From: Pempheris klunzingeri
Lineage: Eukaryota > Chordata > Actinopteri > Acropomatiformes > Pempheridae
DNA length: 64,000 nucleotides
Assembly (NCBI RefSeq): GCF_042242105.1
Contig: NC_092013.1
Location: 5,306,730-5,370,729 of the forward strand
Direction: 5' to 3'
The notes under the pieces are model-generated. The model had not been told where the DNA came from and searched no databases. It saw only the letters and a list, made by a program, of their open reading frames with translations. Made by a program: the position numbers and the translations under genes. Of this stretch, positions 1 to 64,000 are shown piece after piece (positions within the stretch are counted from its first letter, which is position 1; each line of letters begins with the position of its first letter).

Positions 1-544
1 GTTTGTACATAGATAAATGAATTAATAATTTCACTTAAGTTAAGGAAGTCTGTGTAAATATGGTTGTAAATGAGGCCTCACATATTTTTATATTTTGTAT
101 GGATAGAATCATTTATGTATTAAATATCTATAATGTAGAGATAGAAATTGACAAAAACAACATATGCATGTTTTATTTGGCTGACCTGGTCCTGCATTTG
201 GAATAAAGGAGTATTTCAGTGAGTATTTTGATTGACAGCTGGTGTTTCTCCCCAGAGAGAGACAGCACACGTGTGTGGTGTGCGTAAGTGTGCGTAACAG
301 TCACCTTCTCCATCTGTTTATTGCATAAATGAATGACAATGTGGTGTAGAGGCTGATTAGAGAGTTACCCTCCACTGGATTGTACTTGTAGAGCCTAATG
401 GATGCCGTCACATTCAAACACACAGAGCTCCTTTGTCCTGGAAACAGATGCCACTGAAGTTCTGGTTTATTGCATCAGCCTATACAAGTTGGAAACTGCT
501 GACAAACGTCTGGGGATTTAGTTATTGAAATCTGGTGATGCTTT

Positions 545-1145
545 GTATGCTAAGTATTTTTTAGCCATGTTAGCAATGTGGCAGTGATGTTCTGTGGGTC
601 CACCGCTTTGGTCCAGTCTGAAAGACCACTGGATGGACTGCTATAAAATTTTGTACAGACATTATTGGTTCCAAGAGGATCGACCTTAATTACTTTGTTG
701 ATTCCTCTTTCCTGTAGCATCAATAGTAAATCAACTTTTCTCTTATCCAGTGAAATATCTCTGCTAGATTGGCATAAAATTGGCACAATGATTATTGTTT
801 TGAGTGAAATATCTCAACAACTTAAGGACAGATTGCTGTGAAATTTGACACATATAATCATGTTGTCTTCAAGATGAATTGCAATAACTTTGGTAATCTC
901 CCTTTTTTATTTTAGCATTGTCATGTCAAATTATTAATTTGTCCAATACTTTACGACCAAATGAGAGTCCCATCAGCCTCTGTTGTACTGTTAGAGCTGA
1001 CCGGCAAGTGTGGTAACAGGCTAAAATCAAATGTTGAATATAGTAGACATTACACCTGCTAATCATCAGTATGCTAGCACTGTAATTGTGAGTATGTTAA
1101 TAAGTCAACGTTAACATTTAGCTTAAAGCACCGCTGTTCCCTATG
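545..1145 (+). repeat. Decayed teleost interspersed repeat
   Basis: The segment reads like a dispersed repeat I recall from percomorph genomes. It has phrases such as tgaaatatctcaacaact, a 'gaattgcaataactttggt' stretch and a tail close to 'tttagcttaaagcaccgctg'. The phrase 'gtgaaatatctc' occurs at the end of the first part and again at about 808, so it may be a composite of two related modules. No terminal repeats or target duplication could be fixed. The family is not named here, and recognition is from memory. Confidence 0.4.
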
Positions 1146-3729
1146 ACGACCTCAATAAGCCGCTGGCTTGGCTGTAGCGTCTTCGTCTTGTCTACTTGTA
1201 AGAAAATAAACCCTAAAACCAGAATCCTAACCTCTCCTGTTTAAATATTGGCATGTGCAGACAGTATAACAGGTTGTATCTGTGTAAGTGTTAAGCAGTG
1301 TCGTACTGTAAATTGGATTGCCTCTGACGTCCATGTGGTCTGGGGATTACTGCCGCTAGCCCCCATAATCCACATGCACATACACACTCACATACATACA
1401 CACACATATGTTTGGAACAAGGTGTGTGAATGCCAATCTCTTGATTAGAGGCACTGGAGCACTAATGCTGTTGACATGATTGGCACATTAGTGCGTTTAC
1501 TTCACCTAACCTCAGACTCCAAGGCGTGTGCTCCAGTTTTCATGTTTACCCTGGGACACTCTGGTAATTCTCAGACACGGAGGAAAAGAGAGTCCTCATC
1601 TAGTCAGGCATGATACAACAAAACCAGCTGCACAAACATGCGAGATACATTATGTCAGACTACTGATGGCCTGTCCGCAAATGTGGTCTTTTCCCTACTT
1701 TTAGCAAGTCTTTAAATTACAGCTGCAGACTGTTACTCACATCAGCTGCAGCTTGGATGAGTGTCACTGCAATCATTGTCTCCAAGTATAATGAGACATG
1801 CAATAAAACACACACACCCGTCTGTCTTCAGTAATGTGGATATTATTGTCCTTGACACATGAGCTTCCCCGACATCATCATTAACTTAGCCCATATTAGT
1901 TAGTTTTTTTTATTAGTCCCTTGCCAGGTCTTTACCTAAGTGTGGGGTGTCTCCATGTGCTTAATTAAAAGCAAATGGAGGCGGTATAGTAAGGGGTGCC
2001 ACAGATTGCAGCCATATGCTTCCCGGGCTGTGCCATATTTAAGGTAACGGATGGTGGGGAGATAATCCTCGAGTTGCGTGGATGCTTCCAGTTGTGACAG
2101 TCATGTTGTCAGCCAAGCTGTGACTGCCAGTAAATTAGATCCACGAGTGGTTAGGTAGCTTGGCTGCACAAAGAGTTCACAGTTTGGTGACACGGTCGAA
2201 ATTATTGTCAAGAAGAGGAGGTTTTATTGTTGGCTGATCACCATACAACAATACAAAGCTGCTTTTTTGTCCAAACCCAAAAGTCCCAAATAAGTGACGT
2301 GTTTCTTTCCAGCATGATATAATCCATGATTAAACAAGTGTGATGCCTAGTCATTGTAACACACACACACAGTGTTGATACAACATGTTTGGGGTCATCA
2401 TTGTCCAGAGCATGTGGCCTTTGGCAGGAAAGCATTCATATTTACCAGCACATCCTGTTTTAGGGCTGCATTTATTTTATATTCATAAAATACAATAATT
2501 AAAAAAGCTCAGGGCATTTAACGTCCTGGTTGGTATAAAACTTGTAAAAAAAAAGTATGTTTTTATAAAACATAATGAGGCTTTCTGAAATGTAAATGTA
2601 TGCATTATAATCACCAGAACCTAAATTATTGACTGAGATTTCTAATGGAGCAGAAGTGCTGCCAAATCAGCGAATTAATGCAGCATTGTGAACAGAATGG
2701 AATGCATGGAAACACGGCTCAGTGTTAGTTAGTGCAGGTTGACTTTAAGTTCTTGGATATTCGTTTCCAGCTGGATAAGCAGCTGTCTGTGTAGACGGAT
2801 GGCAAAGCATTGTTGGGGTCAATTCAGGCTCAAGGAAAGGTGTGAAATCACTGCAGTCGCATAACTAATATCATTAAGTTTTCATGTGACCACACTGTGC
2901 TGCAGGTTGTTACATTACATTAATCAGTTGAGGAATCTTAGCTAATTTTGTTTATGTCTGTGTTTTAATTCCTGCTTTATTAAGGCCTGACAGAGAAGGC
3001 GGTGTGTGGAGAATAGACGGCCATCCTTTCATTAACTCCGACGTATTTGCACTGGGTAAACAGCAAGCAAATCAGGTGACAAAGTGAAAACAGGCAGATG
3101 TCCTTTAGGGTTTGAACAAACCCTGTTTAGTGGTGCTACGTTGGCCTGAAATGCACAAATAAAACTGGAGAATAGTTATTTCTGAAATAATTGGATGCAT
3201 TTCACTACAGCCATTGACAAAAATCATTATGTGTTTCCTATTTTATTTTTATTTTACTGTGTTTTACTGTTTTGCGGCATTGTTTGGCTCATATCACAGG
3301 CACTGTGTGTAAAGGGTTATTAGTTAAAAGATCATTTAACTAACAATGTTAGTAGAAAATATTTATTCATTCTTAAACTTACTAAGTTAGCACCTCGTGT
3401 GTGTTGCCTGTGTATTGAATCCACTTCATTTGGAAAATGTACCACTTTGATTAACGGCCACACATATGTTAGGTGCATGTACGTATGTGTGTGTTAAGGC
3501 CCACATGCACAGCTGTCATGAGTTGAAGCCGTTTGAGTTGTTTTGGGAGACTCTAAAAGCCATAATTACCGGTCCTTAAGAGCAGAACGGCTGCAAATTA
3601 CAGCTGTGCTTTGAGCAAACTAAAATAGCCTGATTCAATTATTTACAAATGAAGAATGCCAATGTGTGTTATCGCGCGTACACAAGCAGCTCGCTCTCAT
3701 AGGCACGCAAGGACACACAAACTCTCTCA

Positions 3730-3751
3730 ACACACACACACACACACACAC
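3730..3751. repeat. (CA)n microsatellite
   Basis: An uninterrupted run of about 11 CA units. Confidence 0.9.
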
Positions 3752-5708
3752 TGGGCTGGTGAATTGGAGATGCGTGACAGGACTGACTGAGGCCTGACCA
3801 GCAGGCTTCCCTCCTTCAGCCTCCTCATGTGTGTTCAATTACCACAGCAAGACTGCACCAGAACAATGTCAACAGATGCTCGAATACAGCTATCACAGTG
3901 TGTGATAATCTGACATTTAGTTACGTAAGACAGGGCGGGACAAAAATGCTCTTTCAAGGTTGCGTGTACAATTTCGTATAATTCATTTAGCGTCTTCTTC
4001 TCTTCTGTAGAATGTGAAATCCCCATTCTCAGAGACTACATCCAGATATGTCCGGGATATTCGCTCTGTATTGTCCATAATCCACATATAAGGTCATGTG
4101 GGCAGAAGGGAATTTCCTCTCCCTGATTGCCCACACACTCAATGAAACCCCTCTGTTAAGTAATTTAGTCCCACTGTCCTGTCTCAGAGGCTCACTTCTC
4201 TCCTGAGGTGGATGTGTTAATATTGTGTGACAGTAACCCCGCTGTCCATCTGCTACGTCTCCTCTCTTCTCGATCATCTCTGCACTCTTAGCTTCCTTCT
4301 TCCTCAATGCAAACCAGCATACCAGACCCAAAACTTAATTATCCCCAACAAGTGCCCTGCTGTTTACATTCAAACAGCTCATAACTGTCTGCAAAAGAAA
4401 TGATAGTGAATGATAATTAAGTGGTCAAGCACAGTATTAGACTTGTAGACCTTGACTAAACCCACTAATCTCAGAGTGCATTCCCACCCACTTAAGCGTG
4501 ACCTTTGCCCTCCCGCCGGCCTCAGCTGTGACCGGACACTTTCTGTGCAACTCGGCTTCACTTCTCAAGGTTTATTCAAAACATGACCTCAAGTTTTTGT
4601 TAAGTTTTTTAAGCAATTAAATACTGTAAATACTCGTGACACACACTCTGCACCATTAATTAGAGCTTATAATGAGTCTCTATGGGGACCCTCATTAGGC
4701 CTGATTATTGTCTTTCAGCCACAGTGAGAGAAAATAATAATTCATTTCTAGTCTTTGCTCTGTCTGACACGTGGCACAGTGGAACATGCTGCCAGGTTTG
4801 AGTTAATCCGCATCTCCAACAGCCCGAGGGGCACCTCGCCATAATGGAGCATGGCATGCTGGGTACCTCGATGTTGTGCTGCCAGGGGCCTCCGTCTGGT
4901 TCATGGTACCAGCTCGCTCCACCCCTCCTCTTTGTGACTCATTAACAAGCTCAGGTCCCAGGAGGGGTCCCATCTGTGAGCCACCTGTACGACATGACCG
5001 CCGAGAGCAACATTTAATGCAGGACACCACTCACATTTGTTTCGAAGTTTCCCTCATTCATATCATGTGACTGACTGTTGTGTCTGCTCTCTTATATCCT
5101 GCCTTTCCTTCACTCTCTTCCTCTGCCCCCGCCTCTCTCTGTCTCTGTCTCTCTGTTTTGCAGACAGATAATGGATGGACTGATTAGCCCCCTCCAGCTG
5201 TGAACGACGCAGCGGAGGCCTGTGATGTTGAGGGACGCATTTTTCCAAGACTTTCCAAGACCTACAAATTATCATTACACTGAGATTTATATGAAGGCAA
5301 ACAGGCCTCTCTGTTTGTTCCCACCCTTCCTCAGGCCTCGTCCTCCCACCTCTTTAAGATGAACAGGTAGACCACCATGCCGTATGGATCTGCGCTGCAC
5401 TCTGGTGGAGGGCGGCTGAACCGTTCATCCCACTGGCAAACTGCAGACCATCCATTGACCAAGCAATCAATTAAAAGAATAATACGATTAATCAATAATG
5501 AAAATGTTGCAGCATTTGGGGGTGCCCAGGTTTAGCTTATCTGGGAAGGCCCGTACAACAAGGGTGAGTCCTTACTGCCCGGGCTCATTCTGTCTCTCCT
5601 GTTAATCTCTGTTAAGCAAAAAATTCCTTCCATTCCAAAAAAAAGAAAAAGTTGTAGCATTAGTGTGAAGTAATGATGCATGTAAAGAATGAACAAGTGT
5701 TAGCAAGC

Positions 5709-5731
5709 TATTATTATTATTATTATTATTA
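5709..5731. repeat. (TTA)n microsatellite
   Basis: About seven to eight consecutive TTA units in the gene-free left flank. Confidence 0.85.
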
Positions 5732-7357
5732 GCGATGAGCAGAAAATGTGTGCAAGGCTTATTAGGGACTCTCTAGTCACAGAGGCTGCAGTAAAGAAGA
5801 TGGAACAAGTCAAACACACCTTCAACCAAACGCAGTATTTCTGAACACAGATTGCTGTTTGTATGAATTCCATGCTAGTCTGTACAGTTTCATCTACTTT
5901 ACCCTCCACTGCTCAGACCTGCAGCCTCACAGATCTCAAGCACAGAGGTTTCAGAGGGAGCAGACACACACCAGCCTTTCCCCGTCACTGCCCGTCTGTT
6001 TAAAGTCAAGATCTGCTAAGAGACTGCTGCCAAACCCGGAGGTAGGAACTCTGAGTGGTCATGACATTGTGTATATTTGTATGTAGGATAATTTTTTCAA
6101 CACACCACCTTTTTTTATTAGTAATTCTGTTTTGATCTGTCAACAAAATAACAACATAATAAAAGTTTACCAATTATAAATGGCATTCATTAAAGTCATT
6201 AGAAAACTGTGTGTGATGCAGGCCTGGTCCTGTGTTGCTGACTGCTTTCTTCACTGATTTATCACTCTGGACTTGCAACAGTTCCACACATCATATAATA
6301 TCTCATTACGATCCCTTTATAAGGCCAATGTAACGCACATCCCACCATTCTGTCCTGAATAAGACACACAGAGGCATCACAGTGCTCATATAGTTGCAGC
6401 TGTAATATGTGTTTAATTTTAAATAATCTGATTAAGTGCTGATTATGCAAGAATTTACTGACATTTTACGGAGGGATGACCACAAATATGATGCCAAAGC
6501 TACTGACTCGCAAACAAACAAGCAAAGTGAATGGGGAGTCTGGTCCTCATTCTGCTGCAAATTTAAAATGATTGCTGTTCACTCACAGTCTCATAACAGA
6601 GAGTTTTGAGGAGAATAATGGGGGGAGCTGACAGCTTTATTTAAGACTGTATTGGCTAATGTTAGCCTCTGTTCAACCAGAGCAGTTCAACTAGCCTCAG
6701 GCACAAAATGTAGATTTTCATGATGGGTATCTGTATCCTGTTTTTCTAAGTCCGAAACATACTGAGGTTTTCTGTTCATATAATAAAATAACTGCGTATT
6801 TTTACGCCCCTTGAGCCTCCAAGACAGTACTGACCATCACACACGGATTGAAATGTGCCTAAACAACATAGTTCAGCGTGACAACATGTTGATAGTAGTT
6901 AAAGAATCAATATGGGCACAAGGTGTCGTACTCTCATGGTCCAGAGAGGATGAATCCTATCAAATTTGGAGCTGAAGCTAATATTTTGTAGTTAAGAGTA
7001 AAATACCTTGAGAACTTTTGGATGTATTCGGCCTGTTATGATGTTTGGTAAAGACATCTTTGTCCTCTCATGACGTCCCCTCCTCACAGGAAGCCCAAAT
7101 GTATTTTCAGAAAACTTTTTGTTGTTCTCTCTGGCAGCAGAAGCAGCCTTACTTACTTTCTGGGATTTCACTTTCTGATCTCGTAATGGACACTTAAGCT
7201 GTTGATGCTGCTTGCGATGAAAAATTCTGCCTTTCTCATGTCAATGCACTCCATATCCATAACCAGCTCTTGTTAGGTTTCCTTTCCAGGAAATTTAAAA
7301 TCATCATGGACTGCAAATCTGCCTTTGGCACTTATTCCAAATAAAAATTAGAGTTGC

Positions 7358-7432
7358 AAGTTGCCATAGCAACCTGTACAGGAAGAGTTTACTGAAGTGT
7401 TTACTTAAGAAGAAGGGTTGCTATGGCAACTT
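7358..7432. promoter_or_regulatory. Inverted pair of X-box (RFX-type) motifs
   Basis: The 14-mer GTTGCCATAGCAAC lies at 7360-7373 and its exact reverse complement GTTGCTATGGCAAC at 7417-7430. The match extends to 17 bp on each arm (7358-7374 and 7416-7432). Each arm fits the X-box consensus bound by RFX transcription factors, which is two GTTGCC/RGYAAC half-sites 2 bp apart. The pair lies roughly 140-210 bp before the candidate first coding exon of the lectin gene, so a promoter or enhancer role is plausible. It could also be the ends of a tiny palindromic element. Confidence 0.4.
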
Positions 7433-7570
7433 TGTGTTAAGATTAAAACAGTTGGATAGTGTCTGTTTGTGGAAAAAAAAAAAAGGAACTTAGCTACTTG
7501 AGGAAAAAGACAAAATTCAGACAGAAACCAGAGCAGCAGAGGAGCCATGTTGGACCCAGAGGAGATCACA

Positions 7571-7581
7571 ATGTCCCTGAG
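7571..7581 (+). CDS. Candidate first coding exon of the stalked C-type lectin
   Basis: ATG TCC CTG AG is followed directly by a donor, gtaatg. These 11 bases leave two bases of a codon open. The next plausible acceptor (cctcttag, ending at 8626) supplies one base before an open in-frame stretch running into the lectin. The join would add a short acidic cytoplasmic tail. The phase match is suggestive only. Other first exons further upstream are possible, and the lectin could instead start at its own ATG at 8703. Confidence 0.3.
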
Positions 7582-8169
7582 GTAATGACATCAAGAAAGC
7601 TGCAGGAGCCATGGAGTGTGCTATTCCTCCCAAGCACTACAGGGTGTGTGGTACAGGCCGCAGCTGGCCATGCCAGTAATAAATACCAGGCGATGCTGGT
7701 GGGAAACGGTTTGTGACTGTGCTCAGATGACACTGTAAGGCTGCATTTGTTTTAACTTTGTGTTGGAAACTTATTGGGCGTGACGGATACTCTGGGCACA
7801 AGTAAGAAAATAAAGGCATTATGGTACAAAGTATTGCTTAAGACTGAGTGCACGTCTAAACAATTCGGCTCCAATTAGATTAAAGCCAAGTCAGTCATGG
7901 GGGTTTAGCTAGAGTTGTTTCAGCCTGTTCAGCTGCTTTTAGAGTGTTTGAGCAATCAGTGTTTTTTGGATTTAATAATGTACAGTACAAGGTAGAATGG
8001 GTGGAAATATTGATCAACATGCTATGTGCAGTGGCTTTTGGACCAAGACACTGGTATAATTATCAGAGTCCTCTCAGTTCTGCAGGTGAGCAGTGGTGTC
8101 ACAGGTGGCTGTAGGGGGCAGTAGATTATAAGGAGCTGATGATGATGAAGATATGTTGATTTTGAGATA

Positions 8170-8492
8170 GGGCAGCAGCTAATGTTTTCTTTATCGATTA
8201 ATCTGTGGACAATTTTTCACAATCAATCGAACAGTCGTTTGGTTCATAAAATGTCAGTTTCCAAAGGCCAATGTGACGGCTTCGAACGTCTTGTTTTGTT
8301 ACACACTTTCACTTTACTTTCACAAAGGAGTAAAGAAACCAGAGAATATTCACATTTAAGAAAAAGAAGCCATAGAATTTAGACTTTTTTCTTGAAAAAT
8401 GACTCAAAACGATTAAACGATTATCACAGTAGTTGGTGGTTAATTCAATAGTTGACAACTAAGTGATTAATTGACTAATTGTTGCAGCTCTA
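8170..8492 (+). repeat. Teleost non-autonomous DNA element, copy A
   Basis: This is a 320-bp repeat ending in GCAGCT-type termini: left 'gggcagcagctaatg', right 'attgttgcagctctat' inverted. It contains cgattaatct, 'ataaaatgtcag', 'gagtaaagaaaccagagaat' and 'tgactcaaaacgatta' blocks. Three related copies occur in this window, near 26250, 43520 and 46457. The inverted ends and a loose 8-bp flank similarity (ttttgaga / tttaaaga) point to a hAT-like non-autonomous family. This copy lies just before the lectin acceptor at 8626. Confidence 0.5.
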
Positions 8493-8626
8493 TTTAAAGA
8501 ATATGAAATTACTTTTTCAAAGAATATATTGTATTGTGGAAATATGGTATTCACCTGAAACAGTGCTTTTAGAACCTCTTGTGTAGAGTAACATCTTGAT
8601 CCGTTTGCTTTTCTTTTTCCTCTTAG

Positions 8627-11600
8627 TTCTCAGTCTGGTGAGGAACCAGCAGAAACTAAAGTTCAAGAGGAAATAGGCAGAGAACAAACGCAAACTGACC
8701 ACATGAGAAGATTCCTATCCAGCTGGAAAGATGTTTTGATACTGATATTGGTCGCTTTGGTGGTGGTTTTTGGTGCTGTGACCGGTGTACTAGTTGGTCA
8801 GACAGTCAGTCAGAGCCTGCTCCTGAAGAACGCATTGCAAGAAAAAACTCAGTTGCAGGTGGAGAACAAAAAGCTGAACATGCTTCTAAATTCATCCCTG
8901 AAAAACTGCACCCATGTGGAGGACAACAGACAAGTGAGCCTGCTCTTGAACGACACATTACATGAAAAAACCCAGTTGAGATTGGAGAGCAAAGAGTTCA
9001 GCATGCTTCTAAATTCAACCCTGGAGGACAACAGACAGCTGAGCCCGCTCTTGAACGACACGTTGCAAGAAAAAACTCAGTTGCAAGTGGAGAACAAAGA
9101 CCTGAGCCTGTTTCTCAACTCAACCCTGGAAGACAATAGAAAGTTGAGCCTGCTCTTGAACGACACTTTGCAAGAAAAAACTCAGTTGCAAGTGGAGAAC
9201 AAAGATCTGAGCCTGTTTCTCAACTCAACCCTGGAGGACAACAGACAGCTGAGTCTGCTTTTGAACGACACGCTGCAAGACAAAACTCAGTTGCAAGTGG
9301 AGAACAAAGATCTGAGCCTGTTTCTCAACTCAACCCTGGAGGACAACAGACAGCTGAGCCCGCTCTTGAACGACACGTTGCAAGAAAAAACTCAGTTGCA
9401 AGTGGAGACCAAAGACCTGAGCCTGTTTCTCAACTCAACCCTGGAGGACAACAGACAGCTGAGCCTGCTCTTGAACGACACGCTGCAAGAAAAAACTCAG
9501 TTGCAAGTGGAGAACAAAGATCTGAGCCTGTTTCTCAACTCAACCCTGGAGGACAATAGACAGCTGAGCCTGCTCTTGAACAACACGTTGCAAGAAAAAA
9601 CTCAGTTGCAAGTGGAGAACAAAGACCTGAGCCTGTTTCTCAACTCAACCCTGGAGGACAATAGACAGTTGAGACTGCTCTTGAACGACACACTGCAAGA
9701 AAAAACTCAGTTGCAAGTGGAGAACAAAGACCTGAGCCTGTTCCTCAACTCAACTCTGGAGGACTACAGACAGCATAGATTGCTCTTGAACGACACGCTG
9801 CAAGAAAAAACTCAGTTGCAAGTGGAGAACAAAGACCTGAGCCTGTTTCTCAACTCAACCCTGGAGGACAACAGACAGCTGAGCCTGCTCTTGAACGACA
9901 CGTTGCAAGAAAAAACTCAGTTGCAAGTGGAGAACAAAGATCTGAGTGTGTTTCTCAACTCAACCCTGGAGGACAATAGACAGCTGAGCCTGCTCTTGAA
10001 CGACACGTTGCAAGAAAAAACTCAGTTGCAAGTGGAGAACAAAGACCTGAGCCTGTTCCTCAACTCAACCCTGGAGGACAATAGACAGCTGAGCCTGCTC
10101 TTGAACGACACGTTGCAAGAAAAAACTCAGTTGCAAGTGGAGAACAAAGATCTGAGTGTGTTTCTCAACTCAACCCTGGAGGACAATAGACAGCTGAGCC
10201 TGCTCTTGAACGACACGTTGCAAGAAAAAACTCAGTTGCAAGTGGAGAACAAAGACCTGAGCCTGTTTCTCAACTCAACCCTGGAGGACTACAGACAGCA
10301 TAGATTGCTCTTGAACGACACGCTGCAAGAAAAAACTCAGTTGCAAGTGGAGAACAAAGACCTGAGCCTGTTTCTCAACTCAACCCTGGAGGACAACAGA
10401 CAGCTGAGCCTGCTCTTGAACGACACGCTGCAAGAAAAAACTCAGTTGCAAGTGGAGAACAAAGACCTGAGCCTGTTTCTCAACTCAACCCTGGAGGACA
10501 ACAGACAGCTGAGCCTGCTCTTGAACGACACGTTGCAAGAAAAAACTCAGTTGCAAGTGGAGAACAAAGACCTGAGCCTGTTTCTCAACTCAACTCTGGA
10601 GGACAACAGACAGCTGAGCCTGCTCTTGAACGACACGTTGCAAGAAAAAACTCAGTTGCAAGTGGAGAACAAAGATCTGAGCCTGTTTCTCAACTCAACC
10701 CTGGAGGACAACAGACAGCTGAGCCTGCTCTTGAACGACACGTTGCAAGAAAAAACTCAGTTGCAAGTGGAGAACAAAGACCTGAGCCTGTTTCTCAACT
10801 CAACCCTGGAGGACTACAGACAGCATAGATTGCTCTTGAACGACACGTTGCAAGAAAAAACTCAGTTGCAAGTGGAGAATAAAGATCTGAGCCTGTTTCT
10901 CAACTCAACCCTAGAGGACAACAGACAGCTGAGCCTGCTCTTGAACGACACGTTGCAAGAAAAGACCCAGTTGCAAGTGGAGAACAAAGAGTTCAGCATG
11001 CTTCTAAATTCAACCCTGGAGGACTGTGCCCTTGTGGAGGAGGACAACAGACAGCTGAGACTGCTTCTGAACGAATCGTTGCGCATCATTGACCTGGTGT
11101 CTGCAGAGCGCAAACAGTTGCAGTTGATGTTAAACAGTGAGCATCAATACTCCATGCAGCTGGAAAGAGACAATCAACACCAGCGTTCAATCCTGTTCTC
11201 CAACAGACTGTCCTTCCTCTGGAGATTGTGCAACCAGACCACACTGCAGTGTTTACGCTGCCTGCCCGGCTGGACCGAGCACGCCTCACGCTGCTTCTTC
11301 CTGTCCCGAGAGCAAAAGAAGTGGGAGGATGCTCGCAGGGAGTGTCTCGATCATGGGGGGGACTTAGCTATTGTTCTGGATGCTAAAGACCAGGCGTTCC
11401 TGACCAACATGACTTTTCAATATGTACAGCGGCACCCTGAAGAAAACTTCCATTCAGCGTGGATCGGCCTGCAGGATATGGTCAAGGAGAATGTCCACTT
11501 ATGGATCACAGGGAAGAGAATCACTTATAAAGTCAGATACTGGAAGAGCCTGGAGCCAAACAATGCCATGGCCTCCTGGGACACGGACAGGGCAGGGCAG

Positions 11601-11726
11601 GACTGTGTAGCCATTGTCCCGCCAAAAGGCATCGGACAGAAGGGCTGGTTGAACTCCTGGGATGACATTGTTTGTGGTGGCAAACGGCACTACCTGTGTG
11701 AGACCACAGCTCTCAGTTTGTCCTGA
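8627..11726 (+). CDS. C-type lectin with 20-repeat N-glycosylated stalk (type II membrane protein)
   Basis: From the ATG at 8703 the open frame encodes 1007 residues: a short basic N-terminus, one membrane helix (about 11-32), a stalk of exactly 20 repeats of 35 residues (about 74-773), a short coiled segment, and a C-type lectin domain (about 850-1003). The lectin domain has the long-form cysteine set (C853, CFFLS, final LCETT), WIGL, an EPN mannose-type calcium motif at 951-953 and WDD at 986-988 where WND is usual. The layout resembles CD209 or asialoglycoprotein-type receptors, normally 250-400 residues, so this one is unusually long. The frame is open upstream to a good acceptor (polypyrimidine then tcttag at 8621-8626). 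It would encode an acidic tail beginning SQSGEEPAETK, so the true start is probably in an upstream exon. The whole lectin domain is intron-free. The role, pathogen or glycan binding on leucocytes or epithelium, is inferred from the family. Confidence 0.85.
8922..11021 (+). repeat. Tandem array, 20 x 105 bp, coding for the lectin stalk
   Basis: Twenty units of exactly 105 bp run head to tail with no length change (2100 bp). The consensus unit begins DNRQLS and contains LLLNDTLQEKTQ, LQVENKDLS and LFLNSTLE. Each unit carries two N-glycosylation sequons (NDT, or NNT in unit 7, and NST), giving 40 in the array. Thirty-five residues equal five heptads, with leucines spaced for a continuous coiled coil. 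Units 9, 14 and 19 share the variant DYRQHR and start at 9762, 10287 and 10812, exactly 525 bp (five units) apart. That indicates block duplication. Edge units 1 and 20 share the divergent EFSMLLNST form. Confidence 0.97.
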
Positions 11727-12203
11727 CTGACAGATCTGGGAGGAGTTAGCCGCTTTAGGGACAGCATTTGAGTAAATGTACTCACCTCTGCTTCGGCTTT
11801 GAGAGACAGACGGACGGCTTTTTATGCGTGGCTTACAGCGGGGTGAACACCTTTAAAACAAGAAGCCATGATCATGACAGGCCTTACCTGCAGCGCCGCA
11901 CAGCCACCCAGCCACCCAGCCACCCACCCACCCACAATTAATCACAGCCCTCGCTCAGCCCCTGGAGAGGTTCAGTGACATGAACGTGGGAACAGAGAGA
12001 CGGGCCGGGTGAACATAAACGAGTGCACCAGTGTGTTTGTTCAGCACCGTGTTGCACCAGTTCTTTAAAATTCAGGTGTGTAACTAACTTTTTTTTTTCT
12101 CTAATTTAAAATTAGATGCAAGAATGATTTACTTTTATCCATGGACAATTGCCTTTTTCAAATAACCTTTTAATTATTTGAATGAATTTAAGATGACTTA
12201 ACC

Positions 12204-12209
12204 AATAAA
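12204..12209 (+). terminator. Possible poly(A) signal of the lectin gene
   Basis: An AATAAA hexamer lies about 480 bp after the lectin stop codon. It is the first canonical signal I noticed downstream. Confidence 0.4.
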
Positions 12210-15200
12210 AAGAGTAAAATTATATCAGCGCTATATTTATAGAAGTTTGGTTCAGTGTTCAGCTTTACGAAAAGCTTTAACAATTATATGTCCTCATACT
12301 TTTGTCCCTTTTTTCACAGTGATGTCCACAGAAGCTCGCCACACGGTATTTCCCTTTATTAAAATGATGCCTGATGACAGACTTCTGAATGGTTTCCCAC
12401 ATCTCAAATTATGTCAAGTGAATGAAATATAGTGGTAACAAAATGGCTCATGTGTACTGAATGTTAGAGTGAAATCAGCAAGTATGTAAGTGTAGCTATG
12501 AGATGTTTGGCATGGACACAAATTGAAACTGTCCCTGACTGAGGACTAGTGTGACCTGCTAATTCTCCTGACATCTGCTTCTCACCATCTCCTTCTTAGA
12601 CAAAGTAGATAATCTTCAGACACAATGGACAATTTAATCAGGTGGAATTTTTGCTCATCCTGACATTCGCATGTCTACAGCATGTGTAGGCCTGCTCACT
12701 GGGGAAATCAGCACAGTTATTACATGTCCAGAAATCATCCTCTCCATCCAAACCGGTGTAAAACTTATGAAACAGTGACTCATTCAATGTGTAATACATC
12801 CAAATATGTGCGCTCTCCTCTGATTTGTAGCGCGGCTGGTGAGCTCAGTGTTGCCAGGCGGAGAAACAGAAGAATAATGGACCTAATTTCACCTTTTCTT
12901 TGCTGTGCATGGGTTCACCTCTGGAGGACGGTTTTACTTTCAACTGGAGTCTCAGTGAAAGATATAAAAGGCATAAAAACGCCATCATGCACTGTAAAAA
13001 TGCTGCTTTTAAAGTATGACCCACAGCACAGCACCGGTGAATAAACCTTGAAGCATTACATTTAACATTCACTCCGAGTTATTCAGTTGTATTTTGAACT
13101 CTGCTGACTCATATGTGACTAAAGCACAGTTCCTTTATATGCGCTGATGGCAGATTAAATCAGATTGCTTTGATGATAGAAAGAAAAAAATATAAAGATA
13201 TAAAATTCAAAGTCACTGCACAGATTCTGACACAATGCTAATGGAAAAGTTAATATTCTGCAGTTACAACCTGCCAAATGCTAAAATATAATCAGCTTCT
13301 TTCACCACCTTTATTTCAGAATAAAAGCTCCTGTGAGCCTTTGACATTTGTGGATTTAAATGAATTTGCCCTGGTTGCTATGGGTTACTGTTATTGTTGT
13401 GTGTTAATGTTCATGCTGTGAGGGGTTTGTCAGGCTTGTGCATCCCAGCACAGGTTTAACGTCGCCATCTGTTGATGCAAAGGAGCCATTACAGCCGTAA
13501 ACTAAAGCCACTGACACCCAGACACACACATCAACACCAAACTCTGCTGATTCATATCAAGTGTGCTTCTCAGGAATGCTAATTACAGATCCATTTGATA
13601 AGCTTGGACATGCTTTAAATGATTATTATTATTATCATCATCATTATTATTATTATTATTACATACCAACATCTATATATTTTTCATGTTTCTGTCTTTG
13701 ATCTATGTCATTATTTTTGCATTTTGGCACCAATGAGAACACAAATCGGATACAGGGACGAGCCAGGTCTGCAAAAGTAAACCGTTCACGATGGTTTCTC
13801 CAATTAATCCTGCAGCTAATCCTCCTCCAGTGTTAACAAGGCACAGCAGGACATCGGTACAGGATGATCAGCCGAGCCAAGACACTGCCAATCACAGCTC
13901 GCATCCCCAAAGTGCTGGACTGTGGACAGAGTGTGCTTAAGAGCTAATGAAGACCCCGTGGCTTCTGGCAGCTGCTGGCTGGTGATAAGGAAGGGGAGAC
14001 CTTCAAAGGCTCAGAAATATATCATTATAGAGACATAGCCAGCGAGCCACTCAAAGAGCCAACGGGGAAGGAGAAGGACTCGCAGGCCAGGGCTTACTGT
14101 GGTTTGCAGAATTCACACTAATGATGGAGTACACAAGAGGAAGGCACAAGGATACAGTGGAACAAAATGTCCCAGGGATGAAACTGTACAGTGTGCATTT
14201 CTGTGTGTGTTCTTTGCTGCACGAGTGTAGAAAATGCTGACGCAATGTGGGGCATTAGCATAACACATACCATATAAGCATGCAAGGCTATTCATGGTAC
14301 ACAGCACCTGATGTCCTGAAGACAGCAGAAATGGCAACTACATGTAAAATACTTAATTTGAATCAAATTAGTCCATTTAAGGACAGTAATTCTCAACCAG
14401 GGCAACTTGTATGCTTACGCATTTGCCAGGGAATGTGTGGGAAGACCGTAAACTGGTTCAGTTATTTTGAAAGAAATTAAATTCTGGTTTGATTAAATCA
14501 CAGTTAAACTTTCAATTATGCTGTGCAAAACCTAAAAAGTTAGGCTTAACATCAAGAAAGATTATATTTAAACCTCTCTTTAAATGTTGGTGTTGTTGGA
14601 GGTTTTACTCAACATTGATTTTAATCCTGTTGCATGAAAAACTTTACACTCCAGTTAAAACTGTGATCCAAAATGTGTTTTAAGTGTGAAGGTTTAACTT
14701 TTAAAACAGCCGCCATTTCAAGATGAACGAGCAAAACAATCAAGCTGCTGGAGGAAAGTTAAGGGACAGACTCAGTCCGTTTAATCCGCTCAGTTGTTTG
14801 CAGGATACGTACAGTAGTACAAATGCAGACTTGACCAAAACATTGTCAGTTCAGAAAAACATAATATTGATAAAATTGTCATAGTTCAAACAGGTTGTTA
14901 AAGGTAGAGCAGCATAAGACATTGAGTATTGCTGACTTCATGACTCCACGTGTGCTGCTGTTACTGAGAACTGCCTGGCAGTAGTGGTGGTTTAGCATTT
15001 AGCATCATCCTATAACAGCCATCTGTAGCCGCTGTGCAGCAAAACTCACAGTCTCACTTTAAGGATGTGGTGTGAGAGCAAAAGAAACCGGTTGAACTTC
15101 AGAGTGAGCGAGATGGTGATTAACACCGAGGTCGCAGACATGTCTGCACCTTCCTGTGAGCTCAATCAGCCGGCCCTGAGAGAGACAAAGAAAAAGGGAA

Positions 15201-15600
15201 GAGCTGTGCTTCACGATGTTGTGGGGCTTTGCGGGACAGTTTCCATTAATTTCACTTCCTTCTTTGGTCAAAGAACAGACAGCAGAGCCCAGAGGGAGCA
15301 AAGGGAGCAGTGGATGATTTATTGCAGGAGAGCTGGAGGGAGGAAAGTAGTGACCTCTTAGTGACGAACAGGTGCAGTTTTACCAGATATAGGAAGCACC
15401 AGGTACTGCTCCCTTTTTGCAAGTTTAAATAAGAAATGCAAAAATATCCGTAGTACTGGGTGTCATTTATACTTAACTTTAACTAGCTGGAAGTGCACAG
15501 GTAAGCAGAAATGATCAAAATAAATAAATATTTTCATCCCAATTGTTCCCATCTGCTCTTTAAAACTGAAACATTTCCAAATTTGAGTGGCAAAGTAAAT
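12210..15600. other. Intergenic region between lectin and sugar transporter
   Basis: No exon could be supported. The longest open frames (for example 12682-13044) have no domain-like composition and no conserved splice context. A TTA/TCA microsatellite lies at about 13621-13662. The remainder looks like ordinary AT-rich intergenic DNA. The 3' untranslated region of the leftward transporter gene ends somewhere near its right edge. Confidence 0.5.
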
Positions 15601-15714
15601 ATAGCTACTTGTTATGTCATGGAAGTAAAATAAAGCAGTCATACTGCACATTAAGCAGAAACATTTTGTTTTTTATGGCTTCACAAAGTATCAATATTTG
15701 TTCACACAATCTTT

Positions 15715-15718
<4 letters not shown>

Positions 15719-15752
<34 letters not shown>
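15719..15752. repeat. (CA)n microsatellite in the transporter 3' UTR
   Basis: About 17 CA units lie some 60 bp beyond the transporter stop codon, so they would be transcribed as GU repeats in its 3' untranslated region. Confidence 0.9.
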
Positions 15753-15754
<2 letters not shown>

Positions 15755-15813
15755 CGTCATTACTCCCCCGTTAGTCTGAAACAGGAGTCTGTAGTTTCTG
15801 TATCTGCACCGCT

Positions 15814-18800
15814 TCATAACTTGGTCTCCACTCTCTTTTCCTCCAAGAAGGATTTCCCACAGACGGAGATGGCTTTAAACTCCTCGGAGATCTCCACCAG
15901 CGTCTTCCCTTTGGTCTCAGGCAGGAGGAAGAAGGTATAAAGGAAGCCCAGCATGCACATACAGGCGAACAGCAGAAAGCAATACGAGTCCAGGGCGTTC
16001 TGGGTCACAGGAAAAAACATTGTAAAGAGCCTCATGACACATTGATTGAGTTTCTCATCACATTAATATTCCTACCTATTAATTCTACCAGAAACGTCAA
16101 TTACAGGCAACGAAAACTACTGCTTTATATTTAAATGTCAGAATCAGAATCAGAATCAGGATCAGAATTCCTTTAATAATAATATATTGTAACAGATAGC
16201 CAATAATCCATATTGTTATTGAAATCCCTATTATCTCCAAGACTTGCAGTTGCCTTTAAGCTGCAGTTGCTTTATTCAATTCAAATTCAATTAAGCCTTA
16301 TTGGCATTACAGATCAGAAACCTATACCTAACCTCAAACTTGAACAATCAAATCAAATAAGACAATAAGATATGAACATTGATACAACATTAAAATTGAT
16401 ATGTACTAATTGTATATACAGTATATCAAGTGTATGGATCGTATGTGTTATTTTCATGTCTGTAGCACTCACAATAAGGAACGGCAAGGCCAGGCCCAAC
16501 ATTGCGAATATGACCCAGCGCTGGATGCCGAGGAGGACGAACGCTGCCAGTCGATTGGACTGGATGAAGACCTCACTGTTTAGAGTGGATGCAGCTCCAG
16601 CTGGGTGAACGACGGAGGCCACACTTAATCATCTTCTCCTACAGACTTAACTAAGCATGCAATGTGCTGAATTTCTTTTCGTGTGTAAAGTGTGAAGCAC
16701 ATACAAGGTCCTCCGGAGAAGAAGATGATGAAGAGGATGATCAAACTAGCGGTGATGTATGGAACCCAATAGCTGGAACCCTGCGTGAAGACAGTTCTGC
16801 ATTATGTGCATATCAAAACATTTTTTCTGTTTTGCTCAGTTCACTTATTTTCATACTTATAATGGCATTAAAGAGTCAATTCACTGTAATTACAAAAAGC
16901 ACATTTTCTCTTTTACCCTTAGTGGCTTCAGACCATGCAGATAGTTTTAGTATCATCTGCTGAGGTTTTGAGATTATTTGTTGTACGACATTTCTGGTGG
17001 AGGTCAGTGAAAGTTTATTTGTGTGTTCACAGAGACTATTAGACTCTTTTAGTTCCAGTGGAAACAGTTCATAGTGTTAATGTCAAGAGTAACTGGGACG
17101 TTGTTCACAGACAGAAATGTTGCTGTTTTTTCGATGCTGTGAAACTAAATTTGTATTTCGGTAGAAGCAGAACTCTGAGAGATGGATGTCTACGACCTGT
17201 GGAAATAAAACTAATAAAGCTAAACACAGAGGATAAGAATTTGTGGGATTTTTTTTTTGTAATTTGGGTGAACTGACCCTTTAAAATACATGTTCTAACC
17301 CAGGGGTCACCAACACGTCGCCCCCGCAGGCCTGTTCTAAAAATAGCACAACTCACCAGTGAGCTGCGTCTAAAATTTTATTTTTTTCTGTTGCTATTTT
17401 TTTTTTAATCACACTTGCATTTATATAGATTTGAAAATGACAATATCTTAAAAATAAAAGAATTAATTTAGATAGTTTTAAGTGAACTCTGACCTCTTCG
17501 AGTTCAAAGGTCAAAGTTCAAAGGTCAGTATTGTGCGCATGACCAAACTTTGGCGCTCGTGGAGAGTAAGCTAGCGGGCGCAGCGGAGATGGGGAGCTGA
17601 ATGCGGTTTCTAACCCAAAAAACATGGCAGAAAAAAGAAAGAAAGCTCATGATTTTCACAGTGAGTGGGAGGAAGAGTTCTTTTTTTTTACTACTGTGAA
17701 AGAAAACTGTGTGTGTCTCATTTGCGGGGCGACGACAAAGCGGCACAATGTGGAGAGACACTTCACTACGGGTCACAAAGCTAGCATGCTAACTGCCATG
17801 CTAACTGCCATGCTAACTGCCCACCGGGAAGCTAGGGGCAGAAACAGCCCGTGAGCTGAAGGCAGCTTTGGGTGAGCAGCAGTCTGTTTTCACCAGGCCG
17901 GAGAAAAAATCCCAAAAAGCAGCCGAAGCCTCGTTTAGAGCTCCACAATTTCAAACAGATACCAGATGTTGTCAGGGGCAACATGGCGGTGTCATGGCAA
18001 CGTTAAATAAAAATATTGATTTTTAATTGTGTTCAATTCAAAAGTGTGTTCATGAAATGTAAACAGATATCATTTTGTTAAAAATGCCGCAGATTTGTTC
18101 ATTAGTTTAAAATGTGATAAGATTTATTTAAAAATATAAAAGTTGATTTTTCTTAAACATTACATAATTGCTAACTTTTCCAAACATGGTTCAACACAGT
18201 TGATGTGTTTAAAGGCTCTTTGTCAGTGGGCAGTGAAAATGGGACATTTGTTCTATGAAATATTGTTGAAGTGATCATCTGAAAATTTAAACAATTGCTG
18301 AGATGAATAGAAATTAAATGTGTAATATTGATTTTATCTGTTTCCCACCTTAAGTCATTGTTGGTAATTATTGTGAGAAATCACTAACGTGATCAGTGTC
18401 TTCACATAGATGAGTATCATTAATCATTAATAATAATATATAACTAAAGGCAAACTGAGCTAATTTGTTATTTCAGAGGAGTGTGACAAACTGGTAGCTC
18501 TTTGTATGACTCAGTACCATGAAGTAGCGCTCAGTTTCAAAAAAGTTGGTGACCCCTGTTCTAACCCCACACGTGGCTAAATGTCTGTGTCAGTGTTCAG
18601 AGTTGGCAGGTTTACCCCCACGTTGAGCGTGACAGTGACCAACACCCAGATGGAAGACATGATGCCATAACCCCCCCAAAACAATGACCTCCTCCCTGTG
18701 CGCTCAATCAGCAGCAGCCCCTGAGGGAGAGAGAGAGAGGAGAGAATATGATTAAGTTTCTTATTGGTTTATAAAAGGTTGGTGACAAGTTATCATGTCA

Positions 18801-21800
18801 AATTAGACATTTCACTGGTGACACCGACAAGGAACAAATCATCTTGACCATTTGCTCTGCTGCTCCATTCTAACAGTTTACATCAGAGCTTTTATGGGCA
18901 TTTAGACCATTAAATACTTCATGACAATTCCATTAATTAGAATTGCATACCACTAAACATGATGAGATCATTTCTCGTACAGTATAACCTTTGAATGTGC
19001 CGAGCTGAATGTTCTGCTTCTGTTTTCTCCATCCGCGCTTTGCTCTTAAACCCAACAATAATGTTCAGCGCCTGCTGTACATACTCTACATCCTGTGTGT
19101 CAGCCATTGAAATGCAGCTGAGTCACCCAGCTCGAATGGGCTGGAGGATTAATGCGAATGTTGAATATGCACAGGGCTCATGTTTGGCTCCCCGTAGGGA
19201 AAACGCACCCTCAGAGCCTGCAGGTGGATGCTGCTGAATGAGCTTGTGGGCTAATGATGTAGACTTCTTACCACACCTTGTTGTGTTTCTGGTGGGAAGA
19301 CTTAAAGATGACCTTAAAACCATCACTAACAGATTAATGTCTGAGCTGAACAGCCAAGATGTTACCTAGTCACTCACACAGGTGACGGAGGTGATGATTT
19401 CAGATACTCCAAGACCCAAGGTGAGATAGCGGATCTTGTCTCTCGGTATACCTGCCTTCAGGAAGATGTCAAAAGAGAAGGTACTGATCTGGGAAGGAGA
19501 CAAGCATTGGCTCGATGTCATTGTTGCTGAAATCAGCATGGAATAAGGGCATTTTTCGGGCCCCAAACTTAAGTTCTGTCCTCACTGCAGACGCGCCCGA
19601 CAGCTGGTTGCAGAAGTAGATGACAGACATGGTGATAAGCTGCCAGCGGTTGGTCCCGTCCCTCAGGAGCTGCAGAGGGCTTTTAGGTGGGGCCGCCTCG
19701 ATGGCCGCCTGCTCGACCAGCATCTCATCCATCTCTTGTTTGTAGTCTCCCTCACCCCACAGTCTCTGGAGAGCTGAAGAGAAACACAGAGACCAAAACA
19801 CATCAAAATAAATACAATGTGGTTTTTCAATGAGTGATTGTTATGCAGAGTGATAAAAATAGGATGTCTTTATGGTGTTGTAGTGTTAAGAGGGGAACAA
19901 AGGGTTAAACGGTGTCACATGGATGCCATAATAAACCCATCCCAACATTTTAAACCTATTATCAATTCTATTGCCCCTTAAATGCCTTTACTTTAAACAT
20001 AACCAAAGCTTAAGTGCTTAAAGTTGTTTTTGATCAGCTCATCTTGTGGGGAAACATGCCTACCTTTTTTGCACCCCTCATCATCACCTCTCTCTATGAA
20101 TAAGTATCTGGGGGACTCAGGAAGAAAAGGCAACGCTATGACCTGAATGACTGCGAAAAATGTGGGGACACAGAGGACGATGTTCCACAGCTCCTCACGA
20201 CCAAGGATCTCACTGGAAAAGACCAAATAGTATATTACAGTTTAGTTCAAATGTTTTTTTTCCCATTTTATTTACACTTCCTAATATTAAGGGTTTTTTT
20301 GCTTTAAGATTCTCCTCTAACTCGCCTGCCTCCTATCAGCTAAATCCCCTTTTCTTAAAAACAAAGAGGACTAATAATAATAATAATAATAATAATAGTA
20401 ATAATACAGAGGTTACTTTCTTTTCTTTTCAAAGTTTTATATATAGTTTGTATTCTACCATGTCTGAAACAGACGTTGACATGACAGTGTTTCTTCACTG
20501 ATATCTTTTTTTATTCAGAGCTCTCCTGTCCTCTGAATCAATTAAACCGGCTGTTGTGTCCATACCTCAGTCCAAAAAACTGTCCAGATAGTTTGCCAAG
20601 CGACGCGAAGGTCGCTGAGGTCAGAGTCACTACGCCTCTTAACGTTCTGGGTGAAATCTCTCCGAGGTACATCACATGGATGCTGGTACCCACACCTGAG
20701 GGTCATGACAGGATGTTAGTCAGTCAGGTGTAAACATGTCTGTGCACCAGGGAGGGTATTTTGTTAAATTGTGTTGAGTCACATCATGTTTTTAATGTAT
20801 CATAGTTGGCTGTGCATGATACACATCCCTCAGTGTATGATGCTCGTCACTCAGCTTACCTGCTGAGCAGCCATACAGGATCCTCGCCACTATAATCATT
20901 TCATACGATTTGGCACCTTTACTTGTCAGCATGATCCCTCCTGCAGCAATGGCAACGAGGCTGCTGCTGATCATCGCCCTTTTTCTGACGAGGGAACAAA
21001 AAAAGTCACTGCAAGTATTCTCAGGATATGACGCTTAATGTTGCATCAGGTCTCTTTTATTCACCTTCCCAGCATGCCTGAGATGAATCTGACACCGACG
21101 GCGCCAAAGAGTCCCCCGACAGCGTACATGGAGACAATAAGGGACCAGATCATGGTGATGGTCTGCGGAGGCGGAGGCTCTTCATATCTGTGGTACCAGC
21201 TGCTGTTGATGAAGCGCTGTATGTACTGCAGACGAAGTTTAAAGGAAAGTTAAAAGGCGGATCAGCGAGCAGCAGGGTGAAGAGGGGTGCTTCTCACCGG
21301 TGAGGGAGAGCTCAGTCCCGTGATGTGGTAGCCGTGCTGAAAGGTTCCGCCAATTCCCAAAACAATGATGAGGATCAGAGCGCTGCCGTGGGTCTGTGGA
21401 GCGGAGAGCAGATAAGGGACTGTGATCAGATGGAGATATTTGATGTCCAGCATCTCATCAAACAGCTGAATGTTTTTGGGGTTTTTTTGTGATTTTAAGT
21501 CATTCTCACCTCCTTGATCTTATGACTGTATTGTTTTTGTCATCGCATTTGTAGAGTTTTGGGGAAATGAGAAATTAATTTTTATTTTTGTTTCATTTTT
21601 AATTTTTGTTTTCAGTTCAGTTTAGTTTCAGTTAGTTTCCAGAGTGGGTTTGCTTGTCTACTTTAGTTTATATTGTTTAAAATGTTTAGTTTATATTGGT
21701 TTCAGTATTAATTTTAGTTTTTTTTATTATAATATTGTGAATATTATATAAATTTATTATTTATTATAAAATGGTATTTTGGCAAACACAACACTCTGAA

Positions 21801-22982
21801 GGCGCCTCCCCAGGCTGGATGTGTCGACAAATTTGACCAAAAAGACTAAAACTAAACATATTTCCTGTGTATTTTTATTCTCTTTCAGTTAGTTTTTGCT
21901 TTTTTCAGCTCAGGAAGATGTTTTTAATAATAATAATACATTTTATTTATAGGCGCCTTTCAAGGCACTCAAGGACACCGTACAACACACAGTTTTTAAT
22001 GTTTAGTTTTAGGTCACAATACAAAAACCCCACAGATTCTCTCTAGCACACTGATAAAAGAGCTGCTTCAGGATATTAGAAGGCTAACGTCACACCTCGG
22101 TCCTGTACTTTAATGATGGGGAAGTTCATGAATGATCATGAAATTGATTAAATCAAATAAATTAAATGTTTGTACTTTCATCAGCAGATCCCCCTCTTCT
22201 GAAACCTCGTCTACAAGAGTAACGACATTTGTATATCAGATCAGAAAACTGTATCTGTTTTAACAAAACAACTGATATTTTTAAGAGACAAATATATTTA
22301 TGGGATATCACACTTTCAAACAATGTTCTTATCCTGATCATTCAGGATAACTCCAAGAAATCCAATCTTAAAAGCATAGAAATGCTAATTAAATACTATA
22401 TACTAAATGCCTATAACCTATAACGATGTATATTGAAGCTCAAAATGACCATCTTATTTTCATACCTTGTGAAACTACAACTCACATTTTTGGAAAATAA
22501 GCTCTTAAACTGATAAAGAATGAGCTGTAACGCTCAGTGCACTATACACAGATTCTATATGTTGCTAAAAAATCGTGCTCTTTTATACGTCTTCTCAGCC
22601 CTGAACATGTTGACTGTATTTTTGTGTTGAATGAAGAGTTTAAAAAATAACTCAGGAAAGTGAAGTGCAGTGACTCAGCTAAAACTGTGCTTCGGATGAG
22701 TCAGTGAGCTCGGACAAACTCAAAAACATCCCGCTTTCCTAAAACAACATGTCGCTGTATCCTAGTTTTCTTTCATGTTTCCCTCAAAATGGACATTTGT
22801 TGGAGTTAAAGTATGATTCAGGTTTTTTTACAGGAAAAAAAACTGCCAATTTTATAAAAGATATTGACCCAAACAGAGAAAGTGTAGACATACATTAATA
22901 AAAAGAGATATATACTTTCTTCTATTATACAAACTCAGAAGAATTCAGTAAAGCCTACCAGCTGTTGCAGTAAAGTTTCCAT
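15814..22982 (-). CDS. Class II GLUT-type sugar transporter (SLC2A11/SLC2A15-like)
   Basis: Twelve exons on the minus strand join in phase to 492 codons plus stop: 22959-22982, 21298-21393, 21065-21225, 20860-20984, 20566-20695, 20064-20212, 19586-19773, 19378-19488, 18616-18720, 16705-16780, 16473-16600, 15814-15999. The product is a 12-helix major facilitator for hexoses in the plasma membrane. Family marks are GIGGTFQHGY in helix 1, PESPRYLF (about 210-217), NQLSG in helix 7 (284-288), a loop GRR (about 337-339) and PETKGKT after helix 12 (458-464). Length fits human GLUT11 (about 496). The tail ISEEFKAISVCGKSF and the region GGPSGAASTL look more like the fish-specific SLC2A11/SLC2A15 branch than GLUT5 or GLUT9, but I cannot decide between paralogues. 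Exon 1 (METLLQQL, then gtaggc) is the least certain. Its frame is open upstream, so a longer N-terminus is possible. The exon at 16600 was chosen by phase over an upstream AG. Confidence 0.88.
16139..16330. repeat. Fragments resembling fish LINE 3' tails
   Basis: A run of 'cagaatcagaatcagaatca' followed by 'attcctttaataat' (16139-16178), and a second stretch with 'attcaattcaaattcaatta' and 'cttattggcattacag' (16268-16311), look like short 3' ends of fish non-LTR elements. They lie in the last intron of the transporter. The call rests on resemblance to remembered fish repeats. No coding part is present. Confidence 0.3.
17293..18566. mobile_element. hAT transposon, internally deleted, with perfect 8-bp target duplication
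   Basis: The element spans 17301-18558 (1258 bp). It starts CAGGGGTCACCAAC and ends with the exact inverse, GTTGGTGACCCCTG. Both sides carry the 8-bp duplication TTCTAACC (17293-17300 and 18559-18566), as hAT elements make. Only the N-terminal part of a transposase frame remains (17624-17854, +), holding a BED/C2H2-like zinc finger. The element lies in the transporter intron between exons 16705-16780 and 18616-18720, only 50 bp from the latter. Its ends resemble the Charlie/ZBED type of hAT. Confidence 0.88.
17624..17854 (+). pseudogene. Truncated hAT transposase N-terminus with zinc finger
   Basis: A 76-codon frame begins MAEKRKKAHDFHSEWEEEF and contains CLICGATTKRHNVERHF then TTGHK. That is a C-x2-C ... 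H-x4-H finger of the kind at the N-terminus of hAT transposases. A 15-bp-phase repeat (ATGCTAACTGCC, read as MLTA three times) follows, then a stop. The catalytic RNase-H-like domain and dimerisation region are absent, so it cannot encode an active transposase. Some host proteins (GTF2IRD2, ZBED group) derive from the same family, but nothing here suggests domestication. Confidence 0.6.
20372..20397. repeat. (TAA)n microsatellite
   Basis: About eight to nine TAA units in an intron of the sugar transporter. Confidence 0.85.
21530..22000. repeat. Low-complexity TTAGTTT-rich repeat and short LINE-tail-like fragment
   Basis: From about 21585 to 21735 the sequence is dominated by degenerate 'tttagttt/tttcagtt' motifs. 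An inverted form ('aaaactaaaactaaacata') appears near 21840. At about 21928-21998 a block with 'cattttatttataggcgcc' and 'tttcaaggcactcaaggaca' resembles the 3' end of a fish non-LTR element. All of this lies in intron 1 of the transporter. Families are not assigned. Confidence 0.35.
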
Positions 22983-24445
22983 TCTGTCCTTACTGGCATG
23001 GACCTTACAGTGGATATGTCCAGCCTGCATGAACTCTGTCAACTGCTTCAGGCTGCTTATCATTAACTTTTTATACTTCAAGAAATAAAGCGACCAGCAG
23101 TCACCCCAGACAGCGATTTCAGTGTGAGTCACTCATCTGCCCGGTGGTTTGGACGGACGTCACTGCGCAGGACAAACGATGTGATCGTAGTTGTTTTATA
23201 CGATTATACACTGCTTTAATGCAGTGTTAAAGTGTGATAGGTTGTGCAAACCATGTGAAGCGAGTTAACTCTGTTATTGATTTGCAGAAAAGAATGTAAT
23301 ATGTGTTTTTATAGTGTAAAAACACAATCACATGGTGTAGCTGAGGGATTTCATAGCATCGAGTTCACCTGTGGCAGGCTAGCTAACCATGTGCTCTGGT
23401 GCACGCAGGCCGCCATGTTCATGTTGTTGCCTGCTGGGTTTATTTTAATGCTTTCTTTGAATGAACACAACTCGGCACTGCAAATGATACGGCTGCTTTC
23501 ATTAAAGTAATCACATCTTGGTTATGAAACAAAACTTCCTTCAACGCTGCCTTAAAAACACTTGGCAGTGCTGTGGATGGACACTATTGACCCACAATGC
23601 AGTGCACAAAGGAAAGAGAGGTGCTGCTCACATGGAGGTATACGGAGAACTGCATACAGTGTTGGAGGCAGAGCTCCGTTCATTTAAAGCTGCTCAGTGG
23701 CGCTTTAAGTCAAAAAAAGTTCCACTTCCTGGGCGTAAAAGTACCCAGTCGGGCCCAAAGAGCCAGCTAGCCCTCCGCTAATCTTAATAGTGATAAAAAT
23801 CATTGAATTGTGCAGCTCTTCTGGACTTTACAAATGTTATCTGACCAAAACAAATCAAATTCTGATGGTAAAACGAGTCATTTCGCTGGGGGTTGTGACT
23901 CTCAAAAAATTCATCTGATTTACAGGCGTCTCTTTCACAATGCAAGTCTATGGAAAAAAAGTCTTTCTGGGCCCAAAGGCATCTCGTGACGGAAGCCTTT
24001 GTTGTAATTACACAGTTTGTAAAATTGACTTCAAAGCCTGGTGCACTTTCTGGGGACTTGAGGAAATGACCTCAGATATTTTTTTGTATGAATAATACAG
24101 GTAAAAAAAAAAAAAAAAAATTGTTCTCTTAGTATAAAACCTTGAGTATGTTGATTTCTGGTAGAGTAGTAGCAAAAACAGAAGATTAGCATGGCATACA
24201 GTTAACATGTGGCTTGTAACGGGGGTGTGGTTCCTCTCCGGTCCTGCAGGGGGCAGCACACGGCGCCGTGCTCAGTAGAAGGCCTGACTTCCTCCGCTCT
24301 CTCCTCCGCTCTCTGACTGTCGCTCCGCCGGAAGCAACACCGTCCAGTGTTTTCCGTAGTCATCGTTGACGAGCGAGTAGTGGGCACCGTCTGCACAAAG
24401 AAAGCCCTCAGTTTGTGTCTTTGTTTCTGTAGTTAGCTCTCAAAA
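22983..24445. other. Divergent intergenic region between the transporter and psmd6
   Basis: About 1.46 kb separates the transporter start (minus) from the psmd6 start (plus). No exon was found. A GC-richer segment from about 24220 to 24440 is the likely psmd6 promoter. The rest includes a stretch with 'gcaagtctatgga', common in fish repeats, and a poly(A)/(T)-type run near 24103-24120. Confidence 0.5.
24230..24445 (+). promoter_or_regulatory. psmd6: Likely psmd6 core promoter and 5' UTR
   Basis: A GC-rich, TATA-less segment precedes the psmd6 ATG, with a CCGGAAG ETS-type site at 24328-24334 and pyrimidine-rich ctcctccgctctct repeats. Such promoters are typical of housekeeping proteasome genes. 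The transcription start itself is not visible. Confidence 0.45.
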
Positions 24446-29618
<5,173 letters not shown>

Positions 29619-29730
29619 CCACGGAGGCCACGTTTTCTCATCACGGCAAGCGGGGGGGGCTTCCACAGTTCTTCTTGGTATACCCAAACCTGTAGTTTGT
29701 CTGACAAAGTGACTCTTATATTGTGTATAT

Positions 29731-29736
29731 AATAAA
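29731..29736 (+). terminator. psmd6: psmd6 poly(A) signal
   Basis: AATAAA lies 113 bp after the psmd6 stop, with a T/G-rich stretch following. This gives a very short 3' UTR. Confidence 0.8.
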
Positions 29737-29820
29737 TTTGTTTAACTGCTTTTCTCTTTGCTGTTTTATTTTAGGAAAGAGGCAGAGACATCATTTCATA
29801 TAAATAGCAGTATAAATTAT

Positions 29821-29826
29821 TTTATT
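29821..29826 (-). terminator. atxn7: Probable distal poly(A) signal of atxn7
   Basis: TTTATT on the plus strand reads AATAAA on the minus strand. It lies about 3.15 kb downstream of the atxn7 stop and only 85 bp from the psmd6 signal on the other strand. A second AATAAA (minus) is at 29765-29770. Confidence 0.5.
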
Positions 29827-32800
29827 TACAGAAACTTGTTACAAAACAAATATACTATACAATCTTTTTTTCTTTAAATATTAATTCTAACCTATGTTTT
29901 GTTCATGAATTACATAGCAGCCAATACATAAGTCCAGCTGAAAATGATTTTGATAATGTATACAAAAAAAAAAAAAAAATCTATACACGCTTTTACATAG
30001 TATGAATGGTGGATTTATTTTTTCCTCCCAAACACGAGCTGTATTCTCTCTCACTTTCACATTCCAAGTCTATGGTGCTAATAAAATAAAAACATCCTCG
30101 CCATGTTTCCATCTGCTGGAAACGCTGCCGAGGTGTCAGTTGAGTTCGAGGGTAAACAAAACACTTGATTGAAGGTTTTTTTTTTTTTTTCTTTAAAACG
30201 TACAAATCCCAGTAAACCAGAGGGGGCTTAAGCCACACACTAAGTCTAACAGTAAATCTCGATGTCTTGTCTGGAAAACTTGGATAAACCCCTCTAACTT
30301 CCCCAAAGAAAAACACACAATACTAAAGTGTTTCATTAATGGGCAGCTCAAAAGCTCAGGTTTTACCACATTTAGGGTTCATAGGCAGATTTAAAAGCAA
30401 ACTCCTAAACACTTCGAACATTCAAGTAAGGTAAAACAACCCAAAGAATACTGTCCTCAAACAGCTAGGGTGAAACAAATTCAGGCACTTTTCTTAATTT
30501 GATATTTCTTTAAAAGCTGTGATTCAAATTACTTGTTTGGCAATAATAATGCAAGCAGTTGGACTGTTTGAAGCGTTCCTCTTCCTTGCAGTGATTGCTT
30601 AAGTCCCTCCCGCCTTTTTTTATAAAAGAACATAAGTGTTTCGATCATGAAATGTGTTTAAGGTCTACAAAGTGTGTGACTGAAGAGTCCATGGAAACTG
30701 GTTTAGACAACGGGCACAGCTTCAAGCCTGCAGGACATTTCAAAATCACAGGCTAATTGGGTCATAAAGTTACTTTTTCTCCTTTGTTGTGTTGATTTCA
30801 TAGGCAACATAAAATGTCTTGTAAAAGCACATGTGATTGAGACCTTGAAAAGTGAATAAAGGTATCCTCTGTCAGACAGACACATGCTACAGTGGCAACA
30901 CTTCACCTTTGTTCCTTAAAAAGGTTTTCAGTACACGATTCACGAGATGCTTCAGCGTCTACATAATAGGCGTATTGCATTATATAGACTTGGCAGTGAA
31001 CCACTCTGACTTTTCATATTTTTCACTAAATAAATAATGACTTTTTTTCTTTTTTTTTTTTTAAACTGTACCAAAAATTCAGCGTGTACGAAAAATGCCT
31101 GTGCAAAAATACATATTTCACTATGTACAATTTGTTAACAAAATATGTATTCTCAAATAGGGATACTTTAATACTTGTTTGATACATAGGCTACAAGAAA
31201 AAAAAAAAAAAAAAAAAAGCTAAATTAAGATTCTTAAAAAAAAAAAAAATGTCTCCTCTACTTTTTCACACTATCTGACATCAGTGGAGGTTCAATAAAT
31301 CAACGGGTGTTGCCAAAAGTTTGAATATGTCCCGTGAAGCCATCTCTATGAATCTCGCACCATCAAACCCACTCAAAGTAAGCAAACATCCTAACAAGAT
31401 GGGCAAGTATTGCCTGATTTAAGACTCCATTTTGACAAAAGGAATAGAGTACAATGCCTGGCTATCCCTTCTAACTGTGACAAATCTTCTCTCAACACAC
31501 ACCAACTTAGTGTTTCGGTGAGGCGTTGAAGCTTTAACATCCAGAGTTTGGGTAGTGGTTACACATAGGAGGGACAATCAGACCCACAGGAGACAGGTGA
31601 CGTGCATAAAGTTTGCTCCAGTTAAGACGTACCATACCTGATTCCCTGTGTAGGAAAAATAAACATTACAATTCACATCTGCCCAGGACAGCCGTGGACT
31701 TCACACAGCTGTGTGGGTAAAAAGTAGGTAAGTTGTGGCAATAGCAATACGGTTTGCACAGATTTTCATGTCCACACAGGCAATGCACCATCACCGCTTC
31801 ATGAGCAAGACCGCCCACCTTTTAAAAAAAAAAAAAAAAAAAACATGAGTAGTTGGCAAAGCTGATAGCAGCTTTTGGCTAGCTTTGTGGACAACTAAGC
31901 AGTGCCTGTGGAGAAAGTAGTTATTTAGTGCTGTTCACAGTCGGGGGTAGGTCTGCTGTGGCGATCGTTTTGCACAATGAAAAGACTCAGAAAATTAACA
32001 GGTGTCCTCGAGACCAAGCTACTTCTCTGACAAAAGATTCAATCGAATGGGCACATCAGGCGTCCTTTTCACATTTGAAAGCACAACTGTCTCCACCACA
32101 TCTACAAAGACTCTTTGTAGTTCAGTGTAAAAAGCTCATAAGAAATCATAAAAAGGTAACACTTGCATAATTACTCTGGATAATAAAAGAATTGACCAGA
32201 TCGTCCCTATCGGCTCCTCTCAGGCTGCTGCGTGTAACCCGAGGTTACTCTACATGTCACCAGAGAGTGAAACGGAAAGTGAAACACCAAGGTGATTTTG
32301 GGTTTGTTTAAGGTGTTGCAAGTAACAGTTTGCTGCTCCTCCTGCTCTCCTTCCAAGGCTTCTGAGATCAGGCGCTGGGGGTGTAATTAAGTTGGAAATT
32401 CCAGTAGTCCAGCAGAATCTGACATGAGAAAACTCTCGTACACGCACGCACATACACGCACTCAGTCTAATAAATGCAGAAGAGATCGGCTTGTCGTCTC
32501 CCCAGTTGCCGTGACGGCTCGTTGCGGCAGCCCTCGACCTGGACCCCCATGAGATCAAGACACCCGCGGCTGTCGCTGCTCTTCCTCCTGCTTCCAACCA
32601 CACAGGAAGACCTCTCACAATACTGGGAGAACACTTGCGTTGGGGGGGAGGGGGGGGGGGTCCTTGGCTTGCTCATTAGACCCCTGGCGCTCCACATTAT
32701 CGCCATACAGTGCCGACACCAAACCCCCCCCCCCCGTCCCCTCCCTCTCCCTCACAGTCACACAGTCACACACACACATGGCTTTGGGAGAAATAGTAAG

Positions 32801-32977
32801 GACCACATTGACTTCACTGGGCAGTCCAGATCATCTCCACCCTGAGGATTGTGGGAAGCTGAGAATAATGTGGGTTTGATTTTAGAAGGCCTCGTGCAGT
32901 CCAGAGCACTATGCGGACTGCTCCGGACTATTCCCCGTCCGCCCGCCGGTTCCATACACAGAAGCCGGACACCGCTG
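29827..32977 (-). other. atxn7: Long 3' UTR of atxn7
   Basis: About 3.1 kb without coding exons on either strand lies between the atxn7 stop and its probable poly(A) signal. It is AT-rich, with several A or T homopolymers (about 30178-30190, 31199-31218, 31824-31842) and G and C runs near 32640-32660 and 32725-32736. A 3' UTR of several kilobases agrees with what I recall of mammalian ATXN7. Earlier alternative cleavage sites are possible. Confidence 0.55.
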
Positions 32978-35900
32978 TCAGGGACGAGCCTTTGGCTGCA
33001 GAAGAGGGAGAAAAGGTGTATTAATTAATCTGTCTGTGCGTCAGTGCTGAAATATCAGTCAGCTAAAGTAACATCTGGACATAAGAGGGTTTCATTTTCT
33101 ACTTCACTGTGTCAAATGATGTTTGTTACCAGGATACAAGTGTAAAAACTTTGGGAGCTTTGTGTTCTGTTTGCTAGCAGTCAAGGGTAAACATAAAGCT
33201 CTTCCAGTGTAAACTCCTGGTTCATCAGCTCCTTGAATTAATTCACGTAAAAGCTGTAACAATTTTAACTCTTAGTGAAACTGCTTGCTCATGTGGGGAT
33301 TCTTGAATCCTTAATTTTGAATTCCTGAATCGTCGGGTCTCTCTCTTAATCTAAGAGTTTGGTCTGGACCTGCTCTTTATGGAAAGCATCTTGAGAGAAC
33401 ACTGCTGTGAATTGGTGCTGTATAAATAAAGATTGATTGTTTCAGACGTAAGAAAACCTCCTTCAAAATCTAACTGACATGGCTAATAATCGATTAAAAT
33501 GCAGCTTTGGAACACAGCCTCTCTCGTCAGCATGTTGTTGTTGTTGATGTTTAGGTAATTTTGTTTTTAAGCTTTTAACAAAAACTATTTCCCCGAAACC
33601 CTTGAGATTTACAGGCTAAAACGCCACGGCCCAACAAGAAGAGGCAAGTCAGTGGGTGAGTCAGGGAGTGGTGACTAGTTCGGACATGTTGGTTACATCG
33701 GCAGGACTGAGAGGACGCTGTAGATGTTTTTAGAGAGCAGAGATCACAGCAAGAAAGCTGGAAAAGTAACTTTAGCAGAGAGTTCTCATGAATTTTATGG
33801 AAATTTTAGGGATGTCTATCATCCATACCATACCATCGTTAGTGTTACAGTATTAATGACACCTGAGCTTTTCCTACTATGGCAAGTCAAAATGTCTGCT
33901 ATGAAAAAGGTCTATTCATTTTCATACATTTAGCCATCATCATTGGTCAATGAGATGCCAAAAAACAGTGAAAAAGGCATCAAATGCGTCAAATTTCAAT
34001 TCTATAAACAGAAAAACTATTATTTTGAGAAACTAGGACACATGAAAGTTTTTTTGATTCATAAATGTATACACTGAATCACTTTTAGCAAATATTACAC
34101 ATTTATCTAAACTTTCTTTTAGCTCAACCTTGTTCATTCAGGAACACAATCACTGTCATAGAGCCTTGAGCAGTTTAAATAAGTGAGCTGTGGTTTATTT
34201 TAATAGACATCTATCTCCACTCTTTTTAAATGCATCCTGAAACCCACCTGATGTAAATGGGAGTTGTTGGGTAGCCCTGGCGTCCCTGGAATGCTCCTCC
34301 CATGCTTCCCATGGATGTTGTTAATGGCAGGTGACTTGGCCACTTTGGCTCTACCTGGTCCAGGTCCCCCTCCTCCCCCGAGCCCTCCTCCTCCTCCACC
34401 TCCACTATTAATGCCGCTAGAGGCAGGAGAGCTTTTGCGCTTCTTGCCCTCCAGGCGCCCGTCTGAGGAGTGGTGGCTGAAGCTGGTGTGGTGGTCGGAT
34501 GAGGACTGGTGGTGGACAAAGGGCCCCAAGGAAAGGGTCGAGTCACTGCTGTTCATCACCACACTCATGCGCTTTATGGACTCTGCAGGGCTGCCCGAGG
34601 GAGGACCTCGCGCTGGCGGCCCCGAGGAGCCGCCTGCCGAGCCCCCGGAAGGCTCGGCCTTGAGGCTAAGTGAGTTGGTCCGCACAGTGGGGCCACAGTT
34701 AAGCCCCACGCTGTGGACTCCGCTGTGGGAGGAGGATAATGACGATGAGGATGCAGAACCTAATGAGCTGTGGTGGTAGGTGCTCCCTGAGCTGCCGACA
34801 TTTGCACAGTTCTTCTTGAAAGAGGAGGAGGAGGAAGAGTAGTTGGCATTAGAAGAGGAGGATTCAGAGGGGCCATGGGATGAAGAGAGAAGGGAGCTGT
34901 TCTTCCTCTTCTTCCCCGAGCTGAAGCTAGTGCTGCTACTGTTGGCTCCACTGTTGTTGGAGTTGGGGATGACAGTTGTGGAGGAGCCAGAGGAGATCTC
35001 CTTGGGCCTGAAGGACGATGACGACTTGGTAGTGCTGCTGCTGGAGGAACGGGACTTGAGCGCCCGGCCTGAGGCTAGGGAAGGAGTTGAAGACGAAGAG
35101 GATGAGGACGAGTGGGCTGAAGGCATCTGCGGCGACGAAGACACTTGTCGGGCCTGCGTAATGCCGTAGGCCGGGTGCTCAGCCCCGCCCTGTGGGGAGC
35201 TGCGGGCATTTAAGGTGGTCCCATAGGAGAGCACGGACTTGCCCTCGTAGGATTGGCTATAAGGAGTCTGGGGCAAAGTGGCAGGGGGGCCCAGGAAGCC
35301 TGAAGAGGGAGTGCTACCGTGGGAATTTGTGCTTGTCCTATGGGTAGGTGCAACGGAGGAGGAGTTCTCCAAGGCCAAGGGGATTTTCCTGCAATGAGGA
35401 AGAATATCATTCCTTAGCTTTAACTGTTTATAAATAGTAATAAGTCATGAATGCTGACCATAAAAGACAAGAAGGCTACTTATCACATCTGGACAGACTT
35501 ACTTCCACATCTGAGAGTTGACATGCTTGTCCATCATTGTGGTCAGGGCACATCGCACTCTATCCCATCGCCGGTCAAAGGAGTAACAGCCTCTTCCAAA
35601 CAGTCGACTTCCAAAGGTACAGTACTGAGAACAGAAGCCGGGTACCAATTAAGTGTTTTTGATGAAACAACTCTAAAGTACACTGTAAATTAATCATAAA
35701 AAGCAAATAGTATTTTTGGCAGAGTGAAGTCCCAAACAAAGTATGACGGAGTGTAGATTTTCATAAGATAATTCATTATTTAACTACGGTAACAACAAGC
35801 TAATCATAGACCGTGATGGTGGTGAGCACTTACAGCTGCCGGTCGAGGGTGATAACCTGAATAGTGACAGTCCAGTTTGTCAGCGTTGTCCTCCCGCTCC

Positions 35901-38900
35901 TCATTCTCTCCCTCGTCACTGGAGGGTCGGGAAAACCCATCGGGCGTAGTTTGGGGATGGTGTGGTGACTCATGGACTACTGCAGGGTCTCCGGGGGTAC
36001 CACCTCCGTGACTGCTGTTTAGTCTAATAATGGATTGATAAAGTGGCCGATAATTTTCACCATAAAAAGTCTTTTACACACATAAAAAAGCAGCGTAAAG
36101 ATGTGGTGCAGGACGTACCGTGGAAGACCAGGGCTGTGAAATTTGGGCTTGCCAAGTGGCAAAGGCTTAGTGGCGTCTGGGGCAGGGCCGTTGCCATGAG
36201 CGACCTGGTGGGCGTCATGGGCAGCGGCGAGGTGGGAGGAGGGGTGTGGGTCCCTGAGAGAGGGGTTTTGCTGGGAATGGGGTTGGTGGAGTTCTCTCTC
36301 CCTCTCCCGCTCCCTCGTTCGGTTCTTGTGCTCCGCCAGCAGTGTGTCAAAGCGCTTCCTCCGTCCTGGCACCGCCCTCCGCTGGCTTAAGGAATGTGTC
36401 TGGTGGGTTGTACATGACAGATACATCCTTTAAACATGTGTGACTTGGTTAAAAATCATCATTAAACAGTAAGTCTGGTAAAATTCTACTTTTACCAGAC
36501 TACTATTCATACTATTCTGTATGAATCCAAAGCTTCAAACAGCGAAAACACATTAATGTGTCACATTGTTGCACTGGGTGACATGTTCCTTTCTTACAGT
36601 ACTTTGAACACAGACACTGTAGTTTATTTTTGTCTCAATATGTCTTGCTGCCAGAAACTAGTGCACCAAGTCTGTGGCTGAAAATAGTTCCCAAAAATAC
36701 TGTTTATTCTCGTTTGAGTGACTTTTTTTTTTTTTTTAAACCTACTCTGCCCTGCTGTTTCAGGAAATGATTCTGCCTTAGTGCATATTTGCGTACTGAC
36801 TTTAAAAGTAAATAAAATTCTACGATACAATTCTTAACCATTGCAATCAGAAGGCTAAAATCACAAATGTGAAACTGTGATGCCACAACTGAATCAGTGA
36901 AAGAGCTAGCCAGATCCACATAATAAATAATAATATCCACTTAATAAAATTAAGACTGAGAAAGAGCCTGTGGCTGTGTAGGACTTCTAAAAACCTAAAA
37001 TGACCAAAAAGTCAAATCTGGTGGAAATCATTACTGTGTTATCATTAGCAAGCTAAGCTAGTGTTCCTCTGGTAAACCCAGCTTGCTCGCCTCCTTGTTC
37101 TGAGACGGAAATTTAGCAGCATAAGTCCTCACATATGATGAATGTCATAAAGGGACAGATAGATTAAACTGCTCAACTGCTAACACAATCAATGCTGTGT
37201 AGGCTAATTGAGATTGACCGCACATATTCTAGAGACGCTGCCTGTCAGTCGGCGATTGCATCAGAATCACCCATCCTGAGGTGTCTAAGCTGCTTCCACC
37301 AGTATATCCAAAACCTCATATACAATTTATCCTCTTTTGAAAAAAACAAAACAATAAAACAATAGCTCCAGTATAGATATAGTTTATAGTTACTAGCACA
37401 ACTAGTGAGGAGAAGTGAAAACAAATTTTTGGGGGGATTTTCTCCTTTAATGGACTTTATTGACAATAAGAGAACTGTAGAACATTGCCAGCCTTGTCTT
37501 TTTAAGCACAGCACAGAGCAGAGACACTGCTTACCTTGCATGTTAGGGATCTTGTGCATGGTTTCCGAGCTGTCATATCCACAACGCCACAGTGGATATC
37601 TGGATTGAACTCGCGCTCTGCAGGCACAGGGGAGTAAGGGGGGGGGGGGATATAAAACCATTACACACATTATGACAATTAACCTACTCCGATAACTTGC
37701 TTGACTGTAAACTGTGTTATGCAAAATGTTAGGCTTAAGGGAGTTACAGCCTTTTAAGCTGATATGTGTGACGCCGTGAAGACGAGCAGCTGTTAACTTC
37801 CTGAGTTGGTGTTTACTAGCGGTAATACCTGTAGTGTAAATACTGATCATAGACTGTAGAAAAGAAGTGGATGTAGCTAAAAAGTGAAGCCAATGCCTTA
37901 AAACTGCATTATTTCTAAAAGTTAACAAGGGGGCAACTCCACAAAAAAATAAGTTAGACTGTATAGAAGTCTATGAGTAAATTACCCCTACTTATCACTT
38001 GATTTATTACCTCAGTGAAGCTTTCCTATTAAGTTTATGGTCGAAGTCTTCTTCAATACAGCATGATGTTCATTTTGTAAATAATGGTCCCATTTAATGT
38101 AAGATAGGCAATAAAGCCAGGCATGTTTTCAGGCAGGACTACTTTGTGACTAACCAATCAGAGGAAGGTCATGCCTAAGCCTAGCCAATCGCAGGCAGGG
38201 AAAAAAAAAAAATAATAATAATGCGTCACTTCTGGCTACACGATGGTAACCGAGATGTTGATTTTGACAAAAAAACGGCAGGACACAAACCAGCGGGCAA
38301 CATCACAGTAGCTACACACACTTCTTCAGTACAGTCTATGATACTGATGTGTAACCAATGAGCAAACAAGATTAGAAGACCAAAGCAGAAATCTGTTGTA
38401 TGAGACACGATCAAAATATTGGATGCAATAATCGAATATGAATCATGAATCAGACTTGGTGATATCAAATATTGATGGTACAAAACTCTAACAGTAGTTT
38501 GACTCCAACTGACCTGTCACTTTCTTGTTAAGGTGGCGTCTGCTACTGGCACTGCTGCTGCTGCTGCTGTCCTGCTTCTTGTCTGAGAGGACTGAGAGGT
38601 GGCCCTTGCCATTGGGAATCTGACCCGGGGCCAGTATTGGAGGCTTTGGTATGGAGGGAGAGTTAAGGCCTGGTTTAAGGGCTGATGAGGAGGAGGAAGA
38701 GGAAGAGGAGGAGGTGGTGGTAGTGATGGTGGTAGTGTTGGAGCTCACAGTGGTGCTAGAGGAGGATGTAGAGGAGGATGAGGTGGTGGCGGGGGCAGAT
38801 GGGGCCTGCACCAGCTTGGCTGACGAGTCCACCCTCAGAAGCATCTTCTCCACCTTGACAGCCGGGGTGAGGCTGGAAGAGAAGGTTACAGAGATGAAGA

Positions 38901-41900
38901 GGGCAGCAAGGAGGAAGCTGAGAGTTAGAAACACGGAGCCAGTGAGAAACGCATGGTAAGAGACAGATGTGCACGCATGGATGGAGCTGGGAGGACAAAA
39001 CATAAACCTAATATGATCCATCATTTATCAAAGACAACAAAACACAAAAACAGATGCCAAAATATATCACTTGTCTCTGCCAGATCCTGACTAAAGAGAG
39101 ATTGATATTAAACACCATACTGCACTTACAACTCTTCTTCAGTTATACTGCAGCCTGTTAAATGAGCAGGACAATTTAAAACACAAGCTGACTCAGTCAG
39201 AGTTGAGGAAAAGCGAGTATTAAAAAGAAAATCCAGATGAGATTTAAGAGGTGGGAGAGTTCAGAACTAAATGTGGCCACGCATTTGTATATACATGTTT
39301 AAATGATACTCGTAGTGTATATCAGAAGTATCGTGCTATATTCACTACACCATTGATTAATGATTACTCAGTGCCATATAACACATCTGGGTACAGATCA
39401 GGGAGGCTCATCATACTTCAAATTACACACAGGGATGAAGAAAATGGATTTAATCTTCCATCACAGAGAATATTGTGCTTGATTAGGTTATCAACATATA
39501 TTGTGATATGGTGCATTTTTGGGGGGAATTCAATTGAGAAAGTAAAAGATACAATAACTAGTAAGTGTTTTTGCTTCACTACTGAATTAAATATATTTAA
39601 AAAAAAATCAAGATGCTTTATTACACTGATTGAAAGTCAGTGAACAGCCCTGCTTAGTGATTTGCAACATTCCCCACAATGGCCTAATACAACCAGAGCT
39701 ATGAAAGACCACCTTAGCAAACATAGCCACCTTAGTAGACACACTCCTATCCTCTTCATTACGTTCAAATGTGATTTTTCTAATGAATATTGTGTTTTAA
39801 ACTGTGACTATTTCCCCACAGATTAGACTACAGACCTGCTCATATCCAGGATGATCAAAAACTTAAGCCTGTTAACTGTTGTATGTAGAACAAAAAATGA
39901 CAAATTTAGCTAACATTTTTAAGATGCAACATTAGTGGTATACTTGATGTCATTCAATAATATTTATATATAATCATGACATTTAAAAGCAGTGTTACGT
40001 TCACTGTAACAATGGCAAACTGCTGGGATGTCACGTGTGACAACATCTGGGTAAGAGACTGATGACGCCTGATGGTACTATTGATAGCTCTGAAGTGTAG
40101 CTGCTTGGTCTAATGATAAAGCAACGAGCATAAAACAATAATAGAATGAACGTAAGAGAAGTTCAACAAAGGGGTTTAGTCAACTTTGTTTATACTTGAA
40201 AGCACCGCTGAGCTACCTACTGAAATGTGAGTCAGTCATCCAGAGCTGGAGATGTTTGGAGCCAGTCCCAAGAATGGGCATCGAATCTGATCATATTTTA
40301 AATGGGTCGTATCAGCTGTCTTTTCTGTTCTCTACTGAGTTCTGTTCACCTCACCCTGCTACTGACGCACTGCTGCTGTCCTCAGTCTACAGGACGAGCA
40401 TATTTGAAATAAAATAAGAGTGTGGTAATGTGAAAAACCATTTGGGCACAGACTTGCGTGTGACCGTGACTTCTAACATCCAGGTAGGCAAAATCTACAG
40501 GCTGGCTTAACTCTGTAGTTCCCACATCTTCGACAGAGTCATAACTCTTATGATACCTAATATTAAAAGGTCTCGGATCTGGGTCAGGAGCGACAAAATG
40601 TGGTACATACCCACTTAGATCATTTATGTACAAAAGACTTGCTATTCAGTTTGACATTTTATAAACAGCAAAAGGATGCAACCCACTCGTTTTTTCTTTC
40701 AAATTCCAAAAATGATTTCCCCTTCCACAAAAATACCTTTAGCTGATTGTAAATGTACACACACCAGAGACCAGATTAACAAGGCAACAGCCAAATTAAT
40801 GTTAATTAACTAAAGCTGAGTAAATTTAGCGGCAACAGTTGTCAATACAGCTGGTGAAATCAACAGTCTGCAGCTGGAACTTTCTCTTTCTCTGTTATAT
40901 TTCATTCTCTAAATCTCTAGTTTCATATGAAAAAAACGATTCATTATTTGGCCCTAGTCTTGGTATTTATTGGTATATTGCACAACCCTAGCAACACACA
41001 ACACTGCAAATGTTACACAGTGACACTTACATCTTGTCCGGCTGGAGCATCCTGAAGGGTGCAAAGGGGAGTCTTCGCTGAATGCCTGGCGGTTTCTCTT
41101 TGGCTGGTTTGAGGAGTTTGGGATTGGAGGATGAGGACGCTGAAGAGGAGGAAAAGCTGGATACAGGCCCAAGTCCGCCGCCGCTGCTCCTGTTCCTGCC
41201 CGGCACGGGGAAGGGCGAGGTGGTGCCTGGCTTGCTGGCCGAACTGTGTCTTCTCTCTGGAGCGACAGATAAACCAGGCTGGCATTAAAACACAGTTAAC
41301 TCAATTAGATGATTAGAACTAAGCATAAAAAAAGCTTTGATCAAACTATTATAGACTAGCCTATATGGATAAATGTGGCTATACACTTGGGACTATAGAA
41401 ATTTTCCTCTGAAAGCAGTGAGCAGGTTACGGCAGCAATAAATAAGCAGCATTTGTGATTCATGCCAACTCAGCCTAAAATAGAACCAGCCAACAGGTCA
41501 AGAGCTTCATTTCCTGCCTGAGCTTCTCAGAACAGTTACTGCGCAAACTGATAAAAGGCAGAATGACAGCAGAAAAGGTGAGACAAAAATAGAGGAAAGA
41601 AAAATACTCATCACTAAGTGCTTGCATCCAAAACCAAATATCTTTTCCTTTGGAAATAAAAAGTACACTATGGTTTCCAAACGTCATCAAACATTGGTCC
41701 CTTGCAAGTGCACCCACTATAATCACAGAGGAGTTTGAGTTTTCAAACGAAGCTCTCATCAGCCTGTATTTTTAGTAACGGCATGTAACAATGAAATAGC
41801 ACAATAAAAACAATTTATTGACGTTTCCATTACTGTTCCATAACAGAGACTAATTTCACAGAATTTAGAGCCACAGACAACCCACGTAAAAAGCATGACT

Positions 41901-44900
41901 AAAACCCCTTGAGGGCATTTTTGAAATTCAGAGTTTAAGGAAAATACCACCAAAGTCTTGAATCTTGGCTAGGCAGTGTTGACCTCACACATAAACACGG
42001 CATCCGGGGTCGCACAGACTGTGACCATAAGTGGACAGAGAGCGGGCGACACACAGACCCACGGAGAGAGAGAGAGAACGAGAGAGAGAGCGAGAGAGAG
42101 AGAGAGATGTCTGCCGATTAACCGCAGAGAAATAGGTGGCTTATGGTTAACTTGACCCTTCTGTTGTTGTCAAAACTGCAACGAACACGGAGGAGAAAAC
42201 TCCCAGCAAACACTAAGCGAATGTGAGAGGGTACAGTTTCAGGAGCGATGACGGGTTTTGATAGAAAGAGTCTGTGTTGGCAGCGAGCTACCGTGATGAG
42301 GTGTGGGCCTGGTTAGCTTTACTGGGCTAACGTCACGGTGTAGCTGGGAACTGGGCTGTGGGCCAAAGCTCAGTCTCAGCAGGTGATCTGCAAACAAGCT
42401 TGTTGCTGCAGAAACAATGGAGGAGAGACTGATACACATGCACGCACAGAGCTGCCACTCCCGATCACCCTCAGCTCCCCAACACACACACAAAAAAGCA
42501 TATATTCAAACTGTGCAGCCTCCTTCCAATTTCCCTTTGAGGGAGGGAAAAAAAAAAACGCTTTTAAGAGAGCCCTCTTCTCACCTAAGGGCCACTCTCT
42601 ACACACCCATTCACAACACACTCCAGATATCTTTCCTCTTTCTTCTAAGCAGCCTTCCTTTAGCTCCCTCCTCCCCCTGCTGTCTCGTCCTGTTCCAGTC
42701 ACAGTGAACAGCACACCCTGCACACACACTCACACCAGGAAACCCCAGCGTGACACTAACAGCACTAACACTGAGGAAAGTGAGCCAACACCAGCGGCAG
42801 TGGAAAGGGAATAAAAGAGAAGTAAGAAAAAAACGTAGGGGGAGAAAACAACAGACACAAGGAATAGGAGGAGCCTTAATATCCTATTTCACACTGTCAA
42901 GCAGTTGGCTCAGTGTTAAGGGGAATCCCTGGCTGTGGGATTGAGAGAAAAACACCAACCAACAAGGGTGACGGCCTTACTACCAACTCCACAAGCACCA
43001 TGTTCACGCCACAGCATGGCCTAGCCTCTGTGCTCTACCTGAATAATGCTAATTATCTTCTTCTTCTAGTGACAATGATACATACATTATAGTCAGCTTG
43101 CTATCTAAGCTCAAGGTGCATCATCCAAAAATGTCCGTTTGCTCTGCCAAAGCAGGAAGTCTTTGTTCGACAAGTTCATAAATGAATGCATAAAACAGCA
43201 GCCGAGCAAGCAGTTTCAAATTCTGCGGTGAGAGCCGCCCCTGCTGGGATCAGCCTCAGCCGTGAAGCACAAGCACCAAACAGGAGACAGATGGGCTCAA
43301 AGAAGCACACTAAAATCATATCGAGACCATCTCAGTGGTGCTGAGATCAGTGCCTCTGCCCCGTGTTAGCGCCACATGGGGTCTTCCTGTGATGACATCA
43401 GAGGGAGGAAGACGGGAGGAAAATCACAGCAAGAGCACCGCTCCTCTGTATGGCCAAGCACGGTAGCATAGACGGAGACTTTCACCTGGATTTAGACTGT
43501 TTCAGTGTGGAGTCGAAGTGATTAGTCAATCACCACAAAATGAAGCAGAAACTATTCTTATAGTCTATTAATTGTCATTTACCAAACAAATAATGACAAA
43601 CGCTCTCTTGTTCCAGCTTCTGAAATGTGATGATTTGCTACGTTTCTTGCTCTTATATCACTTTAGAAGAAAAAGCTTTGGACTCTTGGTCAGACAAAAT
43701 GAAAGACATTTGAAACGGTCCAGCATTTCCACTTTATAGACGTAAGGACTAACTGGTTCACTGATAAAATATTCACAGGTGAATTGATAATGAAAATAAT
43801 CATTAGTTGCAGCCCCATTCCAGGTCAAGGGAGGCACCGTTAGCTCCTCCTTCAGCCACGTGTATAATTTACTCTTTACAAAAACTCTTTACAACATACA
43901 GGTGATGGTGAACAGTTATAGTTATCAGAAATGCATCATTGTGATTCAGTGAATTAGAATCAGCGGTGCTGTTGGCTAATCAAGATGTGGTCAGACGTGA
44001 GCAATACACAACACAACTTTATCAAACGTGTCAATAGATGTTTTAGTGTTTCCACTGTCATTTACAATTTATTTCCAATTGTAAGTGCCACATCAGTCTT
44101 AGTTTTTATTATTTGCAAGGTATCGGACTGATACTCTGTATTGGTAAACGCGCCAAGCTTAGGAATAGAAATCGCTATTGGGAGAGAGACCAAGAGAGTC
44201 AGATTGGTGCATCCTTAACAATTATTCAGTGTTAACATATTACAGGCGCAGAGCTCATATAACATAATGCATCACGAATGAACAGTTGAGGAAACACATG
44301 GCTATAAACAGCTTGAAACCACCGTTCATTCTGGATGATTATACTCCATATATCTGAATGTGTGCAGTCCGCATTCACACTGCCATCCTGGTAAAGGGAT
44401 CTCTGCTGGTGTGTCGTGAGTACTGGTTTACATCATAGGCATTTTAATGCCCTACAGTGTTTGTCTACTTCTCATTCAAAATCCCCAGGCAGGTGTGAAA
44501 ACTCAGCTGGATGCTGTAGTTCACAAGTAACAGTCTGGCCTAGAGGGCTGGTATCAGTCTACACTATTTTAACAGTGAGGGAGGAGTCCTTTCTTTCGAG
44601 TGTTGTTGACACAGTAGCAAGGACAGTTCCTCTAGGAGCCATGTGCCGTTATACCTCCCTCTTGTGGCTGACCTTGACAACTGTTATTTCTGTCACACTT
44701 CATGGGGGAAAGCACACCACTGAAGAGAGCTCAGTGACTAAAACTTAGCATGTATGTAGGGCAAAAAAGACCCAGGTTGTAAGAGGAGAATCTATCAGAG
44801 ATTTGAGGCCGGGACAATGGGAGAGACACGGATGCTACTAAGTGTTGCAGCCATCAGGTTTCTGTCACAACGAGGCCACGTGAACAGACCTCTTAGTTAA

Positions 44901-47900
44901 AACAAACAGCCTTCCGTGACACGACATGGTAGGTGTCCCTCTAACGTGGAGCCTCCTTTACCATTTCAAACAAATGAGTTTGAGAGTGAACAGACAGCTC
45001 AGACGTCTCTTTCAGCAACTGTGGGCATTTGTGCACTTGCTGCGAACATTTTAACGAGTTTAACGAGATGAGCACTGGCGCAATCGCTATATTCACAGAT
45101 CTATAATAGACCGATTTACTTTAGTGCTCAAGATCCAGCTTAACTAGTGAGCAGTGGAAACCCATGCACTGACAAGTATACATAAACAAGTATTAACAGA
45201 GAGTCTGATCTGAGCTGTGCAAAAAATGCATTACCGCATCAAATATTAAGATGGGAATTGTAAACATACACAAGTGAGACATCAAGTTAGATCAACAAAC
45301 AAACTAATAAATAAATAAATACATCTCTACTGCCCACGTTCACTCCCACCTCTTGTATGGGGTTGTCTGTAAAATTGACAAACTCTTAAAGGTAACGCGG
45401 TGACACTTACCGTAGTGTGCTTGGAAGGCTTGGGGCTTGACTACCTGACCGCAGTGGCTGCACATCACCAGGTAGAAGTCGTCCTGTGCGGGACACTGGC
45501 CGAATATGGGCATGTCTGCACACAGGGGACAGAGGGCACGGGTCAAGGAGAGGCAAATAAAAACAGACCTGTGTTCATCCGGTGCCCCAGTTGGCAGCCT
45601 ACTCTGAACCTACATTGAAGCATCCATCATTTGTTATTGTAACACTGTAATAGCTCAAGAAAAAAATGGTCACGTCCTGGATAAAATTCAGACATCATTG
45701 CACTGCACAACACATACATGAAAATAAGTATCAATTAATCGTATTAAAAAAAAAAAACTCATTCACTCAAGATACCCTGACGAGCAAAGTCTATTGCAAG
45801 TCTATGCAAATACAGATCACTCCTTTGCACTAGTCCCCATTCATCACAGACAACATGTCCTAGTGATAAGAGGGAGGAAAAGGGCCGAGCCAGCAATCCA
45901 AAGGTTACTTGCTGTCAAAGAGCGTCTCTCCCAGATAGAAACAAACACAGCACACCCGAGGTACATCAAGCACAGAGTGTGGATCATTTGTGACTTCAAA
46001 TTAAATAGGTGTGATCACAAAGACATAAAGTACAATAAGTTTACACCCTAATGGTTCCTGTGTTATTATATGTGGTCCTCCTCCACACAGCCAATATCAA
46101 CTTTCTTAATTCACCTCCAATTATCTTGTCATCACATCTCTATGAAGAGCCAAAACTCCTTCTTATATCTGAATTAATATCTTTATTCATTCTAAACCAG
46201 TCTTCCCTTATTTAAAATGCCAATTTGTCAGCAATTTCTACAGTAATGTGTGTATTCACTGATACAAAGGATTTAAAAAAAAATAAAAACAATCAAATAA
46301 GAGCTGAAACACTTTGGCCGAAAAACAATCTAGAATTTATGACAATCTTTAAGGCAACAATGCACAATATTCTCTATTCCACTTTCTCAATTATGAAGAT
46401 TTGTGGCCTTTTTCGGTTGGTAGTAAAATGAATAGACTAGGTGTTTAGACTATTGGTGACACAAAACAAGCAGTTTGTCATCACCTTGGGCTTCAGGAAA
46501 TTGCAACTGTCATTTTCCATTTTTTTTTTTTTCAGTTTTTCTGACATTTTATAGACCAAGGATTTACTTAGACTCTCAGTCAGGACTAATCTGAAGCCAG
46601 CTCATGCTTAACACAACAAGACATTATGGAGAAACAATTAAAATGTGGACAGATACAAACTAACCTGAACCCTAACATTTCACAACTCATAGTAGTGTGG
46701 TGTCTGTCCAGGATTCAGTGAAACTGGAAAGAAACTGGGAGAAATTTCAGTGGTTCTTTTTTTTTTATTATTATTATTAAAGATGGGAACTTTCTTGCAG
46801 TGCAACTTTCTTGCAGTGCAACTTTCTTCAGCGCAACTTTCAGGTGCGCGATCATAAAAAGCACAAGGAGCGTGAATGCAAAGGTGCACGAAAGCCATGT
46901 CTGCAGCTCAGGGAACCTCAGGGCCAATACTATGAACCGAGCCTCACGCTTCACAAGCCACTTAAAAGGCAAATCAGAGGGAGGCGCCTCTCCTCACCAG
47001 TATGTGATCAAAATTTACCCTGGCGCAGAAAACCAGAAACCACCTAATTAAGGATGCTAATTAAGAGGTTGCCTGGGGTGTTATCATGAGATGAGCAGCA
47101 GACGGGATACAAGAGGATACGAGAGGAGAGAAGTGGAGTCCCTCTCCAATATGTACACCACCTGGGCCGTCAAGGGTTCTCCAAACATGGCTGGCCGAGT
47201 CTGGAAGGGATGAGGGCCATTAAGCTAAGACCATGTAAAAGGGCCTACCTGGCGGGTTCCCTCTCAGGGACGTCAGAGGCAGTCTTGTGTGGATGAATTG
47301 ACAAGCCTGATGCTACTTAATGCGTGTCAATTGTCTAAAGCCAATCTGCTAAGTGTCTCCTTCAGCAGCACTGGAGCGAAAAGACTTATTATCACCGCGG
47401 CCTGGGTCTACCACAGAGAAAAGGAAAATGTCCTCACTTAACAGACAAAGGCATGTAAATTATATAGAACCTGAGAAGGGTAGCACACTGATGATGTGCA
47501 GAAGCAAAGGTCTGACTACTCTGCAAAAAGAGCATGTGCAGAAATGTGACGAGGAGTGTTAGTACTCACCGGTTGCCACTTCCAAGCGTAAGCCATTAAA
47601 GCATTGGTTGGAAGCCGGTCTGGAAGTTCTGGGTAACTGTTTGGTTCTACGTGTCTGTTTTTATCCCATTTTCTCTAAGAGCAATTCTCCCGTACCACTA
47701 GCAAACTGAAGCTACGACGAGAGAACACACAAAGTTGCTCAATCGATAACTTTGCACAAATTTCTCATAAAACTCTACGTTCTCTGAGATGCTTTATGGC
47801 CAAGAGCTGCGGAGTCCAACAGGGCAACCACATTTCCTTGCTGGATCAATAGCAAGGTCAAACCAGACTCATTCCCAAACTGCTGCTGTTGTTCACTTGG

Positions 47901-50900
47901 AGCGTTCTCCAAGCGGGTTGCTCAACTACAAAAGCAGCCTGGCTAGATCGGCTTGCCACTCTGCATTCAACGCGCTGGCACCGGCTGAACTGTACCGCTG
48001 AAATGGCCCGACTTGAAAAGTGGTCAAACGCCACAGTGTCTGCCCCGTTCTCAATCTCCATTTTCTTCTTGTGCAAAGAGGAGATGAAAAGGATAGAGAG
48101 AGAAAGGAAGTCACCGTGGAGGAGAAAGAACGGACAGAACAACCGAGCAAAGCCAAGACAGGAGCGGTGACGAAAAAAAAGAGAGAGAGAGAGAGAAGCA
48201 GGCCGAGGCCACAGCAAGACAAAGAGTGAGCAAGCAGAGGACCTGCGCTGGAGGAGGAGGAGGAGGAGGAGGAGGAGGAGGAAGAGAGCTGGTGAGCACG
48301 AGACAGAGGAAGAGAATGAGAGTCCAGTTAATTTCAGCATCCTCATCCATGGCAGTGACGAATGATCTGGGTGGAATAGTAGCAGCTCTGGCTGCCTCTG
48401 AGCAGCACGCACGCTGGCTGAATCTGACCTGTGGCTGACACTCGCACTACATTTCCCAGCTTCCCTGACAGTGCCGCTGTAAAATTTATTAAAAAAAGAG
48501 AGACGGATGATGAGTGAATTCAGTCATTAATTGCCATACATCTTTACAATGTGTTAATCATCAGTGTGTGGTAGAGTGGCAGTTACACCACAGGAGGAAT
48601 CTGGTGGTGAGTCATGGCGGAGAGGTGTAGTCATCCACTTGTAATACCCCTGCTCGACACACAGACAGAACAACATTCTATGAACACACACTTCTGCCAC
48701 GAGCAGCATGTGGTGATCGGCCCCATGACACAAACAACAGTCACTGACAGATGCCGCTACATGATGGAGACACGTTTCGAGCCGGTGACCTCACAGCCTC
48801 GAATTTCAAATGACCATTCGGGTTTAGCTGCCTTCCTCCGAGAACGCTTCTCCTCACACGGAGATCCAACAATGTCGTCCACGCATTTCAGCACAAAGCA
48901 GACGACATCTCTTCAAAAAAGGTATCCGCCACAGCAGTGTACCCAGTGTAGCGTTTAGCGTGTTATTTTAAATATTTGGTATGAGAAATTAATCGTTTGT
49001 GTCATTAGGAGCTTCTGGGACGTTTGCTGCCGACATTGTGCAATGGTCTTGGGGTATGCACACAGGCCACATTGTTGACCGATGCAAATGCAACATTAGA
49101 TAAGTGCCCTGTCAAGTAGCTTGCAATTAACCCTTTCCTTTACAGCAACACGTGCAGAGGGACAAAAAAGAAACTAAAGCTGGATACACGCGGACGACAT
49201 AGCGACTGTGGGCCAAAATCATGTGACCAAAGTGAAATGTGCCACCGTTCCTGCCAGTTGTTCCTCACCGAGATATGACTTCAGACAGATTTACCTGTTC
49301 TGTAAATTCATTATCAGACTGCATGAATGAGAACCAGGCGCAGTCCAAAACCATCAAGTTCTGCGACAAATATTCACAACACAGCGATCGCCTTGTTGTT
49401 GGCTGTGGAGCTAATGATGTCGTTGAGCGTCTCAAGATGATCCTCGTGGTTTTAGCTTAATTAGTGTGGTTTTTCTCTGCCAAAACGCACCCGCAAATAG
49501 AATTTCAAAAAAAAAAAAAAAAAGGAAAATTCATTTTCGCTCCACACTTTGTTCTGAAATAGAGCTCACTCAAAGAAAAGGACTAATCTCAATGTTGGTG
49601 TCCTGGTAGCTGCGATGACCGTCCCACAACAGCAAGGTCACATTTGAGAGGCCCCGCTCGTGTGTCCTTGAGCAGGAGATAAGAATCCTTTCTGCAAAGT
49701 GACTAAAAGTAGCTGTGGATGTGTTGCTGAATTGCATAAAATGCTAAATAGCCATCATCTTTGCAAGTGTTCACTTTTAAGGGGGTTTTCCACAAAGCAC
49801 GTAACCTTTAATTCAACAAGCAAGGCCTCAAACTGCAACCACTGTATCACTGTAGTAACAAAGTTGATTAATCATTCATTCAATTCTGACTTGCACGAAC
49901 AGGTTAGCCTTCAACTTTCTCATTCTGATGTCTTACAGCTTGGGAAGCCTTGAAAAATAGTGAATGGCTGTTGATCCGTAATCAAAAGGTGCCATTTTCT
50001 TATTATAACAATTTACCTTTGTGGCGAGGCTCGTTCTAAATCCAGGCCCGCCAGCAGGACAAATCAGCTAACGCTAATCGAGGTGTTTCCAAAAATAAAA
50101 TTGAAGCCCAAACTGCTGTGAAGCGTCGCTCTGCGGCTCAGAAGCCAGACGATGTGCGCTTCTGACATTGGGGGTTTATCACTTAGGTCTTTTTTTTTCT
50201 GTCATGACTCAACCATTCCCCTTTACAGACCGAATACTCGACAACACTTAGCAAAGCATACAATATGTTCAGCTGTAGGGAGAAATCCTGGCATGATCCG
50301 AGACCATAGTTACAAGCAGGAACTTTATCGCCTCATCACTTTCATCCACGGTGATGACAGACTTTCAGAGTTTACATTTGTCAGGCCTGAATTATTCAGA
50401 AACATATCTACTTGGAGGACCGGTGCTCCGAAAGACATTAAAAAGTTACCTTTAATTTAGCATTTTCTTGAATTAGCTGACAATATTTAACTAAATATGC
50501 TGCAATAAAACAATACTGCTGGTCATATTTTGTGCTGCGGGAGTGTGATAAACAGGAGCATACCCTATGATAACTTTAAATGATTTTAATAGAACTGTGA
50601 CTAATAAGGGTCTTTTGCAAAAAGTCCCGACAGCTGTTTTAACGCTGACATTTGCATTTGGGGTTTTTCATTTTGACAAATCAAACAGGTCTCTACTGAT
50701 TAACTTTCACACTCTACACTACTATCTTAAAATTGTTCTGCCCGGCAGACCTTGCTGTTGTCTCAGACTGAGGGAAAACATGAAATATGGTGGAGGGTTT
50801 CATGCGTAAAATGGCAGAAATGTGGATGGTAACCAGTAAAGTCCTTTAGATGCATTCTCCAAGCAGAACATGACATTGTTATTATTATTATGTATGAGCC

Positions 50901-51654
50901 TGTACCCAACTACAGCGAGTCTACTTAGTTATCTTAGTTATTTTAGGGGCAGATGTAAATGTCTGTCAACTAGCACACGAATATGAGGCACATGTTTCAC
51001 TTATTATATCCGGTAGTCCGGTCAATTCATGATGCACATGATTTACAGTAGGTGTACATTTTGGCCCGAACGACGAGTGTAAAATGTTTGAATCCATGTG
51101 TGTGTATGTGTGTGTGTGCAAACCTCCAGAACCAAAATACACCTTTGGCCCTAGAGGAAAAAAAACACACTCACCTTCTCTGCACAAACGCATGGCTTCT
51201 CGATTTTTCCCGAAGTCTTTGAAACTTTCCTCCGATTCAGCACCTGAAAATGAGGCGATCCGACACACAGACAAATAAATAGTTGCACTTGCTTGCCTGC
51301 CCGTGCTGTTGCTACCAGTAGCGTTTCTTCATATTCCACCAAAAACTGCATGCAATCGGCCAAAAAACAGGACAGGACTGGCAACTGTCGCGCTCCACCT
51401 CGCTTCCTCGCCCACAATCGGGACGCTGGGGAACTCACCGTCGTTGCCGTGGAGTTTGGCGGCGTCGACCCAGTTGCTCCAAGGCTGTCCCGGCATTGTT
51501 TCAGGACTAGGCAATGATCTCCGCTCCGCAACAGTCGCCATTGCTGTGGAGCCTTCTCCCCGCTGGATCTGCTGCTGCTGCTTCAGCTGCTGCCTGGCCG
51601 CTCGGCGCTGCTCCCCCCTGACGTCATCCTCGGCCCTTTCCGACATTCTTTCCG
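32978..51654 (-). CDS. atxn7: Ataxin-7, SAGA deubiquitinase-module subunit
   Basis: Eleven coding exons join without phase conflict to 930 residues: 51439-51646, 51175-51243, 45411-45515, 41031-41256, 38514-38872, 37535-37617, 36119-36399, 35834-36014, 35503-35624, 34248-35388, 32978-32995. The first coding exon starts at its acceptor near 51654, and the ATG is at 51644-51646. Ataxin-7 (yeast Sgf73) anchors the USP22 histone H2B deubiquitinase module to SAGA in the nucleus. Seen here: [17 protein letters not shown] with only a short glutamine run ([10 protein letters not shown]), a C-x2-C-x11-H finger (about 109-125) with a downstream H, and the SCA7 domain C-x10-C-x5-C-x2-H split over exons 6 and 7 (about 333-353). 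Long Ser-rich tracts follow in exon 10, and a tiny last exon encodes PKARP, as in human. Transposon-derived insertions lie in introns. Human ATXN7 is about 892 residues. Confidence 0.96.
33335..33440 (+). repeat. LINE 3'-end fragment (L2/Rex-like)
   Basis: The stretch 'agtttggtctggacctgctc', 'tttatggaaagcatcttgag', 'gaattggtgctgtataaata' and 'aagattgattg' closely resembles a 3' tail common in fish genomes and usually assigned to non-LTR elements. It lies in the last atxn7 intron. Only the tail is present. The family name is tentative. Confidence 0.45.
37840..38348. mobile_element. hAT-like MITE with perfect 8-bp target duplication
   Basis: The element spans 37848-38340 (493 bp), flanked by the identical 8-mer ATACTGAT at 37840-37847 and 38341-38348. 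Its ends are imperfect inverted repeats of about 30 bp: left CATAGACTGTAGAAAAGAAG, right the inverse of CATAGACTGTACTGAAGAAG, each continuing to 'gtagct'. No transposase frame is present. An 8-bp duplication favours the hAT superfamily. It is inserted in the atxn7 intron between the exons at 37535-37617 and 38514-38872, about 170 bp from the latter. Confidence 0.85.
42065..42108. repeat. (GA)n-rich purine repeat
   Basis: An interrupted GA microsatellite in the atxn7 intron between exons 3 and 4. Confidence 0.85.
43520..43816 (-). repeat. Teleost non-autonomous DNA element, copy C
   Basis: In reverse orientation this ends 'ggggctgcaactaatgatta' and contains 'tctataaagtggaaatgc', 'tttgtctgaccaagagtcc' and 'aagctggaacaagag', matching the family at 8170 and 26250 in a diverged form. 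It is in an atxn7 intron. Confidence 0.45.
46457..46559 (-). repeat. Teleost non-autonomous DNA element, partial copy D
   Basis: A fragment with 'tctgacattttatagacc', 'catcaccttgggcttcagga' and 'tgacacaaaacaag', the same module as the family at 8170, in reverse. No termini are visible. Confidence 0.4.
46785..46845. repeat. Short tandem repeat, 15-16 bp unit
   Basis: Three to four copies of TGCAACTTTCTTGCAG in an atxn7 intron, with the last copies shortened. Confidence 0.8.
48250..48283. repeat. (GGA)n microsatellite
   Basis: About eleven GGA units. It creates artificial glycine-, proline- or leucine-rich open frames on both strands. Confidence 0.9.
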
Positions 51655-54600
51655 CTACAATGTAACAACACAAGAGTCAGCGGTGGTCGCGCTCGGGATA
51701 GGAGGACTTTTTCACTGATTGACACGGGCAAGCGCGTGTTGTTTCACCGCACCGCCCCTTAAAAAAAAAAAAAAAAAAAAAAGAAAGAAGAGAAAGAAAG
51801 AAAAAGAAAAAGAAGAAAAAAAAAAAAAAAGCCTGTGTGTGTGGCCACTTGAAAAGCAACAAGTTCAAAGCTGGAACTCTTTTATGGAGAATTATAGAAT
51901 TTACATTAAACTATAATATACATGAATAACTATGGTACATTATTACATTGTATTGTATAGTAAGGCGGCATCATTCAGCCTTGTGGTACATTATGTACAA
52001 TTATAAAGCTGGCTGAGCAGTGTGACAGTGTTCCTTGCAAAGTGCATCATGGCTGCTTTTATTCTAGACTATAGTGTAGTATAGAGTTGTAAACATTTAC
52101 TGTCTCCATTTCAGCATCCTATCAAATACTTCCCTTTGAGGCAAATTTGAGATATTGGGCTGTTGCAACAAATCAAAAATAGCTGCCTTGACTGCCTGAT
52201 TTGTAAATTTTTTTTGGCGGGGGGGGGGTTTGTGTGTCACCAGTGGACGGCTGCACAGAGTTCGTGCTACTTCTGAGTATCACAGATCTTGCAGTGACAC
52301 TTTTCATGGGGCAAAATGTTCAATTGGTCGCTTATTTTCCATGCTAAGAAAAAGCAGGCATTTAAAATCGGAAACATCAGCCAAGGGAATGCACATTAAG
52401 CACACCAATACGTAAACGTTTTCTTTTCTTTTCTTTTTTTTTACGATTTCAACAGCCAAAGCAATCGTGTCTGCAGACCTAAGAGAAGTTCATTTTGCGG
52501 GCATTAACCAACTTACCATTGGGCCAATGTGCACAACCACATTTTTAAGATGAACTGATCAGTATGTAGACTTACGAGTGGATTCAGTATAATACTATCA
52601 CATGCATTATGCTTTCCCTGAACCTGTAGACACTAACTTTGACGCGAGTCTTCACGCACATGAATACAAGAGAAACGTGTTTACAGATCAGTTGATTTGA
52701 TCAAACTTTCCAGATGAGTTAACCAGAGGCAAGGTGCCTTCACTTTCACTTTCAAAATGAAATATTTCTGATCTACCCCAGAGACTCACGCATTTAAGTG
52801 GCAAAAGCTGGAGAGCAAGAAAACAAGAAATGGAAGCTCTTGATAATGTCTAGTACAGAGACGGCGGATTCTCCCAAAGAGACAAAGTAGCACACTGATG
52901 GACTTGACTGACTTACAAATGGCATAAACATTTCTGTCTTCATCTGTTGCTGTCCTTCCTATTTTATATGAGGTGACGATGTAGTGGGGGGAGTCTAACT
53001 AACCACCTTTCTTTTCAGTCTTAAATCCACAAAAATTCTTACGACACGACCATCTGTCAGTTTGACAGAAAAACACGAACAGTTTAAGCAGCCTTCTGCT
53101 CTGCTTTCTGAAATTTAATGGCGGATATCTGAGAAGAATCATCCAAATAAATGGCAGAAAAAGTTAAATGTGGTCCCGTTTGGCATGTATCCTGAAGAGC
53201 CTTGAGCAAAAATGACCTTGGCTGTCTGCTGCTAGCTTCCAACGTACAGTTCAGAAACTTGGCTTTGTTTTAAGACCAAGACTAAAATTAGAAATACAAA
53301 TTAGAAGGTTTGTCCTAAAGATGCTGCCAGTGTCTCACATAAACAAGTGGCTGTATGTCCCATTTCTTTTACTCTTTATTTACTGTATTTGCATGCACCT
53401 CAGTCACAAATTGATCTGTTGTGTCAAAGTGTTCCAAAAGATATGACCACTGCAGACTACACTACTGAGTTAGAAAGCATAGCTGCATGGGTTCATACAA
53501 TGAGGACAGTGAGTTTCAAAAGGCAGCCTTTGTTATGAAATGCTACTATTAGAACTGTTAAAATAGTCAAACTAAAAACATAATCAACATCTTTGATCAC
53601 AAATCTAAAACTGGCAGTGGGACAGAATATATTACGCTCAGGTTACCTGGTTGGTCAACGACATTTCACTTTACTACTTTAATATTCATTTGACATATTC
53701 ACTCAACAGCTGGATGAGCAGACATAATTATGACACTGGATGATGCTGCTGCTGCGGTTTGAGGGAGACCACGCATGAGAAGTCATGTATGTTTAAACTT
53801 TTAGTCGCTTGTTTGCTTTATGTTCAGCAAACCGTGGGTAAAAACATAATAGTCTCTGGCTCTTCTATGATAAGTCACAAGTGTTTGACAGACAGGATCA
53901 ACACAAGCAGATTCCCCTCAATGACACACAATCATTAACGGTATTCTTCAAGAGACATCCGTAGCAAATCTGGTTACTCTGTAATGTGTGACTTACCCAT
54001 TTAGCCACTGCCTCAGAGTATAAAGGCCAGGAGGATGACATTTTTTGGTATGCGTTTTTTTGAAGGTTAGCCGTGCTGTTTTTCCTAACCAGTCCATAAT
54101 GAGTTTGACATACTGATGCCTTAATACTGGTCCATCTCGGTGAGTAGCAGCGACTTTTGGTCTCGGCTGGGACCAGAAGTGCAGCCGCTTTTTAAAAAGC
54201 ATCCAAAATTCTTAATCTTTAACGGACAGAAATCACAGGCTTTCCTCAATATCCCCTTTTAGACATGAACTGTAATCCCTCTCTCTATTTTACAAGCTGG
54301 CATCTTGTTTGGAAGGGATTTTGTTATTTTTCTGTAAAAGTTGCTTTTTTTTTCTTTTTTTTTTGCATTGCTCAAGTGTGATTAAAAGCAGGAACATTGC
54401 CAAAATCAAACACACACATTTCACCCCTGGTATTTTTGTGTCCAGTGGATGCACAAATCACCAGACTGAACATCAAAGCCTGATCATACACATTTAATGA
54501 CCAGAAAAATAAAGACTCCTGCACAATATTCGGCAGTCCAATACAACAGTCTTGTAATTACATACTGACTTTGACAAAAATGTAATGGTAGATGTTTGCT

Positions 54601-57600
54601 GAGGTGTTGGTGTTGTGTTACATTTCACTGAATGGTACTTGCAATGTTCAAGTCATACGAGCACAAACAATAAAACAAATACCTCACCTTCAATATATGC
54701 AACTCACCCAAGGACCAGTACAAACTATATCCTAAATAGGAGACACGCTGTTGTTGAAGCCTCAATAAGTAACACCTCCCTGACAGAGTGCAGCAGAAAC
54801 TGAATATTAAAGAATATTTCTATTAACGACTATTCGTATTTGCAATACTGTTGTATTGGATTGCACTGCTTTTCATTTTCAAGTAAGTGAATGTATATTA
54901 ATGTCAGAATACAAGAGAGTTTTTTTTTTAGTTTGGCTAGATACTATTTACCTTTCATCTAGCACACTGATTTAATCATGGCTACATTAATAGATAACTT
55001 AACTGGCAATTTTAAAACTTGGCCCTATTGTTTACATATTTGGGGTTTAAAATGACTGGTAGTTACAAAAAGTTTTCGAATAAGTCCAACAGATCGCCTC
55101 AGCCTGCAGTCACGAACGGCCGATAATGGCTGCAATGTAATCCCTTGGGACAACTTTGCCTGTCAAGGTACATCCACTGAGAGTACTTCTTTTTGTAATA
55201 GTAATGTTACCTCGCAGAACACTGCACTTTCTACTCTAGTTGCTGCGACTTTGGTGCTTTAACACGCGAGTTCGGACTAACTAGCGTGTTAAAACACCAA
55301 TGTTGCACAACAACACCAACTAACTAACTGATAGAGGAAGCCAAAGACTGGCAACACCCATGTTCTGTGAGGTAAAATTACTGATTCGGTCAATGGAGTC
55401 TGGTGGCTTTGAACCAAACGATTTAATGACTGTTCCTAGTTAAAAAGATCTTCCTGATCTATCTCTGGAGGGGTTCTGTTTGTAGTGTTGCCAGACACTT
55501 CAAATAACAAACTAACCCTGTCAGAGTAAAAAAAAACAAGCAATTTTAATAGACATAGTTTGACTAGTGCAGTTGCCCCAAGGGATACACTACAATTATT
55601 ACATTATAGCCCATTTACAGCCTATGTTGCAGCTACCACTTAAAATGGTAAAAAAAAAAAAGAAGTGACCAAAAAAACTACAGGGTTGTGTGTTTGCTGA
55701 AAAGCAGTTACTATAAAATTTCTAAACTGAACTCCTATGTGTCTCTAAGTACGACTTGTCAGTGCTATCCATCTACTTATGATTATTGTACATCTATAGA
55801 AACACACTGTTGTCACTGGAGTGTAAAGTGATGAGTGGCTGTGAGATCTTACCTTCGCAAAATAAGAAAAAAGGAACTTATTTTTAACTCAATCAGCCGA
55901 TCCTCATCAGTTTGGGTGATTGCTGGCTGCCACACACACTGGAGAGGAAGTCTGGAGACACACACAAGCCCACGCACACATAGACAAGCATTGAGAGGAG
56001 GCACGTCAGTATCAGGTTCTTTGTTTTGCTGGTTCTTGATAGAGATAACCAGTGAATATGAAGTTCATATGTCACTGTCCTCCCTGGGCCTTGTCATGGA
56101 GTTTCACCATTGTGCATTAATCCAATCCATTAAGCACCATCCCTAACCACCTTCTCCTGCCCTACAGTAATCCCTTTAAAAGACTGGGATCGTACCATTT
56201 TTATCATTTTTTTAATTGTCCGATTAGCTAATGCAAGGCATACTGTAATATATTCATAGAGGAAGCCACAAAGCACAAGCATACAATGATAACTATTGTG
56301 TATGAATTACAACAACATATTTTAGGTTTGTTTGAATTTGCACAATACTTCAAAAGGTATTAGTCAAAACCTTTTGCTGAGGCCTATAAAATCCCAGGAT
56401 TTAATAGTTTCAGATCGGACGGGTGAAAATGTATGCACATTTAAGATTATAAAAGTGAAGAATATGAAATATGACATGTGAACACTAATTTTTCGCAGAC
56501 ATTGTGATGTGTCATACTGTTGCAGGTAAAGCTCAGGTGTAACTACTTAATGGTGGCTCTGATATGTAGGTGTACCAGTAAGTTCCACACTTCTGAGTGA
56601 GGTATCCTGCAGATAATGACAAATTATGGCATACAAAAACTGCAACTGTATCCGACTGGACCTATATTTTGCTTCGGCCAGAGGACCAATGCTCTCCGAG
56701 AAGCACAGGTATTGTAGATAAAAATTTGTGATTATAAGTAACCTGGAAATCTCAGCTTTTAGTCTGATTTTTCGTGTACTTCCAATAAAGAGTAATACTG
56801 CTCAATTAACCACTTCCACAAATGTATCCTATTCTAACTCTCTCACTATCTAGCTGCTGCTCAGTCATCTGACTACCCTGATGTTACATTGTGTACCCAA
56901 AGGGTAACCAACAGACCTACGTCGCGGCAGATATTCTTGATGTAACTATTAACATTGATAATGCTAAATTTTGCTACCAACGGTACAGTGCAGCCAATAC
57001 TGTCTTCAAATTGTGGTGTTGTACATATAAATGGCTACAAATCCCCAACCTTTGACACGATACTGATGCTAATACCATCGAACCCCCGTAGAGCCAAAAC
57101 GCTGCACTTAAATTACACTTTAATAACACTATTTTTCACTATTTTTATGCTACGTTGCTTGTTGTTAACAGAAACGTGTCACCATCCAAATACTTAGAAA
57201 CTGCATTGCATATATAAGATTAAGTCATGAACATAAAGATTTGACAAACTTACAACCGGAAACCTTTATTACAAATCTAACCTACAGTAGGCTTTTAAGA
57301 ATGTGGTTGAAAGGAGTCTGTTCTGTGATCTTAAAGTATGAAGACAATGGCTTGCATATACTTTGCTTCAATTATAACGGATGGTTGACGAGATTCAAAT
57401 CTGTGTCACAATATGGATATAAACTGATGGATTTTTCCAATAGGAAACTATTTACACTAAATCACAGAAAATACTCATCTTGCCTTCAATGCAATGAACT
57501 ATGGTCTGCTGTTCACAGCTCATAGACAAAAGTTGGGTGCACCCATAACATGGTATGATCATTTTGATACAATGCGACGCCACTGAAAGTCAACATAAGA

Positions 57601-58223
57601 AAGAGACATAAATGTCTTTAGACATTTCTACAAACACTCAGTATGGCAGCAGGGTAAGTGTAGGCATGCTGTGCACTGTAATTTTGTTCCTCCAAACACT
57701 TAAAACAGGCAGTATAATCAAACCTGACAGTACTCGTGTGGGGTCAATGAAGAGACTGTGTCAAAGGCCATGACTGGCAAGAGATAATATAATGTAACCT
57801 TTTTGAAAACGAAGTACTTGTCATTGAGAAGTAGGTGCACAACTTGAGAGGACAACTCAGTTAGCAAGCTAGCATTAGCTAACAAGAGCCAGCAGTTTTG
57901 TTGGCTAGCGTTGTTCCCACCTCTATCACACACCACCGTACACTAACATTTCCCCCCCCCAAAAAATTAGACGAGACAAAGTCAACATTAATCGTAAATA
58001 CGTGAAAAAAGACCTAATGTCAACCAGGTGTTGTGTCATGACAACAGGCTCCATCCAGTGTGGGTCTGTGACTGGTACAATGTTACAGTGGAGGCTACAT
58101 TAGCCTGCTAGCTGAAGCCTGTAGCCAGCCATGACTAGCGTTAGCGAGGAAGCTGGCAGGAGCCTGACAGCACAGCACAAGTCATTAGCAGCCGTCACGG
58201 ATCGACAACAACGTCGCTCTTAC
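51655..58223. other. atxn7: 5' intron of atxn7
   Basis: About 6.6 kb lies between the likely non-coding first exon and the first coding exon. No protein-coding exon was found. It holds an A-rich/purine tract (51760-51831), scattered homopolymers (near 52208-52230 and 57951-57965) and AT-rich sequence. A possible donor (gaag, then gtaagatc, minus strand, near 55852) could mark an alternative non-coding exon, but nothing else supports it. Confidence 0.45.
51760..51831. repeat. Long polypurine (A/AAG) tract
   Basis: About 70 bp of A with scattered G on the plus strand, roughly 115 bp upstream of the first atxn7 coding exon acceptor. It is a pure homopurine-homopyrimidine run. Confidence 0.85.
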
Positions 58224-58390
58224 CGAGGCTCTGGGTGCTGTAGACGTAAACGGGACACCAGGCGGGTGTAAATCAACTGGATGCACAGGGCGAAGGAGAC
58301 AGAAGACGGTGGGAAAGAGCGAGTGCAGTGCTCAGCCTCTGTGGAGGTCTTCACCTGGTGCTTCCATGTCTGTTTACCAGACTGCATTCT
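58224..58390 (-). other. atxn7: Probable non-coding first exon of atxn7
   Basis: On the minus strand 'cagcacccagagcctcg' is followed by a strong donor, gtaagagc (58217-58223). The exon would join the acceptor at 51655-51656 just before the ATG exon. Its upstream edge lies in a CpG-rich stretch. The start point is not visible and 58390 is approximate. Confidence 0.5.
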
Positions 58391-59434
58391 GGGACGGAGA
58401 CGTCACTGCGTCAGGACGCACGTACGCGCTTACGCACGCACGATTTAAAGCAGCTCCTCCACCATCACAGTATTTTTTTTAATCCTCCATGAAATACATA
58501 AAATTTATGACGAGCACTGAACTACAAACAAGCTAAAGGATGTGTAATATAAGTTGAACTTTAAATATTATATTTAAATAGCTGTAGGTTTCAGGAGTGA
58601 TGTACAAATGTTTTTCTGTGACTTTTTGACACCAATTTGGGATTGTAATCCTACTGAACCTTCTCCATGTTTTGTTACACTGTGATGGATAACATAATAT
58701 CATTTGTAATTTTAGCTGTTTAGTAAAAATACAACCATCACTATAACATTTCAGTTGACTGCATGATTGTAATGTAAATCCCCATGCAATGTAAATAATG
58801 GTAGTGTAATGTACTTATTTATGCTTTCACGGCTTCACATTTTACTCTCTCTGTTCTTTCAACTTGGTGAAGACGTTCCTTATTGTTTATTTATCATGTA
58901 GGCTAATGTGCATTTATTCTGTAAATCAAAGGAAATGCGGGAGCTGCTCACAACTGAAAAAAATAAAATAAAACTAGCACAATGTGATCGTGTTAAAACA
59001 CCCCAAAACAAATCAAGCAATTAACTAATAATAGTTTTCTCAAAATTTCTAGACAGAAGTGAAGCTGTCACTTTTTACATACCTTGTCCTGTTTGTCCTA
59101 AATAGATAGAAACTCAATTTAATATTCTTAACAAAAGGTTTCACTTTGATCCCCAACAGTGTATGTTTTGTGTCAGTACAGATCTTATACCCCTGTTTTT
59201 GAATGGAAGGATAAATTACAGATAAGAGACATACATTATCTATAGGACTAAGTAATTATTTCACAATAATAACACTGAGTAAATGTCACATTAATGTTTT
59301 CTTGAGTAAAATCTTTGAAAAAAACTGGCTTGCAGCCTCGGCAGCCAATCACCGTCGTCCTTTCCGGGAGGCGGGGCCATCTGCTTTGTTCACTTCCTGT
59401 TGTTCAATAAAGTTTACCCAGCTTAGTTCAGAGA
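58350..59434. promoter_or_regulatory. Head-to-head atxn7/thoc7 intergenic region
   Basis: About 1 kb separates the two divergent starts. The atxn7 side is CpG-rich, with a CRE-like gacgtcac near 58400 and gcgtcaggacgcacg repeats. The thoc7 side has CCAAT (gccaatc, 59344-59350), a GC box (gaggcggggcc, about 59368-59377) and an ETS-type cacttcctg close to the start. The middle is AT-rich without exons, so this may be two promoters rather than one shared core. Confidence 0.55.
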
Positions 59435-61393
59435 TGGGAGCTGTTACAGATGGTAAGTAGCATTTTAATCCATTCATTTCGGCTCTCTGGTGAAAACCAC
59501 GCGTGGAAATGTGTGCCGAAGCTCTTAAAGTATCCTCACATTGCCAGCCACGTGGTTAAAACGAGCCAATTTGACACGTATAGGCAGTTTGATCTCAAAA
59601 CAGCTAATATACAGCAGCCATGCTAGCTAGCGAACAGCTAGCTCGGCCGCTCCTCGGATGTACCTGCTGTATCCGAGACGCTGAATGATTCTTGCTCTTT
59701 CCTCCAAATCTAGATGAAGTTATTCGGAAACGCCTTCTTATCGACGGGGACGGAGCTGGTGATGACCGCCGCATCAACGTGCTGCTGAAGAGTTTCACCA
59801 AGTGGTGCAACTCGCCCGCGACCCCGGAGGAAGGGTGAGGGAGCTCTTCGTTGCAGATCCCCCACAGAGCCCTGGACTTTGTCACCGAGCATTTCTATGA
59901 AAGTGTTATGGAGAACTTGCTTTGGGTCGTAAATCGTCTTGTAATGCTTCTCAGGTTCACTCAGTATCAGAGGATGCTGAGCACGCTGGCCCAGTGTGAA
60001 TTCTCCATGGGGAAGACGTTGATGGTTTATGACATGAATCTTCGGGAAATGGAGAATTATGAGAAAATCTACTCAAACATAGGTAGGAGATGTGGACTTT
60101 CTGACACTGGCCGTGCATGTTCATAATCAAGTATGCACACTAGTTGTTTTTGTGTTCTTTTATTTGCCAGTAATACTCCTCGTTCTTGCAGTTCATGCTG
60201 TCATACTAGAACAGGGCCACAAAGTATGTTGTTGTGCTACAAAGAATCACCACTATTGTTCACATTGCAGAGCAAAACATCACCTCTGCGCATGAGAAGA
60301 TAACAGAGTGCAAAAAAGAAATTCAGAGAGCGAAGAGGATACGGAAAAATCGCCAGGGTAAGAATATTTCCTCCAGATTGGTGAGATGTATTACTTTTTA
60401 TGCTGTTTTTATAGACTGAGGAAGACTAAAGTTGTTCTAGGTGTAGTACCAATATTTTTATTTGTAAAACCAACAGATTAAACAGTTTAAATGGTGCTGT
60501 CAATATGCAGATATTTAATTTGTACCCTTTTTTATTCTTCTGACTTCTCCAATGTGATTATTTGCGCTTTCTTTTTCCTTTTCATTATAAGTTTCAATTG
60601 ATTAACTTTGGATTTTGAACTGTTATTTAGGACCCAAACCTGGGATTTGAGGACTTGCGAATGGCATTTTTCACTACTGTCTAATGTTTTATTAACTACA
60701 CATTTAATTTAATCAAAGAACCTTTCATCAGAAGAATCAGTACTGAAAATAATCTTGAATCTAAACATTTCGGTTCGAATGACTGCTTGTCTCACACGTT
60801 CACATTTTGTCTTTCCCTCCAGAGTACGATGCTTTAGCTAAGGTTATCCAGCAACACCCAGACCGACATGAAACACTAAAGTAAGTCGGTCTCTCATTCG
60901 TTTCTTCCCAATATGAAGTTTTGTGGTTTATGTGCTTCATTGCGGTTTAATCACTTACAGGCAGTTGGAGGGGCTTGACAAAGAACTCCAGCAACTGTCT
61001 CACATCAAGGAGAATGTAGATGCAAAGGTAAAGCTAATTACATCAGTTATCTCTTCTAACCTAACCTGTAATGTCCTCAGTCACTGGTAATATCTTATTT
61101 GTTAAATCTGTCCCTCGCAGTTGGAGTTAAGGAAGAAGCAGTTCCACGTGCTCCTCAGTACCATACAGGAACTACAGCAGACACTGGAGAGTGAGTAACG
61201 AAGGACATTTTTGAGCGCTTTTGTTTGCACTCTTTGATGACCCTCCGTCATGGTCTTTATTCCGTTACATACGTAAACATAAGAAAAAGCAGAGGTACCT
61301 ACGCAGTGCTAATTCCTTTCATCCCCCCTAGATGACGAGAAATCAGACAATGACGACAACAGTCAGGAGAGCCCGGTGGAGAATGGCGAATGA
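59435..61393 (+). CDS. thoc7: THO complex subunit 7
   Basis: Eight exons (59435-59453, 59714-59834, 59955-60082, 60271-60357, 60823-60880, 60961-61027, 61121-61190, 61332-61393) sum to 612 bp, or 203 residues. Human THOC7 has about 204. The product is a coiled-coil subunit of the THO/TREX complex in the nucleus, which couples transcription to mRNA export. The N-terminus MGAVTDDEVIRKRLLIDGDG and the core NLREMENYEKIY and RIRKNRQEYDALAK match the vertebrate protein as I recall it. The C-terminus is acidic and diverged (SDNDDNSQESPVENGE). The very short first exon (six codons plus one base) ends at a perfect gtaagt donor. It is head to head with atxn7 and tail to tail with mx. Confidence 0.98.
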
Positions 61394-61472
61394 TCCCAAC
61401 TGACTTAAATGAAGTGAACGGCTTTTAGATGATTTTGTTTTTGTGTGAGAATTCTTTTTATATGTAATTTTG

Positions 61473-61478
61473 AATAAA
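61473..61478 (+). terminator. thoc7: thoc7 poly(A) signal
   Basis: AATAAA lies 80 bp after the thoc7 stop and is followed by a T/G-rich stretch. Confidence 0.75.
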
Positions 61479-61479
61479 A

Positions 61480-62048
61480 TCGACTTGTCCACATATGAGT
61501 TGTCCAATTTCTGTTCAGAAATGGAGGATTTTTAGATTTCTCTCTGTCCATATAACTCATAAATTCTGTTCCAAGGTTTCCAGACTGACGAGGATTTAAT
61601 GATGGGCGCACAACATTATATATCCATCATTGATGTGATTACTGGGTTGGAAGTCAGGACTAAATCAACTTTGTCTTTACTTCACTGAGATGCTGCCTCT
61701 TCATCGGTGGAGGCAGCCATATTGTTAATGGCACGATAGAATATCTTGCGTAGTTTTTTAAAATTATTAAAGCTTATGTGTGTTTTGCTTTCAAGCAAGT
61801 ACTTTTTAAAAAAAAAAAAAATTCTTCTGTGAAACCACAGGGGGGCGCTACAGTACTTTTTATATACATAGTTGATGTACTAATGAGTTGGATAATTTTC
61901 TTAAAGTCACTGATTATTAATGTTCACATCCATAATCTTTTTTAGGGGCAAAATGACAACATTTAGTTTCAGAAGAAGAGATCCACTATCCTCACCTGCA
62001 AAAGCAAGTTGGAAAAGCCAAATGAGACAATTCAAACCAGACATTGTC
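61480..62048. other. Short convergent spacer between thoc7 and mx
   Basis: No exon was found. It contains an A run at about 61809-61821 followed by 'caggggggcgctac', a motif frequent near fish repeats, but no element boundaries could be set. Confidence 0.4.
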
Positions 62049-62054
62049 TTTATT
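62049..62054 (-). terminator. mx: Probable mx poly(A) signal
   Basis: Plus-strand TTTATT, read AATAAA on the minus strand, lies about 345 bp beyond the mx stop. Confidence 0.45.
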
Positions 62055-62398
62055 GCCGCACATATATATGTAAACATGAATTGGAGTCATTTGAATTCGG
62101 TATTTATATATTAAGGAACAATTTCCTTTTTGTCTAAAGTGGTCGAAAGTATTGTTACAGCATTCATAGTCTTTTGAGGGAATGATGTCTTAAACTATGA
62201 TGAATTTTACTGTGTAACATTTTGCAGTAAGTAACTTTTTAACTTTAACTTGCTGCTGCATCTTAAGCGAATGTGTCACTTCTACACAGAAAGCAGTAAG
62301 AAAAATAAAAAAAGGTATAACAATCCTACAACTACTCTTATTATGCATTTGACGAATGGATGGTACAGTAGATTCGTGCTGCGAGGCCTTCGTCTCCT

Positions 62399-64000
62399 CT
62401 AAAACTCCACCAGGTATGTGCGGGCCTTCATGAGGCGTTTGAGGCGACTCTGCAAAGCAGCCCTCTTGCTGCCAATGTCAAGATCCTCCCTCAGCAAGAA
62501 CTCTGAATTCTCTTTGTCCTGCATCACCTGCAGCATCTCCCTCTGCAGTTGGGCGGCAAACTCCTGCAACATCTGGTAGCGGATCACCAGCGGGATCTGG
62601 TCAGTCAGACGCTGGCTGGCAATCTGAAGGAGGAAAGAAAACGTCAAGTTTGAGAGACGAGAGTCGCTGTTCATTGCCTCTGTTCACAAATCATCCGTTT
62701 AAATTAAAACTTACTTTGTAATATGATTTAAGGTGGAGCGTCAGCTCCTGAAGTGTTGCATGATTATCCATTCTGTACACAAAACCAAGTATTTGGGGAT
62801 GTTGTATACGCCTGTCTTCCTCCTCCTCCTCCCTCTTTCTCTCACTCAAACTGTTGCTGTAGGTCCTGTCCTGAGCGTAAACAAGCAGCTCCATCTTGAA
62901 CTGAGTTCTCAGCGTGGATTCAGCAGTGATCTCTTTTTGTTGCTTAATGGATTCGATCTTTCCCTGGAAAATAAGATTCTGGTCAGTGTGGACACTGCAG
63001 AAAAATTATACATATTAAATGTTAAGAGCCAAAAAATACTGATAACGATTATCAAATCATCAGTATGTCACTATCAAACTCTTAGAAGATGGCTACCTTG
63101 GCAGTTTTCATGAGGTTCGGAAATCCAATGAAGCTACACTGAGCCAACTGGATGAACACCTTCCTAACAGCATCTGGAGGAAACGGAAATACAACAAGAT
63201 ACAGAGGCTTTGTTTCCACTTCACTGGTGTTTGTATGATAATACAGGAAAGTGTGATCAGTACAGACACCTTAAACCTGCCATATATCCAATCATATACC
63301 TCCTATGTCCTTGAGTCTCTTCACAGCTGGTTCTTCCAGCAGTTTGATCTGCTCCTTGACCATCACCTCAAAGGTCTTGTAGTTGATGAAGCCAGGCAGT
63401 TCCCTCCCACGGTACATCTCTTCATACTTCTCCACCTCTCTCTCAATCCTCTCGTTAACTGCAACACACAAATATATTTCAGAGTCCTGCTGTTTGACAG
63501 CTGTAGACCAGATCCAAATGATCCACTCACAGTTTTGTCCTGAGTGGTCCAGGTGGGCATTCCACTTCCCAAACTCTTTTCTGAGGGTAGAAAAGATGTT
63601 GAGCTTCTCTCCACACTTGAGTTCCTCTCCTGTAGTCAGACTGATGGCATCCTGAATGAATGCTGTCACTTTCTGCAGCACACACATCACAGCACAAACA
63701 AATATTTAAGATTCATACACGTCTTTATAGGCGGGTAAATATTGTGTCCTGTGGGGGAGCTCACGTCAATGAGGAATAGGAGTCTCTCAGCTGCCTCAGA
63801 TGGGGGTCCATCGCCATATCTGTCCAGCTCCGCATGAGTCTGTGCTAGTTTCTCCTCTATCTGTTCTTCCAGTCGAGGCAGAGACCTCTGCAGATCACAC
63901 AAGAGTCAAAACTTTAACATCAGAGGCAAATATTCATATTTTATACAGTAAATCATTGAGATGAATTAATAAAAAACATTTACCTCGATGTGATGCACCA
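62399..64000 (-). CDS. mx: Interferon-induced GTP-binding protein Mx, 3' part
   Basis: Seven exons on the minus strand are visible: 63984 to beyond the window edge, 63765-63887, 63531-63672, 63300-63458, 63097-63173, 62715-62963, 62399-62623. They join in phase to the last 329 residues and stop. Mx proteins are dynamin-like GTPases that assemble on viral nucleocapsids, and they are switched on by type I interferon. The part seen is the stalk and C-terminal effector region: LVHHIERSLPRLEEQIEEKL, LTTGEELKCGEKLN, the conserved YRGRELPGFINYKTFE, the charged loop SERKREEEEEDRR, and the final helical segment ending RTYLVEF. The GTPase domain and promoter lie outside the window. The frame is intact. 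Fish often have several mx copies and this one is not assigned to a subgroup. Confidence 0.95.

Follow-up and report, generated by a model that had tools for sequence, protein, structure and literature searches.

In the type II lectin CLEC4F, a single exon encodes an elongated neck of heptads that forms a trimeric coiled coil, and the CRD, which comes from three further exons, binds galactose (PMC6422238). The necks of DC-SIGN, which form tetramers, are made of seven full repeats of 23 residues, and a part of every repeat contains proline and is non-helical (PMC5275740); the neck repeat of DC-SIGNR is a polymorphic VNTR (PMC2797785). A different kind of structure is provided by the tethered airway mucins MUC4, MUC16 and MUC20, which form a membrane glycan brush on cilia (190–1500 nm; PMC6195635).

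Here, we analyze a locus in a 64,000-nucleotide stretch of DNA from the fish Pempheris klunzingeri (the window, located on contig C2), where there is what seems to be an intact gene for a membrane C-type lectin of type II. The explanation that we favor, with moderate confidence, is that of an intact and constrained lectin gene, driven by RFX factors, whose product is a multi-chain N-glycan stalk carrying clustered heads. The features of the locus are as follows.

7360..7373, + strand: putative X-box 1 (RFX), exact GTTGCCATAGCAAC
7417..7430, − strand: putative X-box 2 (RFX), exact, 57 bp from X-box 1
7547..7581, + strand: exon 1 of the gene model, with the ATG and first codons and a GT donor at 7582, read from the sequence and joined in frame to exon 2
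8627..11726, + strand: exon 2, with the remaining cytoplasmic tail, transmembrane helix, neck, lectin domain and stop; AG acceptor, in-frame join
8730..8798, + strand: transmembrane helix from hydropathy, about residues 47–69, type II
8817..8921, + strand: diverged unit 0, with Cys106 and two sequons
8922..11021, + strand: array of 20 units of 105 bp (35 residues), with 40 sequons
11022..11255, + strand: unit-like segment with Cys812, then linker to the lectin domain
11256..11705, + strand: C-type lectin domain, wholly within one exon

Exon 2 lies inside an open frame of 3.1 kb (8592–11726), such that transmembrane helix, neck and lectin domain are all on one exon, and the predicted two-exon product has 1044 residues. 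From hydropathy and the gene model, a type II topology is predicted, with a short cytoplasmic tail of about 46 residues, a single transmembrane helix near residues 48–68 (maximum of 3.08 at residues 48 and 50 in a 19-residue window) and a C-terminal CRD. The predicted tail is devoid of tyrosine, and no signalling or endocytosis motif was recognised in it by eye. An earlier, sequence-only reading had proposed a lectin head held far from the membrane on a long repeat stalk, and the gene model and Pfam support a single protein that combines a transmembrane anchor, a very long neck of repeats with 40 sequons and, at its C terminus, a C-type lectin domain with EPN.

In the neck, Tandem Repeats Finder reports 8917–11024 with a period of 105, 20.1 copies, 0% indels and a score of 3628, which agrees with the previously proposed 20 × 105 bp without indel. 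Cut from 8922, all 20 units translate to 35 residues in the same frame, and 18 of them agree with the consensus in at least 97 of the 105 bases, the exceptions being unit 1 (88) and unit 20 (96). The array makes up residues 111–810 of the predicted protein and contains 40 of its 45 sequons. This is the number claimed before, consisting of 19 NDT, one NNT and 20 NST, and it can be compared with a mean of 12.7 and a maximum of 28 when the residues of the array were shuffled 5000 times. In both sequons, Asn and Thr are invariant (20/20 units), and the middle residue differs once (NNT). On its upstream side the array borders on a diverged unit of 41 residues and on its downstream side on the unit-like segment, with one Cys in each (lengths by eye), a detail that differs from the earlier account. 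A Pfam match to DUF1694 in the array (30.9 bits, cut-off 25), for which no single stretch passes, was judged to reflect low complexity or a shared fold.

Among the inner units 2–19, pN/pS is 0.16. Of the 25 distinct variants, 16 are synonymous, compared to 22% expected from site counts (p 6e-6; p 0.005 when a transition bias of 8 is allowed). Such constraint speaks in favor of translation of the array. What forms the neck is a run of 20 coding units, each of 35 residues, in register and under protein-level constraint.

The variants also give some indication of the history of the array. The edge units 1 and 20 have the variant EFSMLLNSTLE in common, which we take to be the older one. Units five apart resemble each other more than they do after shuffling of the order (p 0.009), and DYRQHR is a variant found at units 9, 14 and 19; both observations fit a duplication of five-unit blocks. 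Unit 0 and the segment after unit 20 contain extra residues without counterpart in the array units, namely NCTHVE (six) and DCALVEE (seven), each with a Cys, and the single readable unit of a broken relative on contig C1, aligned by eye, has the seven-residue layout TCNLVEE. We infer from these sequences that the ancestral unit probably had 42 residues, i.e. six heptads, and that a form that had lost one heptad together with its Cys then spread. The two bracketing cysteines (residues 106 and 812) could lock the chains together. Growth of the array would have taken place by unequal exchange of whole five-heptad units, and each change in copy number would then preserve both the helix register and the glycan phase.

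It is conceivable that the copy number has no function at all, and that the array is a coding minisatellite on an otherwise ordinary lectin receptor, drifting in length like the polymorphic neck VNTR of DC-SIGNR. The similarity at a lag of five and the near-identity of the units suggest recent turnover, and only one unit is readable in the C1 relic, all of which favors such a drift. The constraint on the units and the invariant sequon residues, on the other hand, show that the unit matters, although not that the number does. We regard this explanation as possible but not the likely one.

The neck had previously been described as a continuous coiled rod of 700 residues, a claim that we examined using a COILS-type score. 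The 35 residues do correspond to five heptads, as had been stated, and one register scores best across the whole array (1.22, with the next at 0.99). In this register, the a positions of the consensus unit are N/L/K/N/L and the d positions L/T/L/L/T, while both sequon Asn residues are found at position b. The fraction of array residues with P > 0.5 is 81% for a window of 28, 50% for 21 and 34% for 14. Compared to shuffles, the best-register score of the unit has p = 0.07 over the full unit, and it is reached by 16 of 500 shuffles in the 28-residue window. A Fourier test of binary hydrophobicity for a 3.5-residue period was negative (p 0.49), which counts against a strong coil. Units 9, 14 and 19 have a His in place of Leu at a d position, and units 2 and 5 have a Leu-to-Pro change, a point absent from the earlier account, which would kink the helix. 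In single-sequence AF2 calculations, a helix is obtained over units 17–20 with a gap at residues 122–128, the pLDDT of the block being 62–76 in units 17–19 and falling to 45 near residues 121–130.

The coiled rod is backed by a moderate score, while its continuity is put in doubt by the window dependence, the p value, the Fourier result and the prolines; the Lys/Asn at a and the Thr at d also count against it. The stalk is probably helical and built from several chains, perhaps with hinges near the membrane, and the array would measure 104 nm if fully helical. If the neck is a coiled coil, the single lectin head assumed before becomes unlikely, because such a neck would cluster the heads of two to four chains.

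Several broken relatives of the lectin domain were found in the same genome, at least four in number: L009 on contig C1, L010 and L011 on C2, and L012 on C14, each of them truncated, stop-broken or both. L009 and L011 keep pieces of intron or promoter, which means that they are genomic duplicates and not retrocopies. A neck query of the assembly (E ≤0.001) gave 12 matches among the best candidates scored, five of them on the minus strand, and all 12 lie inside the gene itself; the single unit of L009 falls below this threshold. No relative was found in viral contigs with head and neck queries or in prokaryote contigs with a head query, and a PDB sequence search with the transmembrane part and the first units gave no match. 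Taken together, the sequences suggest a birth-and-death family in which one intact member was found.

As to the neighbourhood, nearby exons match RPN7, THOC7 and the dynamin middle domain, and a sugar transporter match is below the Pfam cut-off. The RPN7 match is PSMD6-like. The dynamin middle domain exons are Mx-like (62691–63705, minus strand), with the THOC7 exon close by at 59839–60126. A part of the lectin intron (8258–8468) is 72% alike to 26343–26562 over about 220 bp, probably a dispersed repeat.

Upstream of the gene there are two exact copies of the 14-mer GTTGCCATAGCAAC, which we take to be the RFX X-box. Measured from the ATG, their ends lie 174 and 117 bp upstream; together they span 117–187 bp, presumably close to the transcription start, as in RFX target genes. 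Both are near-palindromic with two half-sites, a form that fits dimerising RFX proteins. With up to two mismatches, the window contains six rows (three places, each on both strands), compared to 1.14 expected. In 646 Mb, the exact 14-mer is present at 122 places, with about 4 expected from base composition (GC of 42% assumed) and none for the reversed control. Among the 100 of these 122 places listed, this is the only pair less than 1 kb apart, the next being 8.6 kb apart, and for 122 random sites 0.002 pairs within 100 bp would be expected. Within 164,915 bases (the window and the fetched stretches), five places have at most one mismatch, two here, one each at L009 and L011, and one elsewhere (L035). 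The X-box of L009 is exact and L011 has two sites, with 2 and 1 mismatches; in both relics they sit upstream of the intron and gene remains. L010 and L012 have no X-box within one mismatch. The forkhead-like word TGTTTAC located between the X-boxes carries little weight, as it is frequent in the window (21 times, 12.3 expected). None of CCAAT, ATTGG and TATAA is present on the + strand of 7301–7560. A bacterial promoter scan of 7400–7600 was discarded as having no bearing on a fish gene.

The X-box pair suggests that the lectin gene is under RFX control, and it gives a sharp and cheap prediction of the expression site. Within 100 bases of the start of multiciliated-cell genes, Rfx ranks first among the enriched motifs, and zebrafish orthologues show a similar enrichment (PMC5245798); the action of RFX proteins further extends to testis, brain and immune cells (PMC5838959). 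The step from RFX control to ciliated cells is drawn from promoter motifs only, and such cells are our guess among several options. For the nine other X-box places on contig C1 outside the family, the neighbours were inspected for ciliary genes in 3-kb loci. Pfam searches with one segment from each of eight of these (all except L045) returned a domain for two, SPRY and spondin TSP1, neither of which is recognisably ciliary. A full version of the ciliary reading, which we consider rather doubtful, would place the lectin, driven by RFX, on motile ciliated cells or sperm, as an N-glycan brush of 100 nm with heads at the tip and a reach tuned by the number of units. In that case, a helix array would take the place of mucin domains in building the brush, and the heads would be held above the cilia or flagellum.

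Another option considered was a DC-SIGN-like immune receptor of macrophages or dendritic cells under RFX5-type control, having no link to cilia. Birth-and-death of copies is usual for immune lectins, and the broken relatives fit this pattern. The modelled head is also closest to the heads of DC-SIGNR and Mincle. The model was obtained with AF2 from seven aligned heads, of which six came from other places in this genome (single-sequence AF2 gave no usable head model), and the best fold rows were those of DC-SIGNR, with Mincle and others within 1 Z. RFX5 is moreover tied to immune tissue; in the same source, however, RFX5 and RFX7 are described as having the DNA-binding domain only (PMC5838959), while the near-palindromic X-boxes here fit dimerising factors. 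The missing CCAAT, ATTGG and TATAA words and the tyrosine-free tail likewise argue against this option, which we give a modest chance.

It is also important to consider whether the head binds sugars. The C-type lectin domain is complete, with the full profile covered (Pfam PF00059, E 2.4e-12), and an NCBIfam PCC match on it (32.9 bits, cut-off 1861) was judged to be due to low complexity or a shared fold. EPN is kept, as EPNN at the aligned place, and the last Asp and the six domain cysteines are retained. WDD, however, stands in place of WND and Gln in place of the Glu before DC, compared to WND and E in L013, and this altered Ca2+-site loop, which contains Ca2+ ligands of such heads, holds extra residues. 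The proposed mannose type is therefore uncertain, with the EPN speaking for it and the two changes against it. They could even mean that the head no longer binds sugars and that the protein serves mostly as a spacer coated with glycans or as a protein binder, in line with the WDD or WDN at the same position in L009, L011 and L012. Considering the retained residues and the complete profile, we find this improbable. L013 itself (6349–6714, minus strand) is a second complete C-type lectin domain that has EPN and WND and is likewise encoded by one exon, so a one-exon lectin domain is not unique to the stalk gene.

Finally, an assembly artefact in the array length or an unexpressed gene is very improbable, as the units differ among themselves, no second copy or haplotig was matched among the best candidates scored in the assembly, and an unexpressed gene would lose the coding constraint that the variants show.

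In the favored explanation of an RFX-driven, multi-chain N-glycan stalk, the chains would associate through the neck to give a stalk of about 100–120 nm, and the 40 sequon Asn residues, at the same outward heptad position in the best register, would form stripes of N-glycans that stiffen and space it. With this stalk, several DC-SIGN-like heads would be raised above the glycocalyx as a cluster, in a position to catch glycosylated particles. RFX factors would drive the expression via the two promoter X-boxes, most likely in ciliated epithelium or germ cells, and next in macrophages or other immune cells. If expressed as read, this would be a helical brush of natural origin that is N-glycosylated and changes its length stepwise while keeping the register, and it would offer a test case for the influence of stalk length and glycan density on how far a receptor reaches through the glycocalyx. 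To our knowledge, the stalk would then be among the longest necks on any membrane lectin. No fish lectin or lectin neck of this kind was recognised among the papers listed in searches of the open literature, and we do not claim the gene as undescribed.

Comparing with the known systems, the gene resembles CLEC4F, the Kupffer cell receptor, in its type II arrangement and in a long neck of heptads that comes from one exon. It differs in having a homogeneous 20-unit array, in its EPN, the galactose-type motif being QPD, and in having CRD and neck on one exon. The complete lectin domain and the predicted type II topology fit a group II-type membrane C-type lectin; the three-exon CRD of CLEC4F, also part of that layout, is absent here. 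With DC-SIGN and DC-SIGNR (CD209, CD209L) it shares a tandem-repeat neck, and the best structural match of the modelled head is to this group, in a tie with others. Unlike the 23-residue repeats of DC-SIGN with a proline in each, there are here 20 × 35 residues with two sequons each and a proline in 2 of the 20. As defining features of CD209 and of CLEC4F are not found, the gene is filed as neither. Its product would function as a stalked lectin and perhaps as a tethered brush. The likeness to the airway cell-tethered mucins, a membrane-tethered glycan brush, is an analogy only; MUC4, MUC16 and MUC20 are O-linked and without a lectin head, whereas an N-glycosylated helix with a lectin head is predicted here. 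The design had been called unusual, and the neck is indeed extreme, but with the long trimeric coiled-coil neck already described for CLEC4F, it is the extreme of a known kind.
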